Positions 1 to 64,000 of a DNA stretch of 64,000 nt are shown piece after piece. Under the pieces are notes generated by a model, which saw nothing but the letters and a program-made list of their open reading frames with translations, was not told the origin of the DNA and ran no database searches. The stretch comes from Phycisphaerae bacterium. GTDB lineage: Bacteria > Planctomycetota > Phycisphaerae > UBA1845 > PWPN01. Both the position numbers and the translations under genes were made by a program. Each line of letters begins with the position of its first letter. The stretch's first letter is position 1. Location: positions 1 through 64,000 of the forward strand of contig JAGNEZ010000019.1 in NCBI GenBank assembly GCA_018003015.1. The letters are read 5' to 3'.

Positions 1-271
1 CCAGACCCTTGGCCGGCGGTCCGCCTGCCTCGCGTGTATAGGTCGCGGCCACATCGCGGATCACCGTGTCCGCCTCGCCGGCCGCGGCGCCGCTGGTCGC
101 ATAGATGTAGGCCGCTGGAGTGTTATGCAGAGTCCGGTCACACCAGGTCGGCGGCCAGTTGTCCGGGTTCTTCAGAAGCATGGTGGGGCCGCATCCGGTG
201 GCCGCAGCCAGCCAAGCCGTGCACAGAAGGCACCCCCACGACGGGTCCTGAAAGACGCGACCGCGGTTCAT
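1..271 (-). CDS. Lipoprotein, 5' part only (unknown function)
   Basis: The minus strand reads an open frame from an ATG at 269-271 to the window edge, giving 90 codons. It begins MNRGRVFQD and contains a hydrophobic stretch ending in a lipobox-like AAATGC near residue 27, so the product is probably a lipid-anchored outer-membrane or periplasmic protein. GGAG lies about 7 bases before the ATG. After the Cys the chain reads GPTMLLKNPDNW and is not recognised as a known family. The gene is divergent from the glycan cluster. The 3' end lies outside the window, so no function is assigned. Confidence 0.6.
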   Translation of the reverse strand, partial: MNRGRVFQDPSWGCLLCTAWLAAATGCGPTMLLKNPDNWPPTWCDRTLHNTPAAYIYATSGAAAGEADTVIRDVAATYTREAGGPPAKGL

Positions 272-671
272 TTAGAGACTCCAGCCGTGAATAGGAGGCC
301 CATACCCGGACCCCTGCTCACCCAGTTCGCCCGGGCAGCGACGTTCAGTTGTAACAAACACCGTGGCCAGGCGGAAGTCAGCCGGACCGAAGGCCTGAAA
401 GGTGAGATCGGGCGTGATCGCCGAGGCTACCGCCCTCGTCAAGGGAGTCCGCGGGTGGTTGGCTGCCGACCGCTCCTGCCCTACCGCCTTCAATTTGCCG
501 CACCCAAGCGGGTTCCGGACGCCTCAAGCCGGAGAAGCTGCGACGATCGAAGATCACGCCTACCCAGGGATAACTCAACTCCGGCCGGCAACGACCGATA
601 TTACTCTCCAGGAGTTTGGATTATCGGATGCACAGGACATGCAGACCGGCACGGAATAGCGGATTTTGAAC
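272..671. other. Divergent intergenic region with no recognised gene
   Basis: These 400 bases separate the lipoprotein (minus) from the first glycosyltransferase (plus) and should hold both promoters. Short frames on both strands lack ribosome sites and family resemblance. No convincing -35/-10 pair, repeat or RNA fold was found. If the first glycosyltransferase really starts at 897, this gap extends to 896. Confidence 0.4.
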
Positions 672-2351
672 ATGAGTTCGCGGACACCGATACCGATAAT
701 CCATGGGCTTCGCGGGGCGCAAACCGAAATTGCGCCTGCGTCTGACGCGCAAGTCAGGTCCGAGCCGGAGGCCCGGGCCGCCCAGGCGAAAGGGAACGGT
801 GAACCGACGCCAGCTGTAGCCGTGAACCACGGGCGGGAGACCCGTAACACGGAACACGCCCGAGCCACGAAGGCCAGCCGCCCGCCTGGCAACGAGATGT
901 GGCGGCGTTGGATCAGACATGCCCCGGCCGTTACCACATCAGGCGGCGGTGGTGGCGGCCGGGCGCTCCTTTTCTCGTACACATTCCCCCCTACCGGCGG
1001 GAGCGGTGTTCAGCGACCCGCGAAGCTCTGCAAGTACCTGGGCGAGTTCGGCTGGCAGGTCGAAGTGTTGGCTGCCGGGCATGATCGGTTTCCATGGCAC
1101 GATCCCACCCTGAGCACGGACATACCGCGTCACTGCCGCGTTCACCGGGTCGTGGGCCACGAGCCCGCGTGCCTGGCGGCCAGGATGGTCTCGCCCCTCA
1201 GGAATCTGCCGGGGCTCGACGATCGGCGATGCCGCTGGGTCGAGGACCGATTGTACTGGCGACTTCTCGGCATGGCCGAGCGGATGGGACGGGGCAGCGG
1301 CGAATCCTGGTGGGTCGGGCCAGCGAGCCGGGCGGCCATTCAGCGGCACCGGGAACGCGGGTTCGACGCAATCATCTCGACGGGGCCGCCGACCTTCGTG
1401 CACCTTGCCGCCCTGAGGGTGGCCCAGGCCACAGGTCTGCCCTGGGTGGCCGACGTCCGCGACCCGCTGGTAAGCGATTTCGATCGCGGCCGCCCGGACG
1501 ATGCCCAGCTCGACACGATGCGCCGACTCGAACAGACGGTCATGCATGAAGCGGCGGTTGTGGTGACGACCACCAAGGCTCTGGCCAACGACTTCCTGGA
1601 GCGCCACCCGGTTCGGCGGCCGGACAATACGCTGGCGATCACCAATGGTTTTGACCGCGAGGATCTGGCCTGCGCCCTCGGTGTTGACGGAGCGGAGCAG
1701 GAAAGCGCTGTTGTCTCAGGCACGCAAGACCCGGCCCACGCCTCCACGGACGCGTACCCGGATGCGTGCGTCCTGGCGGCGGTGGGAGCGTTCTACGGAC
1801 GGCGAGAGCTGAGCGGGTTCGTGACTCCACTGGCCCAGGTACTGGAGAGGCGTCCCGAGTGGCGCGGGCGAGTGCGTCTGGTCGTAGCCGGCACGCTGGA
1901 CAAGCAGCAGCGGCTGCTATGGGATCGGCATCGGCCGGACTGGCTGGAGATTGAGGGGTATCTGGATCACGCCTCGGCGATCCGACGGACGGCGAAGGCG
2001 GCCTGTTGCCTGTTCGTGGCCCCGGACTGCTACCACAGCCGGCACTGCATCCCGGCCAAACTGTTCGAACTGCTGGCGCTGCCGACCCACCTGCTCGGAC
2101 TGGTGCCTTCGGGCAGTGAGACGGAAGCCATCGCGCGATGCGCGGGCGGCGCCACCACGGTTCCGTTCGAGCAGCCGCAGCAAGTGGGGGCCGCACTGGA
2201 GCGCATCATTAGCGCGTACCTCCGCGGGCAACTCGAGAACCAGCGAAACTGGCCGGTCCTGGACACCTATGACCGCAGAGTGGTCGCCGGGCGATTCGCC
2301 GAGGTCCTGGCCCGCGTTACCCGCTCAGCCGGTATCCAGAAAGACGAGTGA
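672..2351 (+). CDS. Glycosyltransferase family 4-like protein
   Basis: The product is about 559 residues and probably transfers a sugar from a nucleotide donor onto a surface glycan at the cytoplasmic face of the membrane. The Rossmann-like core starts at FSYTFPPTGGSGVQR, followed by ISTGPPTFVHLAAL, a WVADVRDP segment and the C-terminal half with IPAKLFELLAL. The exact start is unclear. ATG 672 (or TTG 666) gives a low-complexity N-terminal extension of about 75 residues without a good ribosome site. ATG 897 (MWRRWIRH) would begin close to the core and is a realistic alternative. The stop TGA directly abuts the ATG of the next gene at 2352, showing translational coupling. Donor and acceptor cannot be predicted. 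Confidence 0.75.
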   Translation: MSSRTPIPIIHGLRGAQTEIAPASDAQVRSEPEARAAQAKGNGEPTPAVAVNHGRETRNTEHARATKASRPPGNEMWRRWIRHAPAVTTSGGGGGGRALLFSYTFPPTGGSGVQRPAKLCKYLGEFGWQVEVLAAGHDRFPWHDPTLSTDIPRHCRVHRVVGHEPACLAARMVSPLRNLPGLDDRRCRWVEDRLYWRLLGMAERMGRGSGESWWVGPASRAAIQRHRERGFDAIISTGPPTFVHLAALRVAQATGLPWVADVRDPLVSDFDRGRPDDAQLDTMRRLEQTVMHEAAVVVTTTKALANDFLERHPVRRPDNTLAITNGFDREDLACALGVDGAEQESAVVSGTQDPAHASTDAYPDACVLAAVGAFYGRRELSGFVTPLAQVLERRPEWRGRVRLVVAGTLDKQQRLLWDRHRPDWLEIEGYLDHASAIRRTAKAACCLFVAPDCYHSRHCIPAKLFELLALPTHLLGLVPSGSETEAIARCAGGATTVPFEQPQQVGAALERIISAYLRGQLENQRNWPVLDTYDRRVVAGRFAEVLARVTRSAGIQKDE

Positions 2352-3689
2352 ATGGCGAGACGGACCATCCAGCGGCTAACCTTCGTGACCGACGCGCCCG
2401 GCTTCGGCGGCGCCGAGCGGTACGTCGTGGCGATGGCCAACGCAGCCCAGCGCCGAGGCATCGAACCGCACATCTACTGGACACCCATTCCCGGCAGTGA
2501 TCTCGCCGCATTCGATTCAGCGAAGGAGGCGGGCGTCGCGGTCACCTGCGTGCCCATTCCGCGCACGCGCGGCTGGGGCGGTGTGGTCTCCGAATTCCGG
2601 GCGATGCTCCCCCGACAGCGACCGGATGGACTGATCATCAACGCCTGCGGACGCCCGCGGTTCTGGATCCTGCCCTGCCTGGCGCGTCTGGCCGCCGCTC
2701 CCGCCGTGTGGGTGCACCAGATGGTCGACGGGCGTGATTACCGACGGCTGCCTCCCAGCAGGTTCCGGGGCACGATGGATGGCTTTCACTGGTGGCGTGT
2801 CCCTCAGGCCGTTCGACATCGACTCGCGGGGATGGCCGCGTCCTCGGTGGTCGTATTGAATGCCGAGGATGGTAGTCGAGTCGTGCGGCAGCAGGGAATC
2901 GATCACACCAAGATCCGGATCGTTCCCCACGGCGTCGATCTCGAGCGGTTCACGTTCCGGGCCGAAGGTCGCGAGCGGCTTCGACGAGCGTGGCAGATCG
3001 GCTCTGGCGGGGGCCCCGCCCCTTTCCTGCTGGGCACGGCCGTCAGGCTGGTCACCGGCAAAGGGGTGGAACCGCTGATCGAAGCCACGGCCCTCCTCTC
3101 CCGCCGGGGCATTGCCATCCGGCTGGTGGTCGCGGGCGACGGCGAGGATCGAGGGAGCATGGTTCAGCTCGCCGAGCGGCGTGGCATCAGCGACCGCGTC
3201 ACATTCGCCGGATTCGTGGCCGACATGCCCGCCTTTCACAGCGCCCTGGATGGCTTCGCCCTGTGCAGCGTGACGGAGTCTTTTGGACTATCGCTGGCGG
3301 AAGCGATGGCCTGCGAGCGGCCGGTGATTGGCACGCCGACGGCCGGAGCGACGCGGCAGATCGAGGACCGCCGGACCGGGCGGCTGCTGAGGACGTTCGA
3401 GCCGGCCGAGCTGGCGGACGCGATTGCGGACCTGGCGGAGGACCCGGTCGGCTGCGCGACCATGGGCCGTGCCGGGCGGGACAGTGTCCGCCGGCAGTTC
3501 AGCATCGACCTGACGCTGGAGCGTACGCTGCGTGCCCTGCGTGGCCCCGCCCGGGAGCGATCCTCGCTTCGCTGGCCGGGAATGGGAGAGTCTCTCTTCG
3601 AGGCCATGACCTCGGAGGATGGACCCGTCAACGGGTCGATTATCGGAACCACGGTCCTTCGGCCGAGGTGTCAGACTCCCGTCCGATAG
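2352..3689 (+). CDS. Glycosyltransferase family 4 (GT-B)
   Basis: This 445-residue protein has the full GT4 pattern. The N-terminal acceptor domain contains the GFGGAERYV glycine-rich loop, an IVPHGVDLERF linker follows, and the donor domain carries LVTGKGVEPLIEA, LVVAGDGEDR and the E-x7-E motif in ESFGLSLAEAMA. It follows the previous gene with no gap, so it is in the same operon. The last 40 or so residues after the donor domain are an unusual unmatched tail. It most likely adds one sugar to the exopolysaccharide or O-antigen repeat made by this cluster; the sugar is unknown. Confidence 0.85.
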   Translation: MARRTIQRLTFVTDAPGFGGAERYVVAMANAAQRRGIEPHIYWTPIPGSDLAAFDSAKEAGVAVTCVPIPRTRGWGGVVSEFRAMLPRQRPDGLIINACGRPRFWILPCLARLAAAPAVWVHQMVDGRDYRRLPPSRFRGTMDGFHWWRVPQAVRHRLAGMAASSVVVLNAEDGSRVVRQQGIDHTKIRIVPHGVDLERFTFRAEGRERLRRAWQIGSGGGPAPFLLGTAVRLVTGKGVEPLIEATALLSRRGIAIRLVVAGDGEDRGSMVQLAERRGISDRVTFAGFVADMPAFHSALDGFALCSVTESFGLSLAEAMACERPVIGTPTAGATRQIEDRRTGRLLRTFEPAELADAIADLAEDPVGCATMGRAGRDSVRRQFSIDLTLERTLRALRGPARERSSLRWPGMGESLFEAMTSEDGPVNGSIIGTTVLRPRCQTPVR

Positions 3690-3725
3690 CTTGAGTCGTC
3701 CCCCGCAAACTCCGATAAAACAGCC

Positions 3726-4964
3726 GTGAGAATCATGGTGCTCCGCAATGAGCCACCGTGGCCGCTGTGTCACGGCGGAAGACTCCATACCTACGAGCTG
3801 TGCCGAAGGCTGGCTCGCCGCCACGACGTGCTCGTGGTGGCCGAACACCCCGGCGAGGGTGACGTTCCCCCCCTGCCTTTCGCATGCCGAGCGGCCCGTG
3901 CTCACCGGTTGTTTGACGACGATCCCGGCTTGGCGGAAGAGGGTATCCGCCTCAGTCGATCGGAGCGGTTCTTCGGCATTGAGGCGTCGTATGTCCGTGA
4001 CGTGAGCCGCCTGGCCCGCGAGTGGCGGGCGGAGGTGGTCATCGGCATGAGCTACCAGGCACTCTCCTGCCTGTCGCGCATCCGCGGGGTCCCGACGATC
4101 GCGGACCTGCAGGACGACGAAGTGTTACACCTTCTCCGTGAGTGTCTCCATGGTCGCACGACCGGCCGGTGGACGAATCTCAAGGGCCTGCTGAGTACGC
4201 TGTTCTATCAGCGGGCACACCTTGCCGGAATCACCGCCGTCACCATGCTCTCGGAGGGCGATCGCCGGTTCTGTCGCTGGTACACGGGGCATCCACGAAT
4301 CGTGTGTATTCCACATGGAGTCGACTGCGAGCGATATGCTCCGCGCGATGCGCCGGTGGACGAGAACCTGATCGCCTTCTGGGGCGGACTGACTTTCGAT
4401 CCGAACATCAACGCCATTCTGTTCTTCGCCGACCGGGTCTGGCCGATCGTCCGCCGGCACCGTCCACAGGCCCGCTGGTCGATCATCGGCTGGGGCGACT
4501 CGCCGCACCTGACCAGGATTCGACAGATGCCGGGGGTCGAGTTCCGTGGATTCGTCGAGGATTTGCGGCCGGAGATCGCCCGGGCGGCGGTGGCGATCGT
4601 TCCCATGCTGACCGGTACGGGCATCAAGAACAAGATCATGGAAGCCTGGGCGATGGGCAAGCCGGTGCTGTGCACGCGGCGGGCGCTGGGCAACCTGCCG
4701 GGTACCCATGGCGAGAACGTCTGGCTGGCCGATTCACCGCGCGACCTAGCCGACGGACTAATCGAGCTGCTGGACATGCCCGCTCTGCGTTTGAAGATCG
4801 GTCGATCCGCGCGGGCGACGGCCATCGAACACTGTTCCTGGGACCAGGCCGCCCGCCAACTCGAGCAGCTTTGCGATGACTTGGCCCATCCTGTGGCCGA
4901 CCGGCGGTTCGGCGGCAGACTAGACCGGGCGTACCCCCAGGCAGCGGAGTGTCCGTCAGCATGA
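3726..4964 (+). CDS. Glycosyltransferase (GT4/GT1 superfamily)
   Basis: The product is 412 residues and starts at a GTG giving MRIMVLRNEPPWPLCHGGR, a typical N-terminal acceptor-domain glycine loop. The C-terminal half has FWGGLTFDPNINA, a WSIIGWGDSP strand-loop and IVPMLTGTGIKNKIMEAWA, which corresponds to the nucleotide-sugar binding part. The overall pattern resembles the sugar transferases found in exosortase-associated polysaccharide loci, but no exosortase is in this window. Its end overlaps the next gene by 16 bases. Role in glycan assembly is inferred from family and context. Confidence 0.8.
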   Translation: MRIMVLRNEPPWPLCHGGRLHTYELCRRLARRHDVLVVAEHPGEGDVPPLPFACRAARAHRLFDDDPGLAEEGIRLSRSERFFGIEASYVRDVSRLAREWRAEVVIGMSYQALSCLSRIRGVPTIADLQDDEVLHLLRECLHGRTTGRWTNLKGLLSTLFYQRAHLAGITAVTMLSEGDRRFCRWYTGHPRIVCIPHGVDCERYAPRDAPVDENLIAFWGGLTFDPNINAILFFADRVWPIVRRHRPQARWSIIGWGDSPHLTRIRQMPGVEFRGFVEDLRPEIARAAVAIVPMLTGTGIKNKIMEAWAMGKPVLCTRRALGNLPGTHGENVWLADSPRDLADGLIELLDMPALRLKIGRSARATAIEHCSWDQAARQLEQLCDDLAHPVADRRFGGRLDRAYPQAAECPSA

Positions 4965-6100
4965 TCGTCCACACCGATTGCCGGCATTTCGATGGCTACA
5001 AGCCGTGCGCGCCGCACAAGCGGTCCGGGGCCCATTGTGAGAACTGCGCCAGTTACGACTCGACAAGTGAGAGCATTCTGATCCTCAAGCTGGGCGCTGC
5101 CGGCGAGGTGATTCGCTGCACGCCGATTCTCCGTTATCTCCGACGCAACCACCCGAGCGCCCGGCTGGTCTGGATGACCGAGTTCCCCGATCTGATTCCC
5201 GACGGCTGGGTTGACAGGGTCATTCGGCCCACGTGGCAGAACGCGGAGTGGATTCGCGCCCAACGGTGGAGCCTGGTGCTGAGTCTGGACAAGGACCCGT
5301 TCACCTGTGCCATGACCCGGCAACTCGCGGCAGATCGAGTCAAGGGATTCAGCCTGGACGACCGCGGCCGAATCGTCGCGGCCGACCGGGACGCCGCCCA
5401 CAAATGGCACACCGGGCTGTTCGATGACTTCATGAAAGCGAACACCCGCCATTATGTCCAGGAAATCTTCGAGCTGTGCGGCTGGGGCTACGATGGGGAG
5501 ACCTATGTCCTGCCTGATCCCGAGGCAGGCGAAGCCATCGAGATTCCTGGGGAAGGGCCGGTCATCGGCTTGAACACCGGAGCTGGAGCGGCCTGGCCCA
5601 CGCGGATCTGGCCGGAAGAGAACTTCGCCCTGCTGACTGGCGAACTGAAGCGGCTGGGGCTGCGACCGCTGTTCCTGGGCGGCCCGGACGAACACCATAA
5701 GAACCTGCGTTTGGCCGGAGCCACCGGGGCCGCTTACGCCGGGACACGACCGCTTCGTCAGTTCCTCGGCCTGGTCGAGACCTGCGATGTCGTGGTCACG
5801 GCGGTCACCATGGCCCTGCACATGGCCATCGGCCTGGGCAAGCGAATCGTGCTTTTCAACAACGTGTTCAACCGGCACGAATTCCATCTTTACGGTCGCG
5901 GTCGGATCCTCGAGCCGGCGCTGGGCTGCCTGGCGTGCTACAAGAGCCGGTTCGACAGGGGTTGTCCGGTGACCAACTGCATGGAACGAATTGCGGTAGG
6001 GTGCGTGGTCGCAGCCGTCGTGGAACAAGTCCGCCAGCTTGATCCCGTCGTGCGAACGACGAAGGTGACGGAAGGAGGCGCCGTCCATGCCGCTTCGTAG
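4949..6100 (+). CDS. Glycosyltransferase family 9 (heptosyltransferase-like)
   Basis: This 383-residue protein has ILILKLGAAGEVIRCTPIL, the GT9 N-terminal signature, and VIGLNTGAGAAWPTRIWP in the second Rossmann domain where ADP-heptose-type donors bind. It starts with a Cys-rich segment (C at the CRHFDGYKPC and HCENC parts) and ends with CLACYKSRFDRGCPVTNCM, so it may bind metal or form disulfides. The start is GTG 4949 or ATG 4961, both inside the end of the preceding gene. GT9 enzymes usually build the LPS inner core, consistent with lpxB elsewhere in the window. The exact donor is not known. Confidence 0.85.
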   Translation: MSVSMIVHTDCRHFDGYKPCAPHKRSGAHCENCASYDSTSESILILKLGAAGEVIRCTPILRYLRRNHPSARLVWMTEFPDLIPDGWVDRVIRPTWQNAEWIRAQRWSLVLSLDKDPFTCAMTRQLAADRVKGFSLDDRGRIVAADRDAAHKWHTGLFDDFMKANTRHYVQEIFELCGWGYDGETYVLPDPEAGEAIEIPGEGPVIGLNTGAGAAWPTRIWPEENFALLTGELKRLGLRPLFLGGPDEHHKNLRLAGATGAAYAGTRPLRQFLGLVETCDVVVTAVTMALHMAIGLGKRIVLFNNVFNRHEFHLYGRGRILEPALGCLACYKSRFDRGCPVTNCMERIAVGCVVAAVVEQVRQLDPVVRTTKVTEGGAVHAAS

Positions 6101-7463
6101 CATCGCGTTTCTGTTGAGCTTCATCGGCAGCAGCACGGCCGCGTTCGTGGTTCCTGTGCTGGGCGTGCTGTTCTACGTGGCCCTGTATCACCTCTATCCG
6201 GAGAGTGCCTGGTGGGGCAAGCCGCTGCGCCCGCTTGGGATTCGTTATTCGTTTGTCTGCGGCTTGTGCCTGCTGATCGGGACCGCGCTGAACCTGAACC
6301 GGCTACGGTTTGGCCAGCGCTTCTTCCATCCGGTGGAATGGCTGTTGCTCGCCCTCTTCGGGTGCATGTTCCTGTCCGCGGCGATCCTGCCGGAATGGAA
6401 CGCCCGCACGGAAGAGCACATGGACAAGATGAGCAAGGTGTTCTTGTTCACCTTCCTCATGTCCCACGTGCTTGTTTCCCGGAACCAGCTCTGGCAGTTC
6501 GCGGTGCTGCTGACCGCGGTCTCGCTTTACCTCGGCCACGAGGCCAAGACCGCCCCGCCGGGAGCCTTTACCGGCAGCCGACTGGACGGTATCGGCGGGC
6601 CGGACTTCCAGGAATCGGCCGGGCTGGCGATTCACTTGTTCGCCCTGCTGCCGTTCGTCGCGGTCGTTTTCAAAGCACGGAAGCTCTGGCTGAAGGGGCT
6701 CGCCTTCCTGGCGGCCTGCTACAGCATGAACGCGATTCTTCTGTGCCGGGCCCGGTCGGCGTTTCTGGCGGCCATCGTTGGCGGCCTCATGGCCCTCTGG
6801 TACATCCCCCGACGGCACCGCCGATGGGTGGTGGTCGTCCTCCTCCTGGGTACGGCCGGCGGCATCATCTTGAGCGACAACTGGTTCTGGGAGCGCATGG
6901 TCACGATCTTCAGTTCCGCCGAGGAACGCGACGCGTCGGCGGCCTCGCGTCTGATCATCTGGCAAGGTGCTCTGAAGATGGTCCGCGAGTATCCGTGGGG
7001 CGTGGGTGTGGGCCGATTCCGCGACATGATCGGGCGATACATCGACGACCCGAGTTTTGCCTACCGCGACGCCCATAACAGCTTCGTCATCTGTGCCACC
7101 GAAATCGGGGTGCCGGGACTCCTGGCCTACACGGCCGTTCTGACCGCGTCATGGATCACTCTCTCCCGGCTGGCACAGCGGGTACCCCGGACGGTAGTGA
7201 ATGGCGATCTGTTCGAGATGCTGATCTTCGCCAATCGGCTGGCCTTGATCGTCTACGTCGTATCCGGGTTCTTCGTCAGTCGATTCTACGTCGAAGGTTT
7301 CTGGTGGTTCGTGGCCCTCCCTGTCTGCCTGCAGCGTGCAGTGGAGAACGAAATCAGGGTGGAGCGCGAGGAGGCTTTTGTCCTCCAGGCGAGATTGAAC
7401 ATGGAGATGAACCCGGCGCCGGGGTGGCTCATGCCTCCCCATGTACCAGCGCCGGCACGATGA
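6087..7463 (+). CDS. O-antigen ligase / Wzy-type membrane protein
   Basis: The 458-residue product is strongly hydrophobic, with about ten predicted membrane segments beginning in residues 10-35. The periplasmic loop is followed by SRLIIWQGALKMVREYPWG and RDAHNSFVICATEIG; the HNSF part is the conserved stretch of the O-antigen ligase/polymerase family (PF04932). Such proteins polymerise lipid-linked glycan or join it to lipid A core or protein in the periplasm. The gene overlaps the GT9 end by 14 bases. The pattern also resembles the O-glycosylation ligases of exosortase loci. Polymerase and ligase cannot be separated by sequence alone. Confidence 0.8.
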   Translation: MPLRSIAFLLSFIGSSTAAFVVPVLGVLFYVALYHLYPESAWWGKPLRPLGIRYSFVCGLCLLIGTALNLNRLRFGQRFFHPVEWLLLALFGCMFLSAAILPEWNARTEEHMDKMSKVFLFTFLMSHVLVSRNQLWQFAVLLTAVSLYLGHEAKTAPPGAFTGSRLDGIGGPDFQESAGLAIHLFALLPFVAVVFKARKLWLKGLAFLAACYSMNAILLCRARSAFLAAIVGGLMALWYIPRRHRRWVVVVLLLGTAGGIILSDNWFWERMVTIFSSAEERDASAASRLIIWQGALKMVREYPWGVGVGRFRDMIGRYIDDPSFAYRDAHNSFVICATEIGVPGLLAYTAVLTASWITLSRLAQRVPRTVVNGDLFEMLIFANRLALIVYVVSGFFVSRFYVEGFWWFVALPVCLQRAVENEIRVEREEAFVLQARLNMEMNPAPGWLMPPHVPAPAR

Positions 7464-8530
7464 GGTCCCCAATGCCACATCCCGCTCAATATCAAAGGGA
7501 CCCGCACCTGGTGCGGCGAGTCAACCAGCTCTACCACGAGCTGACCCGGGACTCGTTCGACACCGAGCATGAACAGCGATTCGCCGTTGAGCGACCTTTC
7601 TGGGAGCTGGTCGGCGACGTCGCCCTGAGAAACCGTTTGCCGCGCGCCCCGACGGGGACCGCGCCGCTCGAGGCTCGCCTTGTGATCGACCTCTGCTGCG
7701 GAACAGGTTTCGTCACCGAGACGCTGGGGCGGAAGATGAGCGGCCGCGACCGCATCATGGCAATGGACGTCAGCGAAGCGCCCTTGAACACCACGGCCCG
7801 CAAATGGAGCCAGCATTCCGCGGCACGGGTGGATCGTCCCCGGTTGACCCGCGTCGCTACTGACGCCCAACGACTGCCGCTGGCCGACAACTGCGCCGAC
7901 CTCGTCGCCATCAACGCCTCGCTGCATCACGTGCCTTCTCCCCGGATCGTGCTGGGCGAGGTGGACCGCATCCTGCGCCCCGGGGGCTTCTTTGCCCTCG
8001 GTTTCGAGCCCAATCAAGCTTTCTTCAGTTCGCGGCCGCTGCGCGGCTTCTCCACGGGCTTGAGCCGCGTGAGCTGGTACCTGAGCCCCGGGCAGAACCG
8101 CCGGCGACTGATTCAGCTGACCGACCGCTGGGGACTGCAAGGGAAGGGCGTTTCCCACCGAACCCGCCTGCGTCCCGGTGAGCCGCCGGAAGGGGACGTC
8201 CTCGCCGAACTCATGAATGAACGGCTGCTGAACGAGGGATTGATTGTCGGTCCCGTGTCGCCCGCCGGCCTGCTCGACCTCGTGGATTGTCACGCCCGCG
8301 GCGGTGACGAAGGTGGCGGATTCCAGCCGCTGGGGCTGATTCGTCACTCTCTGCCCGACTACTTCGCCTACCTGTTCGAGTCCTCCGACTACCTCGGCGA
8401 AACGGGACGCCGTTGGCCGCGGGTTCGCCAGCTGGTGGACTCCACCCTGCGAATGATCGCTCCCGAGCACGGTTCCCTGTTCAGCTGGCTGTTGCGGAAA
8501 CCCTCTCCGGACGGAGGCCACGGTGCATGA
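7460..8530 (+). CDS. Class I SAM-dependent methyltransferase
   Basis: The start codon ATG at 7460 overlaps the previous stop as ATGA, giving 356 residues; a second ATG at 7472 is possible. Motif I is LVIDLCCGTGFVTETLG, followed by an acidic IMAMDVSEAP loop, ADLVAINASLHHVP and VDRILRPGGFFALGFEP. These are the standard motifs of Rossmann-fold methyltransferases (Methyltransf_11/25 type). In a glycan cluster it probably methylates a sugar or the lipid carrier-linked oligosaccharide, which can cap chain growth. The C-terminal 150 residues are family-specific and not recognised. Confidence 0.8.
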   Translation: MRSPMPHPAQYQRDPHLVRRVNQLYHELTRDSFDTEHEQRFAVERPFWELVGDVALRNRLPRAPTGTAPLEARLVIDLCCGTGFVTETLGRKMSGRDRIMAMDVSEAPLNTTARKWSQHSAARVDRPRLTRVATDAQRLPLADNCADLVAINASLHHVPSPRIVLGEVDRILRPGGFFALGFEPNQAFFSSRPLRGFSTGLSRVSWYLSPGQNRRRLIQLTDRWGLQGKGVSHRTRLRPGEPPEGDVLAELMNERLLNEGLIVGPVSPAGLLDLVDCHARGGDEGGGFQPLGLIRHSLPDYFAYLFESSDYLGETGRRWPRVRQLVDSTLRMIAPEHGSLFSWLLRKPSPDGGHGA

Positions 8531-9801
8531 AGGCCCAGCCCGCCACGTTCGGCGCCCAGCCCCATCGCCACCCCCGTGTTCCGACCGAAGCGCGGCCGGC
8601 ACGGGTTCTCCACGTGGTGGCGGACCTGACCGGCGGGGGGATGGAATGGTCCTTGCTCCGTTTGCTGGGCGGACTGAGCAGGCAGTCGCACCGCAAAGGC
8701 CTCGAGACGTGGGGGCTGCACGGCGTCTGCGTCCTTCGTGATGGGGAGGAGAGGATGCTCGACCAATGCCGCGGCCTGGCCAGCACCTGGGTCCTGGGCA
8801 GTCAAAACCTCGGAGACGAGACCGGCCGCCGCGGTCTCTGGGCAAGACTGGCCAAGATCATCGACCTCTTCGGTGCCGACGTGGTCCATGCCCGAGCGAC
8901 GGGAACGTGGTTTGACGCCGCGGCGGCACTGCCGCGAGGACGAGGACCGAAACTGATCCTCAGCTTCCACGGTTTCACTGACCTCGCACCACTCTCCTGG
9001 CGAAGGCGATTCAGCCATGCCTGGGCGACGCGCCGGGCCCACGCCCTCCTGACCGTGTCGAGAGATTCCGCCCGAATGCTGCACCACAGCTGGGGAGTCC
9101 CCGCGGGCAAGATTCACACGATCTCCAACGGTGTGGACACCGATCTGTTCCGGCCGTTCAAGGACGCGGCGGAGCGGGCCGCGATCCGGGACCGGCTGGG
9201 GCTCTCCGAACAAGGCCCGGTCGTCATATGCCTGGCGAACCTCGTCAAGATCAAGCGGATCGACGCTCTCATGTCCATCTGGCCGACGATTATCGCGACA
9301 CATCCGGCGGCTCATCTTGTTCTGATCGGTGAAGGGCCGCTGCGTTCCGAACTGACGGGGCTTGCGTGTCGCCTGGGCTGCACGGCCAGTGTCTCCTTTC
9401 TCGGCACACGACATGATGTGCACGAACTGCTGAGGGCGGGTGATCTCCTGGTCGTGCCCAGCTGCTACGAGGCCAGCTCGAACGCCGTGCTTGAGGGTAT
9501 GGCCACCGGCCTGCCGATGGTGGCCTTCAACGTCGGCGGCCTGGGCGAGCAGATCATTCCCGGCGAGACCGGCTGGCTCGTTCCCCCGGACAGCCCCGGC
9601 GACTTGGCGACCGCCATCATTGAGGCTCTGAGTGACACCCGCACATGCAAGCAGTACGGACGGGCGGCGCGCCGGGCGGCCGTCGACCATCACGGTCTGC
9701 GCGTCTGGCTGAATCGCTACGAATCGCTCTACACCGACCTGGCCGCCGGACGAAGCCTGATCGCAATTCGAGGGGAGGAGGCGCCGTCGTGTGCGGGATA
9801 G
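8527..9801 (+). CDS. Glycosyltransferase family 4
   Basis: This 424-residue protein starts at the ATG overlapping the preceding stop (ATGA). It shows the GT4 acceptor loop VADLTGGGMEWSLLRLL, the linker HTISNGVDTDLFRPF, donor-domain segments VKIKRIDALMSIWP and LVLIGEGPLRSEL, and the E-x7-E motif EASSNAVLEGMA. It ends 13 bases inside the following asnB gene. The best inference is a retaining glycosyltransferase for the glycan made by this operon; donor sugar unknown. Confidence 0.85.
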   Translation: MKAQPATFGAQPHRHPRVPTEARPARVLHVVADLTGGGMEWSLLRLLGGLSRQSHRKGLETWGLHGVCVLRDGEERMLDQCRGLASTWVLGSQNLGDETGRRGLWARLAKIIDLFGADVVHARATGTWFDAAAALPRGRGPKLILSFHGFTDLAPLSWRRRFSHAWATRRAHALLTVSRDSARMLHHSWGVPAGKIHTISNGVDTDLFRPFKDAAERAAIRDRLGLSEQGPVVICLANLVKIKRIDALMSIWPTIIATHPAAHLVLIGEGPLRSELTGLACRLGCTASVSFLGTRHDVHELLRAGDLLVVPSCYEASSNAVLEGMATGLPMVAFNVGGLGEQIIPGETGWLVPPDSPGDLATAIIEALSDTRTCKQYGRAARRAAVDHHGLRVWLNRYESLYTDLAAGRSLIAIRGEEAPSCAG

Positions 9802-11684
9802 CAGGCATGGTACACTTCGACGGGCTGCCACCCGAACGGCACGATATCGGGGCGCGGATGGCCGGCACCCTGCGTCACCGCGGCCCCGACGACCGCGGAC
9901 TCTTCTGCGACGGCTTCGTCAGCCTGGGCCATTCGCGTCTGAGCATCATCGATCTGGAAAACGGCCGCCAGCCGCTGCCCAACGAGGACGGCACTGTCTG
10001 GGTGGTGTTCAACGGCGAGATCTACAACTACCGGCCGCTTTCCGGCATGCTCCAGTCTCGCGGACACGAGTTCAAGACCCGCAGCGACACCGAGGTTCTC
10101 GTGCACCTCTACGAGGATTTCGGCGAGTCCTTCGTCGAGCACCTCCATGGAATGTTCGCGATTGCCCTGTGGGACATCCGCCAACGGAAACTGGTCCTGG
10201 CTCGCGACCGTCTGGGCATCAAGCCGCTCTACTGGTATACCGACGGCGAGCGAGTCGCATTCGGATCGGAACTCAAGGCGGTGCTGGCTGACGGCGACGT
10301 GCCGCGAGACATTGACCCCGCCGCGATGATCGATTTCCTGGCGCTCGGTCATGTGCCGGCGCCTCGAACGGTCTTCAAGGGCATTCGCAAGTTGGAGCCG
10401 GGGCACATGGCGGTGTGCCGCACCTCGGGCGTCGCCTTGCGCCGTTGGTGGGATATCCCCTTCGGCGAGGAACCTCCGGAGCCAGCCACGGCCGAAGAGA
10501 GCCGGCGGTGGACCGATCAGTTCGCGGATCTGCTGGAGGACGCGGTCCGAATGCGCCTCGTCGCCGATGTGTCGGTCGGTGCATTCCTGAGCGGGGGCGT
10601 CGACTCGGCATCGGTGACTGCGGCCATGTGCCGCCAAGCCGGCGGCACGGTCCTGACGCACACGGTCGGATTCGACGAAGGCGACCATGACGAGCGGGCA
10701 TGCGCCTGCCAGGTGGCGCAAGCGTTGGGCACCGATCACCGCGAGGTCATGGTGCGACCCGACGGGGTGTGGGCCGCCGAGACGCTGGTCCGCCATTTTG
10801 ACGAACCGTTCGCCGACCCTTCGGCGGTAGCGACGCTCTACCTCTCGAGGATCGCCCGGGAACGAGTCAAAGTTGCCCTGGCCGGGGACGGCGGGGACGA
10901 ACTGCTGGCCGGCTACCGGCGTTATCGCTTCGACATGGCCGAGTCCGCTTTGCGGGCTCGGACTCCGGCGTGGCTACGACGTTCAGCCGCGAGATATGCG
11001 GGATGGCTGTATCCCCAGGCCGACTGGCTGCCCCGCCCCTTGCGGGCCAGACGGACCTTGCAGAACCTCGCGGGCGATGACGCCACCGCCCACTTGCGAA
11101 GCGTGGCCCTGATGGGCGGCATCCTGCCGGAGCTGGTGCTCCGGCCGGAAGTCCGCAGTCTGGCAAACGACCACGATCCCTTTCTTCGGGGACGAGAGCT
11201 GTTTCACCGGTGTCCGGCGAAACGGCTGCTCAACCGTTTCCTCTACGTCGATCTGAAGACCTTCATGGCAGACGAGATTCTGACCAAGGTTGACCGGACG
11301 AGCATGGCCGTCGGACTCGAGGTCCGCGCTCCGCTGCTCGACTACCGGCTGGTGGAACTGGCGGCGAGACTGCCGATCAGCCTGAAGCTGGCTGGCGGTC
11401 GCGGGAAGGTGATTCTCCGCGACACCTGTTCCCGCTGGCTGGGCAACGCTGTTGCCGACCGGCCCAAGCACGGTTTCGACGTCCCGACGGACAAGTGGTT
11501 CCGAGGCCCGTTGCGCGCCATGGCCCACGACTTGCTCACTGGGTCTGACAGCCGCTCTCGCGAGTGGCTCGAGGCCAAGGCCGTCAACCGCCTGCTCCGC
11601 AACCACGATCGTGGCATCCGAGCGAACGGAAGAGCCTTGTGGACCGTTCTCAACCTGGAGCTGTGGGCCAGAGCGTACGCTTGA
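9789..11684 (+). CDS. asnB: AsnB-type glutamine amidotransferase (asparagine synthetase family)
   Basis: The GTG start at 9789 is fixed by the need for a catalytic Cys at position 2: the protein starts MCGIAGMVHFDG, and a strong GGGGAGGAG ribosome site lies just upstream. The 631 residues hold an N-terminal class II glutaminase domain (about 1-210) and a C-terminal ATP-pyrophosphatase domain with FLSGGVDSASV near residue 265 and a catalytic-looking GDGGDELLAGY. Length is normal. Free-living AsnB makes asparagine, but within a glycan operon such proteins often amidate uronic acids or aminosugars, as in O-antigen and exosortase loci. That second role is favoured by context only. Confidence 0.88.
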   Translation: MCGIAGMVHFDGLPPERHDIGARMAGTLRHRGPDDRGLFCDGFVSLGHSRLSIIDLENGRQPLPNEDGTVWVVFNGEIYNYRPLSGMLQSRGHEFKTRSDTEVLVHLYEDFGESFVEHLHGMFAIALWDIRQRKLVLARDRLGIKPLYWYTDGERVAFGSELKAVLADGDVPRDIDPAAMIDFLALGHVPAPRTVFKGIRKLEPGHMAVCRTSGVALRRWWDIPFGEEPPEPATAEESRRWTDQFADLLEDAVRMRLVADVSVGAFLSGGVDSASVTAAMCRQAGGTVLTHTVGFDEGDHDERACACQVAQALGTDHREVMVRPDGVWAAETLVRHFDEPFADPSAVATLYLSRIARERVKVALAGDGGDELLAGYRRYRFDMAESALRARTPAWLRRSAARYAGWLYPQADWLPRPLRARRTLQNLAGDDATAHLRSVALMGGILPELVLRPEVRSLANDHDPFLRGRELFHRCPAKRLLNRFLYVDLKTFMADEILTKVDRTSMAVGLEVRAPLLDYRLVELAARLPISLKLAGGRGKVILRDTCSRWLGNAVADRPKHGFDVPTDKWFRGPLRAMAHDLLTGSDSRSREWLEAKAVNRLLRNHDRGIRANGRALWTVLNLELWARAYA

Positions 11685-11779
11685 GAGGAGGCGAAAGTAG
11701 AGAGCTGAGCAGGGCCATTCCAGATCCTTGAACCACCGAATAGACATCTGGCGGCTCTGTTTCGTAGTTCTGCGAATCG

Positions 11780-13060
11780 ATGGTTCCCATGCGCTTCTTG
11801 ACGACGACAATGTGCTATCCGACACCGGCCGACCCCGACCAGGGCATCTTCGTCCAGCGACGAGCGCTGGCCCTGGCCCGATGTGCGGGAGTCGATGTGC
11901 GGGTTGTCGCGCCTCAACTGTGGTGCCCCGGCCTGCGAGCCAGCCGCTCGTTCCCCGACCAGGCAGGTCCGCTGCCGGTGGCATACCCTCGGATGATCAG
12001 CGTACCGGGGCTCAGTTGGGTCTGCGATGGTCTGGCCTACGCACGAGCCTTGGAGCGAGCCATCGTCGTCGAGCGGCAGCGAAGCGGGCACGACTTCGAT
12101 CTGATCGACGCCCACTTCGAGTATCCCGACGGTGTGGGTGCCTGGCTCGCCGGCCGACGCTTGGGACTCCCTGTCGCGGTCACCGTCAGAGGCAAAATCG
12201 TCTCCTTGTCACGCAGGGCGATCCGGCGAATGCAGATCGGGGCCATGCTCCGGGGTGTTGACGCGCTCATCGCGGTCAGCGCGAGCCTGGCCGCCTGGAT
12301 ACACAAGATCGGCGGATCGGATCTCTCGGTGAATATCATCCCCAACGGGATCGACGAGGCGATCTTTCATCCCATGAACCAAGCGGACGCCAAGTCAAGG
12401 CTGGGATGGGACGCAAGGGTACGATACGTACTGGCCGTCGGCCATCTGCAGCGTGTGAAAGGCTTCGATCTGCTCGTCGAAGTCCTGCCCGGCGTGCGGA
12501 GGGCCATGGGAGACGTTCGACTTGTCCTGGCGGGCAGCCGTCGCGGCGAACCGCGATTCCGAGCCCGGCTGGAAAGAGCCATCACCCGCATCAACGCGTC
12601 CCAGGGTGGCGCCCCCTCCATTCAGTTTACCGGCCCGGTGTCCGGCACGCAGTTGAACCTGATGTACAACGCGGCCGACCTGTTCGTTACTGCCTCGCGG
12701 AGCGAAGGCTGGAGCAACGCGATCAGCGAGGCCCTGGCCGCCGGTACGCCGGTCGTTGCGACTGATGTTGGCGGCAATCGCGAGCAGATCTGCTCAGAAG
12801 AGATGGGAACTCTGGTATCGGGCGGCGATCTGAACGCGCTCCGGAAGGCGATGGTCAACGCCCTGTCCAAGGAGTGGAACCGGGCGGTCATCGCGGCCCA
12901 TGGCAGGCGCCGGACCCATGATCGCGTCGCCGAGGAAGTTCTGGCGGTATTCAAGCGGATCCTCGCGAGCCCTTCGTCATCCACGGCCGCTGCCGGCCGG
13001 GACGTGGAGACAGCTCCTCCGCCTGGCCGCGGGGCATCCACCGTGGAGGTGCCCGCATGA
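11780..13060 (+). CDS. Glycosyltransferase family 4
   Basis: The product is up to 426 residues. Starts at ATG 11780 or ATG 11789 (MRFLTTTMCYPTP) are both possible, neither with a clear ribosome site. Recognisable parts are the N-terminal DPDQGIFVQRRALAL loop, FDLIDAHFEYPDGVGA, the linker IIPNGIDEAIFHP, the donor-domain start VGHLQRVKGFDLLVEVLP and the E-x7-E-like SEGWSNAISEALAAGTPV. The 95-base gap after asnB is the largest in the first part of the cluster. The C-terminal 35 residues after the catalytic fold are low-complexity. Stop and next start overlap as ATGA at 13057. Confidence 0.82.
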   Translation: MVPMRFLTTTMCYPTPADPDQGIFVQRRALALARCAGVDVRVVAPQLWCPGLRASRSFPDQAGPLPVAYPRMISVPGLSWVCDGLAYARALERAIVVERQRSGHDFDLIDAHFEYPDGVGAWLAGRRLGLPVAVTVRGKIVSLSRRAIRRMQIGAMLRGVDALIAVSASLAAWIHKIGGSDLSVNIIPNGIDEAIFHPMNQADAKSRLGWDARVRYVLAVGHLQRVKGFDLLVEVLPGVRRAMGDVRLVLAGSRRGEPRFRARLERAITRINASQGGAPSIQFTGPVSGTQLNLMYNAADLFVTASRSEGWSNAISEALAAGTPVVATDVGGNREQICSEEMGTLVSGGDLNALRKAMVNALSKEWNRAVIAAHGRRRTHDRVAEEVLAVFKRILASPSSSTAAAGRDVETAPPPGRGASTVEVPA

Positions 13061-14430
13061 ACCCATGGCTGGCAGGCCACCTCTTCTGGCCGCTTACCGA
13101 GCGGTTGGTCGGGCGAGACACGATGCGACGCTTCGACGATCTGTGCCGGAGCGAAGGATGGTCAACCGAGCGGCGCCGCGATCTGCAGGCTCGGAAGCTG
13201 CGGCGAATCCTCCGCTCAGCAGCCCAGCACTGCCCGTTCTACGCCCGACGGTTCCGCGACGCCGGCCTGAATCCGGCTGACCCCCACCTCGGACCCGACG
13301 ACCTTCGCTGCCTGCCCGTGCTGACCCGAGCGGAAATCCGGGAGCACCTTGAGGAAATGACCTGGTCAGGTTGTCCAGGCAGACCGCTGCTCTACCACAC
13401 CGGAGGATCGAGCGGAGAACCACTCCAATTCCACGCCGACCGCTTCCGCAACGCCGCCGACGCCGCCGCCCGGCTCCGAGCTCGATCCTGGTGGGGAGTC
13501 GCACCGGGCGACCGCGAAATCCTCCTCTGGGGAGCTCCCACCGAGCTGAAAACCAATGACCGGGTCCGCCGTGGCCGCGATGCCCTGCTCAATCAATCCA
13601 TCCTCAATGCGTTTGACATGACGGCCGAGACGATGAGCGCCTATCTCACGACCATTCGTGACCGCCGGCCGGTCTGCATCTACGGCTACGCAAGCAGTCT
13701 CGCTCTGCTCGCCCGGCACGCTCAGAGAAGCGGCCAACCGCTGATCTCGTCAGGGCTCGCCAGACCTCGAGCCATCTTCGCGACCGGCGAAGTGCTGCTC
13801 GACCAGGATCGGCAAGCCATCGAATCGGTCTTCGGCGCCCCCGTGGCCGTCGAATACGGCAGCCGGGACGGCGGCTTCACCGCGATGAGTTGCCGGGCCG
13901 GCCATCTGCACGCCGCCGACGAGAACCTGATCGTGGAACTGCTCGACGACCATGGGCAGCCGGTCGCCGCCGGAGAGGCAGGCAGAATCACCCTCACCCA
14001 CCTCGAAGCCCTGGCCATGCCGCTGATTCGTTACGCGATCGGTGATCTGGCCCGCCGACCGCCGAAAACCGCCCTGCCCTGCCGGTGCGGGCGGAACCTC
14101 ACCTCTCTGGCGGAAATCCGCGGCCGGCTCACGGACCAGATCGTCTGCCGCGAACACGGGCAAATCAAGCACATGCACGCCTTGTCTCTGATCTATGTGC
14201 TTCGCGAGGTCGAGGGACTCGCTCAGTTCCGCGTGCTCCAGCCATCGATCGACCGACTCGAGATCGAGGTCGTGGCCGACCATCGGTTCACGTCCCTGGT
14301 GGAGCGGAACGTTGAACAGGGCCTCCGCCGTCGGATGGGCGAAGGCGTTACCATCATCATTCAACGCCGAGATCGGATCCCGCCCAATGCCTCCGGCAAA
14401 CACGCCTGTGTCATCTCGCACGTGCAATAA
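13057..14430 (+). CDS. Phenylacetate-CoA ligase-like adenylating enzyme (CapK/PaaK family)
   Basis: This 457-residue protein carries the ATP-binding loop YHTGGSSGEPLQFHAD near residue 110, VAVEYGSRDGGF, and the adenylate-forming motif PLIRYAIGDLARR. These place it in the ANL superfamily beside phenylacetate-CoA ligases and the capsule protein CapK. It also has a CRCGRNL cysteine pair that could bind zinc, as in many family members. CapK-like proteins inside glycan clusters are thought to activate an acid for transfer onto sugars, but no substrate is established. It is the last gene of the tightly overlapping cluster. Confidence 0.8.
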   Translation: MNPWLAGHLFWPLTERLVGRDTMRRFDDLCRSEGWSTERRRDLQARKLRRILRSAAQHCPFYARRFRDAGLNPADPHLGPDDLRCLPVLTRAEIREHLEEMTWSGCPGRPLLYHTGGSSGEPLQFHADRFRNAADAAARLRARSWWGVAPGDREILLWGAPTELKTNDRVRRGRDALLNQSILNAFDMTAETMSAYLTTIRDRRPVCIYGYASSLALLARHAQRSGQPLISSGLARPRAIFATGEVLLDQDRQAIESVFGAPVAVEYGSRDGGFTAMSCRAGHLHAADENLIVELLDDHGQPVAAGEAGRITLTHLEALAMPLIRYAIGDLARRPPKTALPCRCGRNLTSLAEIRGRLTDQIVCREHGQIKHMHALSLIYVLREVEGLAQFRVLQPSIDRLEIEVVADHRFTSLVERNVEQGLRRRMGEGVTIIIQRRDRIPPNASGKHACVISHVQ

Positions 14431-14461
14431 GCCGGGCTCGCTCCTGTCCCTCATTCCGTGG

Positions 14462-14467
14462 TACAAT
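14462..14467 (+). promoter_or_regulatory. Extended -10 promoter element, possibly leaderless
   Basis: TGGTACAAT gives a TG-extended -10 box. A start of transcription 6-8 bases downstream would fall only a few bases before the ATG at 14478, and no ribosome site precedes that ATG. No -35 box is evident. Confidence 0.4.
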
Positions 14468-14477
14468 CGCGGTCGCC

Positions 14478-15239
14478 ATGAACAGACTCCTCTCGCCGAC
14501 AGCGGGCCCGTTGATCCTCTTGCTCTTTCTGGCCTTCCTGCCCGGTTGCCAGACGAACCCGCCGCGGAAGTCCCCCGCACCCGACTGGTTTGACGTCACC
14601 CTATCGGACGACTTCGAGTTCGACGCGCCCAGTTCGGCCTGGAGATTCCGCACACCATCGCTGTGGAGAATCGCCTACGAAGGGGAACGCCGTTTTCTAC
14701 AGATGGCAATTCCGCCGGAAGGAGTTCGGCCGGTAGCTGCGATCCGCCCCTGGGAATATGCGGTCTACGGCAGGTATGAGTTTCGCTCGTTTAGTCTCTC
14801 CTGCCGGGTGCGAATCGACCGTGAGGTCACCGCCGAAGGCCGCGACGTCTGCGTCCTTTTTGGCCGCCAGGACCCCGGCCACTACTACTACCTGGACTTG
14901 TCGGCAGATTCCGGCGATTTTCGTAACACTCTGGTGCGGGTGGACGGCCCAACCCGGAAAGCGCTGCTTTCGACCACTCCGGCCCGTCCGCCGACGATCA
15001 CCGACCGCGCCTGGCACCGCGTCGACATTCTTCGCGATGTGGACTCGGGCACAATCAAGGTCTATGTGGACGCCGACCCTAACTCTGCCCCCCTGAAACC
15101 GGCCTTGGAGGGCCAGGACCGCAGCTACCCCTGGGGGACGATCGCCCTGGGCTCCTTCGGGCACCACGCCAGCTTCGCCCGTCTGGCAATCGAAGGTCAG
15201 GCCCGCGAGCCGCGAGCCCCGGGCGTTTCCGTCCCCTGA
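14478..15239 (+). CDS. Lipoprotein with LamG/DUF1080-like beta-sandwich
   Basis: The 253-residue product starts with a signal peptide, MNRLLSPTAGPLILLLFLAF, and a lipobox LPGC, so it is likely lipid-anchored. The mature part has the order of strands of a concanavalin-like lectin domain: AWRFRTPSLWRI, YEFRSFSLSCRVRI, VCVLFGRQDPGHYYYLDLS, WHRVDILRDVDSGTIKVYVD. Such domains bind or hydrolyse saccharides in planctomycete secreted proteins. No catalytic residues can be assigned, so a carbohydrate-binding role is inference. Confidence 0.7.
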   Translation: MNRLLSPTAGPLILLLFLAFLPGCQTNPPRKSPAPDWFDVTLSDDFEFDAPSSAWRFRTPSLWRIAYEGERRFLQMAIPPEGVRPVAAIRPWEYAVYGRYEFRSFSLSCRVRIDREVTAEGRDVCVLFGRQDPGHYYYLDLSADSGDFRNTLVRVDGPTRKALLSTTPARPPTITDRAWHRVDILRDVDSGTIKVYVDADPNSAPLKPALEGQDRSYPWGTIALGSFGHHASFARLAIEGQAREPRAPGVSVP

Positions 15240-15345
15240 AGTTGCCAGCCGGGCATTCGGGCGCCATAATAAGCTGCCGGAACTCCCGTTCACCTCGGTT
15301 CCACGACGCGCTGCGCTGACGACATGTGGAAAGGTGGTGCAGGGC

Positions 15346-15711
15346 ATGACCAGAGTACTGATCGTCGATGACGAGGAGATGTACCGCAAGTACCTATCCC
15401 AGATCCTCGAGATCGAGGGTTGTACGGTCAAGACGGCCGCGACCGGCTCGGCCGCTCGCGAGATCGCCCGAGATTTTGCACCCGACGTCCTGATCATTGA
15501 CTGGCTTCTGGCCGAGGATCGCCGGGGAACCGAGATCGCTCAGGAGCTTCAGAGCATGCATCCCGGCATGCGCACGATCATGATCACCGGCTACAGCGCG
15601 GACGAGATCAGCAAGTCCGGCATCACCTCGCCGGTTTTCAGGCTGGTGGAGAAGCCCTTCCGGCTGGAGACGATCGTTTCCGCGGTCAATGATGCCCTGG
15701 CCGCCTGTTGA
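15346..15711 (+). CDS. Stand-alone response regulator receiver protein
   Basis: This 121-residue protein is a single CheY-like domain: acidic pair D8-D9, phosphoacceptor D52 in LIIDWLL, the conserved TG after strand 4 (IMITGYSAD) and VEKPF with the conserved Lys. There is no output domain, so it must signal by protein contact or act in a phosphorelay. ATG 15346 is preferred over the in-frame GTG at 15334 because GGAAAGGTGG lies about 9 bases upstream. No kinase gene adjoins it; the partner is unknown. Confidence 0.85.
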   Translation: MTRVLIVDDEEMYRKYLSQILEIEGCTVKTAATGSAAREIARDFAPDVLIIDWLLAEDRRGTEIAQELQSMHPGMRTIMITGYSADEISKSGITSPVFRLVEKPFRLETIVSAVNDALAAC

Positions 15712-15791
15712 ATTTCCCGCCCCATAGGTTACGCTTCCGGCATTGGCCCGGGCACGCCGCCCGGGGTGTCATCTCGACCGAAAGAAGGGCC

Positions 15792-17951
15792 ATGACGGTG
15801 AAGCACATTCAGACCCCAGGACGTTCCACGGCCATCACCGGCCTGGATGCGATCTTCCAACCACAATCCATCGCCGTGCTCGGCGTCACCAACACGCCGG
15901 GCACAGTCCCCCACGACATCTTCGTGAACCTCCTGTCCGCGAAGTTCCAGGGAGTGGTATACCCGGTCGCGCCGCGCAAGAGACATATTGCGGGGGTTCG
16001 AGCTTACGACTACGTCCTCGACATCCCCGACCCGGTCGACCTGGCCATCCTGGTCTTTCCCGGGGCAGTCTGCGAACAAGCTCTGAAACAGTGCATCGAG
16101 AAAGGCATCAAGGCGGCGATCATCATCTCCGCCGGTTTTCGAGAGATCGGCCCGACCGGCCTGGAGCGTGAGAAGCGAGTCCGGGCCATCGCCTCCGAGG
16201 CGGGGATGCGACTCATCGGCCCCAACTGCCTGGGCGTCATCAACACCGAGCCCCACGTCCTGCTGAACGCCAGCTTCGCTCGGGCGATGCCCGCGGCCGG
16301 CAACATCGGCTTTCTCTCTCAGAGCGGGGCCCTGTGCACCGCGGTGCTGGACTACGCTCAGGGCAAGGGCATCGGCTTCTCGAAATTCGTCAGCCTGGGC
16401 AACAAGGCCGATGTCGACGAGGTGGACATGCTGGCGTACCTGGCCGCCGATCCGCAGACCTCAGTGATCCTCATGTACCTCGAATCGATGAGCCGGGGTA
16501 AGGAACTCATCGAGGTCGCCCGCCGAGTCTCCAGTGAAGGCGATCAGCCCAAGCCAATTCTGGCCATCAAGGGGGGGCGCACGGCGGCCGGAGCCGCCGC
16601 CGCCCAGTCGCACACCGGGGCTTTGGCCGCCTCCGACGTGGTCTGCAGCGCGGTCTTCGAGCAGGCCGGCATCATCCGCTCCAGCTCGCTCGAAGAGCTT
16701 TTCAACAGCGCCCAGCTCCTGGCCTATCAACCCCTGCCTCGCGGTAAGCGCCTGGCCATCGTGACCAACGCCGGCGGCCCAGGCGTCATGGCCACCGACG
16801 CGGCCATCGAACAGGGCCTCGAAATGGCCCGCTTCTCGCCCGAAACCGCCGTCAGGCTGAAGAAGGCCCTTCCCGCCGCGGCCAACATGAAGAACCCGAT
16901 CGATGTCATCGGCGACGCCCGCGACGATCGCTACGTCGCGGCCATGGAAGCCGTCTTCACCGACGAAGGCGTCGACCAGGTGCTGGTGATTCTCACCCCG
17001 CAGTCCATGACCAACATTACCGCGATCGCCAAGGCGGTCTGCGAAGTGCACGATCGATTCCGTTCCAGCGGCAAGACGCTGGCCTGCTCGTTCATGGGTG
17101 CCAAGGACGTCGCCCAGGGTATCCACATCCTCCAGCAGCACCTCATCCCGCACTACATCCTTCCCGAGTGGGCGACCGATGCGATGATCAAGGCTGTTCA
17201 CTTCCGCCAGTGGCTCAATCGAGATCGTACCGGCTTCAAGGAATACAGGATGGACATGGCCACGGCCGATGCCGTCATCACCAAGGCCCCGGACGGCTAT
17301 CTGACCGAGGCGGATGCGCTGAAGGTCCTCAAAGCCTATGGCTTCCCGCTGGTCGACTACAAGCTGACCCAGACCGCGGACGAGGCCGTGGCCGTGGCCG
17401 AGAAGATCGGCTACCCAGTCGTGCTCCGGGTCGTATCCCCCAAGATTGTCCACAAGTTCGAGATGAAGGGTGTCGTTCTCGATCTCCAGGATGCCAAGCA
17501 GGTCCGCGAGGCTTACATCCGGATGCGGGAGCACCTGCTCAAGCACGTGTCCGCCGAGGACATCCAGGGCATTCTGGTTCGGCAGATGATACCAGCCGGC
17601 AAGGAGGTGATTCTCGGCATTAGCCGCGATCCGGTCTTCGGGCACGTCATCATGTTCGGCCTCGGTGGGATCTACGTCGAGGCCTTCAAAGACGTCACTT
17701 TCCGCGTGGTGCCTATCCGTGAGGCCACGGCCAGAAGCATGGTCAACGGCCTGCGGGCGTCGGGTGTGCTCCGGGGGCTGCGAGGCGAGAAGCCCAGCGA
17801 TGTGGGGGCCATTGAGGACGCCCTCAAGCGGCTCTCGCAACTGGCCCAGGACTTCCCGCGCATTGCCGAGCTGGACATCAACCCGCTGATCGTCCACCCG
17901 GCCGGCCAAGGCTGCCACGTGGCGGATGTACGCATCAGGCTGCAATCGTAG
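15792..17951 (+). CDS. ADP-forming acyl-CoA synthetase (fused alpha-beta, acetate-CoA ligase type)
   Basis: The 719-residue protein joins an N-terminal CoA-binding domain (IFQPQSIAVLGVT), a succinyl-CoA-synthetase-like domain with LIGPNCLGVIN and the phosphohistidine motif AQSHTGALA (H274), and a C-terminal ATP-grasp domain (about 500-719) with GYPVVLRVVSPKIVHK. This is the arrangement of fused ADP-forming acetyl-CoA synthetases and related protein acetyltransferases. No GNAT domain is present, which favours the metabolic enzyme: acyl-CoA plus ADP plus phosphate to acid, CoA and ATP. It would provide substrate-level ATP during fermentation, in line with the nearby hydrogenase. ATG 15792 has GAAGG before it; the frame also extends upstream. 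Confidence 0.87.
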   Translation: MTVKHIQTPGRSTAITGLDAIFQPQSIAVLGVTNTPGTVPHDIFVNLLSAKFQGVVYPVAPRKRHIAGVRAYDYVLDIPDPVDLAILVFPGAVCEQALKQCIEKGIKAAIIISAGFREIGPTGLEREKRVRAIASEAGMRLIGPNCLGVINTEPHVLLNASFARAMPAAGNIGFLSQSGALCTAVLDYAQGKGIGFSKFVSLGNKADVDEVDMLAYLAADPQTSVILMYLESMSRGKELIEVARRVSSEGDQPKPILAIKGGRTAAGAAAAQSHTGALAASDVVCSAVFEQAGIIRSSSLEELFNSAQLLAYQPLPRGKRLAIVTNAGGPGVMATDAAIEQGLEMARFSPETAVRLKKALPAAANMKNPIDVIGDARDDRYVAAMEAVFTDEGVDQVLVILTPQSMTNITAIAKAVCEVHDRFRSSGKTLACSFMGAKDVAQGIHILQQHLIPHYILPEWATDAMIKAVHFRQWLNRDRTGFKEYRMDMATADAVITKAPDGYLTEADALKVLKAYGFPLVDYKLTQTADEAVAVAEKIGYPVVLRVVSPKIVHKFEMKGVVLDLQDAKQVREAYIRMREHLLKHVSAEDIQGILVRQMIPAGKEVILGISRDPVFGHVIMFGLGGIYVEAFKDVTFRVVPIREATARSMVNGLRASGVLRGLRGEKPSDVGAIEDALKRLSQLAQDFPRIAELDINPLIVHPAGQGCHVADVRIRLQS

Positions 17952-17974
17952 TCAACCCCTTGGGAGAGCAACGC

Positions 17975-18214
17975 ATGTCACAGAAAGAGATTCTGGATCG
18001 CATCAAGGCCGTGACCGCACGGGTCCTGGGAGTCGATGCCGGAACGATCAACGAGAGCTCGAACTTCATCTTCGATCTGGGGGCCGAGTCCTCCCAGAGC
18101 ATCGAACTCGTCGCCGCCTTCGAGGAGGAGTTCGGCATCGAGATGGAGGAGGACGCCGCCCTGGCCGTCCAGACGGTCGGGGATGCGGCCACGTTCATCG
18201 CCAAGTATCTGTGA
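17975..18214 (+). CDS. Acyl carrier protein with atypical phosphopantetheine motif
   Basis: The 79-residue acidic protein has the four-helix ACP pattern, starting MSQKEILDRIKAVTARVLGV, with DLGAESSQSIELV at the head of helix 2. S39 is the expected 4'-phosphopantetheine attachment site. The usual DSL reads ESS here, so recognition by standard partner enzymes may differ. A GGGAGAG ribosome site precedes ATG 17975; a TTG at 17960 is less likely. It lies 23 bases after the acyl-CoA synthetase, suggesting co-transcription. No fatty acid or polyketide synthase gene is nearby, so it may serve a specialised acyl transfer. Confidence 0.85.
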   Translation: MSQKEILDRIKAVTARVLGVDAGTINESSNFIFDLGAESSQSIELVAAFEEEFGIEMEEDAALAVQTVGDAATFIAKYL

Positions 18215-18338
18215 CTGTACCTCGGCCGGGGCTTTCGCTACACTTCGTGGCCGATCGCATCGGGCACCTGCGCTGAAGTGGCGTCGCGGCTGCCCGGCAA
18301 TGCAGACCGGCACGACCGAAGCGGCCGCGAGGTGCACC

Positions 18339-19136
18339 ATGCTTGAGGAAGTCCGTTACTACCGTTTGCTTCCCTGGCAGGTCGTCGCTGCCCGTGAGGC
18401 GTGCCCGGTCGCCTACGTCCCCCTGGGCACGACCGAGTGGCACGGCCCGCACATGCCGCTGGGCGCGGACACGGTGATGGCCGAGTGCCTGGCGGCGCGA
18501 TGTGCCCGCGAAGGCGGCGGGTTGGTCCTGCCTTCGCTGGCCTGGGGCGAGAGCCGACTCGAAGGGCTCATGGACGCCCACGCCCCCGACTACACGGCAA
18601 TCCACGCGGAAATGAAGCTCCCCTCGGCCGGATTCACCGCCGCTGCGTTCCGCTATGGCCTGCAGGAACAGTACGAGAACTACCAGCGGCTCCTCCTGCA
18701 CATGCTGTGCGAGATCCAGAGCCTGGGCTTCAACGTGGTGGTGCTCGTCGCCGGCCACTACCCGCTGATCGATCACGCCCGGGCGGCCCTCGGCATCTTC
18801 CACCAGATGCGGTTCAACGGGATCCGAGCTCGCATGATCGGCTGGACCTTCACCGGCCCGGAACTGATCCCCGAGGAAATCCCCCACGGCGGCGACCACG
18901 CCGGTTTCTGGGAAACCAGTATGATGCTGGGTATTTGCCCGGAAGTCGTGGACATGAGTCGACTCCCGCCCGGCAAAGAGAAGCCCACCGGCACACTGAC
19001 CACCCGCCCGATCCAGGAAGCCGACGCCCAGTTCGGCAAGAGAGCGGTGGATCTGATCGTCCAACGAGCCATCGCCGCTATTCGTGACCGGCTCGACAAC
19101 CCCAAGGCATACTACGCACACGGCCTGCGGGTTTGA
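18339..19136 (+). CDS. Creatininase-family amidohydrolase
   Basis: The 265-residue product shows the metal-binding signature of the creatininase family (PF02633), PLGTTEWHGPHMPLGADT, with E33, H35, H38 and D44 as expected ligands, and later LVAGHYPLIDHA and HGGDHAGFWETS. The family includes creatinine amidohydrolase, the MftE peptidase and FAPy deformylase; general use is hydrolysis of cyclic or simple amides. Nothing identifies the substrate here. A GAGGTG ribosome site lies 6 bases before ATG 18339. A TACACT box at 18239-18244 might be a -10 element of its own promoter. Confidence 0.8.
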   Translation: MLEEVRYYRLLPWQVVAAREACPVAYVPLGTTEWHGPHMPLGADTVMAECLAARCAREGGGLVLPSLAWGESRLEGLMDAHAPDYTAIHAEMKLPSAGFTAAAFRYGLQEQYENYQRLLLHMLCEIQSLGFNVVVLVAGHYPLIDHARAALGIFHQMRFNGIRARMIGWTFTGPELIPEEIPHGGDHAGFWETSMMLGICPEVVDMSRLPPGKEKPTGTLTTRPIQEADAQFGKRAVDLIVQRAIAAIRDRLDNPKAYYAHGLRV

Positions 19137-19473
19137 GGCTGGCATCGCTCGCCGGACGGTGGCAGTCGCGAAGCCGAGGATTCCTCCCCACCATCCCGCG
19201 CCGGCACCCTGCTGGACGTGGCTGGCACGAAACCTGCCCCCTGCGTCAACCCGCGCAGCCCGGCGGCGGCGCCCGATCCGGACCGCTGTAACACCGCTGC
19301 AGCAGGCCGAAATCGCTCTGATCGACGTCCGCATCCCGATCGAAATCACACCTCATACAGGTCCCGTCACGGGCCGCCGGACACCATCGGCAGAATGCGG
19401 AATCGACTCGCGCGGCCCATGGCTTGTGTCGGCCGAACCTGCTATCATCCTCCGCTTTCCAGGAACCGGGTGA
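19137..19473. other. Intergenic region with gene fragment
   Basis: This 337-base stretch between the creatininase and the transporter holds no complete gene. The minus strand carries a dockerin-like fragment (separate entry). TATCAT at 19443-19448 could be a -10 box for the transporter, but no -35 box fits. The rest shows nothing recognisable. Confidence 0.4.
19246..19356 (-). pseudogene. Orphan dockerin-like calcium-binding tail
   Basis: On the minus strand a frame ending at TGA 19246-19248 reads CDFDRDADVDQSDFGLLQRC followed by YSGPDRAPPPGCAG and stop. The alternating Asp residues and DFGLLQRC are the pattern of the EF-hand/dockerin-like repeats that close many planctomycete secreted proteins. 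The frame stays open upstream past 19440 but gives no recognisable protein, has no ribosome site before the in-frame ATG at 19356, and would run into the start of the transporter gene. It is best read as the 3' remnant of a lost secreted-protein gene. A 36-residue peptide is the alternative. Confidence 0.42.
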
Positions 19474-20403
19474 GTGCCGATTCTCGCAGCATCAACGGGA
19501 GGTGTGGTTCTGTCGCTGGTCACCGCGCTGTGCTGGGCAATTTCGCCGATGTGCGTCGCCAGCGCCGGGCGGAAGATCGGCTCGTTCCCTGTCCTGCTTC
19601 TGCGATCGCTGGCCGCCGCCTTCCTGCTGCTTGGCATGCTGCCGATCTACACCCACTTCGCCGGCCTGCAGTGGGTATGGCCAAGCGGGATGCAGATGGT
19701 GTGGCTGGTCCTCTCCTCGATTACCGGCATGGTCATCGGCGATGCCCTGCTCTACGAGGGCCTGGTATTGCTGGGACCCCGCCGATGCACCCAGATTCTG
19801 ACCCTGGCCCCGGTGGCAGCCGTGCTGCTCGGCTGGTGGCTGCTGGGCGAGCACCTCAACCAGCAGGCACTGGGTGGCATCGTGCTGGTCCTGGCTGCCA
19901 CGGCGTACGCCACAGCGGCCAAGCCCCCCCAAGGCGACGAATCCCGTGAGCCCGGCCGGTTGTCCGTGACCGGCATTGCCCTGGCTGTCGGTGCAGCCTT
20001 CTGCGTGGGAGCCGGGGCGGCCACCGGCCGGCTCGCCTTCAAGGACGGGCCACCCCTGGACGCCGTCGTCGCTACCGTCATCCGCGTAGGCAGTGCCGCG
20101 GTCCTGCTCTGGGTGATCCCCCTGGCCCAAGGTACGTCCGGTCAAACGCTCGGGTACCTCCGCGACCGGTTCATCCTCGGCCGGCTGGCGGGTGGCATCG
20201 CCACCGGACCCATCTGCGGCATGCTCTGCTACTTGTTCGCCCTCAAGAACCTGGAAGCCGGGCTGGTGAGCACCCTGGTGGCCATGTCGCCGCTCTTCAT
20301 CCTGCCGATGGTGGCGATCCGCTATCGAATGCGCATCGGGCTTCGCATCACCGCTGCAACCGGCTTGGCCACGGTTGGCGTGGCCCTGATTGCCCTGCGT
20401 TGA
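19474..20403 (+). CDS. EamA/DMT-family transporter
   Basis: The 309-residue product starts at GTG 19474 and has ten hydrophobic segments in two similar halves, the usual EamA duplication (drug/metabolite transporter superfamily). The first half has LVTALCWAISPM and ALLYEGLVLLGPRR, the second has FCVGAGAATGRLAF and YLFALKNLEAGLVSTL, both typical positions. The substrate cannot be predicted; relatives export amino acids, nucleotide precursors or other small molecules. It is probably alone in its transcript, since the next gene has a promoter overlapping its stop codon. Confidence 0.83.
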   Translation: MPILAASTGGVVLSLVTALCWAISPMCVASAGRKIGSFPVLLLRSLAAAFLLLGMLPIYTHFAGLQWVWPSGMQMVWLVLSSITGMVIGDALLYEGLVLLGPRRCTQILTLAPVAAVLLGWWLLGEHLNQQALGGIVLVLAATAYATAAKPPQGDESREPGRLSVTGIALAVGAAFCVGAGAATGRLAFKDGPPLDAVVATVIRVGSAAVLLWVIPLAQGTSGQTLGYLRDRFILGRLAGGIATGPICGMLCYLFALKNLEAGLVSTLVAMSPLFILPMVAIRYRMRIGLRITAATGLATVGVALIALR

Positions 20404-20427
20404 TCTGAGCGCGATCCCGGCTACACT
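20400..20427 (+). promoter_or_regulatory. Promoter of the GH2 gene
   Basis: TTGATC at 20400-20405 and TACACT at 20422-20427 with a 16-base spacer form a sigma-70-type promoter that overlaps the stop codon of the transporter gene. It would give a leader of about 45 bases before ATG 20483. The same TTGATCTGA string occurs at the 54205 promoter. Confidence 0.45.
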
Positions 20428-20482
20428 ACAGCCACCGGCTACGCACCGTCTCCATGCTTGCCGCAACTGAAAGGACGCCATC

Positions 20483-23400
20483 ATGTCCGATCGCCTTTCT
20501 CGATGCCTGATACTGGCTTTCGGCCTGGCATACCTCATCATCCTGACCTGCCCCGGGGCAAGCCGCGCGGAGGCCCCCTTGGCCGCCATCGACTTGGCGG
20601 GCACATGGTCCTTTCAACTCGATCCCAGAGACATCGGCGTCGGCGAGCGGTGGTTCGCCCGCAGTTTGCCCGACAGCATCAGGCTGCCCAGCAGCACCAC
20701 CGAAGCCGGATACGGCGACCCCATCACCATCGACACCCGGTGGACCGGCTCGATCATCGACCGTTCCTGGTTCACCGCACCAGAGTACGCGCCATATCGC
20801 GAGCCGGGCCAGGTCAGAGTCCCCTTCTGGCTCTCGCCGACCAGGCACTACGTCGGGGCCGCTTGGTATCGGAAAGAGGTGATCATCCCCCCCAACTGGG
20901 CGGGGAAACGAATCACCCTATCCCTGGAACGCTGCCACTGGCAGACGCGCGTCTGGATCGACGGCCAGGAAGCCGGCATGGCCGACAGCCTGGCGACGCC
21001 TCATGAACACGATCTGAGCACATGGCTCACCCCGGGCAAACACACCCTCGCCCTCCGGGTAGACAACACCGTTCTGATCCAGGTCGGCGAGAATGCCCAC
21101 AGCGTTTCGGACCACACCCAGTCGAACTGGAATGGCATCGTCGGCGCCATCCGCCTGGTGCCAAGGGCGCCTGTATTCATCGAGGACCTCCAGGTCTACC
21201 CGCAAGTCACCACCAAGACCGCCAGGGTCGTCCTCGCCCTGGCCAACACCACGGGCAGACCGACTGAGGGCACCGTGACCCTGACGGCCGCTCTGTCGCA
21301 TCCCCGCACCCAGCAAGGGGCAAAAGCCAAGGAGGTGCCGTTCAGGGGCGACGGCCAGCGAATCCTCGTGGAAACCGACTACGCCCTGGGCAGGGACGCG
21401 CTCCTCTGGGACGAGTTCGCACCCCACGTCTACACCCTCACCGCCCGGGCAACCACGGCGAGCGGCACCGATACCCAGCACGTCGATCTCGGCCTGCGAC
21501 AGCTCGGTGTCGACGGAACCCAGTTCACCCTCAACGGACGCAAGATCTTCCTCCGCGGCACGCTGGAATGCTGCATCTTCCCCCTGACCGGGTACCCGCC
21601 GACCGACGTCGACTCCTGGACGCGGATCCTCAGGATCGCCAAGGACCACGGCCTCAATCACCTGCGCTTTCACTCCTGGTGCCCGCCCGAGGCCGCCTTC
21701 GTCGCCGCCGACCGGGTGGGCTTCATGTACCAGATCGAGTGCTGCGTCTGGACCACGGTCGGAGAGAATCCGCAGACCGATGCGTTCATCAGGACGGAAG
21801 GCGATCGGATTCTGAAGGCTTACGGCAATCACCCCTCCTTCTGCCTGATGGGTCACGGCAATGAGCCGTCGGGGAAGAACCAGAGGCAATTCCTGGGAGA
21901 GCTCGTCAGCTCCTGGAAGCAGCAGGATCCTCGCCGACTGTACACCACCGCCGCCGGCTGGCCGCTGCTGCCGCAGAGCGACTACCACAGCACGCCCGAT
22001 CCTCGCGTCTACCGCTGGGGGGAGGGGCTCAACTGCCGCCTCAACGCCAGACCGCCGGAGACCATGACCGACTACCGGGCCTTCGTGGCCAGACATGACC
22101 GGCCGGTGATCAGCCATGAGATCGGCCAATGGTGCGTCTATCCGGACTTCAAGGAGACCGCCAGGTACACCGGCGTCCTCAGAGCCCTCAACTTCCAGAT
22201 CTTCCGCGACTCGCTGGCCGCCAATCACCTGCTCGACCAAGCCGACTCCTTCCTGCTGGCCTCAGGCAAGCTGCAGACGCTCTGCTACAAGGAGGACATC
22301 GAGTCCGCGCTGCGAACGCCGGGCTTCGGGGGTTTCCAACTCCTGGATCTCCATGACTTCCCGGGCCAAGGCACCGCCCTGGTCGGCGTTCTCAACCCGT
22401 TCTGGGAATCCAAGGGCTACGTCACGCCGGAACAGTACCGCCGCTTCTGCTGCGAAACCGTGCCGCTAGCCCGCATGGCCAAACGCATCTGGACCGCGGA
22501 TGAGACCTTCACCGCCGCCCTGGAGATCGCCCATTTCGGCCCCGCACCAATTGAAAACGCCCGCCCCGCCTGGACGATCACGGACGCGGCGGGCAAACAG
22601 CTGGGTGGGAACGCCCTGCCTGCCCGGACCATCCCGGTCGGCAACGGCACTGTCCTTGGCGAAGTCGCTCTGCCGCTGGCGGCCGTCGCCAAGGCGACCA
22701 AGTGCGTGCTGACCGTCTCGCTTCCCGGCACCACCTACGCAAACGACTGGGATATCTGGGTCTACCCCCCCATCGTGAATGCCGCCGCCCCCGACGGCGT
22801 TCTCGTGGTCGACGATTTGAACGCCAACGCCCTGGCTGCACTGAAAACCGGCGGCAGGGTCTTGCTGTTGCCCGCTCCAGGAACGGTCAGCGGCGACAGG
22901 CACGGCGTCGTTCCACCCGGCTTCACCAGTATCTTCTGGAATACCGCCTGGACCCGCCGTCAGCCCCCGCATACCCTGGGCATCCTCTGCAAACCCGATA
23001 GTCCCGCTCTGGCAGCCTTTCCGACCGAGTATCACAGCAACTGGCAGTGGTGGGACATGGTCACACACTCCCAAATCATGGTACTGAACGGTCTGCCGGA
23101 TGAACTGCGGCCAACCGTACAGGTCATCGATGACTGGGTCACCAACCGCCGACTGGGACTCGTCTTTGAAGCCAAGGTCGAAGGCGGCAGACTGCTGGTC
23201 TGCGGAATCGATTTGACCAAGGATCTGGACCGCCGGCCGGTCGCCCGCCAGATGCGGCACAGCCTGCTGACGTATATGGCCAGCGACCGCTTCGCTCCCC
23301 AAGTCTCGGTCGAGGCCGCGGCGATCCAGAGACTGATCGATCGCGTGGCCATCGAGGTGATCAAGGTGGATTGTCACGAGCCCGGCTACGAGGGCGCCAA

Positions 23401-23758
23401 GGCTGTCGACGGCGACCCGGATACGATCTGGCACACCGCCTGGAGCGGCGACGCGCCCGGCTATCCCCACGAAATCCAGCTCAAGCTTGCTCGCGAGTTG
23501 ACCGTCAGGGGCCTGCGCTGCCTGCCCCGCCAGGACATGAACCACGGCTGGATCACTGACTTCGAGGTCTTCGCGAGCAGCGATCCAGGCCATTGGGGCC
23601 AACCCGTCGCCAAGGGTGTGTTTGGCAGAGGCAGCCAAGAGAAGCAGATTCTCTTCGCCCGGCCCGTCAAGGCACGCTTCCTGCGCCTGGTAGCGCTGAC
23701 CGGCATCGACAACCAGACCTATGCCTCGGTTGCCGAACTCGGCGTGATCGGGGAATGA
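20483..23758 (+). CDS. Secreted glycoside hydrolase family 2 with C-terminal F5/8 type C domain
   Basis: The 1091-residue protein has a signal peptide (MSDRLSRCLILAFGLAYLII, cut near SRAEA), a GH2 sugar-binding jelly roll with WYRKEVIIP, an immunoglobulin-like domain, and a TIM barrel with the acid/base Glu in MGHGNEPSG (about E461) and a nucleophile in VISHEIGQW (about E546). After the barrel lies a GATase-like domain (GRVLLLPAPG, GGRLLVCGIDL) and a final F5/8 type C carbohydrate-binding domain from about residue 955, with AVDGDPDTIWHT. It probably acts outside the cytoplasm on beta-galactosides, glucuronides or mannosides. AAAGGA precedes ATG 20483. The exact substrate is unknown. Confidence 0.85.
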   Translation: MSDRLSRCLILAFGLAYLIILTCPGASRAEAPLAAIDLAGTWSFQLDPRDIGVGERWFARSLPDSIRLPSSTTEAGYGDPITIDTRWTGSIIDRSWFTAPEYAPYREPGQVRVPFWLSPTRHYVGAAWYRKEVIIPPNWAGKRITLSLERCHWQTRVWIDGQEAGMADSLATPHEHDLSTWLTPGKHTLALRVDNTVLIQVGENAHSVSDHTQSNWNGIVGAIRLVPRAPVFIEDLQVYPQVTTKTARVVLALANTTGRPTEGTVTLTAALSHPRTQQGAKAKEVPFRGDGQRILVETDYALGRDALLWDEFAPHVYTLTARATTASGTDTQHVDLGLRQLGVDGTQFTLNGRKIFLRGTLECCIFPLTGYPPTDVDSWTRILRIAKDHGLNHLRFHSWCPPEAAFVAADRVGFMYQIECCVWTTVGENPQTDAFIRTEGDRILKAYGNHPSFCLMGHGNEPSGKNQRQFLGELVSSWKQQDPRRLYTTAAGWPLLPQSDYHSTPDPRVYRWGEGLNCRLNARPPETMTDYRAFVARHDRPVISHEIGQWCVYPDFKETARYTGVLRALNFQIFRDSLAANHLLDQADSFLLASGKLQTLCYKEDIESALRTPGFGGFQLLDLHDFPGQGTALVGVLNPFWESKGYVTPEQYRRFCCETVPLARMAKRIWTADETFTAALEIAHFGPAPIENARPAWTITDAAGKQLGGNALPARTIPVGNGTVLGEVALPLAAVAKATKCVLTVSLPGTTYANDWDIWVYPPIVNAAAPDGVLVVDDLNANALAALKTGGRVLLLPAPGTVSGDRHGVVPPGFTSIFWNTAWTRRQPPHTLGILCKPDSPALAAFPTEYHSNWQWWDMVTHSQIMVLNGLPDELRPTVQVIDDWVTNRRLGLVFEAKVEGGRLLVCGIDLTKDLDRRPVARQMRHSLLTYMASDRFAPQVSVEAAAIQRLIDRVAIEVIKVDCHEPGYEGAKAVDGDPDTIWHTAWSGDAPGYPHEIQLKLARELTVRGLRCLPRQDMNHGWITDFEVFASSDPGHWGQPVAKGVFGRGSQEKQILFARPVKARFLRLVALTGIDNQTYASVAELGVIGE

Positions 23759-23855
23759 ACGCCTGCGCCTCGCCACCAAGCCCGATCACGTTCCCCCGGA
23801 TGTCGAGCCCTGTTTCACAGCCAGCTGCCTCTTCATCGACGAGCGACAATAAGCC

Positions 23856-24083
23856 TCAACCTGCATGCTGGGCCAGCCAGGCACGGGCGAAACACCAGTC
23901 GTGCCCCACGGAGGCCCGGGACGCGCCGAGCAGCGCGGCAATCTGATCCGTGGTCAGCCTACCCACTAATCGCAGACGAGCGATGCAGGCCTTCCGAGGA
24001 TCGAGTCGCTCCAGTTCGTTGAGCGCGTTCCGGAGCGGATCGGTCGCTCCTGAAGCCGGGTTGGTCACCTGTGACGGGACCAT
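23856..24083 (-). CDS. Stand-alone sigma-70 region-4 protein
   Basis: The 75-residue product contains ELERLDPRKACIARLRL followed by TTDQIAALLGASRASVGHDW and FARAWL, which aligns along its length with the C-terminal region 4 of the full-length sigma factor encoded divergently at 24208. It lacks region 2, which binds core polymerase and the -10 box. The ATG at 24081-24083 has AGGAG 7 bases upstream, so it looks translatable; an upstream GTG at 24122 would add 13 residues. It could be a relic of a duplicated sigma gene or a small DNA-binding protein competing at -35 elements. Neither can be decided from sequence. Confidence 0.6.
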   Translation of the reverse strand: MVPSQVTNPASGATDPLRNALNELERLDPRKACIARLRLVGRLTTDQIAALLGASRASVGHDWCFARAWLAQHAG

Positions 24084-24129
24084 CGAGGGCTCCTGTCGAT
24101 CTGTCGTCTCGGCACGCGGCACCCGCCGT

Positions 24130-24158
24130 TTGACCTGTCAGTACTCAACGCGTAAAAA
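24130..24158 (+). promoter_or_regulatory. Promoter of the ECF-like sigma gene
   Basis: TTGACC at 24130-24135, a 17-base spacer and TAAAAA at 24153-24158 make a good sigma-70-type promoter about 45 bases before the ATG at 24208. A CTCCC-TCA-GGGAG mini-hairpin lies in the leader at 24168-24180. Confidence 0.5.
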
Positions 24159-24207
24159 GCCCGGGAACTCCCTCAGGGAGCAGTTTCTTGATGGGCAGGC
24201 GTCGCTC

Positions 24208-24801
24208 ATGAGTGATGACTCCGAGTCAGTCAGAGGGTTGCTGGCCGACATCCGTGCCGGCGGAGCGCGGACCATCGAGCAACTCAGCGTCTCGGCCTAC
24301 GATCGGCTCCGCAACATGGCCGAGCAGCACCTGCGCCGCTGGTTTGGCCCCACCGCCCCGAGCCTCACCTGGCAGCCCACGGAGCTCGTCAACGAGACCC
24401 TGCTGCGAATCATCAAGCAGCGGCACCGGTTCGACAGCGACGGCCATTTCTTCGCCATCTTCACCACCATGATGAAACGGGTGCTGCTCGACTACGTCCG
24501 AGAGCGTCAAACATTGAAGCGAGGCGGCGGTGGGCTAAGAATCGCGTTTGACCCCGAGCTGCACAGTCCGGCCACCAGGGTCGAGGACGAGGGCCTGGAC
24601 GTCGAGGCTCTCTTTGCGGCCGTGGATCGTCTGGCCGAACTGGATGGCCGCAAGGCAGAAGTCGCCTGGATGCGGTTGATCTGGGGCATGACCCTTGAGG
24701 AGGTGGCCGCAGCCCTGGCGGTGAGCCGAGCGACGATCGAGCGAGATTGGGGCTTTGCCCGGGCTTGGCTGAGGGCGGAGCTCGACTCCGCTCGGGCCTG
24801 A
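24208..24801 (+). CDS. ECF-like RNA polymerase sigma factor
   Basis: The 197-residue protein has region 2 (YDRLRNMAEQHLRRW to TMMKRVLLDYVRERQ, about 30-105) and region 4 (about 140-195), with RLAELDGRKAEVAWMRL, an HTH at TLEEVAAALAVSRATIERDW and FARAWLRAEL. The conserved PTELVNETLLRI stretch matches the ECF-like sigma group common in planctomycetes (TIGR02999 type, from memory). Such factors direct polymerase to special promoters. No anti-sigma gene adjoins it; the divergent region-4 protein is its only obvious relative here. The hydrogenase locus starts about 130 bases downstream, but Rex, not this factor, has recognisable sites there. Confidence 0.85.
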   Translation: MSDDSESVRGLLADIRAGGARTIEQLSVSAYDRLRNMAEQHLRRWFGPTAPSLTWQPTELVNETLLRIIKQRHRFDSDGHFFAIFTTMMKRVLLDYVRERQTLKRGGGGLRIAFDPELHSPATRVEDEGLDVEALFAAVDRLAELDGRKAEVAWMRLIWGMTLEEVAAALAVSRATIERDWGFARAWLRAELDSARA

Positions 24802-24934
24802 ACCGGAAGGGGAGGCGAATCACCCATTTTCCATGTTTCTCATCGACCCATCTTGTCACAACATTATTACTTATTTGATTTTATGGACAAAGGAGCACGG
24901 ATCTAGATTCCGCAAAATAAGGCCACCAGGGCCC

Positions 24935-24963
24935 TTGACATGGTCGATGCCTCCTTATAGGCT
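24935..24963 (+). promoter_or_regulatory. Putative promoter of the rex-hyd operon
   Basis: TTGACA at 24935-24940 is a perfect -35 box; a 17-base spacer leads to TAGGCT at 24958-24963, a weak -10. TATAGG two bases earlier is an alternative with a short spacer. A Rex-type operator overlaps the end of the -10 box, so binding would block polymerase. Confidence 0.45.
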
Positions 24964-24979
24964 GTGATAAGATTCACAG
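24962..24979 (+). promoter_or_regulatory. Rex operator 1
   Basis: CTGTGATAAGATTCACAG is an inverted repeat with TGTGA-N6-TCACA, the spacing of the known Rex site (TTGTGAA-N4-TTCACAA). It sits at the promoter of the gene that encodes Rex itself and heads the hydrogenase operon. CRP sites share this geometry, but no CRP-like gene is in the window. Confidence 0.72.
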
Positions 24980-24995
24980 CGTGATGAATGTCACA
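24980..24995 (+). promoter_or_regulatory. Rex operator 2 (degenerate)
   Basis: CGTGATGAATGTCACA repeats the GTGA-N6-TCAC pattern with its centre 17 bases after the centre of operator 1, roughly one and a half helical turns. It covers the possible upstream starts GTG 24981 and ATG 24984 of rex, which supports ATG 25011 as the real start. Confidence 0.5.
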
Positions 24996-25010
24996 GGTGG
25001 ACGTCGGATT

Positions 25011-25679
25011 ATGAACTTGGTGGATCGCTCCACAGGGGGTTTCGCTACGAGGAAGGTCGTCAAGAGGCTGAGTGTCTATCGCCGCCTGCTGGAACGGATC
25101 GGCCAAGCCGGAGCCAAGAACGTGTTCTCCCACGACTTGGCCGCCCAAGCCGGGGTGACCGCCGCCCAGGTCCGGCGTGACCTGATGACCATCGGCTTCT
25201 CCGGCAGCCCGTCGCGGGGCTACGACGTCTCGCGATTGGTGGAGAAGATCGGCCACTACTTGGACGCGCCCCAGTGGCAATCGGTTGTGCTGGTTGGTGT
25301 CGGACATGTGGGACAGGCGTTGCTGGCCTACTTTAGCGGACGCGGTCCCCATCTGGCGATTACCGGAGCCTTCGACGCCGATCCTGGAAAGGTCAACCGG
25401 GTTATTCAGGGATGCCGGTGCTATCCGGTCGATGACATGGAAGATCGTGTGCGCCAGCTGGGGGCCGAAGTAGGCGTTATTGCGGTCCCGGGGGACGCGG
25501 CGCAACACGCGGCTCTGCAGTTGGTGCGCGGCGGGGTGCGCGGGATCTTGAATTTCGCCCCAACCCACCTGCGCGTGCCCGAATACGTGTACGTAGAAAA
25601 CGTGGACATCACCGTGCTGTTGGAAAGGGTGGCTTTCTTCGCACGGCAAGGTTCTTTGGACAAGGAAGTTGTCAGATGA
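25011..25679 (+). CDS. rex: Redox-sensing transcriptional repressor Rex
   Basis: The 222-residue protein has an N-terminal winged helix (about 1-80) with RLSVYRRLLERIG, AGVTAAQVRRDL and FSGSPSRGYDV, and a Rossmann domain with VLVGVGHVGQAL that binds NADH/NAD+. The C-terminal swap helix contains ENVDITVLLERVAFF. Rex represses fermentative and hydrogenase genes until NADH accumulates. AGGTGG lies 10 bases before ATG 25011; upstream GTG/ATG codons would fall within operator 2. Its stop overlaps the hydC start as ATGA, so repressor and hydrogenase are translated together and the operon is probably autoregulated. Confidence 0.93.
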   Translation: MNLVDRSTGGFATRKVVKRLSVYRRLLERIGQAGAKNVFSHDLAAQAGVTAAQVRRDLMTIGFSGSPSRGYDVSRLVEKIGHYLDAPQWQSVVLVGVGHVGQALLAYFSGRGPHLAITGAFDADPGKVNRVIQGCRCYPVDDMEDRVRQLGAEVGVIAVPGDAAQHAALQLVRGGVRGILNFAPTHLRVPEYVYVENVDITVLLERVAFFARQGSLDKEVVR

Positions 25680-26152
25680 TCCAGGCGGACATTGAACCCA
25701 TTTTGGCCGAGTTCGGCGATGCCGGGCGCGATGCCCTGATCCCGATCCTGCAGGCGGTGCAAGATCGTCACGGGTATCTCTCGCGCGAGACGATGGAACA
25801 GATCGGTCGACACTTGACTCTGCCGGTCAGCAAGGTCTACGGCGTGGCGACGTTCTACAACCAGTTCCGGTTCCAGCCGCGCGGCAAGTTCCATATCCAG
25901 GTGTGCCGAGGCACGGCCTGTCACGTGAAGGGCTCGGCCAAGGTGCTGGACGCGATCAAGCAGTCCCTCAAGGTGGAACCCGGCCAGACAACGAAGGACG
26001 GGATGTTCAGCCTCGAAGTCGTGGCCTGCGTGGGTGCCTGCGGGCTGGCGCCGGTCATTTGCGTCAATGGCGAGTTTCACGCCGGCGTCACGCCGGAGGG
26101 TGCGACCAAAATCGTGAGTTCGTATCGCAGAAAGGCGACAGACAATGGCTGA
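25676..26152 (+). CDS. hydC: NAD-linked [FeFe]-hydrogenase subunit HydC (NuoE-like)
   Basis: The 158-residue product is a NuoE-type thioredoxin-fold [2Fe-2S] protein. The N-terminal helices (RDALIPILQAVQDRHGYLS) and VYGVATFYNQFRFQP are typical. Cluster ligands lie in CRGTACHVKG and CVGACGLAP (C-x4-C and C-x3-C). In the trimeric enzyme it passes electrons between the FMN subunit and the other Fe-S centres. It overlaps rex by 4 bases and hydB by 8. HndA is the name used for the NADP-linked homologue; cofactor preference is not shown by the sequence. Confidence 0.9.
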   Translation: MIQADIEPILAEFGDAGRDALIPILQAVQDRHGYLSRETMEQIGRHLTLPVSKVYGVATFYNQFRFQPRGKFHIQVCRGTACHVKGSAKVLDAIKQSLKVEPGQTTKDGMFSLEVVACVGACGLAPVICVNGEFHAGVTPEGATKIVSSYRRKATDNG

Positions 26153-28145
26153 GCCTACGTGTGCGGGTGGATCGTGTGGTTGCCATGCTGGCGCGCAGGA
26201 GGCCGGCGGTCAGCCGGGCCTGGCCGCCTTTCTGACCCAGCCCCCTGGCAGTGGCAACGGCAAGAAGAGTGCGTTGTTCAGCGGCGAGCGGCTGGCCCAG
26301 CTGCGGCGCGAGGCGATCGCCCGGCCGGTCATGTACATCGGGGCGGGGACCTGCGGCCTGGGCGCCGGCGCCGCCAAGACGCTGGCCGCGGTGAAGCAGT
26401 ACCTGGCCGATCACAAGCTCGAGGCCGACATCGTCGAGGTGGGATGCATCGGCTACTGCTCCGCCGAACCGCTGCTGGACGTGCAGTTGCCCGGCCGAAC
26501 GCGGGTGTCCTTCCAGAAGATCAGCGAGGACAAGGTGGTCGGCCTGCTGGATTCGGTGTTCGCCGGCCGCGCGCCCGCAGACCTGTCGCTGGGGCAGTTC
26601 CGTTCTGAGCAACAGAAGCCCTGGGCAGACGTACCCTTCATCGACGAGCACCCTTTCTTTGCCCCGCAGATGCGTTGGGTGCTGGCCAACTGCGGCATGA
26701 TCGATCCCAACTCGATCGATGAGTACCTCGCCCGCGGCGGCTACCGGGCGTTCGCCCAGGTCGTCGGCACGATGACCCGCGAAGAGGTGTGCGAGGCGGT
26801 GGAGAAAAGCGGGCTTCGCGGACGTGGCGGCGGCGGATTCCCCACCGGCACGAAGTGGAAGTTCGCCCTGAAGACCCAGGGCGATCAAAAGTACCTGGTG
26901 TGCAACGCGGACGAGGGCGACCCTGGGGCGTTCATGGACCGGGCGGTGATCGAGGGCGATCCGCACCGCGTGCTCGAGGGCATGGCCATCGCCGCCTACG
27001 CGATCGGAGCGAACAAGGCGTATGTGTACATCCGGGCCGAGTACCCCCTGGCCATTCAGCGGCTCGTCCAGGCCATCGAGCAGGCCAAGAAGTACGGCCT
27101 GCTCGGGGACGACATCCTGGGCAGCGGCTTCAGTCTGAAGGTTATCATCAAGCAGGGTGCCGGGGCATTCGTGTGCGGCGAGGAAACCGCTCTCATTCAC
27201 AGCATCGAAGGCAAGCGGGGCATGCCACGACCGCGTCCGCCCTTCCCGGCGGTCAAGGGCCTGTTCGGCAAGCCCACGGTGATCAACAACGTCGAGACGC
27301 TGGCGAACCTACCCAGCCTGCTGAGCGGCGGATGGGAGAAGTTCGCCGCGGTGGGCACCTCGAAGAGCAAGGGCACGAAAGTCTTCGCCCTGTCGGGCAA
27401 GGTCAACCGCACCGGCCTGATCGAAGTGGCGATGGGCACCACCGTCCGCAAGATCGTGTTCGACATTGGTGGCGGCATCCCGAACGGCAAGGCCTACAAG
27501 GCAGCCCAGATGGGTGGACCGTCCGGGGGGTGCATTCCCGCCTCACAGGTCGACGTTGAGATCGACTACGAGTCGCTCAAGGCCCTCGGAGCGATGATGG
27601 GCTCCGGAGGTCTGGTCATCATGGATGAAGAAACCTGCATGGTCGACATCGCCAAGTTCTTTATGGACTTCATCCAGCGCGAGAGCTGCGGCAAGTGCGT
27701 GCCCTGCCGCGAGGGCACCCGCCGGATGCTCGAGATCCTGCAGAGCATCTCGCGCGCCCGCCGCAACGAAACCAAGATCCAGGCCCTCGAACGATTCAAG
27801 AGCGTGATGTACCTGACCCGCCTCGCCGAAGTCATCAAGGACACGAGCCTGTGCGGCCTGGGCCAGTCGGCTCCAAACCCGGTGCTGAGCACGCTGAGGT
27901 GGTTCCGGGACGAATATGATGCCCACGTCTACGAACGCAATTGCCCGGCCGGAGCCTGCCGCGAGCTCCTGCTCTACCGCATCGACGCCGAGCTGTGCCG
28001 GGGTTGCGGGCTGTGCGCCAAGAAGTGCCCGGCCGAGGCCATCATGGGCGCCCCCAAGAGCCCCCACTACATCGTTCCAGACAAGTGTATCGGTTGCGGC
28101 ACCTGCGAGGATGTCTGCCGTTTCGAGGCCGTCAAGACGGAGTAA
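26145..28145 (+). CDS. hydB: NAD-linked [FeFe]-hydrogenase subunit HydB (NuoF-like, FMN and Fe-S)
   Basis: The 666-residue flavoprotein has an N-terminal thioredoxin-like [2Fe-2S] domain (GTCGLGAGA, VGCIGYCSAEP), a NuoF core with the nucleotide and FMN motif LRGRGGGGFPTGTKW and NADEGDPGAFMDR, the [4Fe-4S] binding ESCGKCVPCREG with SLCGLGQ, and a C-terminal ferredoxin with two [4Fe-4S] motifs, CRGCGLCAKKCPAEA and CIGCGTCEDVC. This is the HydB/HndC layout in which FMN exchanges electrons with NAD(P)H and, in bifurcating enzymes, ferredoxin. Unusual is the extra cysteine group CAGGSCGC at residues 6-13. Bifurcation is known for relatives, not proven here. Confidence 0.92.
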   Translation: MAEPTCAGGSCGCHAGAQEAGGQPGLAAFLTQPPGSGNGKKSALFSGERLAQLRREAIARPVMYIGAGTCGLGAGAAKTLAAVKQYLADHKLEADIVEVGCIGYCSAEPLLDVQLPGRTRVSFQKISEDKVVGLLDSVFAGRAPADLSLGQFRSEQQKPWADVPFIDEHPFFAPQMRWVLANCGMIDPNSIDEYLARGGYRAFAQVVGTMTREEVCEAVEKSGLRGRGGGGFPTGTKWKFALKTQGDQKYLVCNADEGDPGAFMDRAVIEGDPHRVLEGMAIAAYAIGANKAYVYIRAEYPLAIQRLVQAIEQAKKYGLLGDDILGSGFSLKVIIKQGAGAFVCGEETALIHSIEGKRGMPRPRPPFPAVKGLFGKPTVINNVETLANLPSLLSGGWEKFAAVGTSKSKGTKVFALSGKVNRTGLIEVAMGTTVRKIVFDIGGGIPNGKAYKAAQMGGPSGGCIPASQVDVEIDYESLKALGAMMGSGGLVIMDEETCMVDIAKFFMDFIQRESCGKCVPCREGTRRMLEILQSISRARRNETKIQALERFKSVMYLTRLAEVIKDTSLCGLGQSAPNPVLSTLRWFRDEYDAHVYERNCPAGACRELLLYRIDAELCRGCGLCAKKCPAEAIMGAPKSPHYIVPDKCIGCGTCEDVCRFEAVKTE

Positions 28146-28160
28146 GGCGAGGATCATTCG

Positions 28161-29882
28161 GTGATTACGATCGAAGTCAATAACAAGAAGGTCCAGGCCG
28201 AACCTGGTGAAATGCTGCTGGCCACCCTGCGCCGGGCCGGGATCAAGGTGCCGACCCTGTGCCATATTGACGGGTTGCCGCCCAGCGGCGCCTGCCGGAT
28301 GTGCGACGTGGAGGTCGAAGGCCGGCCCAACCTGCAACCCAGCTGCGCGACCCCGGTGGTCGAAGGAATGAAGGTCCAGACGCACTCGCCCCGGGCGGTT
28401 CGAGCCCGGAAGACGATCGTCGAGCTGCTTCTGGCCAACCATCCCGACGACTGCCTCTACTGTGTGCGAAACAACAACTGCCAGCTCCAGGACCTGGCCG
28501 CCGAACTGGGCGTCCGAGACCGGCGCTACCAGGGCCAGCGGGGCCAGGCCAACGTCGACCTGTCCAGCCCCTCCATTGTCCGCGATCCGGAGAAGTGCAT
28601 CCTGTGCGGCAAGTGCGTGCGGGTCTGCGAAGAGGTCCAGGCCGTCTCGGCCATCGACTTCGTCGGGCGGGGCAGCAAGACCCGGGTCGGCACGGCGTTC
28701 GAGCAAGGGCTCAATATCTCGAGCTGCATCAACTGCGGGCAATGCATCATGATCTGCCCGACCGGCGCGCTCCGCGAGCAGAGCAGCATCAAGGAGGTCA
28801 CCGAGGCCCTCAAGGACCCGAACATGTTCGTCGTCGTCCAGCATGCTCCGTCGGTCTCGGTCTCGCTGGCCGAGGAGTTCGGCGTGAAGCCCGGCACGGA
28901 CATTTGCGGAGCGATGGTCACCGCTCTCCGGCAGCTCGGCTTCAAACGGGTGTTCGACACCTCGTTCAGCGCCGACCTGACCATCATGGAGGAGGCCTCT
29001 GAGCTGGTGCATCGGGTGAAGAACGGGGGCAAGCTTCCCATGCTGACCAGCTGCTCACCCGGCTGGATCAAATTCGTCGAGCAGACCTACCCGGACTTAC
29101 TCGAGAACGTCTCGACCTGCAAGAGTCCGCAGCAGATGATGGGTGCGGTCATCAAATCCTTCTTCGCCCAGCGGGAAGGGATCGATCCGAAGAAGATCTT
29201 CAGCGTCTCGATCATGCCGTGCACGGCCAAGAAGTTCGAGGCCCGGCGTCCCGAGATGGGCCGGGATGAGATCGCGGACGTCGACGCGGTTCTCACCACC
29301 CGCGAACTGGCCCGCATGATCCGCATGCGCGGCATCGACCTCGAGTCCTTGGCACCTGAGCCGGCGGATACGCCGTTCGGCGAGCGGAGCACGGCCGGCA
29401 AGCTCTTTGGAGCGACCGGCGGCGTGATGGAGGCGGCCATCCGTACGGCGTACCATCTCATCACCGGCAAGGAAATGGCTGATCTGAAGGTCCAGGCGGT
29501 GCGCGGCTTGAAGGGCACCAAGGAGGCCCGTGTCAATGTCGATGGCATGGACATCGGCGTCGCGGTGGTCAGCGGCCTGGGCAACGCGGCTCGGCTGCTG
29601 AACGAAATCCGCGACGGCCGTCGTGATCTGCACTTCATCGAGGTCATGACCTGCCCCGGCGGCTGCATCGCGGGCGGCGGCCAGCCGACCAGCACCGACA
29701 CCGACGCGGTTCGAGCCCGGATGCAGGCACTGTACAATATCGATCGAAACGAGCCGATCAGGACTTCGCACGCCAACGAGTCCATCAAACGGCTCTACAA
29801 GGAGTATCTGGGCGCGCCGCTGGGTGAAAAAAGCCATCACCTGCTGCACACCCACTATCACAAACGCGAGGTGGTAGCCTGA
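28161..29882 (+). CDS. hydA: [FeFe] hydrogenase catalytic subunit HydA (M3 type)
   Basis: The 573-residue subunit starts at GTG 28161. In order it has a [2Fe-2S] domain (C34, C45, C48, C62), a His-ligated [4Fe-4S] (H94, C98, C101, C107), two [4Fe-4S] clusters (C146-C156, C189-C199), the H-cluster domain and a small-subunit-like tail. H-cluster motifs are LTSCSPGW (C298), IMPCTAKKFE (C354) and EVMTCPGGCIAGGGQP (C498, C502). The first motif has Ser where many enzymes have a second Cys; this variant is, from memory, common in NAD(P)-linked members. The enzyme interconverts protons and H2 in the cytoplasm as part of HydABC. No export signal is present. Confidence 0.94.
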   Translation: MITIEVNNKKVQAEPGEMLLATLRRAGIKVPTLCHIDGLPPSGACRMCDVEVEGRPNLQPSCATPVVEGMKVQTHSPRAVRARKTIVELLLANHPDDCLYCVRNNNCQLQDLAAELGVRDRRYQGQRGQANVDLSSPSIVRDPEKCILCGKCVRVCEEVQAVSAIDFVGRGSKTRVGTAFEQGLNISSCINCGQCIMICPTGALREQSSIKEVTEALKDPNMFVVVQHAPSVSVSLAEEFGVKPGTDICGAMVTALRQLGFKRVFDTSFSADLTIMEEASELVHRVKNGGKLPMLTSCSPGWIKFVEQTYPDLLENVSTCKSPQQMMGAVIKSFFAQREGIDPKKIFSVSIMPCTAKKFEARRPEMGRDEIADVDAVLTTRELARMIRMRGIDLESLAPEPADTPFGERSTAGKLFGATGGVMEAAIRTAYHLITGKEMADLKVQAVRGLKGTKEARVNVDGMDIGVAVVSGLGNAARLLNEIRDGRRDLHFIEVMTCPGGCIAGGGQPTSTDTDAVRARMQALYNIDRNEPIRTSHANESIKRLYKEYLGAPLGEKSHHLLHTHYHKREVVA

Positions 29883-29892
29883 GGACAACGGG

Positions 29893-31899
29893 TTGCGGCA
29901 CACGGATGACATTCCGCTCGTCACCACCATTCGGGAGCACTGTCGCGTCTGCTACACGTGCGTGCGCGAATGTCCCGCCAAGGCCATTCGAATCAGCGAG
30001 GGCCAGGCGGAAGTGCTCCACGAACGGTGTATCGGGTGCGGCAACTGTGTACGGGTGTGCAGCCAGAATGCCAAGCAGGTGCAGACCAGCATCCCGGCCG
30101 TCGACGTTCTGCTGGCGAGCGGGGCGAAGGTGGCCGCCTGCCTGGCTCCGAGCTTCCCCGCGGAGTTCGACGACATCGAATACCGCCGGCTGGTCGGCAT
30201 GCTCCGGTCGCTTGGCTTCCAACTGGTCGTAGAGACGGCCTTCGGCGCAGACCTGGTGGCCGATCGCTACCGGCGGCTCTTTGAGGAAGACCACAGCCGG
30301 CGGTACATTGCCACGAGTTGCCCGGCGATCGTGGGCTACGTGGAGCGCTACCATCCCAACCTGGTGGGATCATTGGCCCCGATCGTCTCGCCGATGATCG
30401 CCACCGCCCGGGCGCTCCGGCACCTGCACGGGTCCGAGCTGAAGGTGGTGTTTATCGGGCCGTGCATCGCCAAGAAGGGCGAGGCCGGGACGCAGGAGGT
30501 CGAGGGCGAGGTCGATGCCGTCCTGACCTTCGTGGAACTGCGGGCGATGCTCCGCCTGCACGGGGTCAGCCCGCTGTCGGTGAACGGATCGGAGTTTGAT
30601 CCGCCTCACGCGGGGACCGGAGCCCTGTTCGCGATCAGCCGGGGCATGCTCCAGGCCGCCGGCATGAGCGAGGATCTGGCCGTCGGAGAAGTGGTTTCGG
30701 CGGACGGCCGGGACGGCTTTGTGGACGCGATCAAGGAGTTCGAGGCGGGGGATCTGGACGCCCGGCTGCTCGAGGTACTGTGCTGCAAGGGCTGCATCAT
30801 GGGCGCCGGGATGAGCAGCCAGTTACCGCTGTTCAATCGTCGGTCGTGCGTGAGCCACTACGTGCGGCACCGATTGAAGACGCTCGATCCGGGGGCGGCG
30901 AAGGCCGAGCTGGCCCGGTTCGCCAACCTGGACTTGAGCCGCGTCTACCAGCTGAACGACCAGCGGGTGGCGTCACCCTCGCTGGTGGAGCTCCAGGCGA
31001 TCCTGGAGCGGATCGGCAAGCGCCGCCCGGAAGACGAACTGAACTGCGGGGCCTGCGGGTATGAAACCTGTCGCGAGCACGCGGTGGCGATCCACAAGGG
31101 CCTCGCCGAAAGCGAGATGTGTCTGCCCTACACCATCGACCGCCTGCGGAGAGTGGTGGACAAGCTGGCCATCTCGCACCAGGAGCTGGCCAGCGCTCGC
31201 GAAGCCCTCACCCACTCGGAGAAACTGGCGAGCATGGGGCAGCTGGCCGCGGGCATCGCCCACGAGCTCAATAACCCCCTGGGTGTGGTGATCATGTTCG
31301 CCCACCTGCTTCTGGAAGAGATCGGCAAGGACGGCAAGAGCCGCGAAGACCTGCAGACGATCGTGGAAAACGCCGACCGCTGCAAGAAGATCGTCTCCGG
31401 CCTACTGCACTTCGCCCGCCAGAACAAGGTGACGCTTGCTCCGACCGACCTTCATGAACTGGTCGATCGGGTGGTTCGAACGCTGGTGGTACCGGAGAAC
31501 GTCACCCTGCGGGTCGAACACGAGCACGAGGAAGAAAACGCCGACGTGGATCGGGACCAGATCGCCCAGATCCTGACCAATCTGGTCAGCAATGCCCAGG
31601 CGGCCATGCCCGAGGGGGGTACACTCACCATCCAGACCGGCGGCGACGAGAAAAACATCCAGCTCAAGGTGGCCGACGCCGGCGTCGGCATCAGCCCGGA
31701 GAACCGAGCCAAGATCTTCGACCCGTTCTTCACCACGAAGGGCGTGGGCAAGGGCACCGGACTGGGTCTGGCGGTAACCTACGGCATCGTGAAGATGCAC
31801 CGCGGCCAGATCAGCCTGGAATCGAACGATCAGCCGGCCAAAGGGCCGACGGGGACGACTTTCACCGTGGTGCTGCCTCGACAGGCGGCCAGAGGCTAG
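29893..31899 (+). CDS. [FeFe]-hydrogenase-like sensor histidine kinase fusion
   Basis: The 668-residue protein starts at TTG 29893, with GAGGA overlapping the hydA stop. It has two [4Fe-4S] motifs (C17-C27, C46-C56), a hydrogenase large-subunit domain with reduced motifs [10 protein letters not shown] (C143), [11 protein letters not shown] (C191) and [14 protein letters not shown] (C297, C298, C301), then an Fe-S domain of PF04060 type, CGACGYETC with C410, and a full histidine kinase: H-box AHELNNPLG (H457), then ATPase motifs near [13 protein letters not shown] and GTGLGLAV. The pattern matches the putative sensory (group C/D) hydrogenases. It probably senses H2 or redox state and phosphorylates the receivers encoded next. 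Confidence 0.88.
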
Positions 31900-31946
31900 A
31901 GTGACGGCACCGGATCCCCGCGAACCGGTGCCCGAGGAATGCGACG

Positions 31947-32333
31947 ATGGCAACGAAGATTCTTGTGGTGGATGATGACATCGATTACCTCGCCCAGACC
32001 CAGGCCCAGCTCGAGGCCGCCGGGTTCGAGGTGACGACCGCCGAGACGGTCGACGCCGCTCGCGAGCTGATCGGCAAGCGGAAACCGGATCTGGCGGTCG
32101 TCGATCTGATGATGGAGAACTTCGACGACGGCTTCCGGCTCTGCCATGCCATCAAGAAAGCGGACGCGTCCATTCCGGTCATCCTGGTGACCGCGGTGGC
32201 CAGCGAGACCGGCATCGATTTCGACGCCTCGACCCAGGAAGAGCGATCCTGGATCAAGGCCGACGCGGTGCTGGACAAACCCATCCGCTTCGAGCAGCTG
32301 CAACGCGAAATTGATCGACTACTCCACAAGTGA
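31947..32333 (+). CDS. Stand-alone response regulator receiver
   Basis: This 128-residue CheY-like domain has acidic D9-D11, phosphoacceptor D53 in LAVVDLMMENFDD, VILVTAVAS and LDKPIRF with the conserved Lys. It lacks any output domain. An insertion around DFDASTQEERSWIKAD between strand 4 and strand 5 is longer than usual. Sitting 47 bases after the hydrogenase-like kinase and 7 before a receiver-kinase hybrid, it is the likely first phosphoryl acceptor of that sensor. The final target is not evident. Confidence 0.87.
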   Translation: MATKILVVDDDIDYLAQTQAQLEAAGFEVTTAETVDAARELIGKRKPDLAVVDLMMENFDDGFRLCHAIKKADASIPVILVTAVASETGIDFDASTQEERSWIKADAVLDKPIRFEQLQREIDRLLHK

Positions 32334-32340
32334 GCCGGCC

Positions 32341-33522
32341 ATGGAAAACCTGAAACTCCTGGTAACGGATGACGAGCGCGAGATGCGCCGAGCGGTTGAA
32401 CGCGCCTTGTCCGCGTACAGGGTGCGGCTTCCCGAGGTCGATGGTGAGGTCGGCTTCGTCGTGCAACAGGCCGCCAGCGGCGAGGAGGCCCTGGAGAAGA
32501 TCACCCAGAGCCCCCCGGACATCCTGCTCCTGGATTTCAAGATGGGCGGCATGACCGGACTCGACGTGCTGGACGCACTCGCCCACCAGGAGCGCGACAT
32601 GCTCACCGTCATGGTCACTGCCTACGCTTCCCTCGAGACCGCGGTGACCGCAACCAAGCGCGGGGCGTTCGATTTCATCGCCAAGCCGTTCACTCCGACC
32701 GAGTTGAAGGATACGATTCGCAAGGTCGCCAGCCACCTGATGGCCCAGCGGCAGGCCCGAACCCTCGCCCGCGAGAAACGCCAGGTCCGCTTCCAGTTCA
32801 TCTCCGTGCTGGCCCACGAGCTGAAGGCACCCCTGGGGGCAATCGAGGGCTACCTGAAAATCCTGGGAGACCCGAAGTTCCGAAGCGACCCGGGCGCGAT
32901 CGATCGAATGATCCAGCGGTGCTTGGTGCGCTCCGAGGCAATGAAGAAACTGATCTACGACCTGCTCGACCTGACCCGAATCGAGTCCGGCCAGAAGAGG
33001 CGCGAACTGGTCGAGGTCGATCTGGCCCAGGTGGCTCGCACCTCGATCGAGACACTCCGCCCGGACGCCGCGGCCCGGGGGATCACCATCGAACTGCATG
33101 TCGAAGGGACGCAGATCATGTCCGCCGACCGCGGCGAGATCGAGATTATTCTCAACAACCTGGTCTCCAACGCGGTGAAGTACAACCGGGACGGCGGACG
33201 AGTGGACGTTACCCTTGCCCAGGAGGGCGACTTCGAGATCCTCACCGTATCCGATACGGGCATCGGCATGACCGAGGAGGAGGCGGGCAAGCTCTTCAAC
33301 GACTTCGTCCGCATCAAGAACCGCAAGACCAAGAACGTTCTCGGCAGCGGCCTGGGGCTGTCGATCGTGAAGAAGCTAGCGATGCTGTACGGGGGTGCGG
33401 CCACGGTGGCCAGTACCCCCGACGTCGGCAGCACTTTCACCATCCGGCTCAGCCGGCAGTCCGCGATACCAACCGATGGCAATCACACGACAACACATCC
33501 TGCGGTGGCTGCGGGAGGATGA
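32341..33522 (+). CDS. Receiver-histidine kinase hybrid (REC N-terminal)
   Basis: The 393-residue protein has a receiver domain first (about 1-125, phosphoacceptor D65 in ILLLDFKMGG, Lys in IAKPF), then HisKA with VLAHELKAPLG (H159) and an ATPase domain with IILNNLVSNAVKYNRDGG, VSDTGIGM and GSGLGLSIVKKL. There are no membrane segments, so it acts in the cytoplasm. The order, receiver before kinase, suggests a kinase whose activity is set by phosphorylation of its own receiver, for example by the hydrogenase-like kinase. ATG 32341 is preferred over TTG 32311. Its end overlaps hydE by 47 bases. Confidence 0.87.
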   Translation: MENLKLLVTDDEREMRRAVERALSAYRVRLPEVDGEVGFVVQQAASGEEALEKITQSPPDILLLDFKMGGMTGLDVLDALAHQERDMLTVMVTAYASLETAVTATKRGAFDFIAKPFTPTELKDTIRKVASHLMAQRQARTLAREKRQVRFQFISVLAHELKAPLGAIEGYLKILGDPKFRSDPGAIDRMIQRCLVRSEAMKKLIYDLLDLTRIESGQKRRELVEVDLAQVARTSIETLRPDAAARGITIELHVEGTQIMSADRGEIEIILNNLVSNAVKYNRDGGRVDVTLAQEGDFEILTVSDTGIGMTEEEAGKLFNDFVRIKNRKTKNVLGSGLGLSIVKKLAMLYGGAATVASTPDVGSTFTIRLSRQSAIPTDGNHTTTHPAVAAGG

Positions 33523-34549
33523 CCTCCGGCGGCTCGCCCAACTGTGGCAACAGGCCGACCAGGTACGCCGCGACAACGTCGGGGATCAGGTCCACCTCCG
33601 TGGGCTGGTCGAGTTCTCGAACCACTGCGTTCGTTCCTGCGGCTATTGCGGCCTGCGTCTGGGAAACGAAGTCATCGCCCGGTATCGCATGACTGCGGAC
33701 GGCATCCTCGCCAGCGCCCATCAGGCCGTTCGCTTCGGTTACGGGACGCTGGTCCTGCAATCCGGGGAGGACGAAGAGACCTCCACCCGGTGGATGGCCT
33801 CGGTCGTCCACCGCATCAAGCGTGAGACCCCCCTGGCAGTGACACTCAGCCTCGGCGAACGAAGCAGAGACGATCTGGCCTGCTGGCGAGAGGCGGGGGC
33901 CGACCGCTATCTGCTGCGTTTCGAGACCTCCAACCAGGAACTGTTCGACAAGATCCACCCCTCGCTGCCCGGCCAGCACTCCGACCGCATCGCCATCTTG
34001 CACCAGTTGCGGGAGTTGAGCTATGAAGTCGGCAGCGGGGTCATGATCGGCATTCCCGGCCAAACCTACGACGATCTGGCCAACGACATCGAGCTGTTCC
34101 GGCAGCTGCGATTGGACATGATCGGTGTCGGACCTTACCTGCCCCATCCGGCGACACCGCTGGGGCAGTTCGGCGACCGACTGGCGGCCCCCCCGGGCGA
34201 ACAGGTTCCCAACAGCGAGGAGATGACCTACAAGGTCGTTGCCCTCGCTCGCCTGGTATGCCCAAAAGCGAACATTCCAAGCACCACCGCACTGGCCACC
34301 GTCAACAGCGAAGAGGGCCGCGAGCTTGGCCTACAACGCGGGGCCAATGTGGTCATGCCCAATCTCACCCCCCTAGAATATAGGCGGCTTTACGAGATCT
34401 ATCCGTCCAAAGCCTGCATCCAGGAACGAGCCGAGGATTGCCATCATTGCCTCTCCCATCGCATCGCGGCGATCGGCCGGGAGGTCGGCTCGGGACGAGG
34501 GGATTCCGCGAGTCACCGGCATCGGTCCACCCCGGCCGATCCGGGCTGA
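33476..34549 (+). CDS. hydE: H-cluster maturase HydE (radical SAM)
   Basis: The 357-residue protein carries the radical-SAM motif CVRSCGYC (C51, C55, C58) after VHLRGLVEFSNH, the HydE-typical GLRLGNEVIARYRM, LQSGEDEE and a YLPHPATPLG segment near the end of the barrel. HydE acts on the Fe(CO)2(CN)-cysteine synthon made by HydG during assembly of the diiron site. ATG 33476 lies inside the preceding kinase gene; an earlier in-frame start at 33395 would add a proline-rich unmatched stretch and is rejected. A 20-base gap leads to hydG. The C-terminus has an extra CHHCLSHR. Confidence 0.9.
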   Translation: MAITRQHILRWLREDDLRRLAQLWQQADQVRRDNVGDQVHLRGLVEFSNHCVRSCGYCGLRLGNEVIARYRMTADGILASAHQAVRFGYGTLVLQSGEDEETSTRWMASVVHRIKRETPLAVTLSLGERSRDDLACWREAGADRYLLRFETSNQELFDKIHPSLPGQHSDRIAILHQLRELSYEVGSGVMIGIPGQTYDDLANDIELFRQLRLDMIGVGPYLPHPATPLGQFGDRLAAPPGEQVPNSEEMTYKVVALARLVCPKANIPSTTALATVNSEEGRELGLQRGANVVMPNLTPLEYRRLYEIYPSKACIQERAEDCHHCLSHRIAAIGREVGSGRGDSASHRHRSTPADPG

Positions 34550-34569
34550 TCCAAACGGAGGACGGCGCT

Positions 34570-35994
34570 ATGCGCGCGATGGCCGAAATGACGTTGAGCG
34601 ATCGGGCAACCGATTTCATCAACGATGACACCCTACACTACCTGTTGGACACCCGTCGTCCAGATCCGGTGCACGTCCGCGAGCTGATCGCCAAGAGCCT
34701 GTCCAAACAGCCCTTGACCGTCGACGAAACCGCGGTCTTGCTGAACGCCTCTGACCCGGAACTGACCGAGCAGATCTTCGAGACCGCACGGCAACTCAAA
34801 CGCGATGTGTACGGCAACCGCATCGTGCTCTTTGCCCCCCTGTACATCGGCAACGACTGCGTGAACGACTGCGCTTACTGTGCATTCAAACGATCCAACC
34901 GCGAGGTCGTTCGGCGATCACTGGATCACTCCGAGATCCGCGCCCAGGTCGAGGCCCTGGAACGAAAGGGACACAAGCGGCTCATTCTGGTCTTCGGCGA
35001 ACACCCCCGCTACAACGCCGATTTCATCGCCGAGTGCGTCCGGCTGGTCTATGAGATCCGCGTGGGCCACGGCGAGATACGCCGGGTCAACATCAACGCC
35101 GCCCCGATGGACGTGCCCGGTTTTCGCACCATCAAGAACTCGGGGATCGGCACCTACCAGATCTTCCAGGAGACCTATCACCACGGGACATACGCCCGCC
35201 TGCATCCGGCCTCGACCCGCAAGGGCGACTACCTCTACCGCCTCGATGGGCTCAGCCGGGCGATGGAAGCGGGGATCGATGACGTCGGAATCGGGGCCCT
35301 GTTCGGCCTGTACGACTGGCGGTTCGAAGTGATGGGCCTGGTCACTCATGCGCTTCATCTGCAGCACACCTACAGCGTCGGGCCGCATACCATCAGCTTC
35401 CCTCGTCTCCGCCCGGCCGCCGGCGTCGCCCTGGATTCACCCTGGCTGGTCAGCGACCATGACTTCAAACGGGCGATCGCCATCCTGCGCCTGTCCGTGC
35501 CTTACACCGGAATGATCCTGACCGCCCGCGAATCACCGGCTTTTCGCCAGGAGGCCCTGGGATTCGGCGTGTCGCAGATCGACGCCGGATCGCGGATCGA
35601 GCTCGGAGGCTATACCGAGGCGGGCGATACCCAGTGCATGGAACGCGAGCAATTCGAGCTCGGCGACATCCGGCCGCTGGACCAAGTCATGCGTGAGCTG
35701 CTGCTCGACGGCTACCTCCCCAGCTTCTGCACCTCGTGCTATCGCCTGGGCCGAACCGGCGAGCACTTCATGGAATTCGCCATCCCGGGCTTCATCCAGC
35801 GCTTCTGCACCCCGAACGCCCTGACCACGCTGATGGAGTTCCTGGTGGACTACGCCACCCCGGAGACCAGGGCCGCCGGCGAGAAGGCGGTCGCCGCCGA
35901 GATCGCGAAGATGCCCGAAGGCAAGGTGAAGAAGCAGCTGATGGAAGCCATCGGCCGGATCGGCAAGAGCGACGAACGCGATCTTTACTTCTAG
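34570..35994 (+). CDS. hydG: H-cluster maturase HydG (tyrosine lyase, radical SAM)
   Basis: The 474-residue product has the radical-SAM cluster motif CVNDCAYCAF (C97, C101, C104) and, near the C-terminus, FCTSCYRLGRTGEHFM with a further Cys in IQRFCTPN, the site of the second, dangler-iron Fe-S cluster. HydG splits tyrosine to give CO and cyanide bound to iron. MINV-type start choice: ATG 34570 has GGAGG 8 bases upstream, while the frame extends upstream without a better start. Length is normal for HydG. It is the last gene of the closely packed part of the operon. Confidence 0.94.
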   Translation: MRAMAEMTLSDRATDFINDDTLHYLLDTRRPDPVHVRELIAKSLSKQPLTVDETAVLLNASDPELTEQIFETARQLKRDVYGNRIVLFAPLYIGNDCVNDCAYCAFKRSNREVVRRSLDHSEIRAQVEALERKGHKRLILVFGEHPRYNADFIAECVRLVYEIRVGHGEIRRVNINAAPMDVPGFRTIKNSGIGTYQIFQETYHHGTYARLHPASTRKGDYLYRLDGLSRAMEAGIDDVGIGALFGLYDWRFEVMGLVTHALHLQHTYSVGPHTISFPRLRPAAGVALDSPWLVSDHDFKRAIAILRLSVPYTGMILTARESPAFRQEALGFGVSQIDAGSRIELGGYTEAGDTQCMEREQFELGDIRPLDQVMRELLLDGYLPSFCTSCYRLGRTGEHFMEFAIPGFIQRFCTPNALTTLMEFLVDYATPETRAAGEKAVAAEIAKMPEGKVKKQLMEAIGRIGKSDERDLYF

Positions 35995-35995
35995 C

Positions 35996-36049
35996 GCGGG
36001 TGGCCGCGCTGTCCACACCGCGGGATGTGCCACCGGCGCTTCGCCGGTG
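35996..36049 (+). promoter_or_regulatory. Two tandem hairpins between hydG and aspA
   Basis: The first hairpin pairs GCGGGTGG (35996-36003) with CCACACCGC (36013-36021, one bulged A). The second is a perfect 8-base stem, CACCGGCG with CGCCGGTG at 36031-36049, and a CTT loop. No T-run follows, so it is not a clear intrinsic terminator. It may stabilise the upstream mRNA, partly terminate, or be a dispersed palindromic repeat. Confidence 0.5.
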
Positions 36050-36076
36050 TGACCCGGGTTCGACCGTGGATGACGT

Positions 36077-37489
36077 ATGACGTCGTATCGCACCGAGCAC
36101 GACCTCCTGGGCCCTCGCGACGTGCCCGCAAACGCCCTGCATGGCATCCACACCGAGCGGGCCCTCGAGAACTTCCCGCTGACACGCCGGCCAATTCGCC
36201 CGCCGCTAATTCACGCCTACGGGGCGGTCAAGCTGGCCTGTGTCCGGGCCAACCAGGAACTCGGCCGGTGGGATGCCCCCAAGGCCGCGGCCATCGCGGC
36301 GGCATGTGCCGAAATGACCGAGGGCCGACTCGACGAACACATCGTGGTCGATGCCCTGCAGGGCGGCGCCGGCACCTCGACTAACATGAACGTCAACGAG
36401 GTCCTGGCCAACCGGGCCCTGCAACTGCTCCACCGGCCGCTGGGCGATTACCGCACCGTCAGCCCGCTCGACGACCTCAACCTCCACCAGTCGACCAACG
36501 ATACCTTCCCGACCGCCCTCAAGGTGGCCGCCATCAGGGAGCTTCGCCTGCTGGAACGCGAGGTGGTCGGGCTGATGGAGGCATTTCAGTGCAAAGAGAA
36601 GCAGTTTGCTCATATCGTGAAAGTGGGGCGAACGCAACTTCAGGACGCAGTGCTGACCACCTTGGGCCGGGAGATGTCCGCCTACGCCGAGGCCTTCGCC
36701 CGCGACCGCTGGCGGATCTACAAGTGCGAAGAACGACTTCGCGTGGTCAATCTGGGCGGCACGGCCATCGGTACCGGGCTCTCGGCCCCCCGGCAGTACA
36801 TCTTCCGGGCGGTGGAGCACCTTCGCGAGATCACCGGCCTCGGCCTCGCTCGCGCGGAGAACCTGATCGAGGCCACGCAGAACACCGACGCCTTCGTCGA
36901 GGTCAGCGGCATTCTCAAGGCCCATGCCAGCAACCTGCTCAAGGTGGCAACGGATCTGCGACTCCTGTCGTCCGGCCCGGAAGCGGGGCTGGGCGAGCTT
37001 CGACTGCCTCCCCGCCAGGCAGGCTCCTCCATCATGCCCAGCAAGGTCAACCCGGTCATCCCCGAGGCCGTCTCGCAGGCCGCGATCGTGGTCATGGCCA
37101 ACGATCAGACCATCACTCAGGCATGCTCGATGGGCAACTTGGAACTCAATGCGTTCCTGCCGTTGATCGCCGACGCTCTGCTGGGTAGCCTCTCGCTGAT
37201 GGCCAGAGCCTGCAGTACCTTTCGCTGGCACTGCATCGATGGACTGGAGGCCGACGAACAGCGCTGTCGAAGACATGTCGAGGGCACGACGGCCAGCGCA
37301 ACCGCTCTGGTGGAACGACTCGGTTACGAGGCCGCATCGGAACTCGCGGCGGCCACCGGAAAGGACGGCAAGACCATTCGCCAGATCGTCCTCGAACGCG
37401 GCTTGCTCACCGCCGAGGAGTACGATGAGCTGTTGTCGGCCGAGGCCGTGACCCGGTTGGGCTCACCACGTAAACCGGAGAAATCGTGA
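36077..37489 (+). CDS. aspA: Aspartate ammonia-lyase
   Basis: The 470-residue enzyme belongs to the fumarase/aspartase superfamily: GGAGTSTNMNVNEVLANRA, LHQSTNDTFPTA, VGRTQLQDAV and the catalytic signature GSSIMPSKVNPVIPE. It converts aspartate to fumarate and ammonia. An early gap of 82 bases with hairpins separates it from hydG, and hydF follows 166 bases later. Its placement among the maturases is notable, since aspA is found next to hyd genes in other anaerobes, and a link to ammonia for the bridging amine of the H-cluster has been discussed. Here that link is only inferred from position; a catabolic role is the alternative. Confidence 0.9.
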   Translation: MTSYRTEHDLLGPRDVPANALHGIHTERALENFPLTRRPIRPPLIHAYGAVKLACVRANQELGRWDAPKAAAIAAACAEMTEGRLDEHIVVDALQGGAGTSTNMNVNEVLANRALQLLHRPLGDYRTVSPLDDLNLHQSTNDTFPTALKVAAIRELRLLEREVVGLMEAFQCKEKQFAHIVKVGRTQLQDAVLTTLGREMSAYAEAFARDRWRIYKCEERLRVVNLGGTAIGTGLSAPRQYIFRAVEHLREITGLGLARAENLIEATQNTDAFVEVSGILKAHASNLLKVATDLRLLSSGPEAGLGELRLPPRQAGSSIMPSKVNPVIPEAVSQAAIVVMANDQTITQACSMGNLELNAFLPLIADALLGSLSLMARACSTFRWHCIDGLEADEQRCRRHVEGTTASATALVERLGYEAASELAAATGKDGKTIRQIVLERGLLTAEEYDELLSAEAVTRLGSPRKPEKS

Positions 37490-37569
37490 TCGGGATGACG
37501 GGCGCCGCGACACTCCCTAGCCCGCCACTATTGGGTTTAAGGCTGGTACCAGGAATTAATAGATACTCA

Positions 37570-37646
37570 CTGAATCCTGACCGCCGACTACTGATCTGTC
37601 AATGCTGACTGCTGACCGCTGAATGTTGATCGCTCAATGCTGAAAG
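37570..37646 (+). repeat. Eleven tandem heptanucleotide repeats before hydF
   Basis: Eleven consecutive 7-base units span 37570-37646. Seven begin CTGA, and all eleven have A at position 4: for example CTGACCG, CTGACTG, CTGAATG, TTGATCG, CTCAATG, CTGAAAG. The array ends 9 bases before the hydF ATG. It resembles the short tandemly repeated heptamers known from other bacteria. Confidence 0.8.
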
Positions 37647-37655
37647 TCCTCTTCC

Positions 37656-38894
37656 ATGACCAATACCCCTAAAGGCATCCGTCTTCACATCGGCTTGTTC
37701 GGCCGACGAAATGTCGGCAAATCGTCGCTGCTCAACGCCCTCACCCGGCAGTACGTGTCCATCGTCTCGGAGGTGGCCGGCACCACCACCGACCCTGTGG
37801 AAAAACCGATGGAACTGCTGCCCGTCGGCCCCGTCCTGTTCATCGACACGGCCGGGATCGACGACGTCGGCGCGCTGGGCGAGATGCGCATCCGGCGGAC
37901 CCGGGAGGTGTTCGACCGCACCGACGTCGGCATCATCGTGTGCGAATCCGGCGTATGGGGCGAATTCGAGGAGGTGATCCTAAACGAGTTGGCCGGCAGA
38001 TCGGTGCCCGCCCTCGTCGTCTTCAACAAGGTCGATCGGGCCGAGCCCCAAGCGAGCGTGCTGGACGCACTCCAGACCCGGCGGGTTCCGTTTGTCCGGA
38101 CAGCCGCGGCCAAGGGCAACGGCGTCCTCGATCTCCGCCAGGCCCTGATCAACGCCGCGCCCGAGGAGTTCATCAATACCCCTTCGATTCTGGGCGACCT
38201 GGTACCGGCCGGAGAACTGGTCGTGCTGGTCGTGCCCATCGATATGGAGGCCCCCAAGGGCCGGCTCATCCTGCCCCAGGTCCAGAGCATCCGGGACACA
38301 TTGGACAACGACGCCTGTTGCATGGTGGTCAAGGAACGCGAACTACGCGATGCCCTCGGGCGCCTGAACCGCCCGCCGGCCCTCGTGGTCACCGATTCCC
38401 AGGCATTCCTCAAGGTGGCCGCGGATACACCGAACACCGTCCCGCTCACCTCGTTCTCCATTCTGTTCGCTCGCTACAAGGGCGACCTGGCCGAGTTCAC
38501 CCGCGGGGCACTGGCCATCGAGCAGCTTCGACCCGGCGACCGGGTGCTGATCGCCGAATCCTGCTCACACCACCCGATCGGCGAGGACATCGGCCGGGTC
38601 AAGATTCCCCGCTGGCTCACCCAGTACGTGGGCGGCAAACTCGAGATCACCCATGTGCAGGGTCACGACTTCCCCGCTGACCTCGCTTCCTACCGCTTGG
38701 TCGTCCATTGCGGCGCCTGCATGACCAACCGCCGCGAAGTCCTGACCCGCATCCTGCGATGCCGCGAAGCCCAGGTGCCGGTCACCAATTACGGCATGGC
38801 CATCGCCTATTCGCTGGGTATCTTCGAGCGCGCCCTGAACATGTTCCCGGCGGCCATGGACGTGTTCCGCCAGTACCGTTCTGCACGCCGCTAG
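37656..38894 (+). CDS. hydF: H-cluster maturation GTPase HydF
   Basis: The 412-residue protein has a GTPase domain with G1 GRRNVGKSS (16-24), VAGTTTDP, DTAGIDD and VVFNKVDR, a middle dimerisation domain, and a C-terminal Fe-S domain with ESCSHHPIGED and VVHCGACMTNR, matching the HydF C-x-H...H-C-x2-C cluster ligands. HydF is the scaffold on which the diiron site is built and handed to HydA. It completes the set of three maturases in this locus. No strong ribosome site precedes ATG 37656; the heptamer repeat fills the space upstream. It ends 36 bases from a convergent gene. Confidence 0.94.
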   Translation: MTNTPKGIRLHIGLFGRRNVGKSSLLNALTRQYVSIVSEVAGTTTDPVEKPMELLPVGPVLFIDTAGIDDVGALGEMRIRRTREVFDRTDVGIIVCESGVWGEFEEVILNELAGRSVPALVVFNKVDRAEPQASVLDALQTRRVPFVRTAAAKGNGVLDLRQALINAAPEEFINTPSILGDLVPAGELVVLVVPIDMEAPKGRLILPQVQSIRDTLDNDACCMVVKERELRDALGRLNRPPALVVTDSQAFLKVAADTPNTVPLTSFSILFARYKGDLAEFTRGALAIEQLRPGDRVLIAESCSHHPIGEDIGRVKIPRWLTQYVGGKLEITHVQGHDFPADLASYRLVVHCGACMTNRREVLTRILRCREAQVPVTNYGMAIAYSLGIFERALNMFPAAMDVFRQYRSARR

Positions 38895-38930
38895 AATCAA
38901 GAGACGATCCCTGGAGGAGTGCAGATCCTC

Positions 38931-40220
38931 TCACTTGACCGTTCGGGGCGCCGTCGCACCGTCCGCTTTCGCGCCCGCGCCGGTTACCGCGGGTCGCGAC
39001 GTCGCCGCCGACCTGATGGTGAGCAGCATGCCTTGCCCCGGTGCCAGCCATCCTTGCTCCCCCGCGAACGGCTGCGGCTGACCGGTCTGGGCGTTGATCT
39101 GCGTGATCGCCCCGCCGGCCTTGAACTTGAGCGAGAAACACACCGAGCGCTTGAGGCTCTTGTTGACCACCAGCACGTACGGCCGATCCTCCGGGCCGAC
39201 AAACTCCCCCACCACGAACGACCCGCCGGAAAGCCCGCCAAGATGAACCGCCGTGTCGATGCCCCTGCACTCCTTGGGCACGTCCGGGTGATGAAAGACG
39301 TTGACGTGCTTCAGGGCGAGGTACGTCGGTCCCAGCCGGTGAACCTCCATGTTGACCCTCCGGAGCATGGACCAGGTGGCGGTCTTCTGACCGAAATGGT
39401 CAATGGGGGCAAGGCGGAAGTTGCCGACCGGCGCGGAGAAGTAGGTGAACCAGCTGATTCCCCGGCCGCCGTAGGCCAGCGTCGTGTAGGCCTGGAAGCG
39501 CAGGCCCGCGTCGGAGGGTTCCGCGAAGTCCAGACAGCCGGTGGACATGACGACGTTCCAGAAGGGTATCTTGTGCCGCAGGGCCGCCTCGCGCACAATC
39601 TCGAGATTCTGGAAGTAGCCATCGCGCAGTGAGCCGTCTTCCATCAGTGCATAGTGGTCGTAGCTGATGTAAGGCAGCTTCACCGTGTTGATGAAGGTCT
39701 CCAGGTATCGGACGTAGCTGCCGACGCCCAATTGGTCGGCATTGGCGTAGGTCGGGAACAGATTCACATAACTGATCTTGCCCGGTGAGATCGCGTTGAA
39801 CGCCGCCGCCCACCGGGCCAGCGCGGCAAAACTCCTGGCGTTCGGCTCGTCCGCCAAATAGAAGCCGAACACGGCCGGATGAGCGGCCACCTTGTCCGCC
39901 AGTTCGCCGGCTCGCTTCTTCACGTCGGCCTCGGTCAGCGTGGCGTCAAGCACCACGGGCACGCCCGAATCGTGAACGATGGCCTTGAGTCCAGCCGCCG
40001 CCACCTCGTCCAACTGGTCGGGTTGCACAAAACCCGCCAGGTTGAAGCCGCATTCACGCATCTCCTCGAAAGTGGCGCGATCCCCGGAACTCCGGTTCCA
40101 GGCCAGGAGGGCAAACTGCTCGGGCGCGAGCATGGCCTCCTTGGCCAGCAGGGCCGGACCCGGGCACGCCAGGCCAAACACCACCATGTGACGGAGAACT
40201 CGAGAAGCCTGTGTACTCAT
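38931..40220 (-). CDS. Secreted TIM-barrel protein, glycoside hydrolase-like
   Basis: The 429-residue product starts at ATG 40220 with a strong AGGAGGAAT ribosome site and overlaps the upstream gene's stop as ATGA. Residues 1-25 form a signal peptide. The following region has barrel-like strands: FNLAGFVQPDQLDE, VFGFYLADEPNAR (possible acid/base residue in ADEP), YISYDHYALMEDG, IPFWNVVMST and GGRGISWFTYF. A C-terminal beta-rich domain contains YVLVVNKSLKRSVCFSL. This suggests a beta-galactosidase-like (GH42-like clan A) enzyme, but the family cannot be named safely. It belongs to a three-gene minus-strand operon. Confidence 0.65.
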   Translation of the reverse strand: MSTQASRVLRHMVVFGLACPGPALLAKEAMLAPEQFALLAWNRSSGDRATFEEMRECGFNLAGFVQPDQLDEVAAAGLKAIVHDSGVPVVLDATLTEADVKKRAGELADKVAAHPAVFGFYLADEPNARSFAALARWAAAFNAISPGKISYVNLFPTYANADQLGVGSYVRYLETFINTVKLPYISYDHYALMEDGSLRDGYFQNLEIVREAALRHKIPFWNVVMSTGCLDFAEPSDAGLRFQAYTTLAYGGRGISWFTYFSAPVGNFRLAPIDHFGQKTATWSMLRRVNMEVHRLGPTYLALKHVNVFHHPDVPKECRGIDTAVHLGGLSGGSFVVGEFVGPEDRPYVLVVNKSLKRSVCFSLKFKAGGAITQINAQTGQPQPFAGEQGWLAPGQGMLLTIRSAATSRPAVTGAGAKADGATAPRTVK

Positions 40221-41272
40221 CGGTTCGATTCCTCCTGGGCAGTCCTGAACAGCGTGACGATGTTGACGGTCGGCGAAATGCTCTGGATGTTGTGACACGG
40301 GGCGCAGATCCATCGGCCTCTACCGAAAATGGCCCGGTTCTCCCTGACCTCGGCGGCCACCTCGGCCACCGTGCCGAAAGGTAGGGTGTACTGGTTGTCC
40401 ATCGCCCCGTGGAAAACGACCGCTTTCCCGAAATCCCGGACCAGCCCTTCCCGCTCCATGCCCGGACATCGCCATTGAATCGGATTGAGAATCTCGATTC
40501 CGACCTTGTCGATCAGATCCGACAGAAAGGGGCGCGATGCCCCATCGGTGTGGTAGAAGATGTGGCAGCCGAAGGAGCGGGCCAGGTTGGCCATTCTGAC
40601 CTGATTGGGAAGCAGAAAACGGCGGTAGTGATCCAGGCTGATGAGCGGCCCAGTCTGGCTTCCCAGATCCTCGGCCAGAACGAACAAGTCGATTCGTCCG
40701 CGGCCGATCTCCAGCATCCGCCGGTTCCGCTCATAGTAAAACTCGAAAAGGCGACCCAGGATCGCCTCGGCCACATCCGGATTGAGCACCAGGTCCATGA
40801 AGGCCTGCTCCAGGCCACGAAGTTGACCATAGAGCAGGAAGGGCTCATAGTGCCAGGCCATCACCACCCGCCGTCCGGCATTCTCGTCGATCGCCCGGGT
40901 AATCGGGGAATAGTCGAGATCCTCCGGTCGCGGCCAGCGAAAAGCGTGAACCTCGCCCACGGTCTGGGCTCGAGCCAGCGGGTGGTACACCGCCTCATCG
41001 TAGATACCGGTGCCATAATCCACTCTCCGGCGCCGGATCCCCCAGTCGTCGGCTTGCGGGTCGTCAGGATGGTGGCGGCTTCGAGGTTCTGGGCAGACAT
41101 TGCACGGCCGGTCAATCGCCAATTCCTGCCACAGACTCTCGTCGTCAGGACAGTCGAGTTCTCTCTTGAATCGGGTGTGGAACTCGTCCGTTGCCCAGTA
41201 GTCGGTTACGATCCGGTCACTCTCGCCACCGGCCAGCAGGGCCAGCCATCGCTCGCGGGGCGTCATCGGCAT
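40217..41272 (-). CDS. Uroporphyrinogen decarboxylase (URO-D) family-like protein
   Basis: The 351-residue product begins MPMTPRERWLALLAGGESD, the URO-D/methyltransferase MtaA-type opening, and continues with FVLAEDLGSQTGPLISLDHYRRF, FYHTDGASRPFLSDLID and a late ICAPCHNIQSISP, all positions conserved in the superfamily. True HemE has different substrate residues and a heme gene context. Here it lies between two glycosidase-like genes, a pairing common in planctomycetes, so a methyl- or C1-transfer role in carbohydrate use is possible but unproven. A gap of 8 bases separates it from the upstream gene. Confidence 0.78.
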   Translation of the reverse strand: MPMTPRERWLALLAGGESDRIVTDYWATDEFHTRFKRELDCPDDESLWQELAIDRPCNVCPEPRSRHHPDDPQADDWGIRRRRVDYGTGIYDEAVYHPLARAQTVGEVHAFRWPRPEDLDYSPITRAIDENAGRRVVMAWHYEPFLLYGQLRGLEQAFMDLVLNPDVAEAILGRLFEFYYERNRRMLEIGRGRIDLFVLAEDLGSQTGPLISLDHYRRFLLPNQVRMANLARSFGCHIFYHTDGASRPFLSDLIDKVGIEILNPIQWRCPGMEREGLVRDFGKAVVFHGAMDNQYTLPFGTVAEVAAEVRENRAIFGRGRWICAPCHNIQSISPTVNIVTLFRTAQEESNR

Positions 41273-41280
41273 GGTCGCGC

Positions 41281-43959
41281 CTACTTCTTGGTCGTGGTCC
41301 CGGCCCAGACGTCGTACGCCCGCCGTTTGCAGGGTTCCCGGGCCTCGGCATAGGAGTCTAAAGTCTTCTCCAGCCCGGTGCAAAGCCTTGCCAGTGCGTC
41401 CACGTAGCTCTTGTCGGCTGCGGCTGCCCGCGGAGGCTCCGGCAGGTGGGCGAGCTCCCCCTCGGCCAGCAGTTCCTGCCGTTTCGCAATCGTGGCCAGC
41501 ATCTCGATCGCCAACCGGGCGTGTTCAGCCTCGTAAGACGCGCCCAGACCCACCTCGGCCATCGCCTCGCGGAACCGGGCCAGCCGTGCCAGCAGCGGCC
41601 GCAGGGCCGCGATCGAACCGGGCATGTCCGACGGAGCTCCCGCAACGGCAGAAGCCACGCACTTGCCGTCGAGGTACAGCCGCAACTCGCCGGCCGCCTC
41701 GAAAGTGGCTGCAACGTGCGACCATTGGTCGGGGGGCAACTTGGCGTCAAAACCCACGCTGCCCTGACGGGTGATCAGCCGCAGCGAGTTGCCGGGGTGG
41801 GTGTCCAGCAGAAAGTTGTCCGACGTGCCCACCGTGGACTTGTCGAGGATTCGTCCACCGCTGCCCGGCAGGGCCTTGGGCGCTACCCAGGCGGCCAGCG
41901 TGTAGGCCTGGGTCAACGCCAACCGAGCGTGGTCGGCAACCTCCACCCACCCCCGGCCGGTCAAGTGGATGGCCTGGCCGTGAGGGCTGTCAACGATCTC
42001 CACCTCGCCGCTGATTCTCGCGGGCAGGTCGGCCAGCTGAACGTGGTCAAACGCCTTGTCCTTGGCCTGATCCCAACGCCAGGCGCCAACCAGGGCCACA
42101 TCCGCCGCAAGCCCGCCATCGTCCTTGGCTAAGCGGGCAATCTCATCGGCCGACAAGGCTCGACCGAAGACCAGCGGACGAGCGATGCCGCCCAGGAACC
42201 GGCTGGCTCCGTTGCTGTCGGCACCGATCCGCAACGGCAGGGTATTGGGTCGGGATGCGCGGGTTGCCCACTCGCTCGACCAGAACGCTTCGTGAGGAAG
42301 CGACACCACCGGCACAGGCTGGCTTCTCGCGGTCTCGGCCACCGGAGCCAGTTCGGCACCGCCCAGCGCGATCTGAATGTGAGCCGTGTCCGGTGTGTGA
42401 GCGTAGGGCAACCGGACGGCTCGAGCATCGAAGTCCTTCCACTCTTGCCCGTTGATCCGAACGGCGGTGACCGGTCCACGTCCTCGGGTACTGAGGAACA
42501 GCCGCTTGCTGCCGAACCGGATCGGGAATCGCTGTTCGAGTTCGGTGATCCCCGGCGGGATGTGCGGAAGGAGCGTGAGCTTGTCCGCGGCATAGAGGTA
42601 CTCGAACAGTCCGCGTACCAGCCCGGCGGCCGGCGCGAACGTGTCATAGCACAGGTTGATCAGCTCCCCCGGCTGGTAGACATCGCTGCCGAACTTGACC
42701 AGCGGATTGTCCATCCGGAACTTGCGGGCGAAAGTCAGCAGTTGCCGCATCGAGCGACGGGCATCCTCGTACTTGCCCAGGCGGTAGTAGGCCATCATCA
42801 TCCGGCCTTCACAGGTCGACCAGTGCCCGCCGTTGACCCACGTGCCGTACTCCCACAAACCCGTTGGCTGGTCGTAGATGTCGTCCAGCCCGGGAGCATT
42901 GGCGATGATGAACGCGTGCGGACGCAGGTCGGGGATCGACGCGATTCTGTTGTAGATCCGCTCGGCCTGGGCGTCGTCGACCACCCGGAACGCGATGGCA
43001 TCGTGGTTGGGCGAGGCTTCGAAGTAACCATACTGCTTGGCCCCGTAGACGCCATGCCTGACGCCATCCGGGTCCAGCGACTTGATGAAGTAGCCTTCCT
43101 CGGTGGTCAGCAGGGCCAGTCCCTTGCCGGCCAAGTTCCGCTTTTCCTCGTAGAGCGCGGCCTTGTCGGCCCGGCCGGCCAGTTTCTCAACCTCGATGAG
43201 CCGGTCCAGAGCAGCGATGTGAGTGATCGACAGGCCGGTCAGGTAGGCCATGTCGTAGGTGCCGTCCGGTCGCTTCCAGCCGGCGTAACTGGGAGCCAAC
43301 AGGTTGCCCGCCGGCCCGGCCAGGAAGAGGTTGTTCTTCGGATCGCGACGCGTCTCAATGAAGCTGACACACCGCTCCAGCTTGGGCAGGTAGTGGGCGA
43401 TCGCGGCCTCGTCGCGACTGATCAGCAGCAGTTCCGCCTGCATCAGCACGCCCGCCGCAGTGAACTCCATCGCCCAGTCGTGAAGTTCCACCCGGCAGTC
43501 ACCTTGCTTGGCCACGAACCAGCCCGGGCTGGCGGCATCACACAGGCAGCCGTCAGGAGGAACGAAATCGAACCGCCCGAACTTGCGCACGGTCTTGCCG
43601 TCGCCCATCTGGTCGAACCAGAGATCGTGCGAATGGGTCAGGAATGTCAGCAACGGCTCCCCGTAGAACGGTAAGGCACCGTAGGTCGTGCCGTAGCTGT
43701 TCTGAATCCACCACGCGCCCCAGGTCGGCCCCTCGACCAGCCCGTTCCAGGCCGGCGTGTACAGCATGGGGAGGTTCTGAAACTCGGCGTCGGGCTCGAA
43801 CATCCGCCGGGCAATGTCCAGAAGCTGAAGATACTCGACGTCACCGGCTCCGCGGTAGAACCTGCCATCGAACCGGTCGGCAGCCCGGGTGGCAGAAACC
43901 CCATAAAGTGTTGAAAAACATATGAAACTAGCTAAAACTTCTATATGGCAGCGGGTCAT
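41281..43959 (-). CDS. Secreted six-hairpin glycosidase with LamG-like domain
   Basis: The 892-residue protein starts at ATG 43959, with GAGGAGG 5 bases upstream and an AT-rich signal-peptide stretch (VLASFICFSTLYGVSATRA). The catalytic part (about 30-520) has WNGLVEGPTWGAWWIQNSYG, ELHDWAMEFTAAGVL, GLWEYGTWVNGGHWSTCEG and the helix repeats of (alpha/alpha)6 barrel glycosidases (GH63/GH15-like or rhamnosidase-like). A LamG domain (about 690-800) contains YTLAAWVAP, DNFLLDTHPG and WSHVAATFEAAGELRLYLDG. The C-terminal 90 residues are helical. Substrate is unknown. It is the first gene of the operon with the URO-D-like protein and the barrel protein. Confidence 0.75.
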   Translation of the reverse strand: MTRCHIEVLASFICFSTLYGVSATRAADRFDGRFYRGAGDVEYLQLLDIARRMFEPDAEFQNLPMLYTPAWNGLVEGPTWGAWWIQNSYGTTYGALPFYGEPLLTFLTHSHDLWFDQMGDGKTVRKFGRFDFVPPDGCLCDAASPGWFVAKQGDCRVELHDWAMEFTAAGVLMQAELLLISRDEAAIAHYLPKLERCVSFIETRRDPKNNLFLAGPAGNLLAPSYAGWKRPDGTYDMAYLTGLSITHIAALDRLIEVEKLAGRADKAALYEEKRNLAGKGLALLTTEEGYFIKSLDPDGVRHGVYGAKQYGYFEASPNHDAIAFRVVDDAQAERIYNRIASIPDLRPHAFIIANAPGLDDIYDQPTGLWEYGTWVNGGHWSTCEGRMMMAYYRLGKYEDARRSMRQLLTFARKFRMDNPLVKFGSDVYQPGELINLCYDTFAPAAGLVRGLFEYLYAADKLTLLPHIPPGITELEQRFPIRFGSKRLFLSTRGRGPVTAVRINGQEWKDFDARAVRLPYAHTPDTAHIQIALGGAELAPVAETARSQPVPVVSLPHEAFWSSEWATRASRPNTLPLRIGADSNGASRFLGGIARPLVFGRALSADEIARLAKDDGGLAADVALVGAWRWDQAKDKAFDHVQLADLPARISGEVEIVDSPHGQAIHLTGRGWVEVADHARLALTQAYTLAAWVAPKALPGSGGRILDKSTVGTSDNFLLDTHPGNSLRLITRQGSVGFDAKLPPDQWSHVAATFEAAGELRLYLDGKCVASAVAGAPSDMPGSIAALRPLLARLARFREAMAEVGLGASYEAEHARLAIEMLATIAKRQELLAEGELAHLPEPPRAAAADKSYVDALARLCTGLEKTLDSYAEAREPCKRRAYDVWAGTTTKK

Positions 43960-44180
43960 GGCAGCCTCCTCGGGTACTCGGCTGGCGATTTGATGCACGC
44001 GACTGTCTTCTCGGGGGCCGGGCTGCTCGGGCACAGTTTCGATCCGGCAACTCCGGCAAGATGGACCCTGGACCGCTCGTCTCTCTCCAGTCCCGTTCTC
44101 GAACGGCTCAGACCGGTCGAACGGCCGGATCATCCGGACGAGATCCTCTGCCCGTCCCGGCCCTCCCTCGCAGGGCGGTC

Positions 44181-44909
44181 CTATCGCCCAATCACCGTCC
44201 CGATCTTCTCGCCCTGGACGATCCGCTTCATGTTGCCGGCCTTGTGTAGGTTGAACACCACGATCCGCGTGCCGTTTCGCTGGCACATGTCGACCGCACT
44301 GAGATCCATGACCGCGAGGCGACCGTTGATGACCTGGTCATAAGTGAGCTCGGAACAGAACCGCGCGGCGGGGTCCTTCTTCGGATCGGCGGTGTAGACG
44401 CCGTCCACCTGCGTGGCCTTGAAGACGGCTTCAGCATTGATCTCGGCGGCGGCGAGGGCCGCGGCCGTATCGGTGGTCACGAACGGCCGGCCGGTGCCGC
44501 CGGCCAGCACCGCCACCCGGCCCTTCTCCAGGTGCCGGATGCATCGCCGACGGATGAACGGCTCGCAGACCGAGTGCACCGGGACGGCCGACAAGACCCG
44601 GGCCTGGATCCCGAGATGCTCCAGCGCCTCCTGAAGGGCCAGGGCGTTGATCACCGTGGCCAGCATGCCCATGTGATGCGCGGTCGCCTCCGCAATGTGG
44701 CATGTCCTGGAGAAGGTGCCACCGCGCAGAATGTTCCCCCCTCCGACGACAATCGCAATCTGCAAACCGAGGGCGTGAACACCACCAACCTCCTCCACCA
44801 CGTGCTGCAAGGCCTGTGGCCCGATTCCGAAGCCTTCGGGACCGGCCAGCCCCTCTCCGCTGATCTTGAGTACCGCTCGCCGATAGGCGCACTGCCCCTG
44901 TGCCATCAT
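44181..44909 (-). CDS. pyrH: UMP kinase
   Basis: The 242-residue protein has the bacterial UMP kinase motifs AVLKISGEGLAG, VVGGGNILRGG, TVINALALQEALE, FVTTDTAAALAAAEINAEA and KATQVDGVYTADPKKDP. It phosphorylates UMP to UDP for pyrimidine and nucleotide-sugar supply. ATG 44909 has GGAGGAAG just upstream. It is third in rpsB-tsf-pyrH, the usual order in many bacteria, and lies 49 bases after tsf. Confidence 0.95.
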   Translation of the reverse strand: MMAQGQCAYRRAVLKISGEGLAGPEGFGIGPQALQHVVEEVGGVHALGLQIAIVVGGGNILRGGTFSRTCHIAEATAHHMGMLATVINALALQEALEHLGIQARVLSAVPVHSVCEPFIRRRCIRHLEKGRVAVLAGGTGRPFVTTDTAAALAAAEINAEAVFKATQVDGVYTADPKKDPAARFCSELTYDQVINGRLAVMDLSAVDMCQRNGTRIVVFNLHKAGNMKRIVQGEKIGTVIGR

Positions 44910-44958
44910 CGCTTCCTCCCGTGGCCCTGGATCATCCTGCCAACAAGCGGCGGGCGTA

Positions 44959-45789
44959 TTACGCGCCGCCGACCGAAATGCGGGCGAAGGTCTTGGCGGT
45001 CAGACCGGCAGCTTTGAGCACCTGGCCCACCGTCTTCTTGTCGTCCTTGACAAAAGCCTGCTCGGTCAGAACGTGGTCGCCAAACCAGCGGTTCATCTTG
45101 CCGACCAGGATCTTGTCGAGCATGTTCTCAGGCTTACCCGAGGCTCGCACCTGCTCGCGGGCGATCTCCTCCTCCTTGGCAACCACATCCTTGGGAATTT
45201 CCTGGCGATTGGTCGCCATCGGACTCATGGCGGCAATGTGCATACACACGTCGTTGAGCAACGCGTCGTCGCCGCCTTCACCCTCCACCACCAGCAAAAC
45301 GCCCAGCTTGCCGTCATGGTGCACGTAGGCCGCGACCCGCCCGGTGTGCCGAACGACTCGGGCAACCTTCATGTTCTCGCGAATGCGGTTGAGCAGATCG
45401 TGGAGCATGTCCTGGATCGTCGGCCCACCATCCACATGCTTCTGGGTGAGCAGGGCGTCAACATCCGTGCAGCCCGTGAGGGCCACGTGCTTGGCAACCT
45501 TGGCGGCCAACTCCTTGAAGTCGGGATTGTTGGCTACCGGTGCGGTCTCGCAACGCATCACGGCCAGAGCGGCAACCCCCTTGGCCTTGTCAATGAACAC
45601 GCCGACACGGCCTTCGCCGGTCTCACGGCCGGCCTTCTTCTCGGCGGCAGCGGCCCCGCTCTTGCGGAGCAGTTCGTAGGCAGCTTCCGCGTCACCGTGG
45701 GTCTGAGCCAGAGCCTTCTTGCAGTCCATCATCGGAAGCCCGCTACGCTCGCGAAGCTGCCTCACCATTTCCGCAGTAATCTCAGCCAT
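44959..45789 (-). CDS. tsf: Translation elongation factor Ts
   Basis: The 276-residue protein begins MAEITAEMVRQLRERSGLPM, MDCKKALAQTHGDAE, the highly conserved EF-Ts N-terminal module, followed by KAGRETGEGRVGVF, two core subdomains and VLTEQAFVKDDKKTVGQVL. It recycles EF-Tu by exchanging GDP. An AGGAG ribosome site lies 12 bases before the ATG. It sits between rpsB and pyrH as expected. Confidence 0.96.
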   Translation of the reverse strand: MAEITAEMVRQLRERSGLPMMDCKKALAQTHGDAEAAYELLRKSGAAAAEKKAGRETGEGRVGVFIDKAKGVAALAVMRCETAPVANNPDFKELAAKVAKHVALTGCTDVDALLTQKHVDGGPTIQDMLHDLLNRIRENMKVARVVRHTGRVAAYVHHDGKLGVLLVVEGEGGDDALLNDVCMHIAAMSPMATNRQEIPKDVVAKEEEIAREQVRASGKPENMLDKILVGKMNRWFGDHVLTEQAFVKDDKKTVGQVLKAAGLTAKTFARISVGGA

Positions 45790-45869
45790 TGTCTGTCGTT
45801 GCTCCTGCTTGGGTCTTCAGGTGTTAGGTCTCAAACAACCCGTCAATGCCGATTCCGCAGGGTCCGGCG

Positions 45870-46697
45870 TCAGGCGGACGCCATGGCCGATTCGCTGGGA
45901 TCAGAGTCATCCTTGGCAGGACCTTCACCGGGAACCGGCTCGCTGCCGGCCCGGGCCGTGGCTCGGCTCGAACGACGGCCAGGACGCTCTTCCTGATCTT
46001 TCTCCTTGACCGGCCGAGCCTTCATCCCGGCGAGGATGGAGTCCCCCAACTGGTTCAGGATCAGCTCAATCGCCCGCATCGCGTCATCGTTGCCCGGAAT
46101 CGGAATGTCCACCGTGTCGGGATCCGAGTCGGTGTCAATCACCGCAACGACCGGGATGTGAAGCTTGCGGGCCTCGCGGGCCGCGTTGTGCTCACGCTTG
46201 ACGTCAATCAGTACCAGGGCGCCGGGCAGCTTGGTCATCTTGCGGATGCCCTCCAGATTGCGCTGGATCTTGCGGCGCTCACGGGTGAGCATCGAGATCA
46301 TCTTCTTGCTGTACTTGTCGGCCATGCCCGCGGCCTCGATGGCCTCGAGTTCCTCGAGGCGGGCAAGCCGTGAACGGATCGTGCGGAAGTTGGTCAGCGT
46401 ACCCCCCAGCCAGCGCTCGATGACGTAGTGCATCCCGGTCTTCTGGGCAACACCCTGAATCGCGGGGCGAGCCTGACGCTTGGTGCCGACGAAAAGCACG
46501 TCTTGCCCATTGGCGGCCACGTTGCCCAGAAACTTGCTGGCCCGCAGGACACCCTTGACCGTCTCACGAATGTCAATGATGTGAATCTGGTTGCGCTTGC
46601 CGAAAATGTATGGCCGCATCTTGGGGTTCCAGCGGCTGGTACGATGTCCAAAGTGGACCCCTGAACTGACGAGACTCTGAACGAATTCCGAAGCCAA
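45870..46697 (-). CDS. rpsB: 30S ribosomal protein S2
   Basis: The 275-residue protein has the S2 signatures LVSSGVHFGHRTSRWNPKM, IHIIDIRETV, VLFVGTKRQA, ERWLGGTLTNFRTI and VIDTDSDPD. It starts at a TTG codon (46695-46697) with GGAGGT 5 bases upstream; no nearby in-frame ATG gives a complete protein, so TTG is likely real. The C-terminal 45 residues form a charged tail longer than in typical S2. The long leader may hold the autoregulatory site known for rpsB-tsf in other bacteria. Confidence 0.95.
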   Translation of the reverse strand: MASEFVQSLVSSGVHFGHRTSRWNPKMRPYIFGKRNQIHIIDIRETVKGVLRASKFLGNVAANGQDVLFVGTKRQARPAIQGVAQKTGMHYVIERWLGGTLTNFRTIRSRLARLEELEAIEAAGMADKYSKKMISMLTRERRKIQRNLEGIRKMTKLPGALVLIDVKREHNAAREARKLHIPVVAVIDTDSDPDTVDIPIPGNDDAMRAIELILNQLGDSILAGMKARPVKEKDQEERPGRRSSRATARAGSEPVPGEGPAKDDSDPSESAMASA

Positions 46698-47013
46698 ACG
46701 ACACCTCCAGGTGCGGGCCCTTCAAAACCGCAGGCGGGCGACCCGAGTCCCAACCGCGTGCGCGGCCGATCCGCGCTTCACACGCCCCCACACCCACACC
46801 ACGCGCATGGGCTCACCTTCCGCCGGACGCCGAAAGGCCGTCGCGGCTTCAGGCGATACAGGATCGCGCATCATAAGGGATGGCGATCGTCAATGCCAGT
46901 CGGGCACAACAGCCCGCCCCCCCCGATCGGTTTGCCCCGCCCGCCACCTCGCGATACAGTCTTGCCCGCTCGTGGACCGTTTCGTCCGGCCCACAGTTGG
47001 GAGGCCGCCGCCC
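46698..47013. other. Divergent intergenic region between rpsB and lpxB
   Basis: This 316-base stretch must hold the promoters of rpsB (minus) and lpxB (plus). On the minus strand TATGAT at 46870-46875 is a possible -10 box without a matching -35, giving a leader of about 165 bases for rpsB. The lpxB frame stays open through this region but has no recognisable protein there. Nothing else is seen. Confidence 0.35.
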
Positions 47014-48186
47014 ATGACCCTGACGACCTCAGACACCCGTCAGCCGGCCCGCGTCTTCATCTCGGCCGCCGAACCCAGCGCCGATCGCCATGCCGCATCT
47101 CTCGTCTCCAGAATCCTGCAACTATCCCCCGATACGAAGGTTACGGGAGTCGCAGGCCCCCTCACCCAGGCCGCCGGCTGCACCGCAATCGAGGACTGGA
47201 CCGCCCAGGCAACCATGCTGGTCGGAGCCGTCCGACTCGCCGGCCGGGCCTTCAAGCTTATCGGACGGGTGGGCAGACTCATGGCCGAGCAGCCCGCCAA
47301 TCTCGCCATTCTGGTCGATTCCCCCGCCTTGCACCTGCCCATGGCCAAACGAATCCAGGCCACCGGCTGCCCCGTCCTCTACTACATCGCCCCCCAACTC
47401 TGGGCCTGGGCCCCCTGGCGGATCCGCCGGGTCCGCCGGCGGGTAAACCGGTTGGCGGCCATCCTGCCCTTCGAGGAGAACTACTTCCGCAGCCGAGGCG
47501 TGGACGCGACCTTCGTGGGACATCCCCTGATCGAGCAACTCGCCCAGGTGAGACCCGATGCGGCCACCGTGGCCGAGTACCGGAAAAGTGGCCGTCCCAT
47601 CGTCGCCTGCCTGCCGGGCTCCCGCGCCCACGTGGTCCAGGAGGTCCTCCCCGGACAGATCGAGATCGCCCTCACCATCGCCGCCCAATACCCCGAGTCG
47701 GTCTTCCTCTTCGCAGCAGCCAACCCGACGGCGGCTCAACGGATCCAAGCGAGCCTCTCGGCCTCCCGCCTGAACAACCGGGTGGAGACGGACCACAACG
47801 CGGAAATCCTCTCCGCCGCCGACTTCGCCCTGTGCGCCTCCGGCACCGCCACGCTCGAAGTCGCCTGGCATCGCGTCCCTATGGTCGTCATGTACAACGG
47901 CTCAAAATGGGGGTACCGGCTGGCGGGGCGATGGCTGATCCAGACGCCGCATTTGTGCCTGGTTAATATCCTCGCCGACCGCCGAATCGTGCCCGAGTTC
48001 ATGCCCTACTACACGTCCACCAAGCCCATCGCCGCCGAAGCGCTCGACATCCTCGGCAGGCCCGCCCGCGCGGCGACCATGAGCCAGGATCTCGACGCGG
48101 TGATCCGCTCCCTGGGCACAACCAGTGCCGCCGAGCAGACCGCCCGGATCGCACTGGAGATGATCGCAGCAACACGACGCCAATGA
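47014..48186 (+). CDS. lpxB: Lipid-A-disaccharide synthase
   Basis: The 390-residue protein shows the LpxB pattern: VFISAAEPSADRHAASLV at the N-terminus, YYIAPQLWAWAPWRI, LPFEENYFRSRGVDATFVGHP, CLPGSRAHVVQEVLP, and LCASGTATLEVAW near the donor site. It joins UDP-diacylglucosamine and lipid X to make the lipid A disaccharide at the inner membrane. The start ATG 47014 is preceded by GGGAGG at 9 bases; the frame stays open upstream without a better start. Its presence argues for an outer membrane with lipid A. Confidence 0.93.
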   Translation: MTLTTSDTRQPARVFISAAEPSADRHAASLVSRILQLSPDTKVTGVAGPLTQAAGCTAIEDWTAQATMLVGAVRLAGRAFKLIGRVGRLMAEQPANLAILVDSPALHLPMAKRIQATGCPVLYYIAPQLWAWAPWRIRRVRRRVNRLAAILPFEENYFRSRGVDATFVGHPLIEQLAQVRPDAATVAEYRKSGRPIVACLPGSRAHVVQEVLPGQIEIALTIAAQYPESVFLFAAANPTAAQRIQASLSASRLNNRVETDHNAEILSAADFALCASGTATLEVAWHRVPMVVMYNGSKWGYRLAGRWLIQTPHLCLVNILADRRIVPEFMPYYTSTKPIAAEALDILGRPARAATMSQDLDAVIRSLGTTSAAEQTARIALEMIAATRRQ

Positions 48187-48369
48187 CGGCTGCGCGTTTC
48201 GCTACCCCCTGCCCGAGCCGCGGCCATCAGGAGCAAGGCGGAACCCGGATCGAGCACTCGTGCCCCGGACATCATCCCGAAGCCGGGGGCCCCGTTGAAC
48301 AAGCCCCTCTGCCGGCGTAGACTGCCCGCACGGATCCACCGCTGCGATCAAAACCAGGAGGTACCGGCC

Positions 48370-49914
48370 ATGAGAACCACCCCAACCTGGATGCTCGTTT
48401 GTTGTGCTGGACTGACCACCGCTATACGAAGTCCCGGCTCCGACTTCTCCAGCCTCTCCAAGCTGGATCACGGCAAGGTCCGGGCCGAGAACGGGCTCTG
48501 GATCGAAACCCCGCTGGAGCGACAGTTCAAGTCCGGCAAGGAAGTCGTCGTGGCCGACGTCAAAGGACCCGGCGTCATCACCATGATCCACTTCGCTCTG
48601 CCGAACTGGTCGGTCGGCAAACCCAAGGAATACACCCTCGGCCGCGAACTGCTCATCAAGATGTGGTGGGACGGCGAGGCGGAGCCGAGCGTCAACTGCC
48701 CGTTCGTGGACTTCTTCTGTGATCCGGCCGGCTTCCGCCAACAAGTCAACACCGCCCTGGTCAACAAGCGCCGCGGCTGGAACGCCTACTTCCCGATGCC
48801 ATTCCGCCAGTCCGCCAGGATCACCCTGGTCTACGAGGGACCGCAAGAGGCAGGCGAGACGCTCTGGGCGATGATGCCCTGCTACTCGTACGTCATGTGG
48901 CGGTCACTCGACTCCGTGCCGGCCGACCAAGGCTACTTCCATGCCCACTGGCGGCAGCGCGGCCTGCTGATCGGCAAGGAGCAGTACGTCGCACTCGAGG
49001 CCAAGGGCAGAGGCAAGTTCGTCGGCTGGAACGTCACCATGCGGCGGCCGGGGTCCCCCGCCTATCCGGTGGACATGAACGAGAAGTTCCGTGTGGACGG
49101 CGAGAAGGAGGCCTCAGTCGAATTCCAGGGGATCGAAGACTCGTTCGGCTTCAGCTGGGGCTTCCCGGAGAACGAAAACGTGTTTCCGCTGGCCGGCTAC
49201 TGGCCGTTCAAACAGGGCGCGATGGCCTACCGGTTCTTCATCCACGACAGCATCTCCTTCGAGAAATCACTCGACGTGGCCATCGGGTTCGGCGAAAAAG
49301 AGGATCCCATGTTCCACCGCGAGTTCAGCAAACCCGGCAGCACAATGCAGTTCTCCAGCACGGTCTACTGGTACCAGGCCGAGCCCCACGCCGCATTCCC
49401 GCCCATGCCCGCCGCGGCAGAACGCGAACCCGCACCAGAAGACCCCTTCTGGCCCGACAAAGAGCAACTCCCCAGCGAACAATCACTGCGCGACCGCCAT
49501 GTGAAGCTGCACGTGATGTGCGGGCGCCCCAAGAAAGAGGTTTTCTTCGCCGAGCCCGGATTCGGCATGACCCCCCATACAGGCTACACCTTCGCCGGCT
49601 GGCCGCTGCCCGTCTATCACACGCGGGCGGACAACACCGAGCTCAAGATCGACCTCACCGTCCCGAAAGGCGCGGCCGGAACGCTGCGGCTGTATATCCT
49701 GGATCCGGACACCTTCGAGGGCGGCCGCCGCCAGCAGGTCTTCATCGGCGACCAGGATCTGGGCACGTTCGAGCGATTCCAGGAGGGCAAGTGGATCGAG
49801 ACCGGAGTGACCTCGCCGCAAACGGAGGACGGCAGACTGGCGATCCGCATCAAGAACCTGAGCGCCCGCTCCAACGCAGTGCTGTCGGTCATCGAGTGGA
49901 TCGGGGCGCGGTAA
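48370..49914 (+). CDS. Secreted DUF2961 (GH172-like) protein
   Basis: The 514-residue protein has a signal peptide (MRTTPTWMLVCCAGLTTAIR) and the DUF2961 pattern: VTMIHFALPNW-like strand, LIKMWWDGEAEPSVNCPFVDFFCD, NKRRGWNAYFPMPFRQSARI, then TVYWYQAEPHAAFP. The C-terminal 110 residues are another beta-sandwich (TLRLYILDPDTFEGGR). DUF2961 includes GH172 fructan/arabinan-acting enzymes. Acid residues in the DGE and VDFF stretches are candidates for catalysis. AGGAGGT precedes ATG 48370. Function in polysaccharide breakdown is likely, substrate unknown. Confidence 0.8.
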   Translation: MRTTPTWMLVCCAGLTTAIRSPGSDFSSLSKLDHGKVRAENGLWIETPLERQFKSGKEVVVADVKGPGVITMIHFALPNWSVGKPKEYTLGRELLIKMWWDGEAEPSVNCPFVDFFCDPAGFRQQVNTALVNKRRGWNAYFPMPFRQSARITLVYEGPQEAGETLWAMMPCYSYVMWRSLDSVPADQGYFHAHWRQRGLLIGKEQYVALEAKGRGKFVGWNVTMRRPGSPAYPVDMNEKFRVDGEKEASVEFQGIEDSFGFSWGFPENENVFPLAGYWPFKQGAMAYRFFIHDSISFEKSLDVAIGFGEKEDPMFHREFSKPGSTMQFSSTVYWYQAEPHAAFPPMPAAAEREPAPEDPFWPDKEQLPSEQSLRDRHVKLHVMCGRPKKEVFFAEPGFGMTPHTGYTFAGWPLPVYHTRADNTELKIDLTVPKGAAGTLRLYILDPDTFEGGRRQQVFIGDQDLGTFERFQEGKWIETGVTSPQTEDGRLAIRIKNLSARSNAVLSVIEWIGAR

Positions 49915-50006
49915 AAGCCATCCCACCCGGCGAATGCCGTGGAACTCGCATCAGGTTCGTCTGCTCAGGTCCATCGGGTCCGGGAGAAAAGCACGGGCCC
50001 CGCGCA

Positions 50007-50396
50007 TCAGCCCTTGGCGAGCAGGTTCTTGGCCGATTCGATCAGCCGATCCATGCGGAACGGCTTGTTGATGTAGCCATCCGCGCCGAGGCTCTCGGCC
50101 CACTGCTGATGACGCTTGCCGGTATTGGCCGTGATCATGATGACGTAGGGCTTGCTGCCGCGAGGCTTCTTGCCCTTGAGTTTCTCGAGAACAAGAAAAC
50201 CACTGCGCTGGGGGAGCATCGCATCCAGAATGATCAGGTCAATGCCGGCATCCTGAGCCTTCGTGGTGGCGGTGTTACCGTCAGTCGCCGTAGTAATCGT
50301 GGCCCCGATGTCCTTGAACGCGGCCTCGATCGCAACCAGAATGTCCGGGTCGTCATCGACGATGAGTATGTTCTTCCCGTCAAAAGGTTCAGCCAT
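50007..50396 (-). CDS. CheY-like response regulator
   Basis: This 129-residue single receiver domain has D14-D16, phosphoacceptor D58 in LIILDAMLPQRSG, VIMITANTG and INKPFRMDRL with the conserved Lys. No output domain exists. AGGAGAGAG precedes the ATG. It is convergent with the DUF2961 gene and has no adjacent kinase, so its partner is unknown; the orphan CheB and the FHA-kinase in this window are candidates. Confidence 0.88.
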   Translation of the reverse strand: MAEPFDGKNILIVDDDPDILVAIEAAFKDIGATITTATDGNTATTKAQDAGIDLIILDAMLPQRSGFLVLEKLKGKKPRGSKPYVIMITANTGKRHQQWAESLGADGYINKPFRMDRLIESAKNLLAKG

Positions 50397-50502
50397 GACG
50401 ATCTCTCTCCTGGGGTGCGCAGTCTACAGGGGATCAAACCTCACGAATCCCGTAGTGTAACTGCATTCGGCGACCAAAGCAACGGCATGACCCGCCCTAT
50501 TC

Positions 50503-52983
50503 TCAGACCAGCCCCACGCGCCTGCGAACCGTCCATTCGACGACGAGCAGCGACACGAGGGCCAAGTACCAAATCCAGGGATGATCCCCCACCAGACGGA
50601 TGCGCTCACTCTGTCGGAACTCCGCCTGACCGGCAGACGCCCGAATACGATCCAGAAGCCGGGGAAGATCCGCCAGGGGCACGTACTGCCCGCCGACCAC
50701 CTCCGTCCGAGCGGCCATGCGCCTCAGGGTCTCGAGATCGGCCAGCGGCTCCGCGAGTTCCTGATCCACCAAGGCCACCACAAATGCAGCCTGAACCTTG
50801 TCCACGAGCTGCTCACCCGCGCGGGCGACGACTTCAACGTGGTATTCGCCAACGCGGTCTGGCGTCAGCCTGGCCTCGAAACCACCCTTTGCCCGCACAA
50901 ACTGCACCGGAAGCACCGTACCGCCGGGCACCTTCAGCGATCCAGTCACTCGAATTCCGGCCGGTTCCTGCCCTGTATCGGGATCGATGACTCCTGCTCG
51001 CAGCTGGACCGAGTCTACCCCCGGCCGAAGACGCGCCAGGTCGTATCTCGGACGATCGGTGCTCGCCCAAACGTTCGGCCGACGGTCGGCCAGCCATAGC
51101 ACCAACTGCCTCCAGAATCGCTGCTGCAGCTCGCGGCCCCGCGGGTCGGAAAACGACCACTGCCAGGTTGAATCGAAGGCTAATACGCCCACTCGCCCTC
51201 TGCCGGACTGCTGGACCACCATCAGCGGACTGTCATCCATGCTCCTGAGCAGCACCTCGGCCGAGGGAGCCGGACGGGCAAGCCGGGCACATCCCGCGAA
51301 CGGCGGCAGCCGCACCCACGCCGCCCCGCTCGTGGCAACGTCCGGATCCAGCCGGCAGACCGGATGGACGCGCCCGGCATCCGTCAGCTCGAAAGGCACC
51401 GGCCCGGGCAGCTCGCCAACGGCCGATCCGCCAACCGGAAGCACCTCCGCCAGCGGGCCGTCAGCCAACCCTCCCCCCATCGTTCGTACACACCCAACAA
51501 GCACCAGCCCGCATTGGCCCCCCACCACGGCATCACGAAGCTCGGCCTGGATGGCCGGCGTCAGAAATCCCGACTCAATGTCCCCGATCAGCACCACACG
51601 ATGACGACCCAACTCGGACCCAAGACCGCCACCCTCGCCGCGGTTGGCCTTGCGAACCAGTTGGTCGACATCCAGGCGGGTCACCCGCAACTCCCGGGCC
51701 GCGGCCAGAGCCCGCACGATCGCCGCCCGCTCATAGCGCGGGCGATCCACATACAAAACGGATATCGAATCCTGACTCACGCGGACAAACTGGGAGAGCT
51801 CCGCCGGCTCCGTGACCCCGGCCGCCGTCTTGGCTTCCACCGTCACCCGGTGCAGCCCCCCGTCGCTCATCGCCGGCGAGAACTCGATCCGCACCGACTC
51901 GCGAGGCAGGGTCGGCTCCACCCTCTTCGATGCGACTCGAACGTCGTCGATCAGCAGGGAAACCTCGACCTGCTGGCTCGCCAGCCCTGTGGCCAGAAAC
52001 TCGGCCGCGACCGGCAGCCGGTTGTCGATGGCAATCTGCGACGGAGCGTCCAGTCGCCGTCCCTGCAGCCCCCGAACCTGTCCCACGGGCTGATCGCTGC
52101 CCACCCCCACTGCGTACAAGGGAATCCCCAGAGCCGCCAGATCAATGCCCACCTCCTCGGGCCGAGAGAGTACCGAAGCATTGTCCCTCCCGTCGGAAAT
52201 GGCGATGACCCCCGCCACCTTCCGGCGGGTCTGTTCCAGGGCACCAGCCACCTGCCGAACCGCTTCCGCCAATGCGGTCGAACCCCCTTCGCCATCCAGA
52301 TCCGCCGCCCCGCCAGACTTCGCTTCACGATCGAAGACGAACCACCGAATGTCCACGGACTCGCCGAGCCGATCCAGCGAAGCACCCGCTCGATCCACGC
52401 TCGCCTTCACGGCTTCCAGGCGGGTCATGAACGATGACCGGCTTGCGTCGCCGACAGGAACGGCGTCACGAACAGTCATCGAGCGGGAGTTGTCCAGGGC
52501 GAATCCAATGGCTGCGCGCTCGCGAACCACATGGGTCCACTGCAACACCGGCCCGATCACGACCATCAGAACCACGAACACAACCAGCACCCTGACTCCC
52601 GGCAGTAACCAGCGCCAAGGAAACGACAGCGATCGGTTCGTCCGTTGATAACTCCGCCACAGCCACAGAACCGACAGGATCCCCGTGACCAGGCAGGCGT
52701 ATACCGGCATCGAGGAATCGAACGCAGGCCTGAAAACCATCACCGCCAGAACCACGACCAGGACCACGACCGATAAAACCAGCCATCGGGTCCGGCGACC
52801 GGTAGGACGACTGCCCTGGATAACGTACCGACCGAGCTCCAGCAATAACAGGCCAGCTGCGGCCGCCCACAACCAGCCCGCCAGGTCCGGAGTGTCAACT
52901 TCAAACGTGACGAAACCCATGGCTCCTGAATCATGATACTCCCGATAACCGCCGCGAGCGATCAGCGCCACGACCCCCTCCAT
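50503..52983 (-). CDS. VWA-domain membrane protein with GATase-like domain
   Basis: The 826-residue product has hydrophobic segments near the N-terminus (LAGWLWAAAAGLLLLELG, TRWLVLSVVVLVVVLAVMVF, VLVVFVVLMVVIGPVL) and one at the C-terminus (WIWYLALVSLLVVEW). A von Willebrand A domain has the MIDAS loop FALDNSRSMT and VAGVIAISDGRDN. The central part carries a class I glutamine-amidotransferase-like fold, VLYVDRPRYERAAIVRAL and RHRVVLIGDIESGF. This arrangement is common in planctomycetes as an uncharacterised membrane protein. ATG 52983 or ATG 52920 (MGFVTFEVD) may be the start; the second has GGAG very close. No function is known. Confidence 0.78.
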   Translation of the reverse strand: MEGVVALIARGGYREYHDSGAMGFVTFEVDTPDLAGWLWAAAAGLLLLELGRYVIQGSRPTGRRTRWLVLSVVVLVVVLAVMVFRPAFDSSMPVYACLVTGILSVLWLWRSYQRTNRSLSFPWRWLLPGVRVLVVFVVLMVVIGPVLQWTHVVRERAAIGFALDNSRSMTVRDAVPVGDASRSSFMTRLEAVKASVDRAGASLDRLGESVDIRWFVFDREAKSGGAADLDGEGGSTALAEAVRQVAGALEQTRRKVAGVIAISDGRDNASVLSRPEEVGIDLAALGIPLYAVGVGSDQPVGQVRGLQGRRLDAPSQIAIDNRLPVAAEFLATGLASQQVEVSLLIDDVRVASKRVEPTLPRESVRIEFSPAMSDGGLHRVTVEAKTAAGVTEPAELSQFVRVSQDSISVLYVDRPRYERAAIVRALAAARELRVTRLDVDQLVRKANRGEGGGLGSELGRHRVVLIGDIESGFLTPAIQAELRDAVVGGQCGLVLVGCVRTMGGGLADGPLAEVLPVGGSAVGELPGPVPFELTDAGRVHPVCRLDPDVATSGAAWVRLPPFAGCARLARPAPSAEVLLRSMDDSPLMVVQQSGRGRVGVLAFDSTWQWSFSDPRGRELQQRFWRQLVLWLADRRPNVWASTDRPRYDLARLRPGVDSVQLRAGVIDPDTGQEPAGIRVTGSLKVPGGTVLPVQFVRAKGGFEARLTPDRVGEYHVEVVARAGEQLVDKVQAAFVVALVDQELAEPLADLETLRRMAARTEVVGGQYVPLADLPRLLDRIRASAGQAEFRQSERIRLVGDHPWIWYLALVSLLVVEWTVRRRVGLV

Positions 52984-53104
52984 TCACGACCCCCGCCACC
53001 CATCTGCCAAAGCACCTCCCCGGGTATGCCGAAATAGAGAGTATCCAGACCGTGTTTCTGGATGTGATTCATAACCCAGTGGCTCCGCCCTGCGTCCCAG
53101 AACC

Positions 53105-54208
53105 ATGTCCATGAATCTGACCCGAGTCCTGATCGTCGATGACAGCGCGGTGGTCAGGAAGATCCTGGCCACCACTCTGGGAAGCGATCCGCGAATCGAG
53201 GTGGTCGGGGCTGCAACCGACGGCCGAGACGCCTTGGTGAAAATCCACTCGCTACGCCCCGATGTGGTCACGCTGGACGTGGAGATGCCCAGACTCAACG
53301 GCCTGGGCGTCCTGGAACGCGTGCCCAGCCGGGCACCCGTGGCATTCGTCATGGTTTCTTCGTTGACCCAGTCCGGCGCCCGGATCACCATGGAAGCCCT
53401 GCACAAGGGAGCGTTTGATTTCGTCACCAAGCCGCGCCCGGGTCGCATGACCGGATCCGCCGATTTCCGCACCCGCCTCTGCGAACGCGTGCTGGCAGCG
53501 GCCCGCAACAAGTACCGGCGACGTGTGATCTCCTCCAGGACAATCCCGACCAACGCCCCGTCGCTGCCACCCAGCCAGGTCCGAGGCTGGGTCGTCGCGA
53601 TCGGTATCAGTTGCGGCGGCCCGCAGACACTCATGGAAATGCTCCCCGCGTTCCCCAGCGACTTCCCCCCCATCTTGCTGACGCAGCACATGCCTGCCGC
53701 GTTCACCTCCTCCTTCGCCAGGTACCTCAACGCCGCCTCTTCCATGACCGTTGTGCAGGCCACGCACCTCGCTCGTATTGAAAGCGGACACGTCTACGTC
53801 GCCCCCGGAAACCGACATCTCCGCATCAACCGCCGCAACGCCTCCCTGGTCATCGAACTCGACGACGGCCCCAAAGTCAGCGGGCACCGCCCTTCCGCTG
53901 ACACCCTCTTCGATTCCGTGGCCCGCACCTGCGGCCCCTTCGCGATCGGCATCATCATGACCGGAATGGGCGCCGACGGCGCCCAAGGCCTTCGCCAGAT
54001 GAGGCAGAATGGAGCCTGGACCATCGCCCAGGATGAACAAACCAGCCTCGTCTATGGCATGCCCAAAGAAGCCGTCAGGATCGGGGCGGCCGACGGCGTC
54101 GTTCCGCTTCCCAAGATCCCCCTGACGGTTGCCCGACTGATGTCACGCGGACCCAAGAAAGCCACAACCAGCCCTCAAACCCAGTCTCTCCAACTGTCGA
54201 TAACTTGA
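53105..54208 (+). CDS. cheB: CheB-type protein-glutamate methylesterase
   Basis: The 367-residue protein has a receiver domain (about 1-125; D58 in VVTLDVEMPRLNG) and a CheB methylesterase domain with the catalytic triad S169 (IGISCGGP), H195 (TQHMPA) and D291 (MTGMGADGA). CheB removes methyl groups from chemoreceptors and resets sensing. No cheA, cheR, cheW or receptor gene is in the window, so this is an orphan gene here. The start is ATG 53105 or ATG 53111. Confidence 0.9.
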   Translation: MSMNLTRVLIVDDSAVVRKILATTLGSDPRIEVVGAATDGRDALVKIHSLRPDVVTLDVEMPRLNGLGVLERVPSRAPVAFVMVSSLTQSGARITMEALHKGAFDFVTKPRPGRMTGSADFRTRLCERVLAAARNKYRRRVISSRTIPTNAPSLPPSQVRGWVVAIGISCGGPQTLMEMLPAFPSDFPPILLTQHMPAAFTSSFARYLNAASSMTVVQATHLARIESGHVYVAPGNRHLRINRRNASLVIELDDGPKVSGHRPSADTLFDSVARTCGPFAIGIIMTGMGADGAQGLRQMRQNGAWTIAQDEQTSLVYGMPKEAVRIGAADGVVPLPKIPLTVARLMSRGPKKATTSPQTQSLQLSIT

Positions 54209-54234
54209 TCTGAAGGCCCACCCCGGTCTACAGT
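54205..54234 (+). promoter_or_regulatory. Promoter of the secreted protein at 54306
   Basis: TTGATC at 54205-54210 and TACAGT at 54229-54234 with an 18-base spacer overlap the cheB stop codon. The arrangement copies that at 20400: the same TTGATCTGA string, then a TACA(C/G)T box. Confidence 0.4.
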
Positions 54235-54305
54235 AGGGTAGCGACCCCACAGTGCGAGGAGGCCCGGTACGCCCCCTTTTCAGTCTCGCTGAAAGGACCG
54301 CTCGG

Positions 54306-55712
54306 ATGAGTACACGGATCACGCCCCCACGGACTTCATGGAATGCAGCCTGCATCGCAACCGCTGCAACCCTCCTCCTCGGCACCGCCACGACCTGGGG
54401 GCAGGGCTTCACCGGCGGCATCTCCTACAACCGCGCTCACTCGCCTTCACTCAGCGGCCCGTCCAGATCGCTGACCAACAGCTTCGCCATGATGTCCGGC
54501 CAATCGCCGGCCAACGGCCTGGACACTCGGCGCTTCGGGGCAGCCAATACCATCCAGAACGCAAACGCCATGAGCTCTTGGCAGCGAATGGGTGCCCGAT
54601 CGCGGGCCAACACCGCCCTGTCGTCCCCCTTCGGCCAACAAGGCCGCGCATCATTGACCAGATTGGCCGTCACCGGAAGCAGCCTCGCAAGCCCCGCAGC
54701 CGCCCCGGGCCTCAACTATCGACCGGCGAACCCGGGCAACTTGCTCACCAGACTCACCCCGGGCGGCAGCCGGCGCGGCCCGTCCATCGGTGACGTCGTC
54801 CAGGGAAGCCGGAGCTTCGACGCGACGGTGATCAGTTGGCAGAACACCACCAACTACTACGCAGGCGGTTTCCTGCCCAGCTCCGCAACCAACATGAACA
54901 TGCCCACTTCTGAAAACCAGGTTCAAACTGCAAAAACCACTACCCCCAGGACCACGAGCGGCCCCGCCCCAGATGGGAGCGAGACGCCCGTCGAGCCAAC
55001 CCAGATCATCACACCCGGCGCCGGGCAATTCACGCCCATCGAGGCTGAACGCCAGCGATTGGAGGCTGACCGCCAACTCATCGAGGAGCGAAGGAGTAGC
55101 TACGAGGCCAGGGGCAAGGAGCGATTCAAGCAGGTCCGCTACCAGGAAGCCAGAGACCTGTTGATGCTCGCGGAAACGGTCGCCCAGAACGACCTCGAGC
55201 AACGCGCCCGAGTCAGGCTGCTCTTGTTCTATACCCATATCGCGACCGAGGAATACAACCAGGCAACCGCTGACCTCAGATGGCTTGCCACATTCGATCG
55301 CACCGCCCGCGAGTATCGCGGACTCAAAGCCCTGCAGGAGGCTGTTCGAGATCCGGCGGGATTGAGCAGCACCCTCTTCAGAGACCAACCAGAGTTCGCC
55401 ACCATCAGCACCAAAGTGCGTCTTTCCCTCCCCTCAAAAGAGCCCGCCTATATCGCCATCAGGGCCATGATGGCCTGGGCGGAACGCGACGCTACCGGAG
55501 CCTTGGCGCTCAGTAAGGAGGCCGCGGCAGCGTTCCGCGCCAAGCAACAGGAAGAGGAGAGGAAGAAGTCCGAGAAAGCCCAAGCCCCCGCCCGCGCGAC
55601 AGACGAGAGCGCCCGACTCTACGAGGAAATGAACGAGTGGCCCATCCATTTCACGGCGATGATGTCCAAGGCCGCTGCAGCGGTCGCAGCGACCCCGTCA
55701 GCTCGCCCATGA
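54306..55712 (+). CDS. Secreted protein of unknown function with helical C-terminus
   Basis: The 468-residue product has a signal peptide (about 1-33, WNAACIATAATLLLGTATT). Residues 35-245 are low-complexity, rich in Ser, Ala, Asn, Pro and Gly. A coiled-coil-like segment follows (ERQRLEADRQLIEERRSSYE), then TPR-like helices (KQVRYQEARDLLMLAETVAQ, EYNQATADLRWLATFD) and a charged end. It may be a surface or periplasmic scaffold. No family is recognised. GAAAGGA precedes ATG 54306. Confidence 0.65.
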   Translation: MSTRITPPRTSWNAACIATAATLLLGTATTWGQGFTGGISYNRAHSPSLSGPSRSLTNSFAMMSGQSPANGLDTRRFGAANTIQNANAMSSWQRMGARSRANTALSSPFGQQGRASLTRLAVTGSSLASPAAAPGLNYRPANPGNLLTRLTPGGSRRGPSIGDVVQGSRSFDATVISWQNTTNYYAGGFLPSSATNMNMPTSENQVQTAKTTTPRTTSGPAPDGSETPVEPTQIITPGAGQFTPIEAERQRLEADRQLIEERRSSYEARGKERFKQVRYQEARDLLMLAETVAQNDLEQRARVRLLLFYTHIATEEYNQATADLRWLATFDRTAREYRGLKALQEAVRDPAGLSSTLFRDQPEFATISTKVRLSLPSKEPAYIAIRAMMAWAERDATGALALSKEAAAAFRAKQQEEERKKSEKAQAPARATDESARLYEEMNEWPIHFTAMMSKAAAAVAATPSARP

Positions 55713-55730
55713 TGGCGTAAGAAAACCACC

Positions 55731-55752
55731 GGCCGGCCCTGAACAGCCGGCC
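55731..55752 (+). terminator. Hairpin after the 54306 gene
   Basis: GGCCGGC (55731-55737) pairs perfectly with GCCGGCC (55746-55752) across an 8-base loop, 18 bases after the stop. There is no T-run, so it is a weak or factor-assisted terminator at best. Confidence 0.4.
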
Positions 55753-55879
55753 CGCCCGGGGCCATAACCAGGTCCCCTAGACCGCGCCGTAAGGAAGACG
55801 CCAACGACCAAACCGGGCGAATCTCCAGGAGGCCCGTCGGGTATTGACTTGCCGGCCCCATGAACCGATAGTGCCATCC

Positions 55880-57985
55880 ATGAGCGACGCATCAGCGATA
55901 CGCAGGCTGACCTGGCGGCCATACCCGTTTATCTGGCGGTCGCTCCTCCTCCACTCAGTGGTCTTCGCCCTGTGTTTGTTCCTGTCCTTCATGGCCGCCT
56001 ACGGACCCTACCCCCCCGAGCGAAACAGCGTTTTCGACTTTGGATCAGGCTACTACTACTACCATCCTGCCGCAGACAAGGGAACCGGAACCGGTCAGGA
56101 ACTCGTCTACTGGTTCTCGCGCGAGTTCCTGACATTCCTCCCCGTCGCCCTTGTCATTAAAATAGCGGTTTTTGGTTTTCTTGGGATTTATAGGGAGTCA
56201 TGGCGGTACGTCGGCCTGAGCGACGTATTCAGAATCACCACCGCCTCCTACATCAGCGCTTTCCTCTGCGTGGCAATGGCCTATCTCGGCACCTACGTGC
56301 TCATCCCCGCCGGTGTACTGTCCGAGCCCCCCGCCAAGTGGGTCCCCGACCGGGTCCTGCTGCTGGACTGGTTCTTCACTATGGTCCTGGTGGCCTCGGC
56401 CCGCATCAGCTACCGACTCTACTACGAGAAAGTCTACGATCCCACCGATGCGTCGGGAACGCGCCTGCTCATCGTCGGAGCCGGCGACGTGGGGGACTCC
56501 ATCCTCCGCGAAGTCGTCCGCGACACCACCGCCCGCTACCACGTCATCGGACTCCTCGACGACAATCCCCGCAAACACGGAACACGAATTCGCGGCGTCG
56601 ATGTGCTCGGGCCACCGGAAGCACTCCCGACCATCGCCGAGAAACAAGAGGTCCAGGAAGTCCTCTTCGCCATGCCCGACGCGCCTCAAAAACGTATCCG
56701 GGAACTCGTGAATCGCTGCACCAGGCAGGGCCTGAATCTCCGCTTCCGCACCGTGCCCGCGGTCAGCGATCTGATCGCAGGACGAGTCGAGATCAGTCAG
56801 ATCAAGCCCGTCGATATCGAGGACCTGCTCGGCCGAGACCCCATCACCCTGGATAGCGATGCCATCGGCGACTACCTCCGGGACAAGGTCGTGCTGGTCA
56901 CCGGCGCCGGCGGATCCATCGGCTCCGAAATGTGCCGCCAGATCTGCCGGTTCAAGCCCCGGCGATTGCTGCTCCTCGAACGCATGGAAAACGCACTCTT
57001 CGAGATCAATCGCCAGTTGGCCCGCAGCTTCCCGGACATCGACCGGGTGCCTTGCGTGGCCGACATCGGCGACTTCGATCGGATCCGGCAGATCCTGCGA
57101 ACCGAGCGCCCCACCGCCATCTTCCACGCCGCCGCCCACAAGCACGTGCCTATGATGGAGTGGAATCCCGGAGAGGCCATCAAGAACAACATCGTCGGCA
57201 CGCGAGTGCTGGCCGATGCCGCCAACGAGCACGGGATCGCCAAGTTCGTGATGATCTCCACCGACAAGGCCGTCAACCCCACCAGCGTGATGGGCTGCAC
57301 CAAACGAGTGGCGGAGATGTACGTCCAGCAACTGTCCGCGGCAACCGGCGGCAAGACCGAATTCGTCACCGTCCGGTTCGGAAACGTCCTCGGCAGCAGC
57401 GGAAGCGTGGTCCCCATCTTCAAGGAACAGATCGCACGCGGCGGCCCAGTGACCATCACCCATCGCGACATGGTCCGCTACTTCATGACCATCCCCGAGG
57501 CCTCTCAACTCGTGCTCCAGGCCGGAGCCATGGGCAAGGGCGGTGAGATCTTCCTCCTGGATATGGGCGAACCGGTCCGTATCCTCCAATTGGCCGAGAC
57601 CCTCATCACCCTGTGTGGCCTTCGCCCCAAGGACGACATCGAAATCGTTGAGACCGGTATGCGCCCAGGAGAAAAGCTCTTCGAAGAACTGTCTATCACC
57701 GGAGAAGACGTCAGCCGTACCGCCCACCCCAAAATCGGCATCATCAAGAAGCGACCCGAAGACTTCAACCGCGTCTGCCAGCGCATCCAGCTCCTGGTCA
57801 GCATCGCTGATACGGCCACATCCGAAGAGATCCGGCGCGAACTCCAGGCAACCGTCCCGGAATACACCCCTTCCGTCCCCGCCCCGGCACCCAGGCCCGC
57901 CGCCGCCCCGGACCGAACCCACCTCTCCCTGGCCGGCAACTCACCCAACCCCGAGCCCAACCGCGCATCCCCATCCCCCAGATAG
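55880..57985 (+). CDS. UDP-sugar 4,6-dehydratase of the PglF/CapD/WbpM type
   Basis: The 701-residue membrane protein has four hydrophobic segments in the first 190 residues, a CoA-binding-like domain with LLIVGAGDVGDSILREVV, and a C-terminal short-chain dehydrogenase domain with VLVTGAGGSIGSEMCRQ, FHAAAHKHVPMMEWNP, STDKAVNPTSVMGCTKR and FGNVLGSSGSVVP. Members convert UDP-GlcNAc to a 4-keto-6-deoxy sugar, the first step of bacillosamine, FucNAc or QuiNAc synthesis. As in WbpM relatives, Met replaces the usual catalytic Tyr. It probably feeds the glycan cluster at 672-14430. The C-terminus is Pro-rich. TTG 55844 is an alternative start. Confidence 0.88.
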   Translation: MSDASAIRRLTWRPYPFIWRSLLLHSVVFALCLFLSFMAAYGPYPPERNSVFDFGSGYYYYHPAADKGTGTGQELVYWFSREFLTFLPVALVIKIAVFGFLGIYRESWRYVGLSDVFRITTASYISAFLCVAMAYLGTYVLIPAGVLSEPPAKWVPDRVLLLDWFFTMVLVASARISYRLYYEKVYDPTDASGTRLLIVGAGDVGDSILREVVRDTTARYHVIGLLDDNPRKHGTRIRGVDVLGPPEALPTIAEKQEVQEVLFAMPDAPQKRIRELVNRCTRQGLNLRFRTVPAVSDLIAGRVEISQIKPVDIEDLLGRDPITLDSDAIGDYLRDKVVLVTGAGGSIGSEMCRQICRFKPRRLLLLERMENALFEINRQLARSFPDIDRVPCVADIGDFDRIRQILRTERPTAIFHAAAHKHVPMMEWNPGEAIKNNIVGTRVLADAANEHGIAKFVMISTDKAVNPTSVMGCTKRVAEMYVQQLSAATGGKTEFVTVRFGNVLGSSGSVVPIFKEQIARGGPVTITHRDMVRYFMTIPEASQLVLQAGAMGKGGEIFLLDMGEPVRILQLAETLITLCGLRPKDDIEIVETGMRPGEKLFEELSITGEDVSRTAHPKIGIIKKRPEDFNRVCQRIQLLVSIADTATSEEIRRELQATVPEYTPSVPAPAPRPAAAPDRTHLSLAGNSPNPEPNRASPSPR

Positions 57986-58322
57986 TCGACCGCCGCAGCC
58001 GGGAAACCATCGCCGGACCTGAACCCAGGCCCACTCGCCCCCCTCACCCCCTGGACTGCTTCGCCAAGCCAAGAGACCTCCTCACCCAAAGGGCCAGCCC
58101 AGCTTTGACCTCCACCCGAAGTCAAGTATAATCGATTATCCCAAGGCGGCCCTTCGTTCCACCGCCGAGGGGTCCGTTCCACCTTGATGACACTGCCTGC
58201 GAGCCCGAACATGAAACCGCGACGGCCGCAAAACGTATAAGTAAGGGCAGCAATTCCGGTCGTGCGCTGCCTCGAATCGACGACAATGCGAATCGGCTAG
58301 GAAGCTTACCGAGGGCACGGAC
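57986..58322 (+). other. Long leader region of the FHA-kinase gene
   Basis: The 337 bases hold a strong promoter (separate entry) and then about 185 bases of leader before GTG 58323. A 17-codon frame starting at ATG 58192 and another -10-like TATAAG near 58236 are seen, but nothing conclusive. No known riboswitch was recognised. Confidence 0.4.
58105..58132 (+). promoter_or_regulatory. Strong sigma-70-type promoter
   Basis: TTGACC (58105-58110), a 16-base spacer and a perfect TATAAT (58127-58132) make the best housekeeping promoter in the window. It points at the FHA-kinase gene 190 bases downstream. Confidence 0.65.
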
Positions 58323-59987
58323 GTGGCAACTCTGATGGTACTGCAGGGTCCCGACAAAGGGCGAACCTACCGCACCCTCAACGAAATCGCCGTCCTCGGC
58401 CGCGAGAGCGACCAGATCCCCCTCACCGATCGAACCGTGTCTCGCCGCCATGCCGAACTGCACCCGGAGAACGGCGACTGGGTCCTCCACGACTGCAATA
58501 GCGTGAACGGCTCCTACGTCAACGGCGTCAGGATCCGAAAGCCGGTCAAGCTGAAACACGGCGATCAGATCAAAATCGGGGCCACGCTGCTGGTCTACGC
58601 GGGCGACCAGTCCCGAACCGAACTGAGCCCCGCCCACAGCCCCCGGGACCTGGTCGACCTGGACGTCAGCAGCGCCAACATGGACTCGGCCATCCTCTCC
58701 TCGGTATCCAGCGAGGAATCGGTCATCATCGCCGGCCCGGAACTGGCCGAGGCGGCCAAAGCCTGGCGCGTGATGTCCGAGCTGAGTTCGGCCATCGGGG
58801 CCATCATCGACCCCGACCAGCTCCTCGAACGGGTGATGGACGTCATTCGCGAGGAGCTGCCGGTCGACCACGGTTTCATCCTCATGTACGACAAGGAGAG
58901 CGGCGATCTGATCCCCCGCGTGGTGCGATCCCGGCGCAGCATCCAGGCAAGTAAACAGAAGATCACCACCTCCAAGAAGATCATCCAACATGTCATTGAC
59001 ACACGGGAAGCAGTGCTGTGCACGAACGCGATGACCGATGCCCGGTTCGCCCAGGACGCCGCCCAGGACAGCATCCACAGCTTCGGCCTGCGTTCCGTAA
59101 TCTGCTCGCCAATCATGGTTCGCAGCCAGCTCATGGGTGTGATCCACATCGACTCCGCGGCCGGAGCCCACACCTACACCCGCGAGCAGCTGCGGCTCAT
59201 GGGCGCCATCGGCCAGATGACCGGCCTGGCAGTCCAGAACGCCGAACTGGTCCATCAGCAGATGCAGACCGCCCGGCTGGCGGCTACCGGCGAAACCGTC
59301 GCCTACCTTTCGCACAGCATCAAGAACGTACTCCAAGCCCTCCAAGGCGGCGCCGAAATCGTGGAGATGGGCCTCAAGAAACAGACCCTCGGCACCATCG
59401 CCCAAGGGTGGGCTATCGTCCAACGAAACCTGGCCAGCATCATGCAGATGACCCTCAACATGCTCAACTTCAGTAAGACCCGCGAGCCCAACCTCCGGCC
59501 GTGCAACCTCAACCACATCGTCGCCGACGTGGTCATCGGCCTGCAGCGCAAGGCCGACGAGCAACAGGTCATGCTCCTCACCGACCTCGAGGAACCATTC
59601 CCCCCGATCCCCCTCGATGCCGACGGCATCGAGCAGGCGGCAATGAACCTGATCTCCAATGCCATCGAGGCCGTGGCCGCCAAGACCGGCGTCGTCAACG
59701 TGTCAACCCGTTTCAACGCCAAGGAGGCCATCGCCGACCTGATCGTCTCGGACAACGGCCCGGGAATCGAGCCCACCAAGATCGAAAACCTCTTCGAGCC
59801 GTTCAAGTCAACCAAGGGACAGGGGGGGACCGGCCTCGGGTTGCCGGTCGCTCGCAAGATCGTCCGTGAGCATCACGGACGCATCGTCGTGGAGAGCACC
59901 TCCGGCAAAGGCACTGTCTTCCGCGTCCGGCTGCCCGTCCAGCAAATGCCTCAGGCAAGCGGCGAAACGTACTCGAACGTCGACTAG
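58323..59987 (+). CDS. FHA-GAF sensor histidine kinase
   Basis: The 554-residue protein has an N-terminal FHA domain (about 1-95; GRESDQIPLTDRTVSRRHAEL and NSVNGSYVNG, the phosphothreonine-binding loops), a GAF domain (about 150-305), then a kinase with YLSHSIKNVLQALQGG (H331) and ATPase motifs MNLISNAIEAVAA, VSDNGPGIEP and GGTGLGLPVARKIV. There is no membrane segment, so it is cytosolic and probably reads a phosphoprotein signal through FHA. It starts at GTG 58323. It has no adjacent receiver gene. Planctomycetes encode many Ser/Thr kinases that could supply the FHA ligand; that is inference. Confidence 0.88.
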   Translation: MATLMVLQGPDKGRTYRTLNEIAVLGRESDQIPLTDRTVSRRHAELHPENGDWVLHDCNSVNGSYVNGVRIRKPVKLKHGDQIKIGATLLVYAGDQSRTELSPAHSPRDLVDLDVSSANMDSAILSSVSSEESVIIAGPELAEAAKAWRVMSELSSAIGAIIDPDQLLERVMDVIREELPVDHGFILMYDKESGDLIPRVVRSRRSIQASKQKITTSKKIIQHVIDTREAVLCTNAMTDARFAQDAAQDSIHSFGLRSVICSPIMVRSQLMGVIHIDSAAGAHTYTREQLRLMGAIGQMTGLAVQNAELVHQQMQTARLAATGETVAYLSHSIKNVLQALQGGAEIVEMGLKKQTLGTIAQGWAIVQRNLASIMQMTLNMLNFSKTREPNLRPCNLNHIVADVVIGLQRKADEQQVMLLTDLEEPFPPIPLDADGIEQAAMNLISNAIEAVAAKTGVVNVSTRFNAKEAIADLIVSDNGPGIEPTKIENLFEPFKSTKGQGGTGLGLPVARKIVREHHGRIVVESTSGKGTVFRVRLPVQQMPQASGETYSNVD

Positions 59988-60490
59988 CACGGCGCGCAAG
60001 CGATCCTTCACCCCATCCAACCTCGATCGCCCCGCTGGGCCCCAATTCAGCACCGGTGCTGAAGAGGGAAATCACACGAGGAACCAAGGCGGCGCATGCG
60101 GGCGGACAGGGCTCGCCTTCCGCCAAACCGCTCTTCGCGTACAGTACGCCGGGCCTGCTCGCTGCCCTCGCACGATGAGGTGAGGAAGGGAAGCAGCAGC
60201 CGACAAACGGAGATTGCAGTTCCGTTTGCCCGTCCGTCAGGGGGAAGATGGCCGGACCAGGCTCCGGCTCCGCGACGCCGTCGGCCGATCACGACCCGCC
60301 ACGTTCGCGGACGGCGACCGCACTTTCACCAGCACAATCTCCAGGTCCCGCAGCGACAAGCTTGACGACGCTAACGGGGACGGCCACAAACGGCTCATCA
60401 TCAGAGCCTGCGTCTCCAGCTCGGGAATCCCCACCGAACCCGATTGGGGCGCTTGATCTCTGCCGCCCGGCCGCTCTCACCTCGCGGCCA
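59988..60490. other. Intergenic region without a recognised gene
   Basis: About 500 bases lie between two convergent genes. A plus-strand frame at 60214-60456 (80 codons) contains DDANGDGHKRLIIR, faintly like a calcium-binding repeat, but lacks a ribosome site and other support. No terminator or RNA fold was identified. Confidence 0.35.
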
Positions 60491-61477
60491 CTACCGGTGG
60501 TCAGCCGAGATGCGGCGGGTCATCTCCACGTCCAGCCGGATCTGCTCGCACAGGGCTTCCTTCGACTTGAAGGACTCCTGGCCACGCAACCAGTCCAGAA
60601 ACTCGATCCGCAAAGCCCGACCGTAAAGGTCACCTTGGAAATCCAGCAGGTGTGCTTCGATCAGAAGCTGCTGGCCATCGAATGTGGGACAATAGCCGAT
60701 GCTGATCGCGGCCGGCACCGAGGAAGAGAACGGCGCGCCGCCGGGACCACACCCCCCGCTGGCCGCGACCCAATCGACTTGACACGCGCGGCCAGCGTAC
60801 ACCCCCTCGGCGGGAACAAGCAGGCCGGCAGTCTGAAGATTCACGGTTGGAAAACCCAGGCTCCGCCCACGCTGGGCACCATGCCCGACGGTGCCGAAAA
60901 GAGCATACGGCCGGCCAAGACACAAGGTGGCCTGATCCACGGTCCCGCTGCGCAGAAGCTGCCGAACCAGCGAACTCGAGATCACCGCGTCAGGATGGCC
61001 ACCCAGTGCAATCCGCACCGGCTGGACGATCTCGACCTCAAAGCCGTGACGCCGACCAGCAGCCATCAGGGTATGAACGTCCCCTTGCCGCTTGCAGCCG
61101 AAACCAAAGGACGCCCCCTCCACCATCGCCACCGGAGAAAAACGGCCTAGAACTACCTCTTGGATGAACTCGTCCGCAGACATGGCGAAGAAGTCCGCCT
61201 TGCTCTCAACGGCCACGACCGCGTCCGCCCCCGCCAACTCCAGCCACCGCAGCCTCTCCGAAAAGGGGGAAAGCAGCGGCGGCGAAACACTCGGGCTCAA
61301 AATGGCCGCCGGGTGCGGGTCAAACGTCATGACCACCAGGCGGGTACCCGCCCGCTCGGCGCGCCGGCGTCCCGCGGCCAGAATCGCCTGGTGGCCGCGA
61401 TGCACACCGTCGAAGTTCCCGATGGTCAGTACAACATCGGAAAGGCGAAGGGATTCCCAGGTTCGAATGACTTCCAT
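60491..61477 (-). CDS. ribF: Riboflavin kinase / FAD synthetase
   Basis: The 328-residue bifunctional enzyme has the nucleotidyltransferase part with VVLTIGNFDGVHRGHQAIL, VVMTFDPHPAAILSP and FGFGCKRQGDV, and the kinase part with GRSLGFPTVNLQ, AISIGYCPTFDG and LLDFQGDLYGRALRIEFL. It makes FMN and then FAD, the first being the cofactor of HydB. The start ATG 61477 gives MEVIRTWESL; the frame begins 12 codons earlier without a better site. A Gly/Ser-rich insertion (ASGGCGPGGAPFSSS) lengthens the kinase domain. Confidence 0.93.
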   Translation of the reverse strand: MEVIRTWESLRLSDVVLTIGNFDGVHRGHQAILAAGRRRAERAGTRLVVMTFDPHPAAILSPSVSPPLLSPFSERLRWLELAGADAVVAVESKADFFAMSADEFIQEVVLGRFSPVAMVEGASFGFGCKRQGDVHTLMAAGRRHGFEVEIVQPVRIALGGHPDAVISSSLVRQLLRSGTVDQATLCLGRPYALFGTVGHGAQRGRSLGFPTVNLQTAGLLVPAEGVYAGRACQVDWVAASGGCGPGGAPFSSSVPAAISIGYCPTFDGQQLLIEAHLLDFQGDLYGRALRIEFLDWLRGQESFKSKEALCEQIRLDVEMTRRISADHR

Positions 61478-61568
61478 GCGGCCAAAGGTGATGAAGCGAC
61501 GGCGTATTGTCAAGCAAGAACACCACGGCTGGCAATGCCCCGGCCTTCGCCCCGCAACGGTAAACCGG

Positions 61569-63017
61569 TCATCTGCCTGCCGCGGGCCGACTCGCTGCCG
61601 CCTTCAACAGCGCCAACCGCACCGCCTCGCCGGCCGCAGGATCGGTGAGCATCGCCTTGCGATCGAACTCCAATCGGGTCAGGAAACTCGGAAATGGTCG
61701 AGGAACCTCGGGCCGAGAGCAGTGGTCACGAGCAAACCGGCCGTATACCTCGCCCCAAGGCTTCAGCTCAAGCTGCTCGGTCCACAAGCCGCTCCATCGG
61801 GTCAGGTCAGAACTGGTCGGGGTGTCGGCGAAAGCCCAGTGGAGCCAGCCGCAGAGTCGCCCCCGGGTCACTTCAAGCAGCTTCCTGCCCCACGCTACCT
61901 GATCCTCGAGGGTCCGTGCGGGCATGACCTCCTTACCGTTCACCGTGATCGCACCACCACCATACCAGCCGAACTCACCCAGCATCAACGGCTTGCCAAC
62001 CGTGAACTCGTGCAGAACCGCCTCAAGATAGGAGGCATTGACGGCCAGACCTTCAGGAGCTGCGCCCGGATGGGGTGCTGCCAGCGGGTAGAAGTGCACG
62101 GTCATGAAATCCAGATGGCGAGCGTTGGCCTTCGGCTCGAAACCGGCGTAGTGCCAGACCGTGGGCAGATAGACGACCGCCGCCCATTGAATGTGTCCGA
62201 TCGTGATCAGGTGATGAGAATCGGCAGATCGGATCGCAGCGGTCAGCCGGCGAGTCCACTCGTCACCAATCGACTCACGAAAACGCTGATAGTCGAACAG
62301 CCGGGCATCACAAAGAGCAGGCTCTCGCGGAGGAATCTCGACGCCGCCCAAACCGCCCAACACCTCCGCCTCTCGACCCCACTTCGCGGCCAGACGCGCG
62401 ACCGACCCATACTCCGCCTTCAGCCACACGTTCCACTTGACCATCATCGCCGAGGTCTCCCAGGCCACCGCCGGCTCGTTGAGCAAATCCCACGCCAGAA
62501 TAGCCGGCTCATCCTTGAAGCGATGAGCGAATTCCTTCCACCAAGATTCATCCGCGGCCAGGATCCGATCATCCGCAAAGACGTCACCGCCCTGCCGCCA
62601 CGAAGGCGTACCCTCCCAATGGTCCGGCCCAGAGGGAATGACGTACATCCCCAGATCTCGACAAAGCGCAAGCAGCCGACCGAACTTGCGCTCCCCCTCA
62701 GGATGGACCTTGCCAGGCTCGCGATGAAACGACTCAAACGTCAGAAACACGCGAATGACATTGAAACCCTGCTTGTGCAGCATCTCCAATTGGTGACGAG
62801 TCTCCGTCTCATCGAACCGCTGCCAGAGCTTCGGCGCCCAGCCAACGTCCGGACTGAAGTAGTTGACGCCAACAACAACGATCGGCCGCCCCGTCCCTCC
62901 CTCCCGGAAGGAAGTCGTCCGCTCGCGATCGACCTCCACGAACGGCTGCTCAACTGCCAGAGCGACCGAGCCGAGACAAACCCCTAAAGCCGCGGCCGAG
63001 AGACGATTTCCGAACAC
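61569..63017 (-). CDS. Secreted glycoside hydrolase, GH5-like
   Basis: The 482-residue product starts at GTG 63017 with GGAG about 9 bases upstream and has a signal peptide (LSAAALGVCLGSVALA). The barrel shows VVGVNYFSPDVGW, GFNVIRVFLTFESF, AWDLLNEPAVAW with the acid/base Glu, FMTVHFYPLA and LMLGEFGWYGGG with the nucleophile Glu, the hallmarks of GH5-type mannanases and cellulases. It likely hydrolyses beta-mannan or a related glycan outside the cytoplasm. Exact substrate is not predictable. Confidence 0.83.
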   Translation of the reverse strand: MFGNRLSAAALGVCLGSVALAVEQPFVEVDRERTTSFREGGTGRPIVVVGVNYFSPDVGWAPKLWQRFDETETRHQLEMLHKQGFNVIRVFLTFESFHREPGKVHPEGERKFGRLLALCRDLGMYVIPSGPDHWEGTPSWRQGGDVFADDRILAADESWWKEFAHRFKDEPAILAWDLLNEPAVAWETSAMMVKWNVWLKAEYGSVARLAAKWGREAEVLGGLGGVEIPPREPALCDARLFDYQRFRESIGDEWTRRLTAAIRSADSHHLITIGHIQWAAVVYLPTVWHYAGFEPKANARHLDFMTVHFYPLAAPHPGAAPEGLAVNASYLEAVLHEFTVGKPLMLGEFGWYGGGAITVNGKEVMPARTLEDQVAWGRKLLEVTRGRLCGWLHWAFADTPTSSDLTRWSGLWTEQLELKPWGEVYGRFARDHCSRPEVPRPFPSFLTRLEFDRKAMLTDPAAGEAVRLALLKAAASRPAAGR

Positions 63018-63108
63018 GGCATGATCTCCAAGAAGAGAAATGCTTCATGACCGGAAGATGATGACTGTCAAACGCGACGAAGCTGGAACCTGAGCTCACC
63101 CAGCGCAA

Positions 63109-63140
63109 GGAAACGGCCCCTCCAGACGGAGAGGCCGTCT
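63109..63140 (-). terminator. Rho-independent terminator of the small membrane protein gene
   Basis: On the minus strand ACGGCCTCTCC pairs with GGAGGGGCCGT (11 pairs, one U-G), loop GTCT, followed by TTTCCTT. It lies 48 bases after the stop at 63188 and before the GH5-like gene, so the small gene is probably its own transcript. Confidence 0.65.
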
Positions 63141-63187
63141 CCGATGTCGATGTGGTCACATCCAACCTGTCACAGGACGGACGACGA

Positions 63188-63319
63188 CTACTCCTGCTGT
63201 TTCTTCCGAACGATGAGCAGAATGACGATCAGCACGGCCAGGCCGATGATCAAGCCTACCTGCCATCCGGCAAAGCCGAAGAGGGCTGCCAGTGCTGACG
63301 AACCGAACATCTGAGTCAT
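63188..63319 (-). CDS. Small single-span membrane protein (43 aa)
   Basis: The 43-residue product starts at ATG 63319 with a near-perfect GGGAGGAG ribosome site 6 bases upstream. It begins MTQMFGSSALAALFGFAGW and continues with one membrane helix, VGLIIGLAVLIVILLIV, then the basic tail RKKQQE, which suggests the C-terminus faces the cytoplasm. It has its own promoter, a 120-base leader and a terminator. It resembles small twin-part membrane peptides of planctomycetes named only as hypothetical. Possible roles are a membrane-stress peptide, a toxin or an assembly aid; none can be chosen. Confidence 0.72.
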   Translation of the reverse strand: MTQMFGSSALAALFGFAGWQVGLIIGLAVLIVILLIVRKKQQE

Positions 63320-63439
63320 GTTGAACTCCTCCCTCTGTGCTGGGTATCTTCCGTTGTCGCCAGCCGCCCTGGGCCTGCGGCGGATCCACGCCGTGGCCAC
63401 CCTGCGGGACCGCACCGCCGTGGGCTGGCCTTTACATAA
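63320..63439 (-). ncRNA. GC-rich structured 5' leader (candidate cis-regulatory RNA)
   Basis: The predicted leader of the 43-residue protein is about 120 bases. GCCAGCC (plus 63423-63429) pairs with GGCTGGC (plus 63359-63365), an inner GGCGG with CCGCC, and TGCG-GTCC-CGCA forms a central hairpin. The pairing is nested and ends before the ribosome site. High GC makes chance pairing likely, so this is a candidate only. Confidence 0.35.
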
Positions 63440-63445
63440 CGTTAA

Positions 63446-63474
63446 CCATTAAGCACCCGCTGCCCGACTGTCAA
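63446..63474 (-). promoter_or_regulatory. Promoter of the small membrane protein gene
   Basis: On the minus strand a perfect TTGACA (plus 63469-63474), a 17-base spacer and TAATGG (plus 63446-63451) form a strong promoter. AT-rich sequence surrounds the -10 box, unlike most of the window. Confidence 0.6.
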
Positions 63475-63513
63475 GAGGAAAGTGGGGATTTGTCGACCGA
63501 CCACCCGAGCAAG

Positions 63514-64000
63514 TCACGGCCCGCCATCATCCCTCGAACGCGGAACGGGCGAAAGAAAATCGAGGATCACGCTGTCTGCCATGAGGCGGCCTTCATCGGT
63601 CAGGCGAATCCGACCCCGCTCGACGATCAGCCGTCCAGACCCGGCGTGCCGGGCAACCGCCTCTGCGAACAGCCGTTCAGCATCGAAGCCGGTCAATGCT
63701 CGAAACTCGTCGCAGCCGATACCCTCGACCAGCCGAAGCATCAACATGGCGGTCTCGCCCGCTCGTTCAGCCGGCGAAAGCCGCTCCTCATCCACGGCGA
63801 TCGGCTCAGCAGCCGCCATACGACGAAGGTACTCGGCAGCATCCGGCAGGTTCCGCCAACGCCGCCCATCGAGGTAGCTCGCGGCCGCAGGCCCGACTCC
63901 CAAGACCGGTAGATTGTGCCAATAACGGAGATTGTGCCAGCATCGGCACCCCGGCCGGGCAAAGTTGCTGATTTCGTAGTGCTCGAAACCCGCAGCACCC
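63514..64000 (-). CDS. hemW: HemW-like radical SAM protein, C-terminal part
   Basis: The minus frame runs from the window edge to TGA 63514 and gives about 162 residues with no start inside. It reads GFEHYEISNFARPG, then CWHNLRYWHNLPVLGVGPAA, the conserved HemW/coproporphyrinogen oxidase-like core, and ends with the C-terminal domain ERLSPAERAGETAMLMLRL, GFDAERLF and GRIRLTDEGRLMAD. HemW is a heme-binding radical SAM protein thought to deliver heme to respiratory enzymes; it was often misnamed HemN. The N-terminal radical-SAM cysteines lie outside the window. Confidence 0.87.
   Translation of the reverse strand, partial: GAAGFEHYEISNFARPGCRCWHNLRYWHNLPVLGVGPAAASYLDGRRWRNLPDAAEYLRRMAAAEPIAVDEERLSPAERAGETAMLMLRLVEGIGCDEFRALTGFDAERLFAEAVARHAGSGRLIVERGRIRLTDEGRLMADSVILDFLSPVPRSRDDGGP

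Follow-up and report, generated by a model that had tools for sequence, protein, structure and literature searches.

A predicted composite Rex operator with a fixed 17-bp spacing at rex-hydCBA operons of several bacterial phyla

Ahead of the rex gene in the 64-kb window (the whole stretch of DNA that was analysed), we identified two abutting predicted operators for the repressor Rex, which together make up a 33-bp element at the likely promoter of rex-hydCBA. This element very probably serves as a composite Rex operator, on which adjacent Rex dimers would repress rex-hydCBA until NADH rises, most probably in a cooperative manner. The same rigid pair precedes the same genes across phyla, which suggests, at the level of sequence, that two dimers bind as one unit. 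In the usual description, Rex acts as one dimer on one palindrome and has a broad regulon. One clade of Rex proteins seems to be devoted to one operon and to use a double site whose rigid arrangement is kept from phylum to phylum.

The predicted operator pair and its likely promoter

The features of the region are the following, all on the forward strand:

24935..24940, +, likely -35 element TTGACA, from the sequence and from the TTGAC-type -35 elements in most related loci
24958..24963, +, likely -10 element TAGGCT, 17 bp from the -35 element; weak, with 3 of 6 positions matching
24962..24979, +, predicted Rex operator 1, CTGTGATAAGATTCACAG; core at 24963-24978, an exact TGTGA-N6-TCACA
24979..24996, +, predicted Rex operator 2, GCGTGATGAATGTCACAG; core at 24980-24995, one mismatch to TGTGA-N6-TCACA
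24963..24995, +, predicted composite double operator of 33 bp, kept in 36 of 38 hydC-linked relatives and found once per genome
25011..25679, +, rex, probable NADH-responsive and autoregulated repressor (NF003995, PF06971, PF02629)
25676..26152, +, hydC, NuoE-like [2Fe-2S] subunit (PF01257), overlapping the rex stop codon; the conserved next gene
26145..28145, +, hydB, NuoF-like flavin subunit (PF01512, TIGR01959)
28161..29882, +, hydA, [FeFe] hydrogenase of group A6 (NF040763)

The two operators have base 24979 in common, and their cores are 17 bp apart, confirming an earlier note on this DNA that had described two GTGA-N6-TCAC sites with centres 17 bases apart. The window contains no other exact match to GTGA-N6-TCAC. 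Taken alone, a count of two is unremarkable and not significant, with 1.2 matches expected by chance in 64 kb; both sites, however, are adjacent and at one promoter. Operator 1 is the sole exact TGTGA-N6-TCACA in the 6.86-Mb genome, in which the composite is found once at up to two mismatches. Compared with the full Rex consensus, TTGTGA-N6-TCACAA, operators 1 and 2 deviate at two and three of the 12 positions, respectively, and at none and one in the core. The downstream genes match their families well: the rex product reaches 205 bits with NCBIfam NF003995 (cut-off 126), and the hydA product 856 bits with NF040763 (cut-off 765).

The TAGGCT element was not called as a -10 element by a generic promoter scan of the window; its counterpart in a sister species of the same genus reads TAGGTT. 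Most related loci carry a TTGAC-type -35 element, 16-18 nucleotides and then a TATAAT-like -10 element near the composite, with a mean of 2.4 mismatches of 12 versus 4.7 in shuffled sequence. The composite lies just 3′ of the -10 element, within 6 bp of its end in most related loci. In the window, the last bases of the likely -10 box (24958-24963) also belong to operator 1, from which we infer a transcription start near 24970, placing the composite at about -7 to +26. The first site had previously been thought to abut TTGACA; this was inexact, as TTGACA (24935-24940) ends 21 bp upstream and the site overlaps the end of the -10 element instead.

The sister species also bears on the translation start of rex. 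At operator 2 it has a one-nucleotide indel and an in-frame TGA, and GTG 24981 and ATG 24984 have no counterpart there, while ATG 25011 aligns opposite a GTG and TTG 25017 opposite an ATG. The lack of the two upstream start codons supports the start at 25011, just as the earlier note had proposed. Starts at 25017 or 25020 may be alternatives.

Conservation and specificity of the composite

We gathered relatives by Rex protein similarity alone and inspected their upstream regions afterwards. The composite was defined as TGTKA-N6-TMACA-NN-GTKA-N6-TMACA (33 bp), allowing up to three mismatches at the 20 constrained positions; loci were non-redundant, and hydC was counted as close at 55% identity or more. 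By this rule, 36 of 38 distinct loci with Rex preceding a close hydC have the composite, compared with one of 15 loci with a distant hydC. Named records with the composite belong to Planctomycetota, Hydrogenedentota, Sumerlaeota, Glassbacteria and, weakly, Myxococcota. A held-out set from Hydrogenedentota, fetched after the rule was stated, gave five new close-hydC loci, all five of which fit the composite.

When 35 loci were anchored on their best site, a partner was present at exactly +17 in 27 and at -17 in two more, whereas 300 shuffles yielded at most four partners at any offset and a mean of 0.12 at +17. Essentially all loci have a spacing of 17, although the pair lies at very different distances from the -10 element and the gene (offsets from -32 to -152). 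The logo of the composite, YTGTGAAnnnnnTCACAGCGTKAnnnnnnTCACAR, shows four conserved half-sites with free spacers; the outer half-sites are strong, and the inner left half of site 2 is often GTTA. The sister species follows the same pattern: operator 1 is identical, and the half-sites of operator 2 are kept with a spacer changed from TGAATG to GGCGTG. Two loci have a single site or none. On a tree with many unresolved deep branches, the composite is widespread in the hydrogenase-linked Rex clade, with several losses, and it is absent from a Hydrogenedentota subclade with the wing sequence GVPnSGY and a distant hydC. In five loci the pair is preceded, at a distance of 51-65 bp, by a third Rex-like site, located close to the -35 element or beyond it on the upstream side, which could allow looping in those loci; such a third site is absent from the window.

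The composite is also specific and essentially single-copy. Of 42 genomes that encode a Rex of this kind, 32 contain it at up to two mismatches, almost always as one copy located at rex, and the reversed pattern, used as a control, matched twice in the same 42 genomes. A search of 392 Planctomycetota genomes with at most one mismatch returned the composite in three, each time at rex-hyd, and the reversed control in none. Together, the match to Rex operators, the downstream rex-hyd genes and the conservation among relatives support what had been suggested from the window alone, that these are Rex-type sites at a rex-hyd promoter. The position of the predicted sites before rex itself, conserved in relatives, likewise implies the autoregulation suggested at that time.

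Single Rex-type sites with at most one mismatch occur at 64 places in the window genome versus 40 for the reversed pattern, and at 66 versus 35 in the sister genome. A small wider Rex regulon beyond rex-hyd may exist in the window genome. Among the matches listed as other Rex targets, those inspected looked like chance, and the most promising one lies within a NuoF-like gene, whose coding sequence continues across it.

The Rex protein and its likely reading of the site

The Rex protein of the window consists of an N-terminal winged-helix domain and a Rossmann domain with a GxGxxG motif (GVGHVG; PF06971, PF02629, NF003995) and aligns with the Rex structures 5zz5, 2vt2, 3keo and 3wg9. Its recognition helix, VRRD, keeps Arg48 (T. 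maritima numbering) and has an arginine at the position of Lys49, as in the B. subtilis and S. agalactiae Rex proteins. Wing residues Arg60 and Gly61 of T. maritima Rex touch the minor groove at the pair of T that precedes the G in the half-site (PMC8836258). The wing of the window Rex, GSPSRGY, has Pro-Ser in their place and a shifted arginine, and the same holds throughout the clade, with GSPxRGY versus the usual G(K/R)(R/K)GxGY; the Arg60-Gly61 pair is a contact detail of T. maritima and no requirement for membership of the Rex family. The inner positions of the composite, which are shared or crowded, are G-C, not T-T. By correlation, the changed wings may be what lets two Rex dimers abut. 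The Hydrogenedentota subclade without the composite is also missing the usual wing.

The half-sites vary together with the recognition helix. Rex proteins with VRRD are associated with 119 GTGA and 27 GTTA half-sites, those with VRQD with two GTGA and 10 GTTA (p = 8e-6 by half-site and 0.009 by locus), so that GTGA gives way to GTTA where Gln replaces Arg in the recognition helix. Since all three VRQD loci belong to a single clade, the covariation amounts to about one event, plus a parallel in T. ethanolicus, where a Rex with the recognition helix QIRQD has the site ATTGTTA-N6-TAACAAT (PMC5886521). This parallel argues for Rex as the likely reader of the composite and disfavours a CRP-type protein. 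The pairs VRRD/GTGA and VRQD/GTTA offer a natural series for how Rex reads DNA.

We propose that Rex made from the adjacent downstream gene would place two adjoining dimers across the end of the -10 element and the transcription start. At low NADH, the dimers would block RNA polymerase and keep rex-hydC-hydB-hydA off. As NADH rises, NADH-bound Rex would release the DNA, and the NADH-linked hydrogenase would be made; the release would also raise Rex itself, closing a feedback loop. Repression would be cooperative, in line with the steep repression that the earlier note envisaged, if the two dimers make contact or assist one another in some other way. The argument for such contact or assistance is that the spacing stays at 17 bp in loci whose distances to the -10 element and the gene differ, even though some other constraint could also fix the spacing. 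A spacing of 17 bp would place the dimers on roughly opposite faces of B-DNA, and contact would then be made through neighbouring DNA-binding domains. We also entertain, with the balance leaning somewhat against it, the broader idea that a Rex lineage at NADH-linked [FeFe] hydrogenase operons in Planctomycetota, Hydrogenedentota and other phyla recognises the 33-bp operator as a dimer of dimers, its changed wings letting the dimers abut. If true, such reading would be a new mode of Rex DNA recognition with switch-like NADH sensing.

Among the alternatives, two independent Rex sites without cooperation, spaced at 17 bp simply so that both have room after the -10 box and ahead of the remaining leader, are unlikely yet deserve consideration. 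Promoters with two active Rex sites are known, among them that of S. aureus ldh1, where two bands shift (PMC3544828), and the position of the composite just past the -10 element in most loci would suit such a fit. A mere fit would, however, permit spacings of 16, 18 or more, and exactly 17 is kept although the distances to the -10 element and the gene vary. That two palindromes fell together by chance has a vanishingly small probability: two GTGA-N6-TCAC sites per 64 kb are unremarkable alone, as two or more arose in 28 of 100 shuffles, but the conservation across phyla at a fixed spacing and the near-absence of the composite elsewhere refute a coincidence.

The other two alternatives dispense with Rex as the reader. 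The classic consensus of E. coli CRP is TGTGA-N6-TCACA, identical to that of the sites, and the window genome may encode proteins of the CRP/FNR family; binding by such a protein nevertheless appears very unlikely to us. In several phyla the composite goes together with a single Rex clade and the hydC operon of that clade, it covers the start, a position unsuited to an activator, and a half-site base tracks a recognition residue of Rex. Moreover, neither the position of an activator nor the linkage of a general regulon was found, the composite being single-copy and only at rex-hyd. It is highly improbable that the repeats act as RNA hairpins in the rex mRNA leader, not as DNA sites. Both sites would allow a 5-bp stem and a 6-nt loop to form, near or after the likely transcription start, but two of the five positions of the second hairpin are unpaired in 12 and 17 of 30 sequences, measures of covariation beyond what relatedness gives stay within those of shuffles, with no sign of compensatory changes, and an Rfam search gave no match. 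Cooperative repression by adjacent Rex dimers is the reading that we prefer.

Known Rex systems and neighbouring genes

Operators for Rex are already known, as are promoters with paired Rex sites and the control of FeFe hydrogenases by Rex. Gram-positive Rex operators (ROP, TTGTGAAnnnnTTCACAA) lie upstream of redox genes and of rex (PMC5355995) and have the same half-sites and the same 6-bp spacer as the window sites. They have been reported as single sites, as a single site with a half-site or as separated pairs, whereas the pair described here consists of two complete sites that share a base, with an invariant spacing of 17 bp. The S. aureus ldh1 promoter also has two Rex sites, with the transcription start within the proximal TGTGA repeat (PMC3544828); judging from promoter-deletion constructs, these are tens of bases apart and not abutting, and they serve lactate dehydrogenase, not a rex-hydrogenase operon. 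At the S. avermitilis cydA1 promoter, a full ROP and a half-site are similarly placed over the start, where protection extends from -3 to +25 and two bands are retarded (PMC5355995); a 28-nt footprint over one complete site and a half-site differs from the 33-bp double site here. Caldicellulosiruptor Rex resembles our case in its targets, as the DNA that it binds in vitro lies in front of rex and of FeFe hydrogenase genes (PMC6391272). It differs in its large regulon, its separate sites and its Rex lineage, and the text searched mentions no abutting pair. In the papers that we searched, mostly from outside subscription journals, we found neither an account of Rex acting at planctomycete hydrogenases nor one of two Rex sites that abut at a constant 17 bp, recur in several phyla and are restricted to a single operon. 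If the dimers cooperate, the cell would make this hydrogenase, which passes electrons from NADH into hydrogen, at a more sharply defined NADH level. The 33-bp pattern is also a ready rule for predicting NADH control in uncultured anaerobes.

Other Rex proteins and neighbouring genes show further arrangements. The window genome has a second Rex paralogue beside hemB and a gene for a zinc-ribbon protein, and no Rex-type sites were found in the region upstream of this paralogue. One relative has a Rex of a different lineage (VRKD, 33% identity) preceding hydC and hydB, with a single site, TTGTGAAATATTTCACT, abutting TTGACT. Just upstream of the rex promoter in the window lies an ECF sigma factor gene (TIGR02999, 24244-24801), and a short open reading frame on the other strand (23856-24122) is similar to the C-terminal portion of a further ECF sigma factor, of which it may be a remnant. 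Downstream of hydA, the gene at 29893-31899 encodes ferredoxin-like and [FeFe]-hydrogenase-type domains and an FeS motif fused to a histidine kinase (HisKA, HATPase), adjoined by response-regulator genes at 31947-32333 and 32311-33522; this set looks like a hydrogen-sensing two-component system. In two related genomes, two divergent rex genes flank one common intergenic region, one heading hydC and the other a hydrogenase-kinase fusion, with the composite on the kinase side and a single site on the hydC side.
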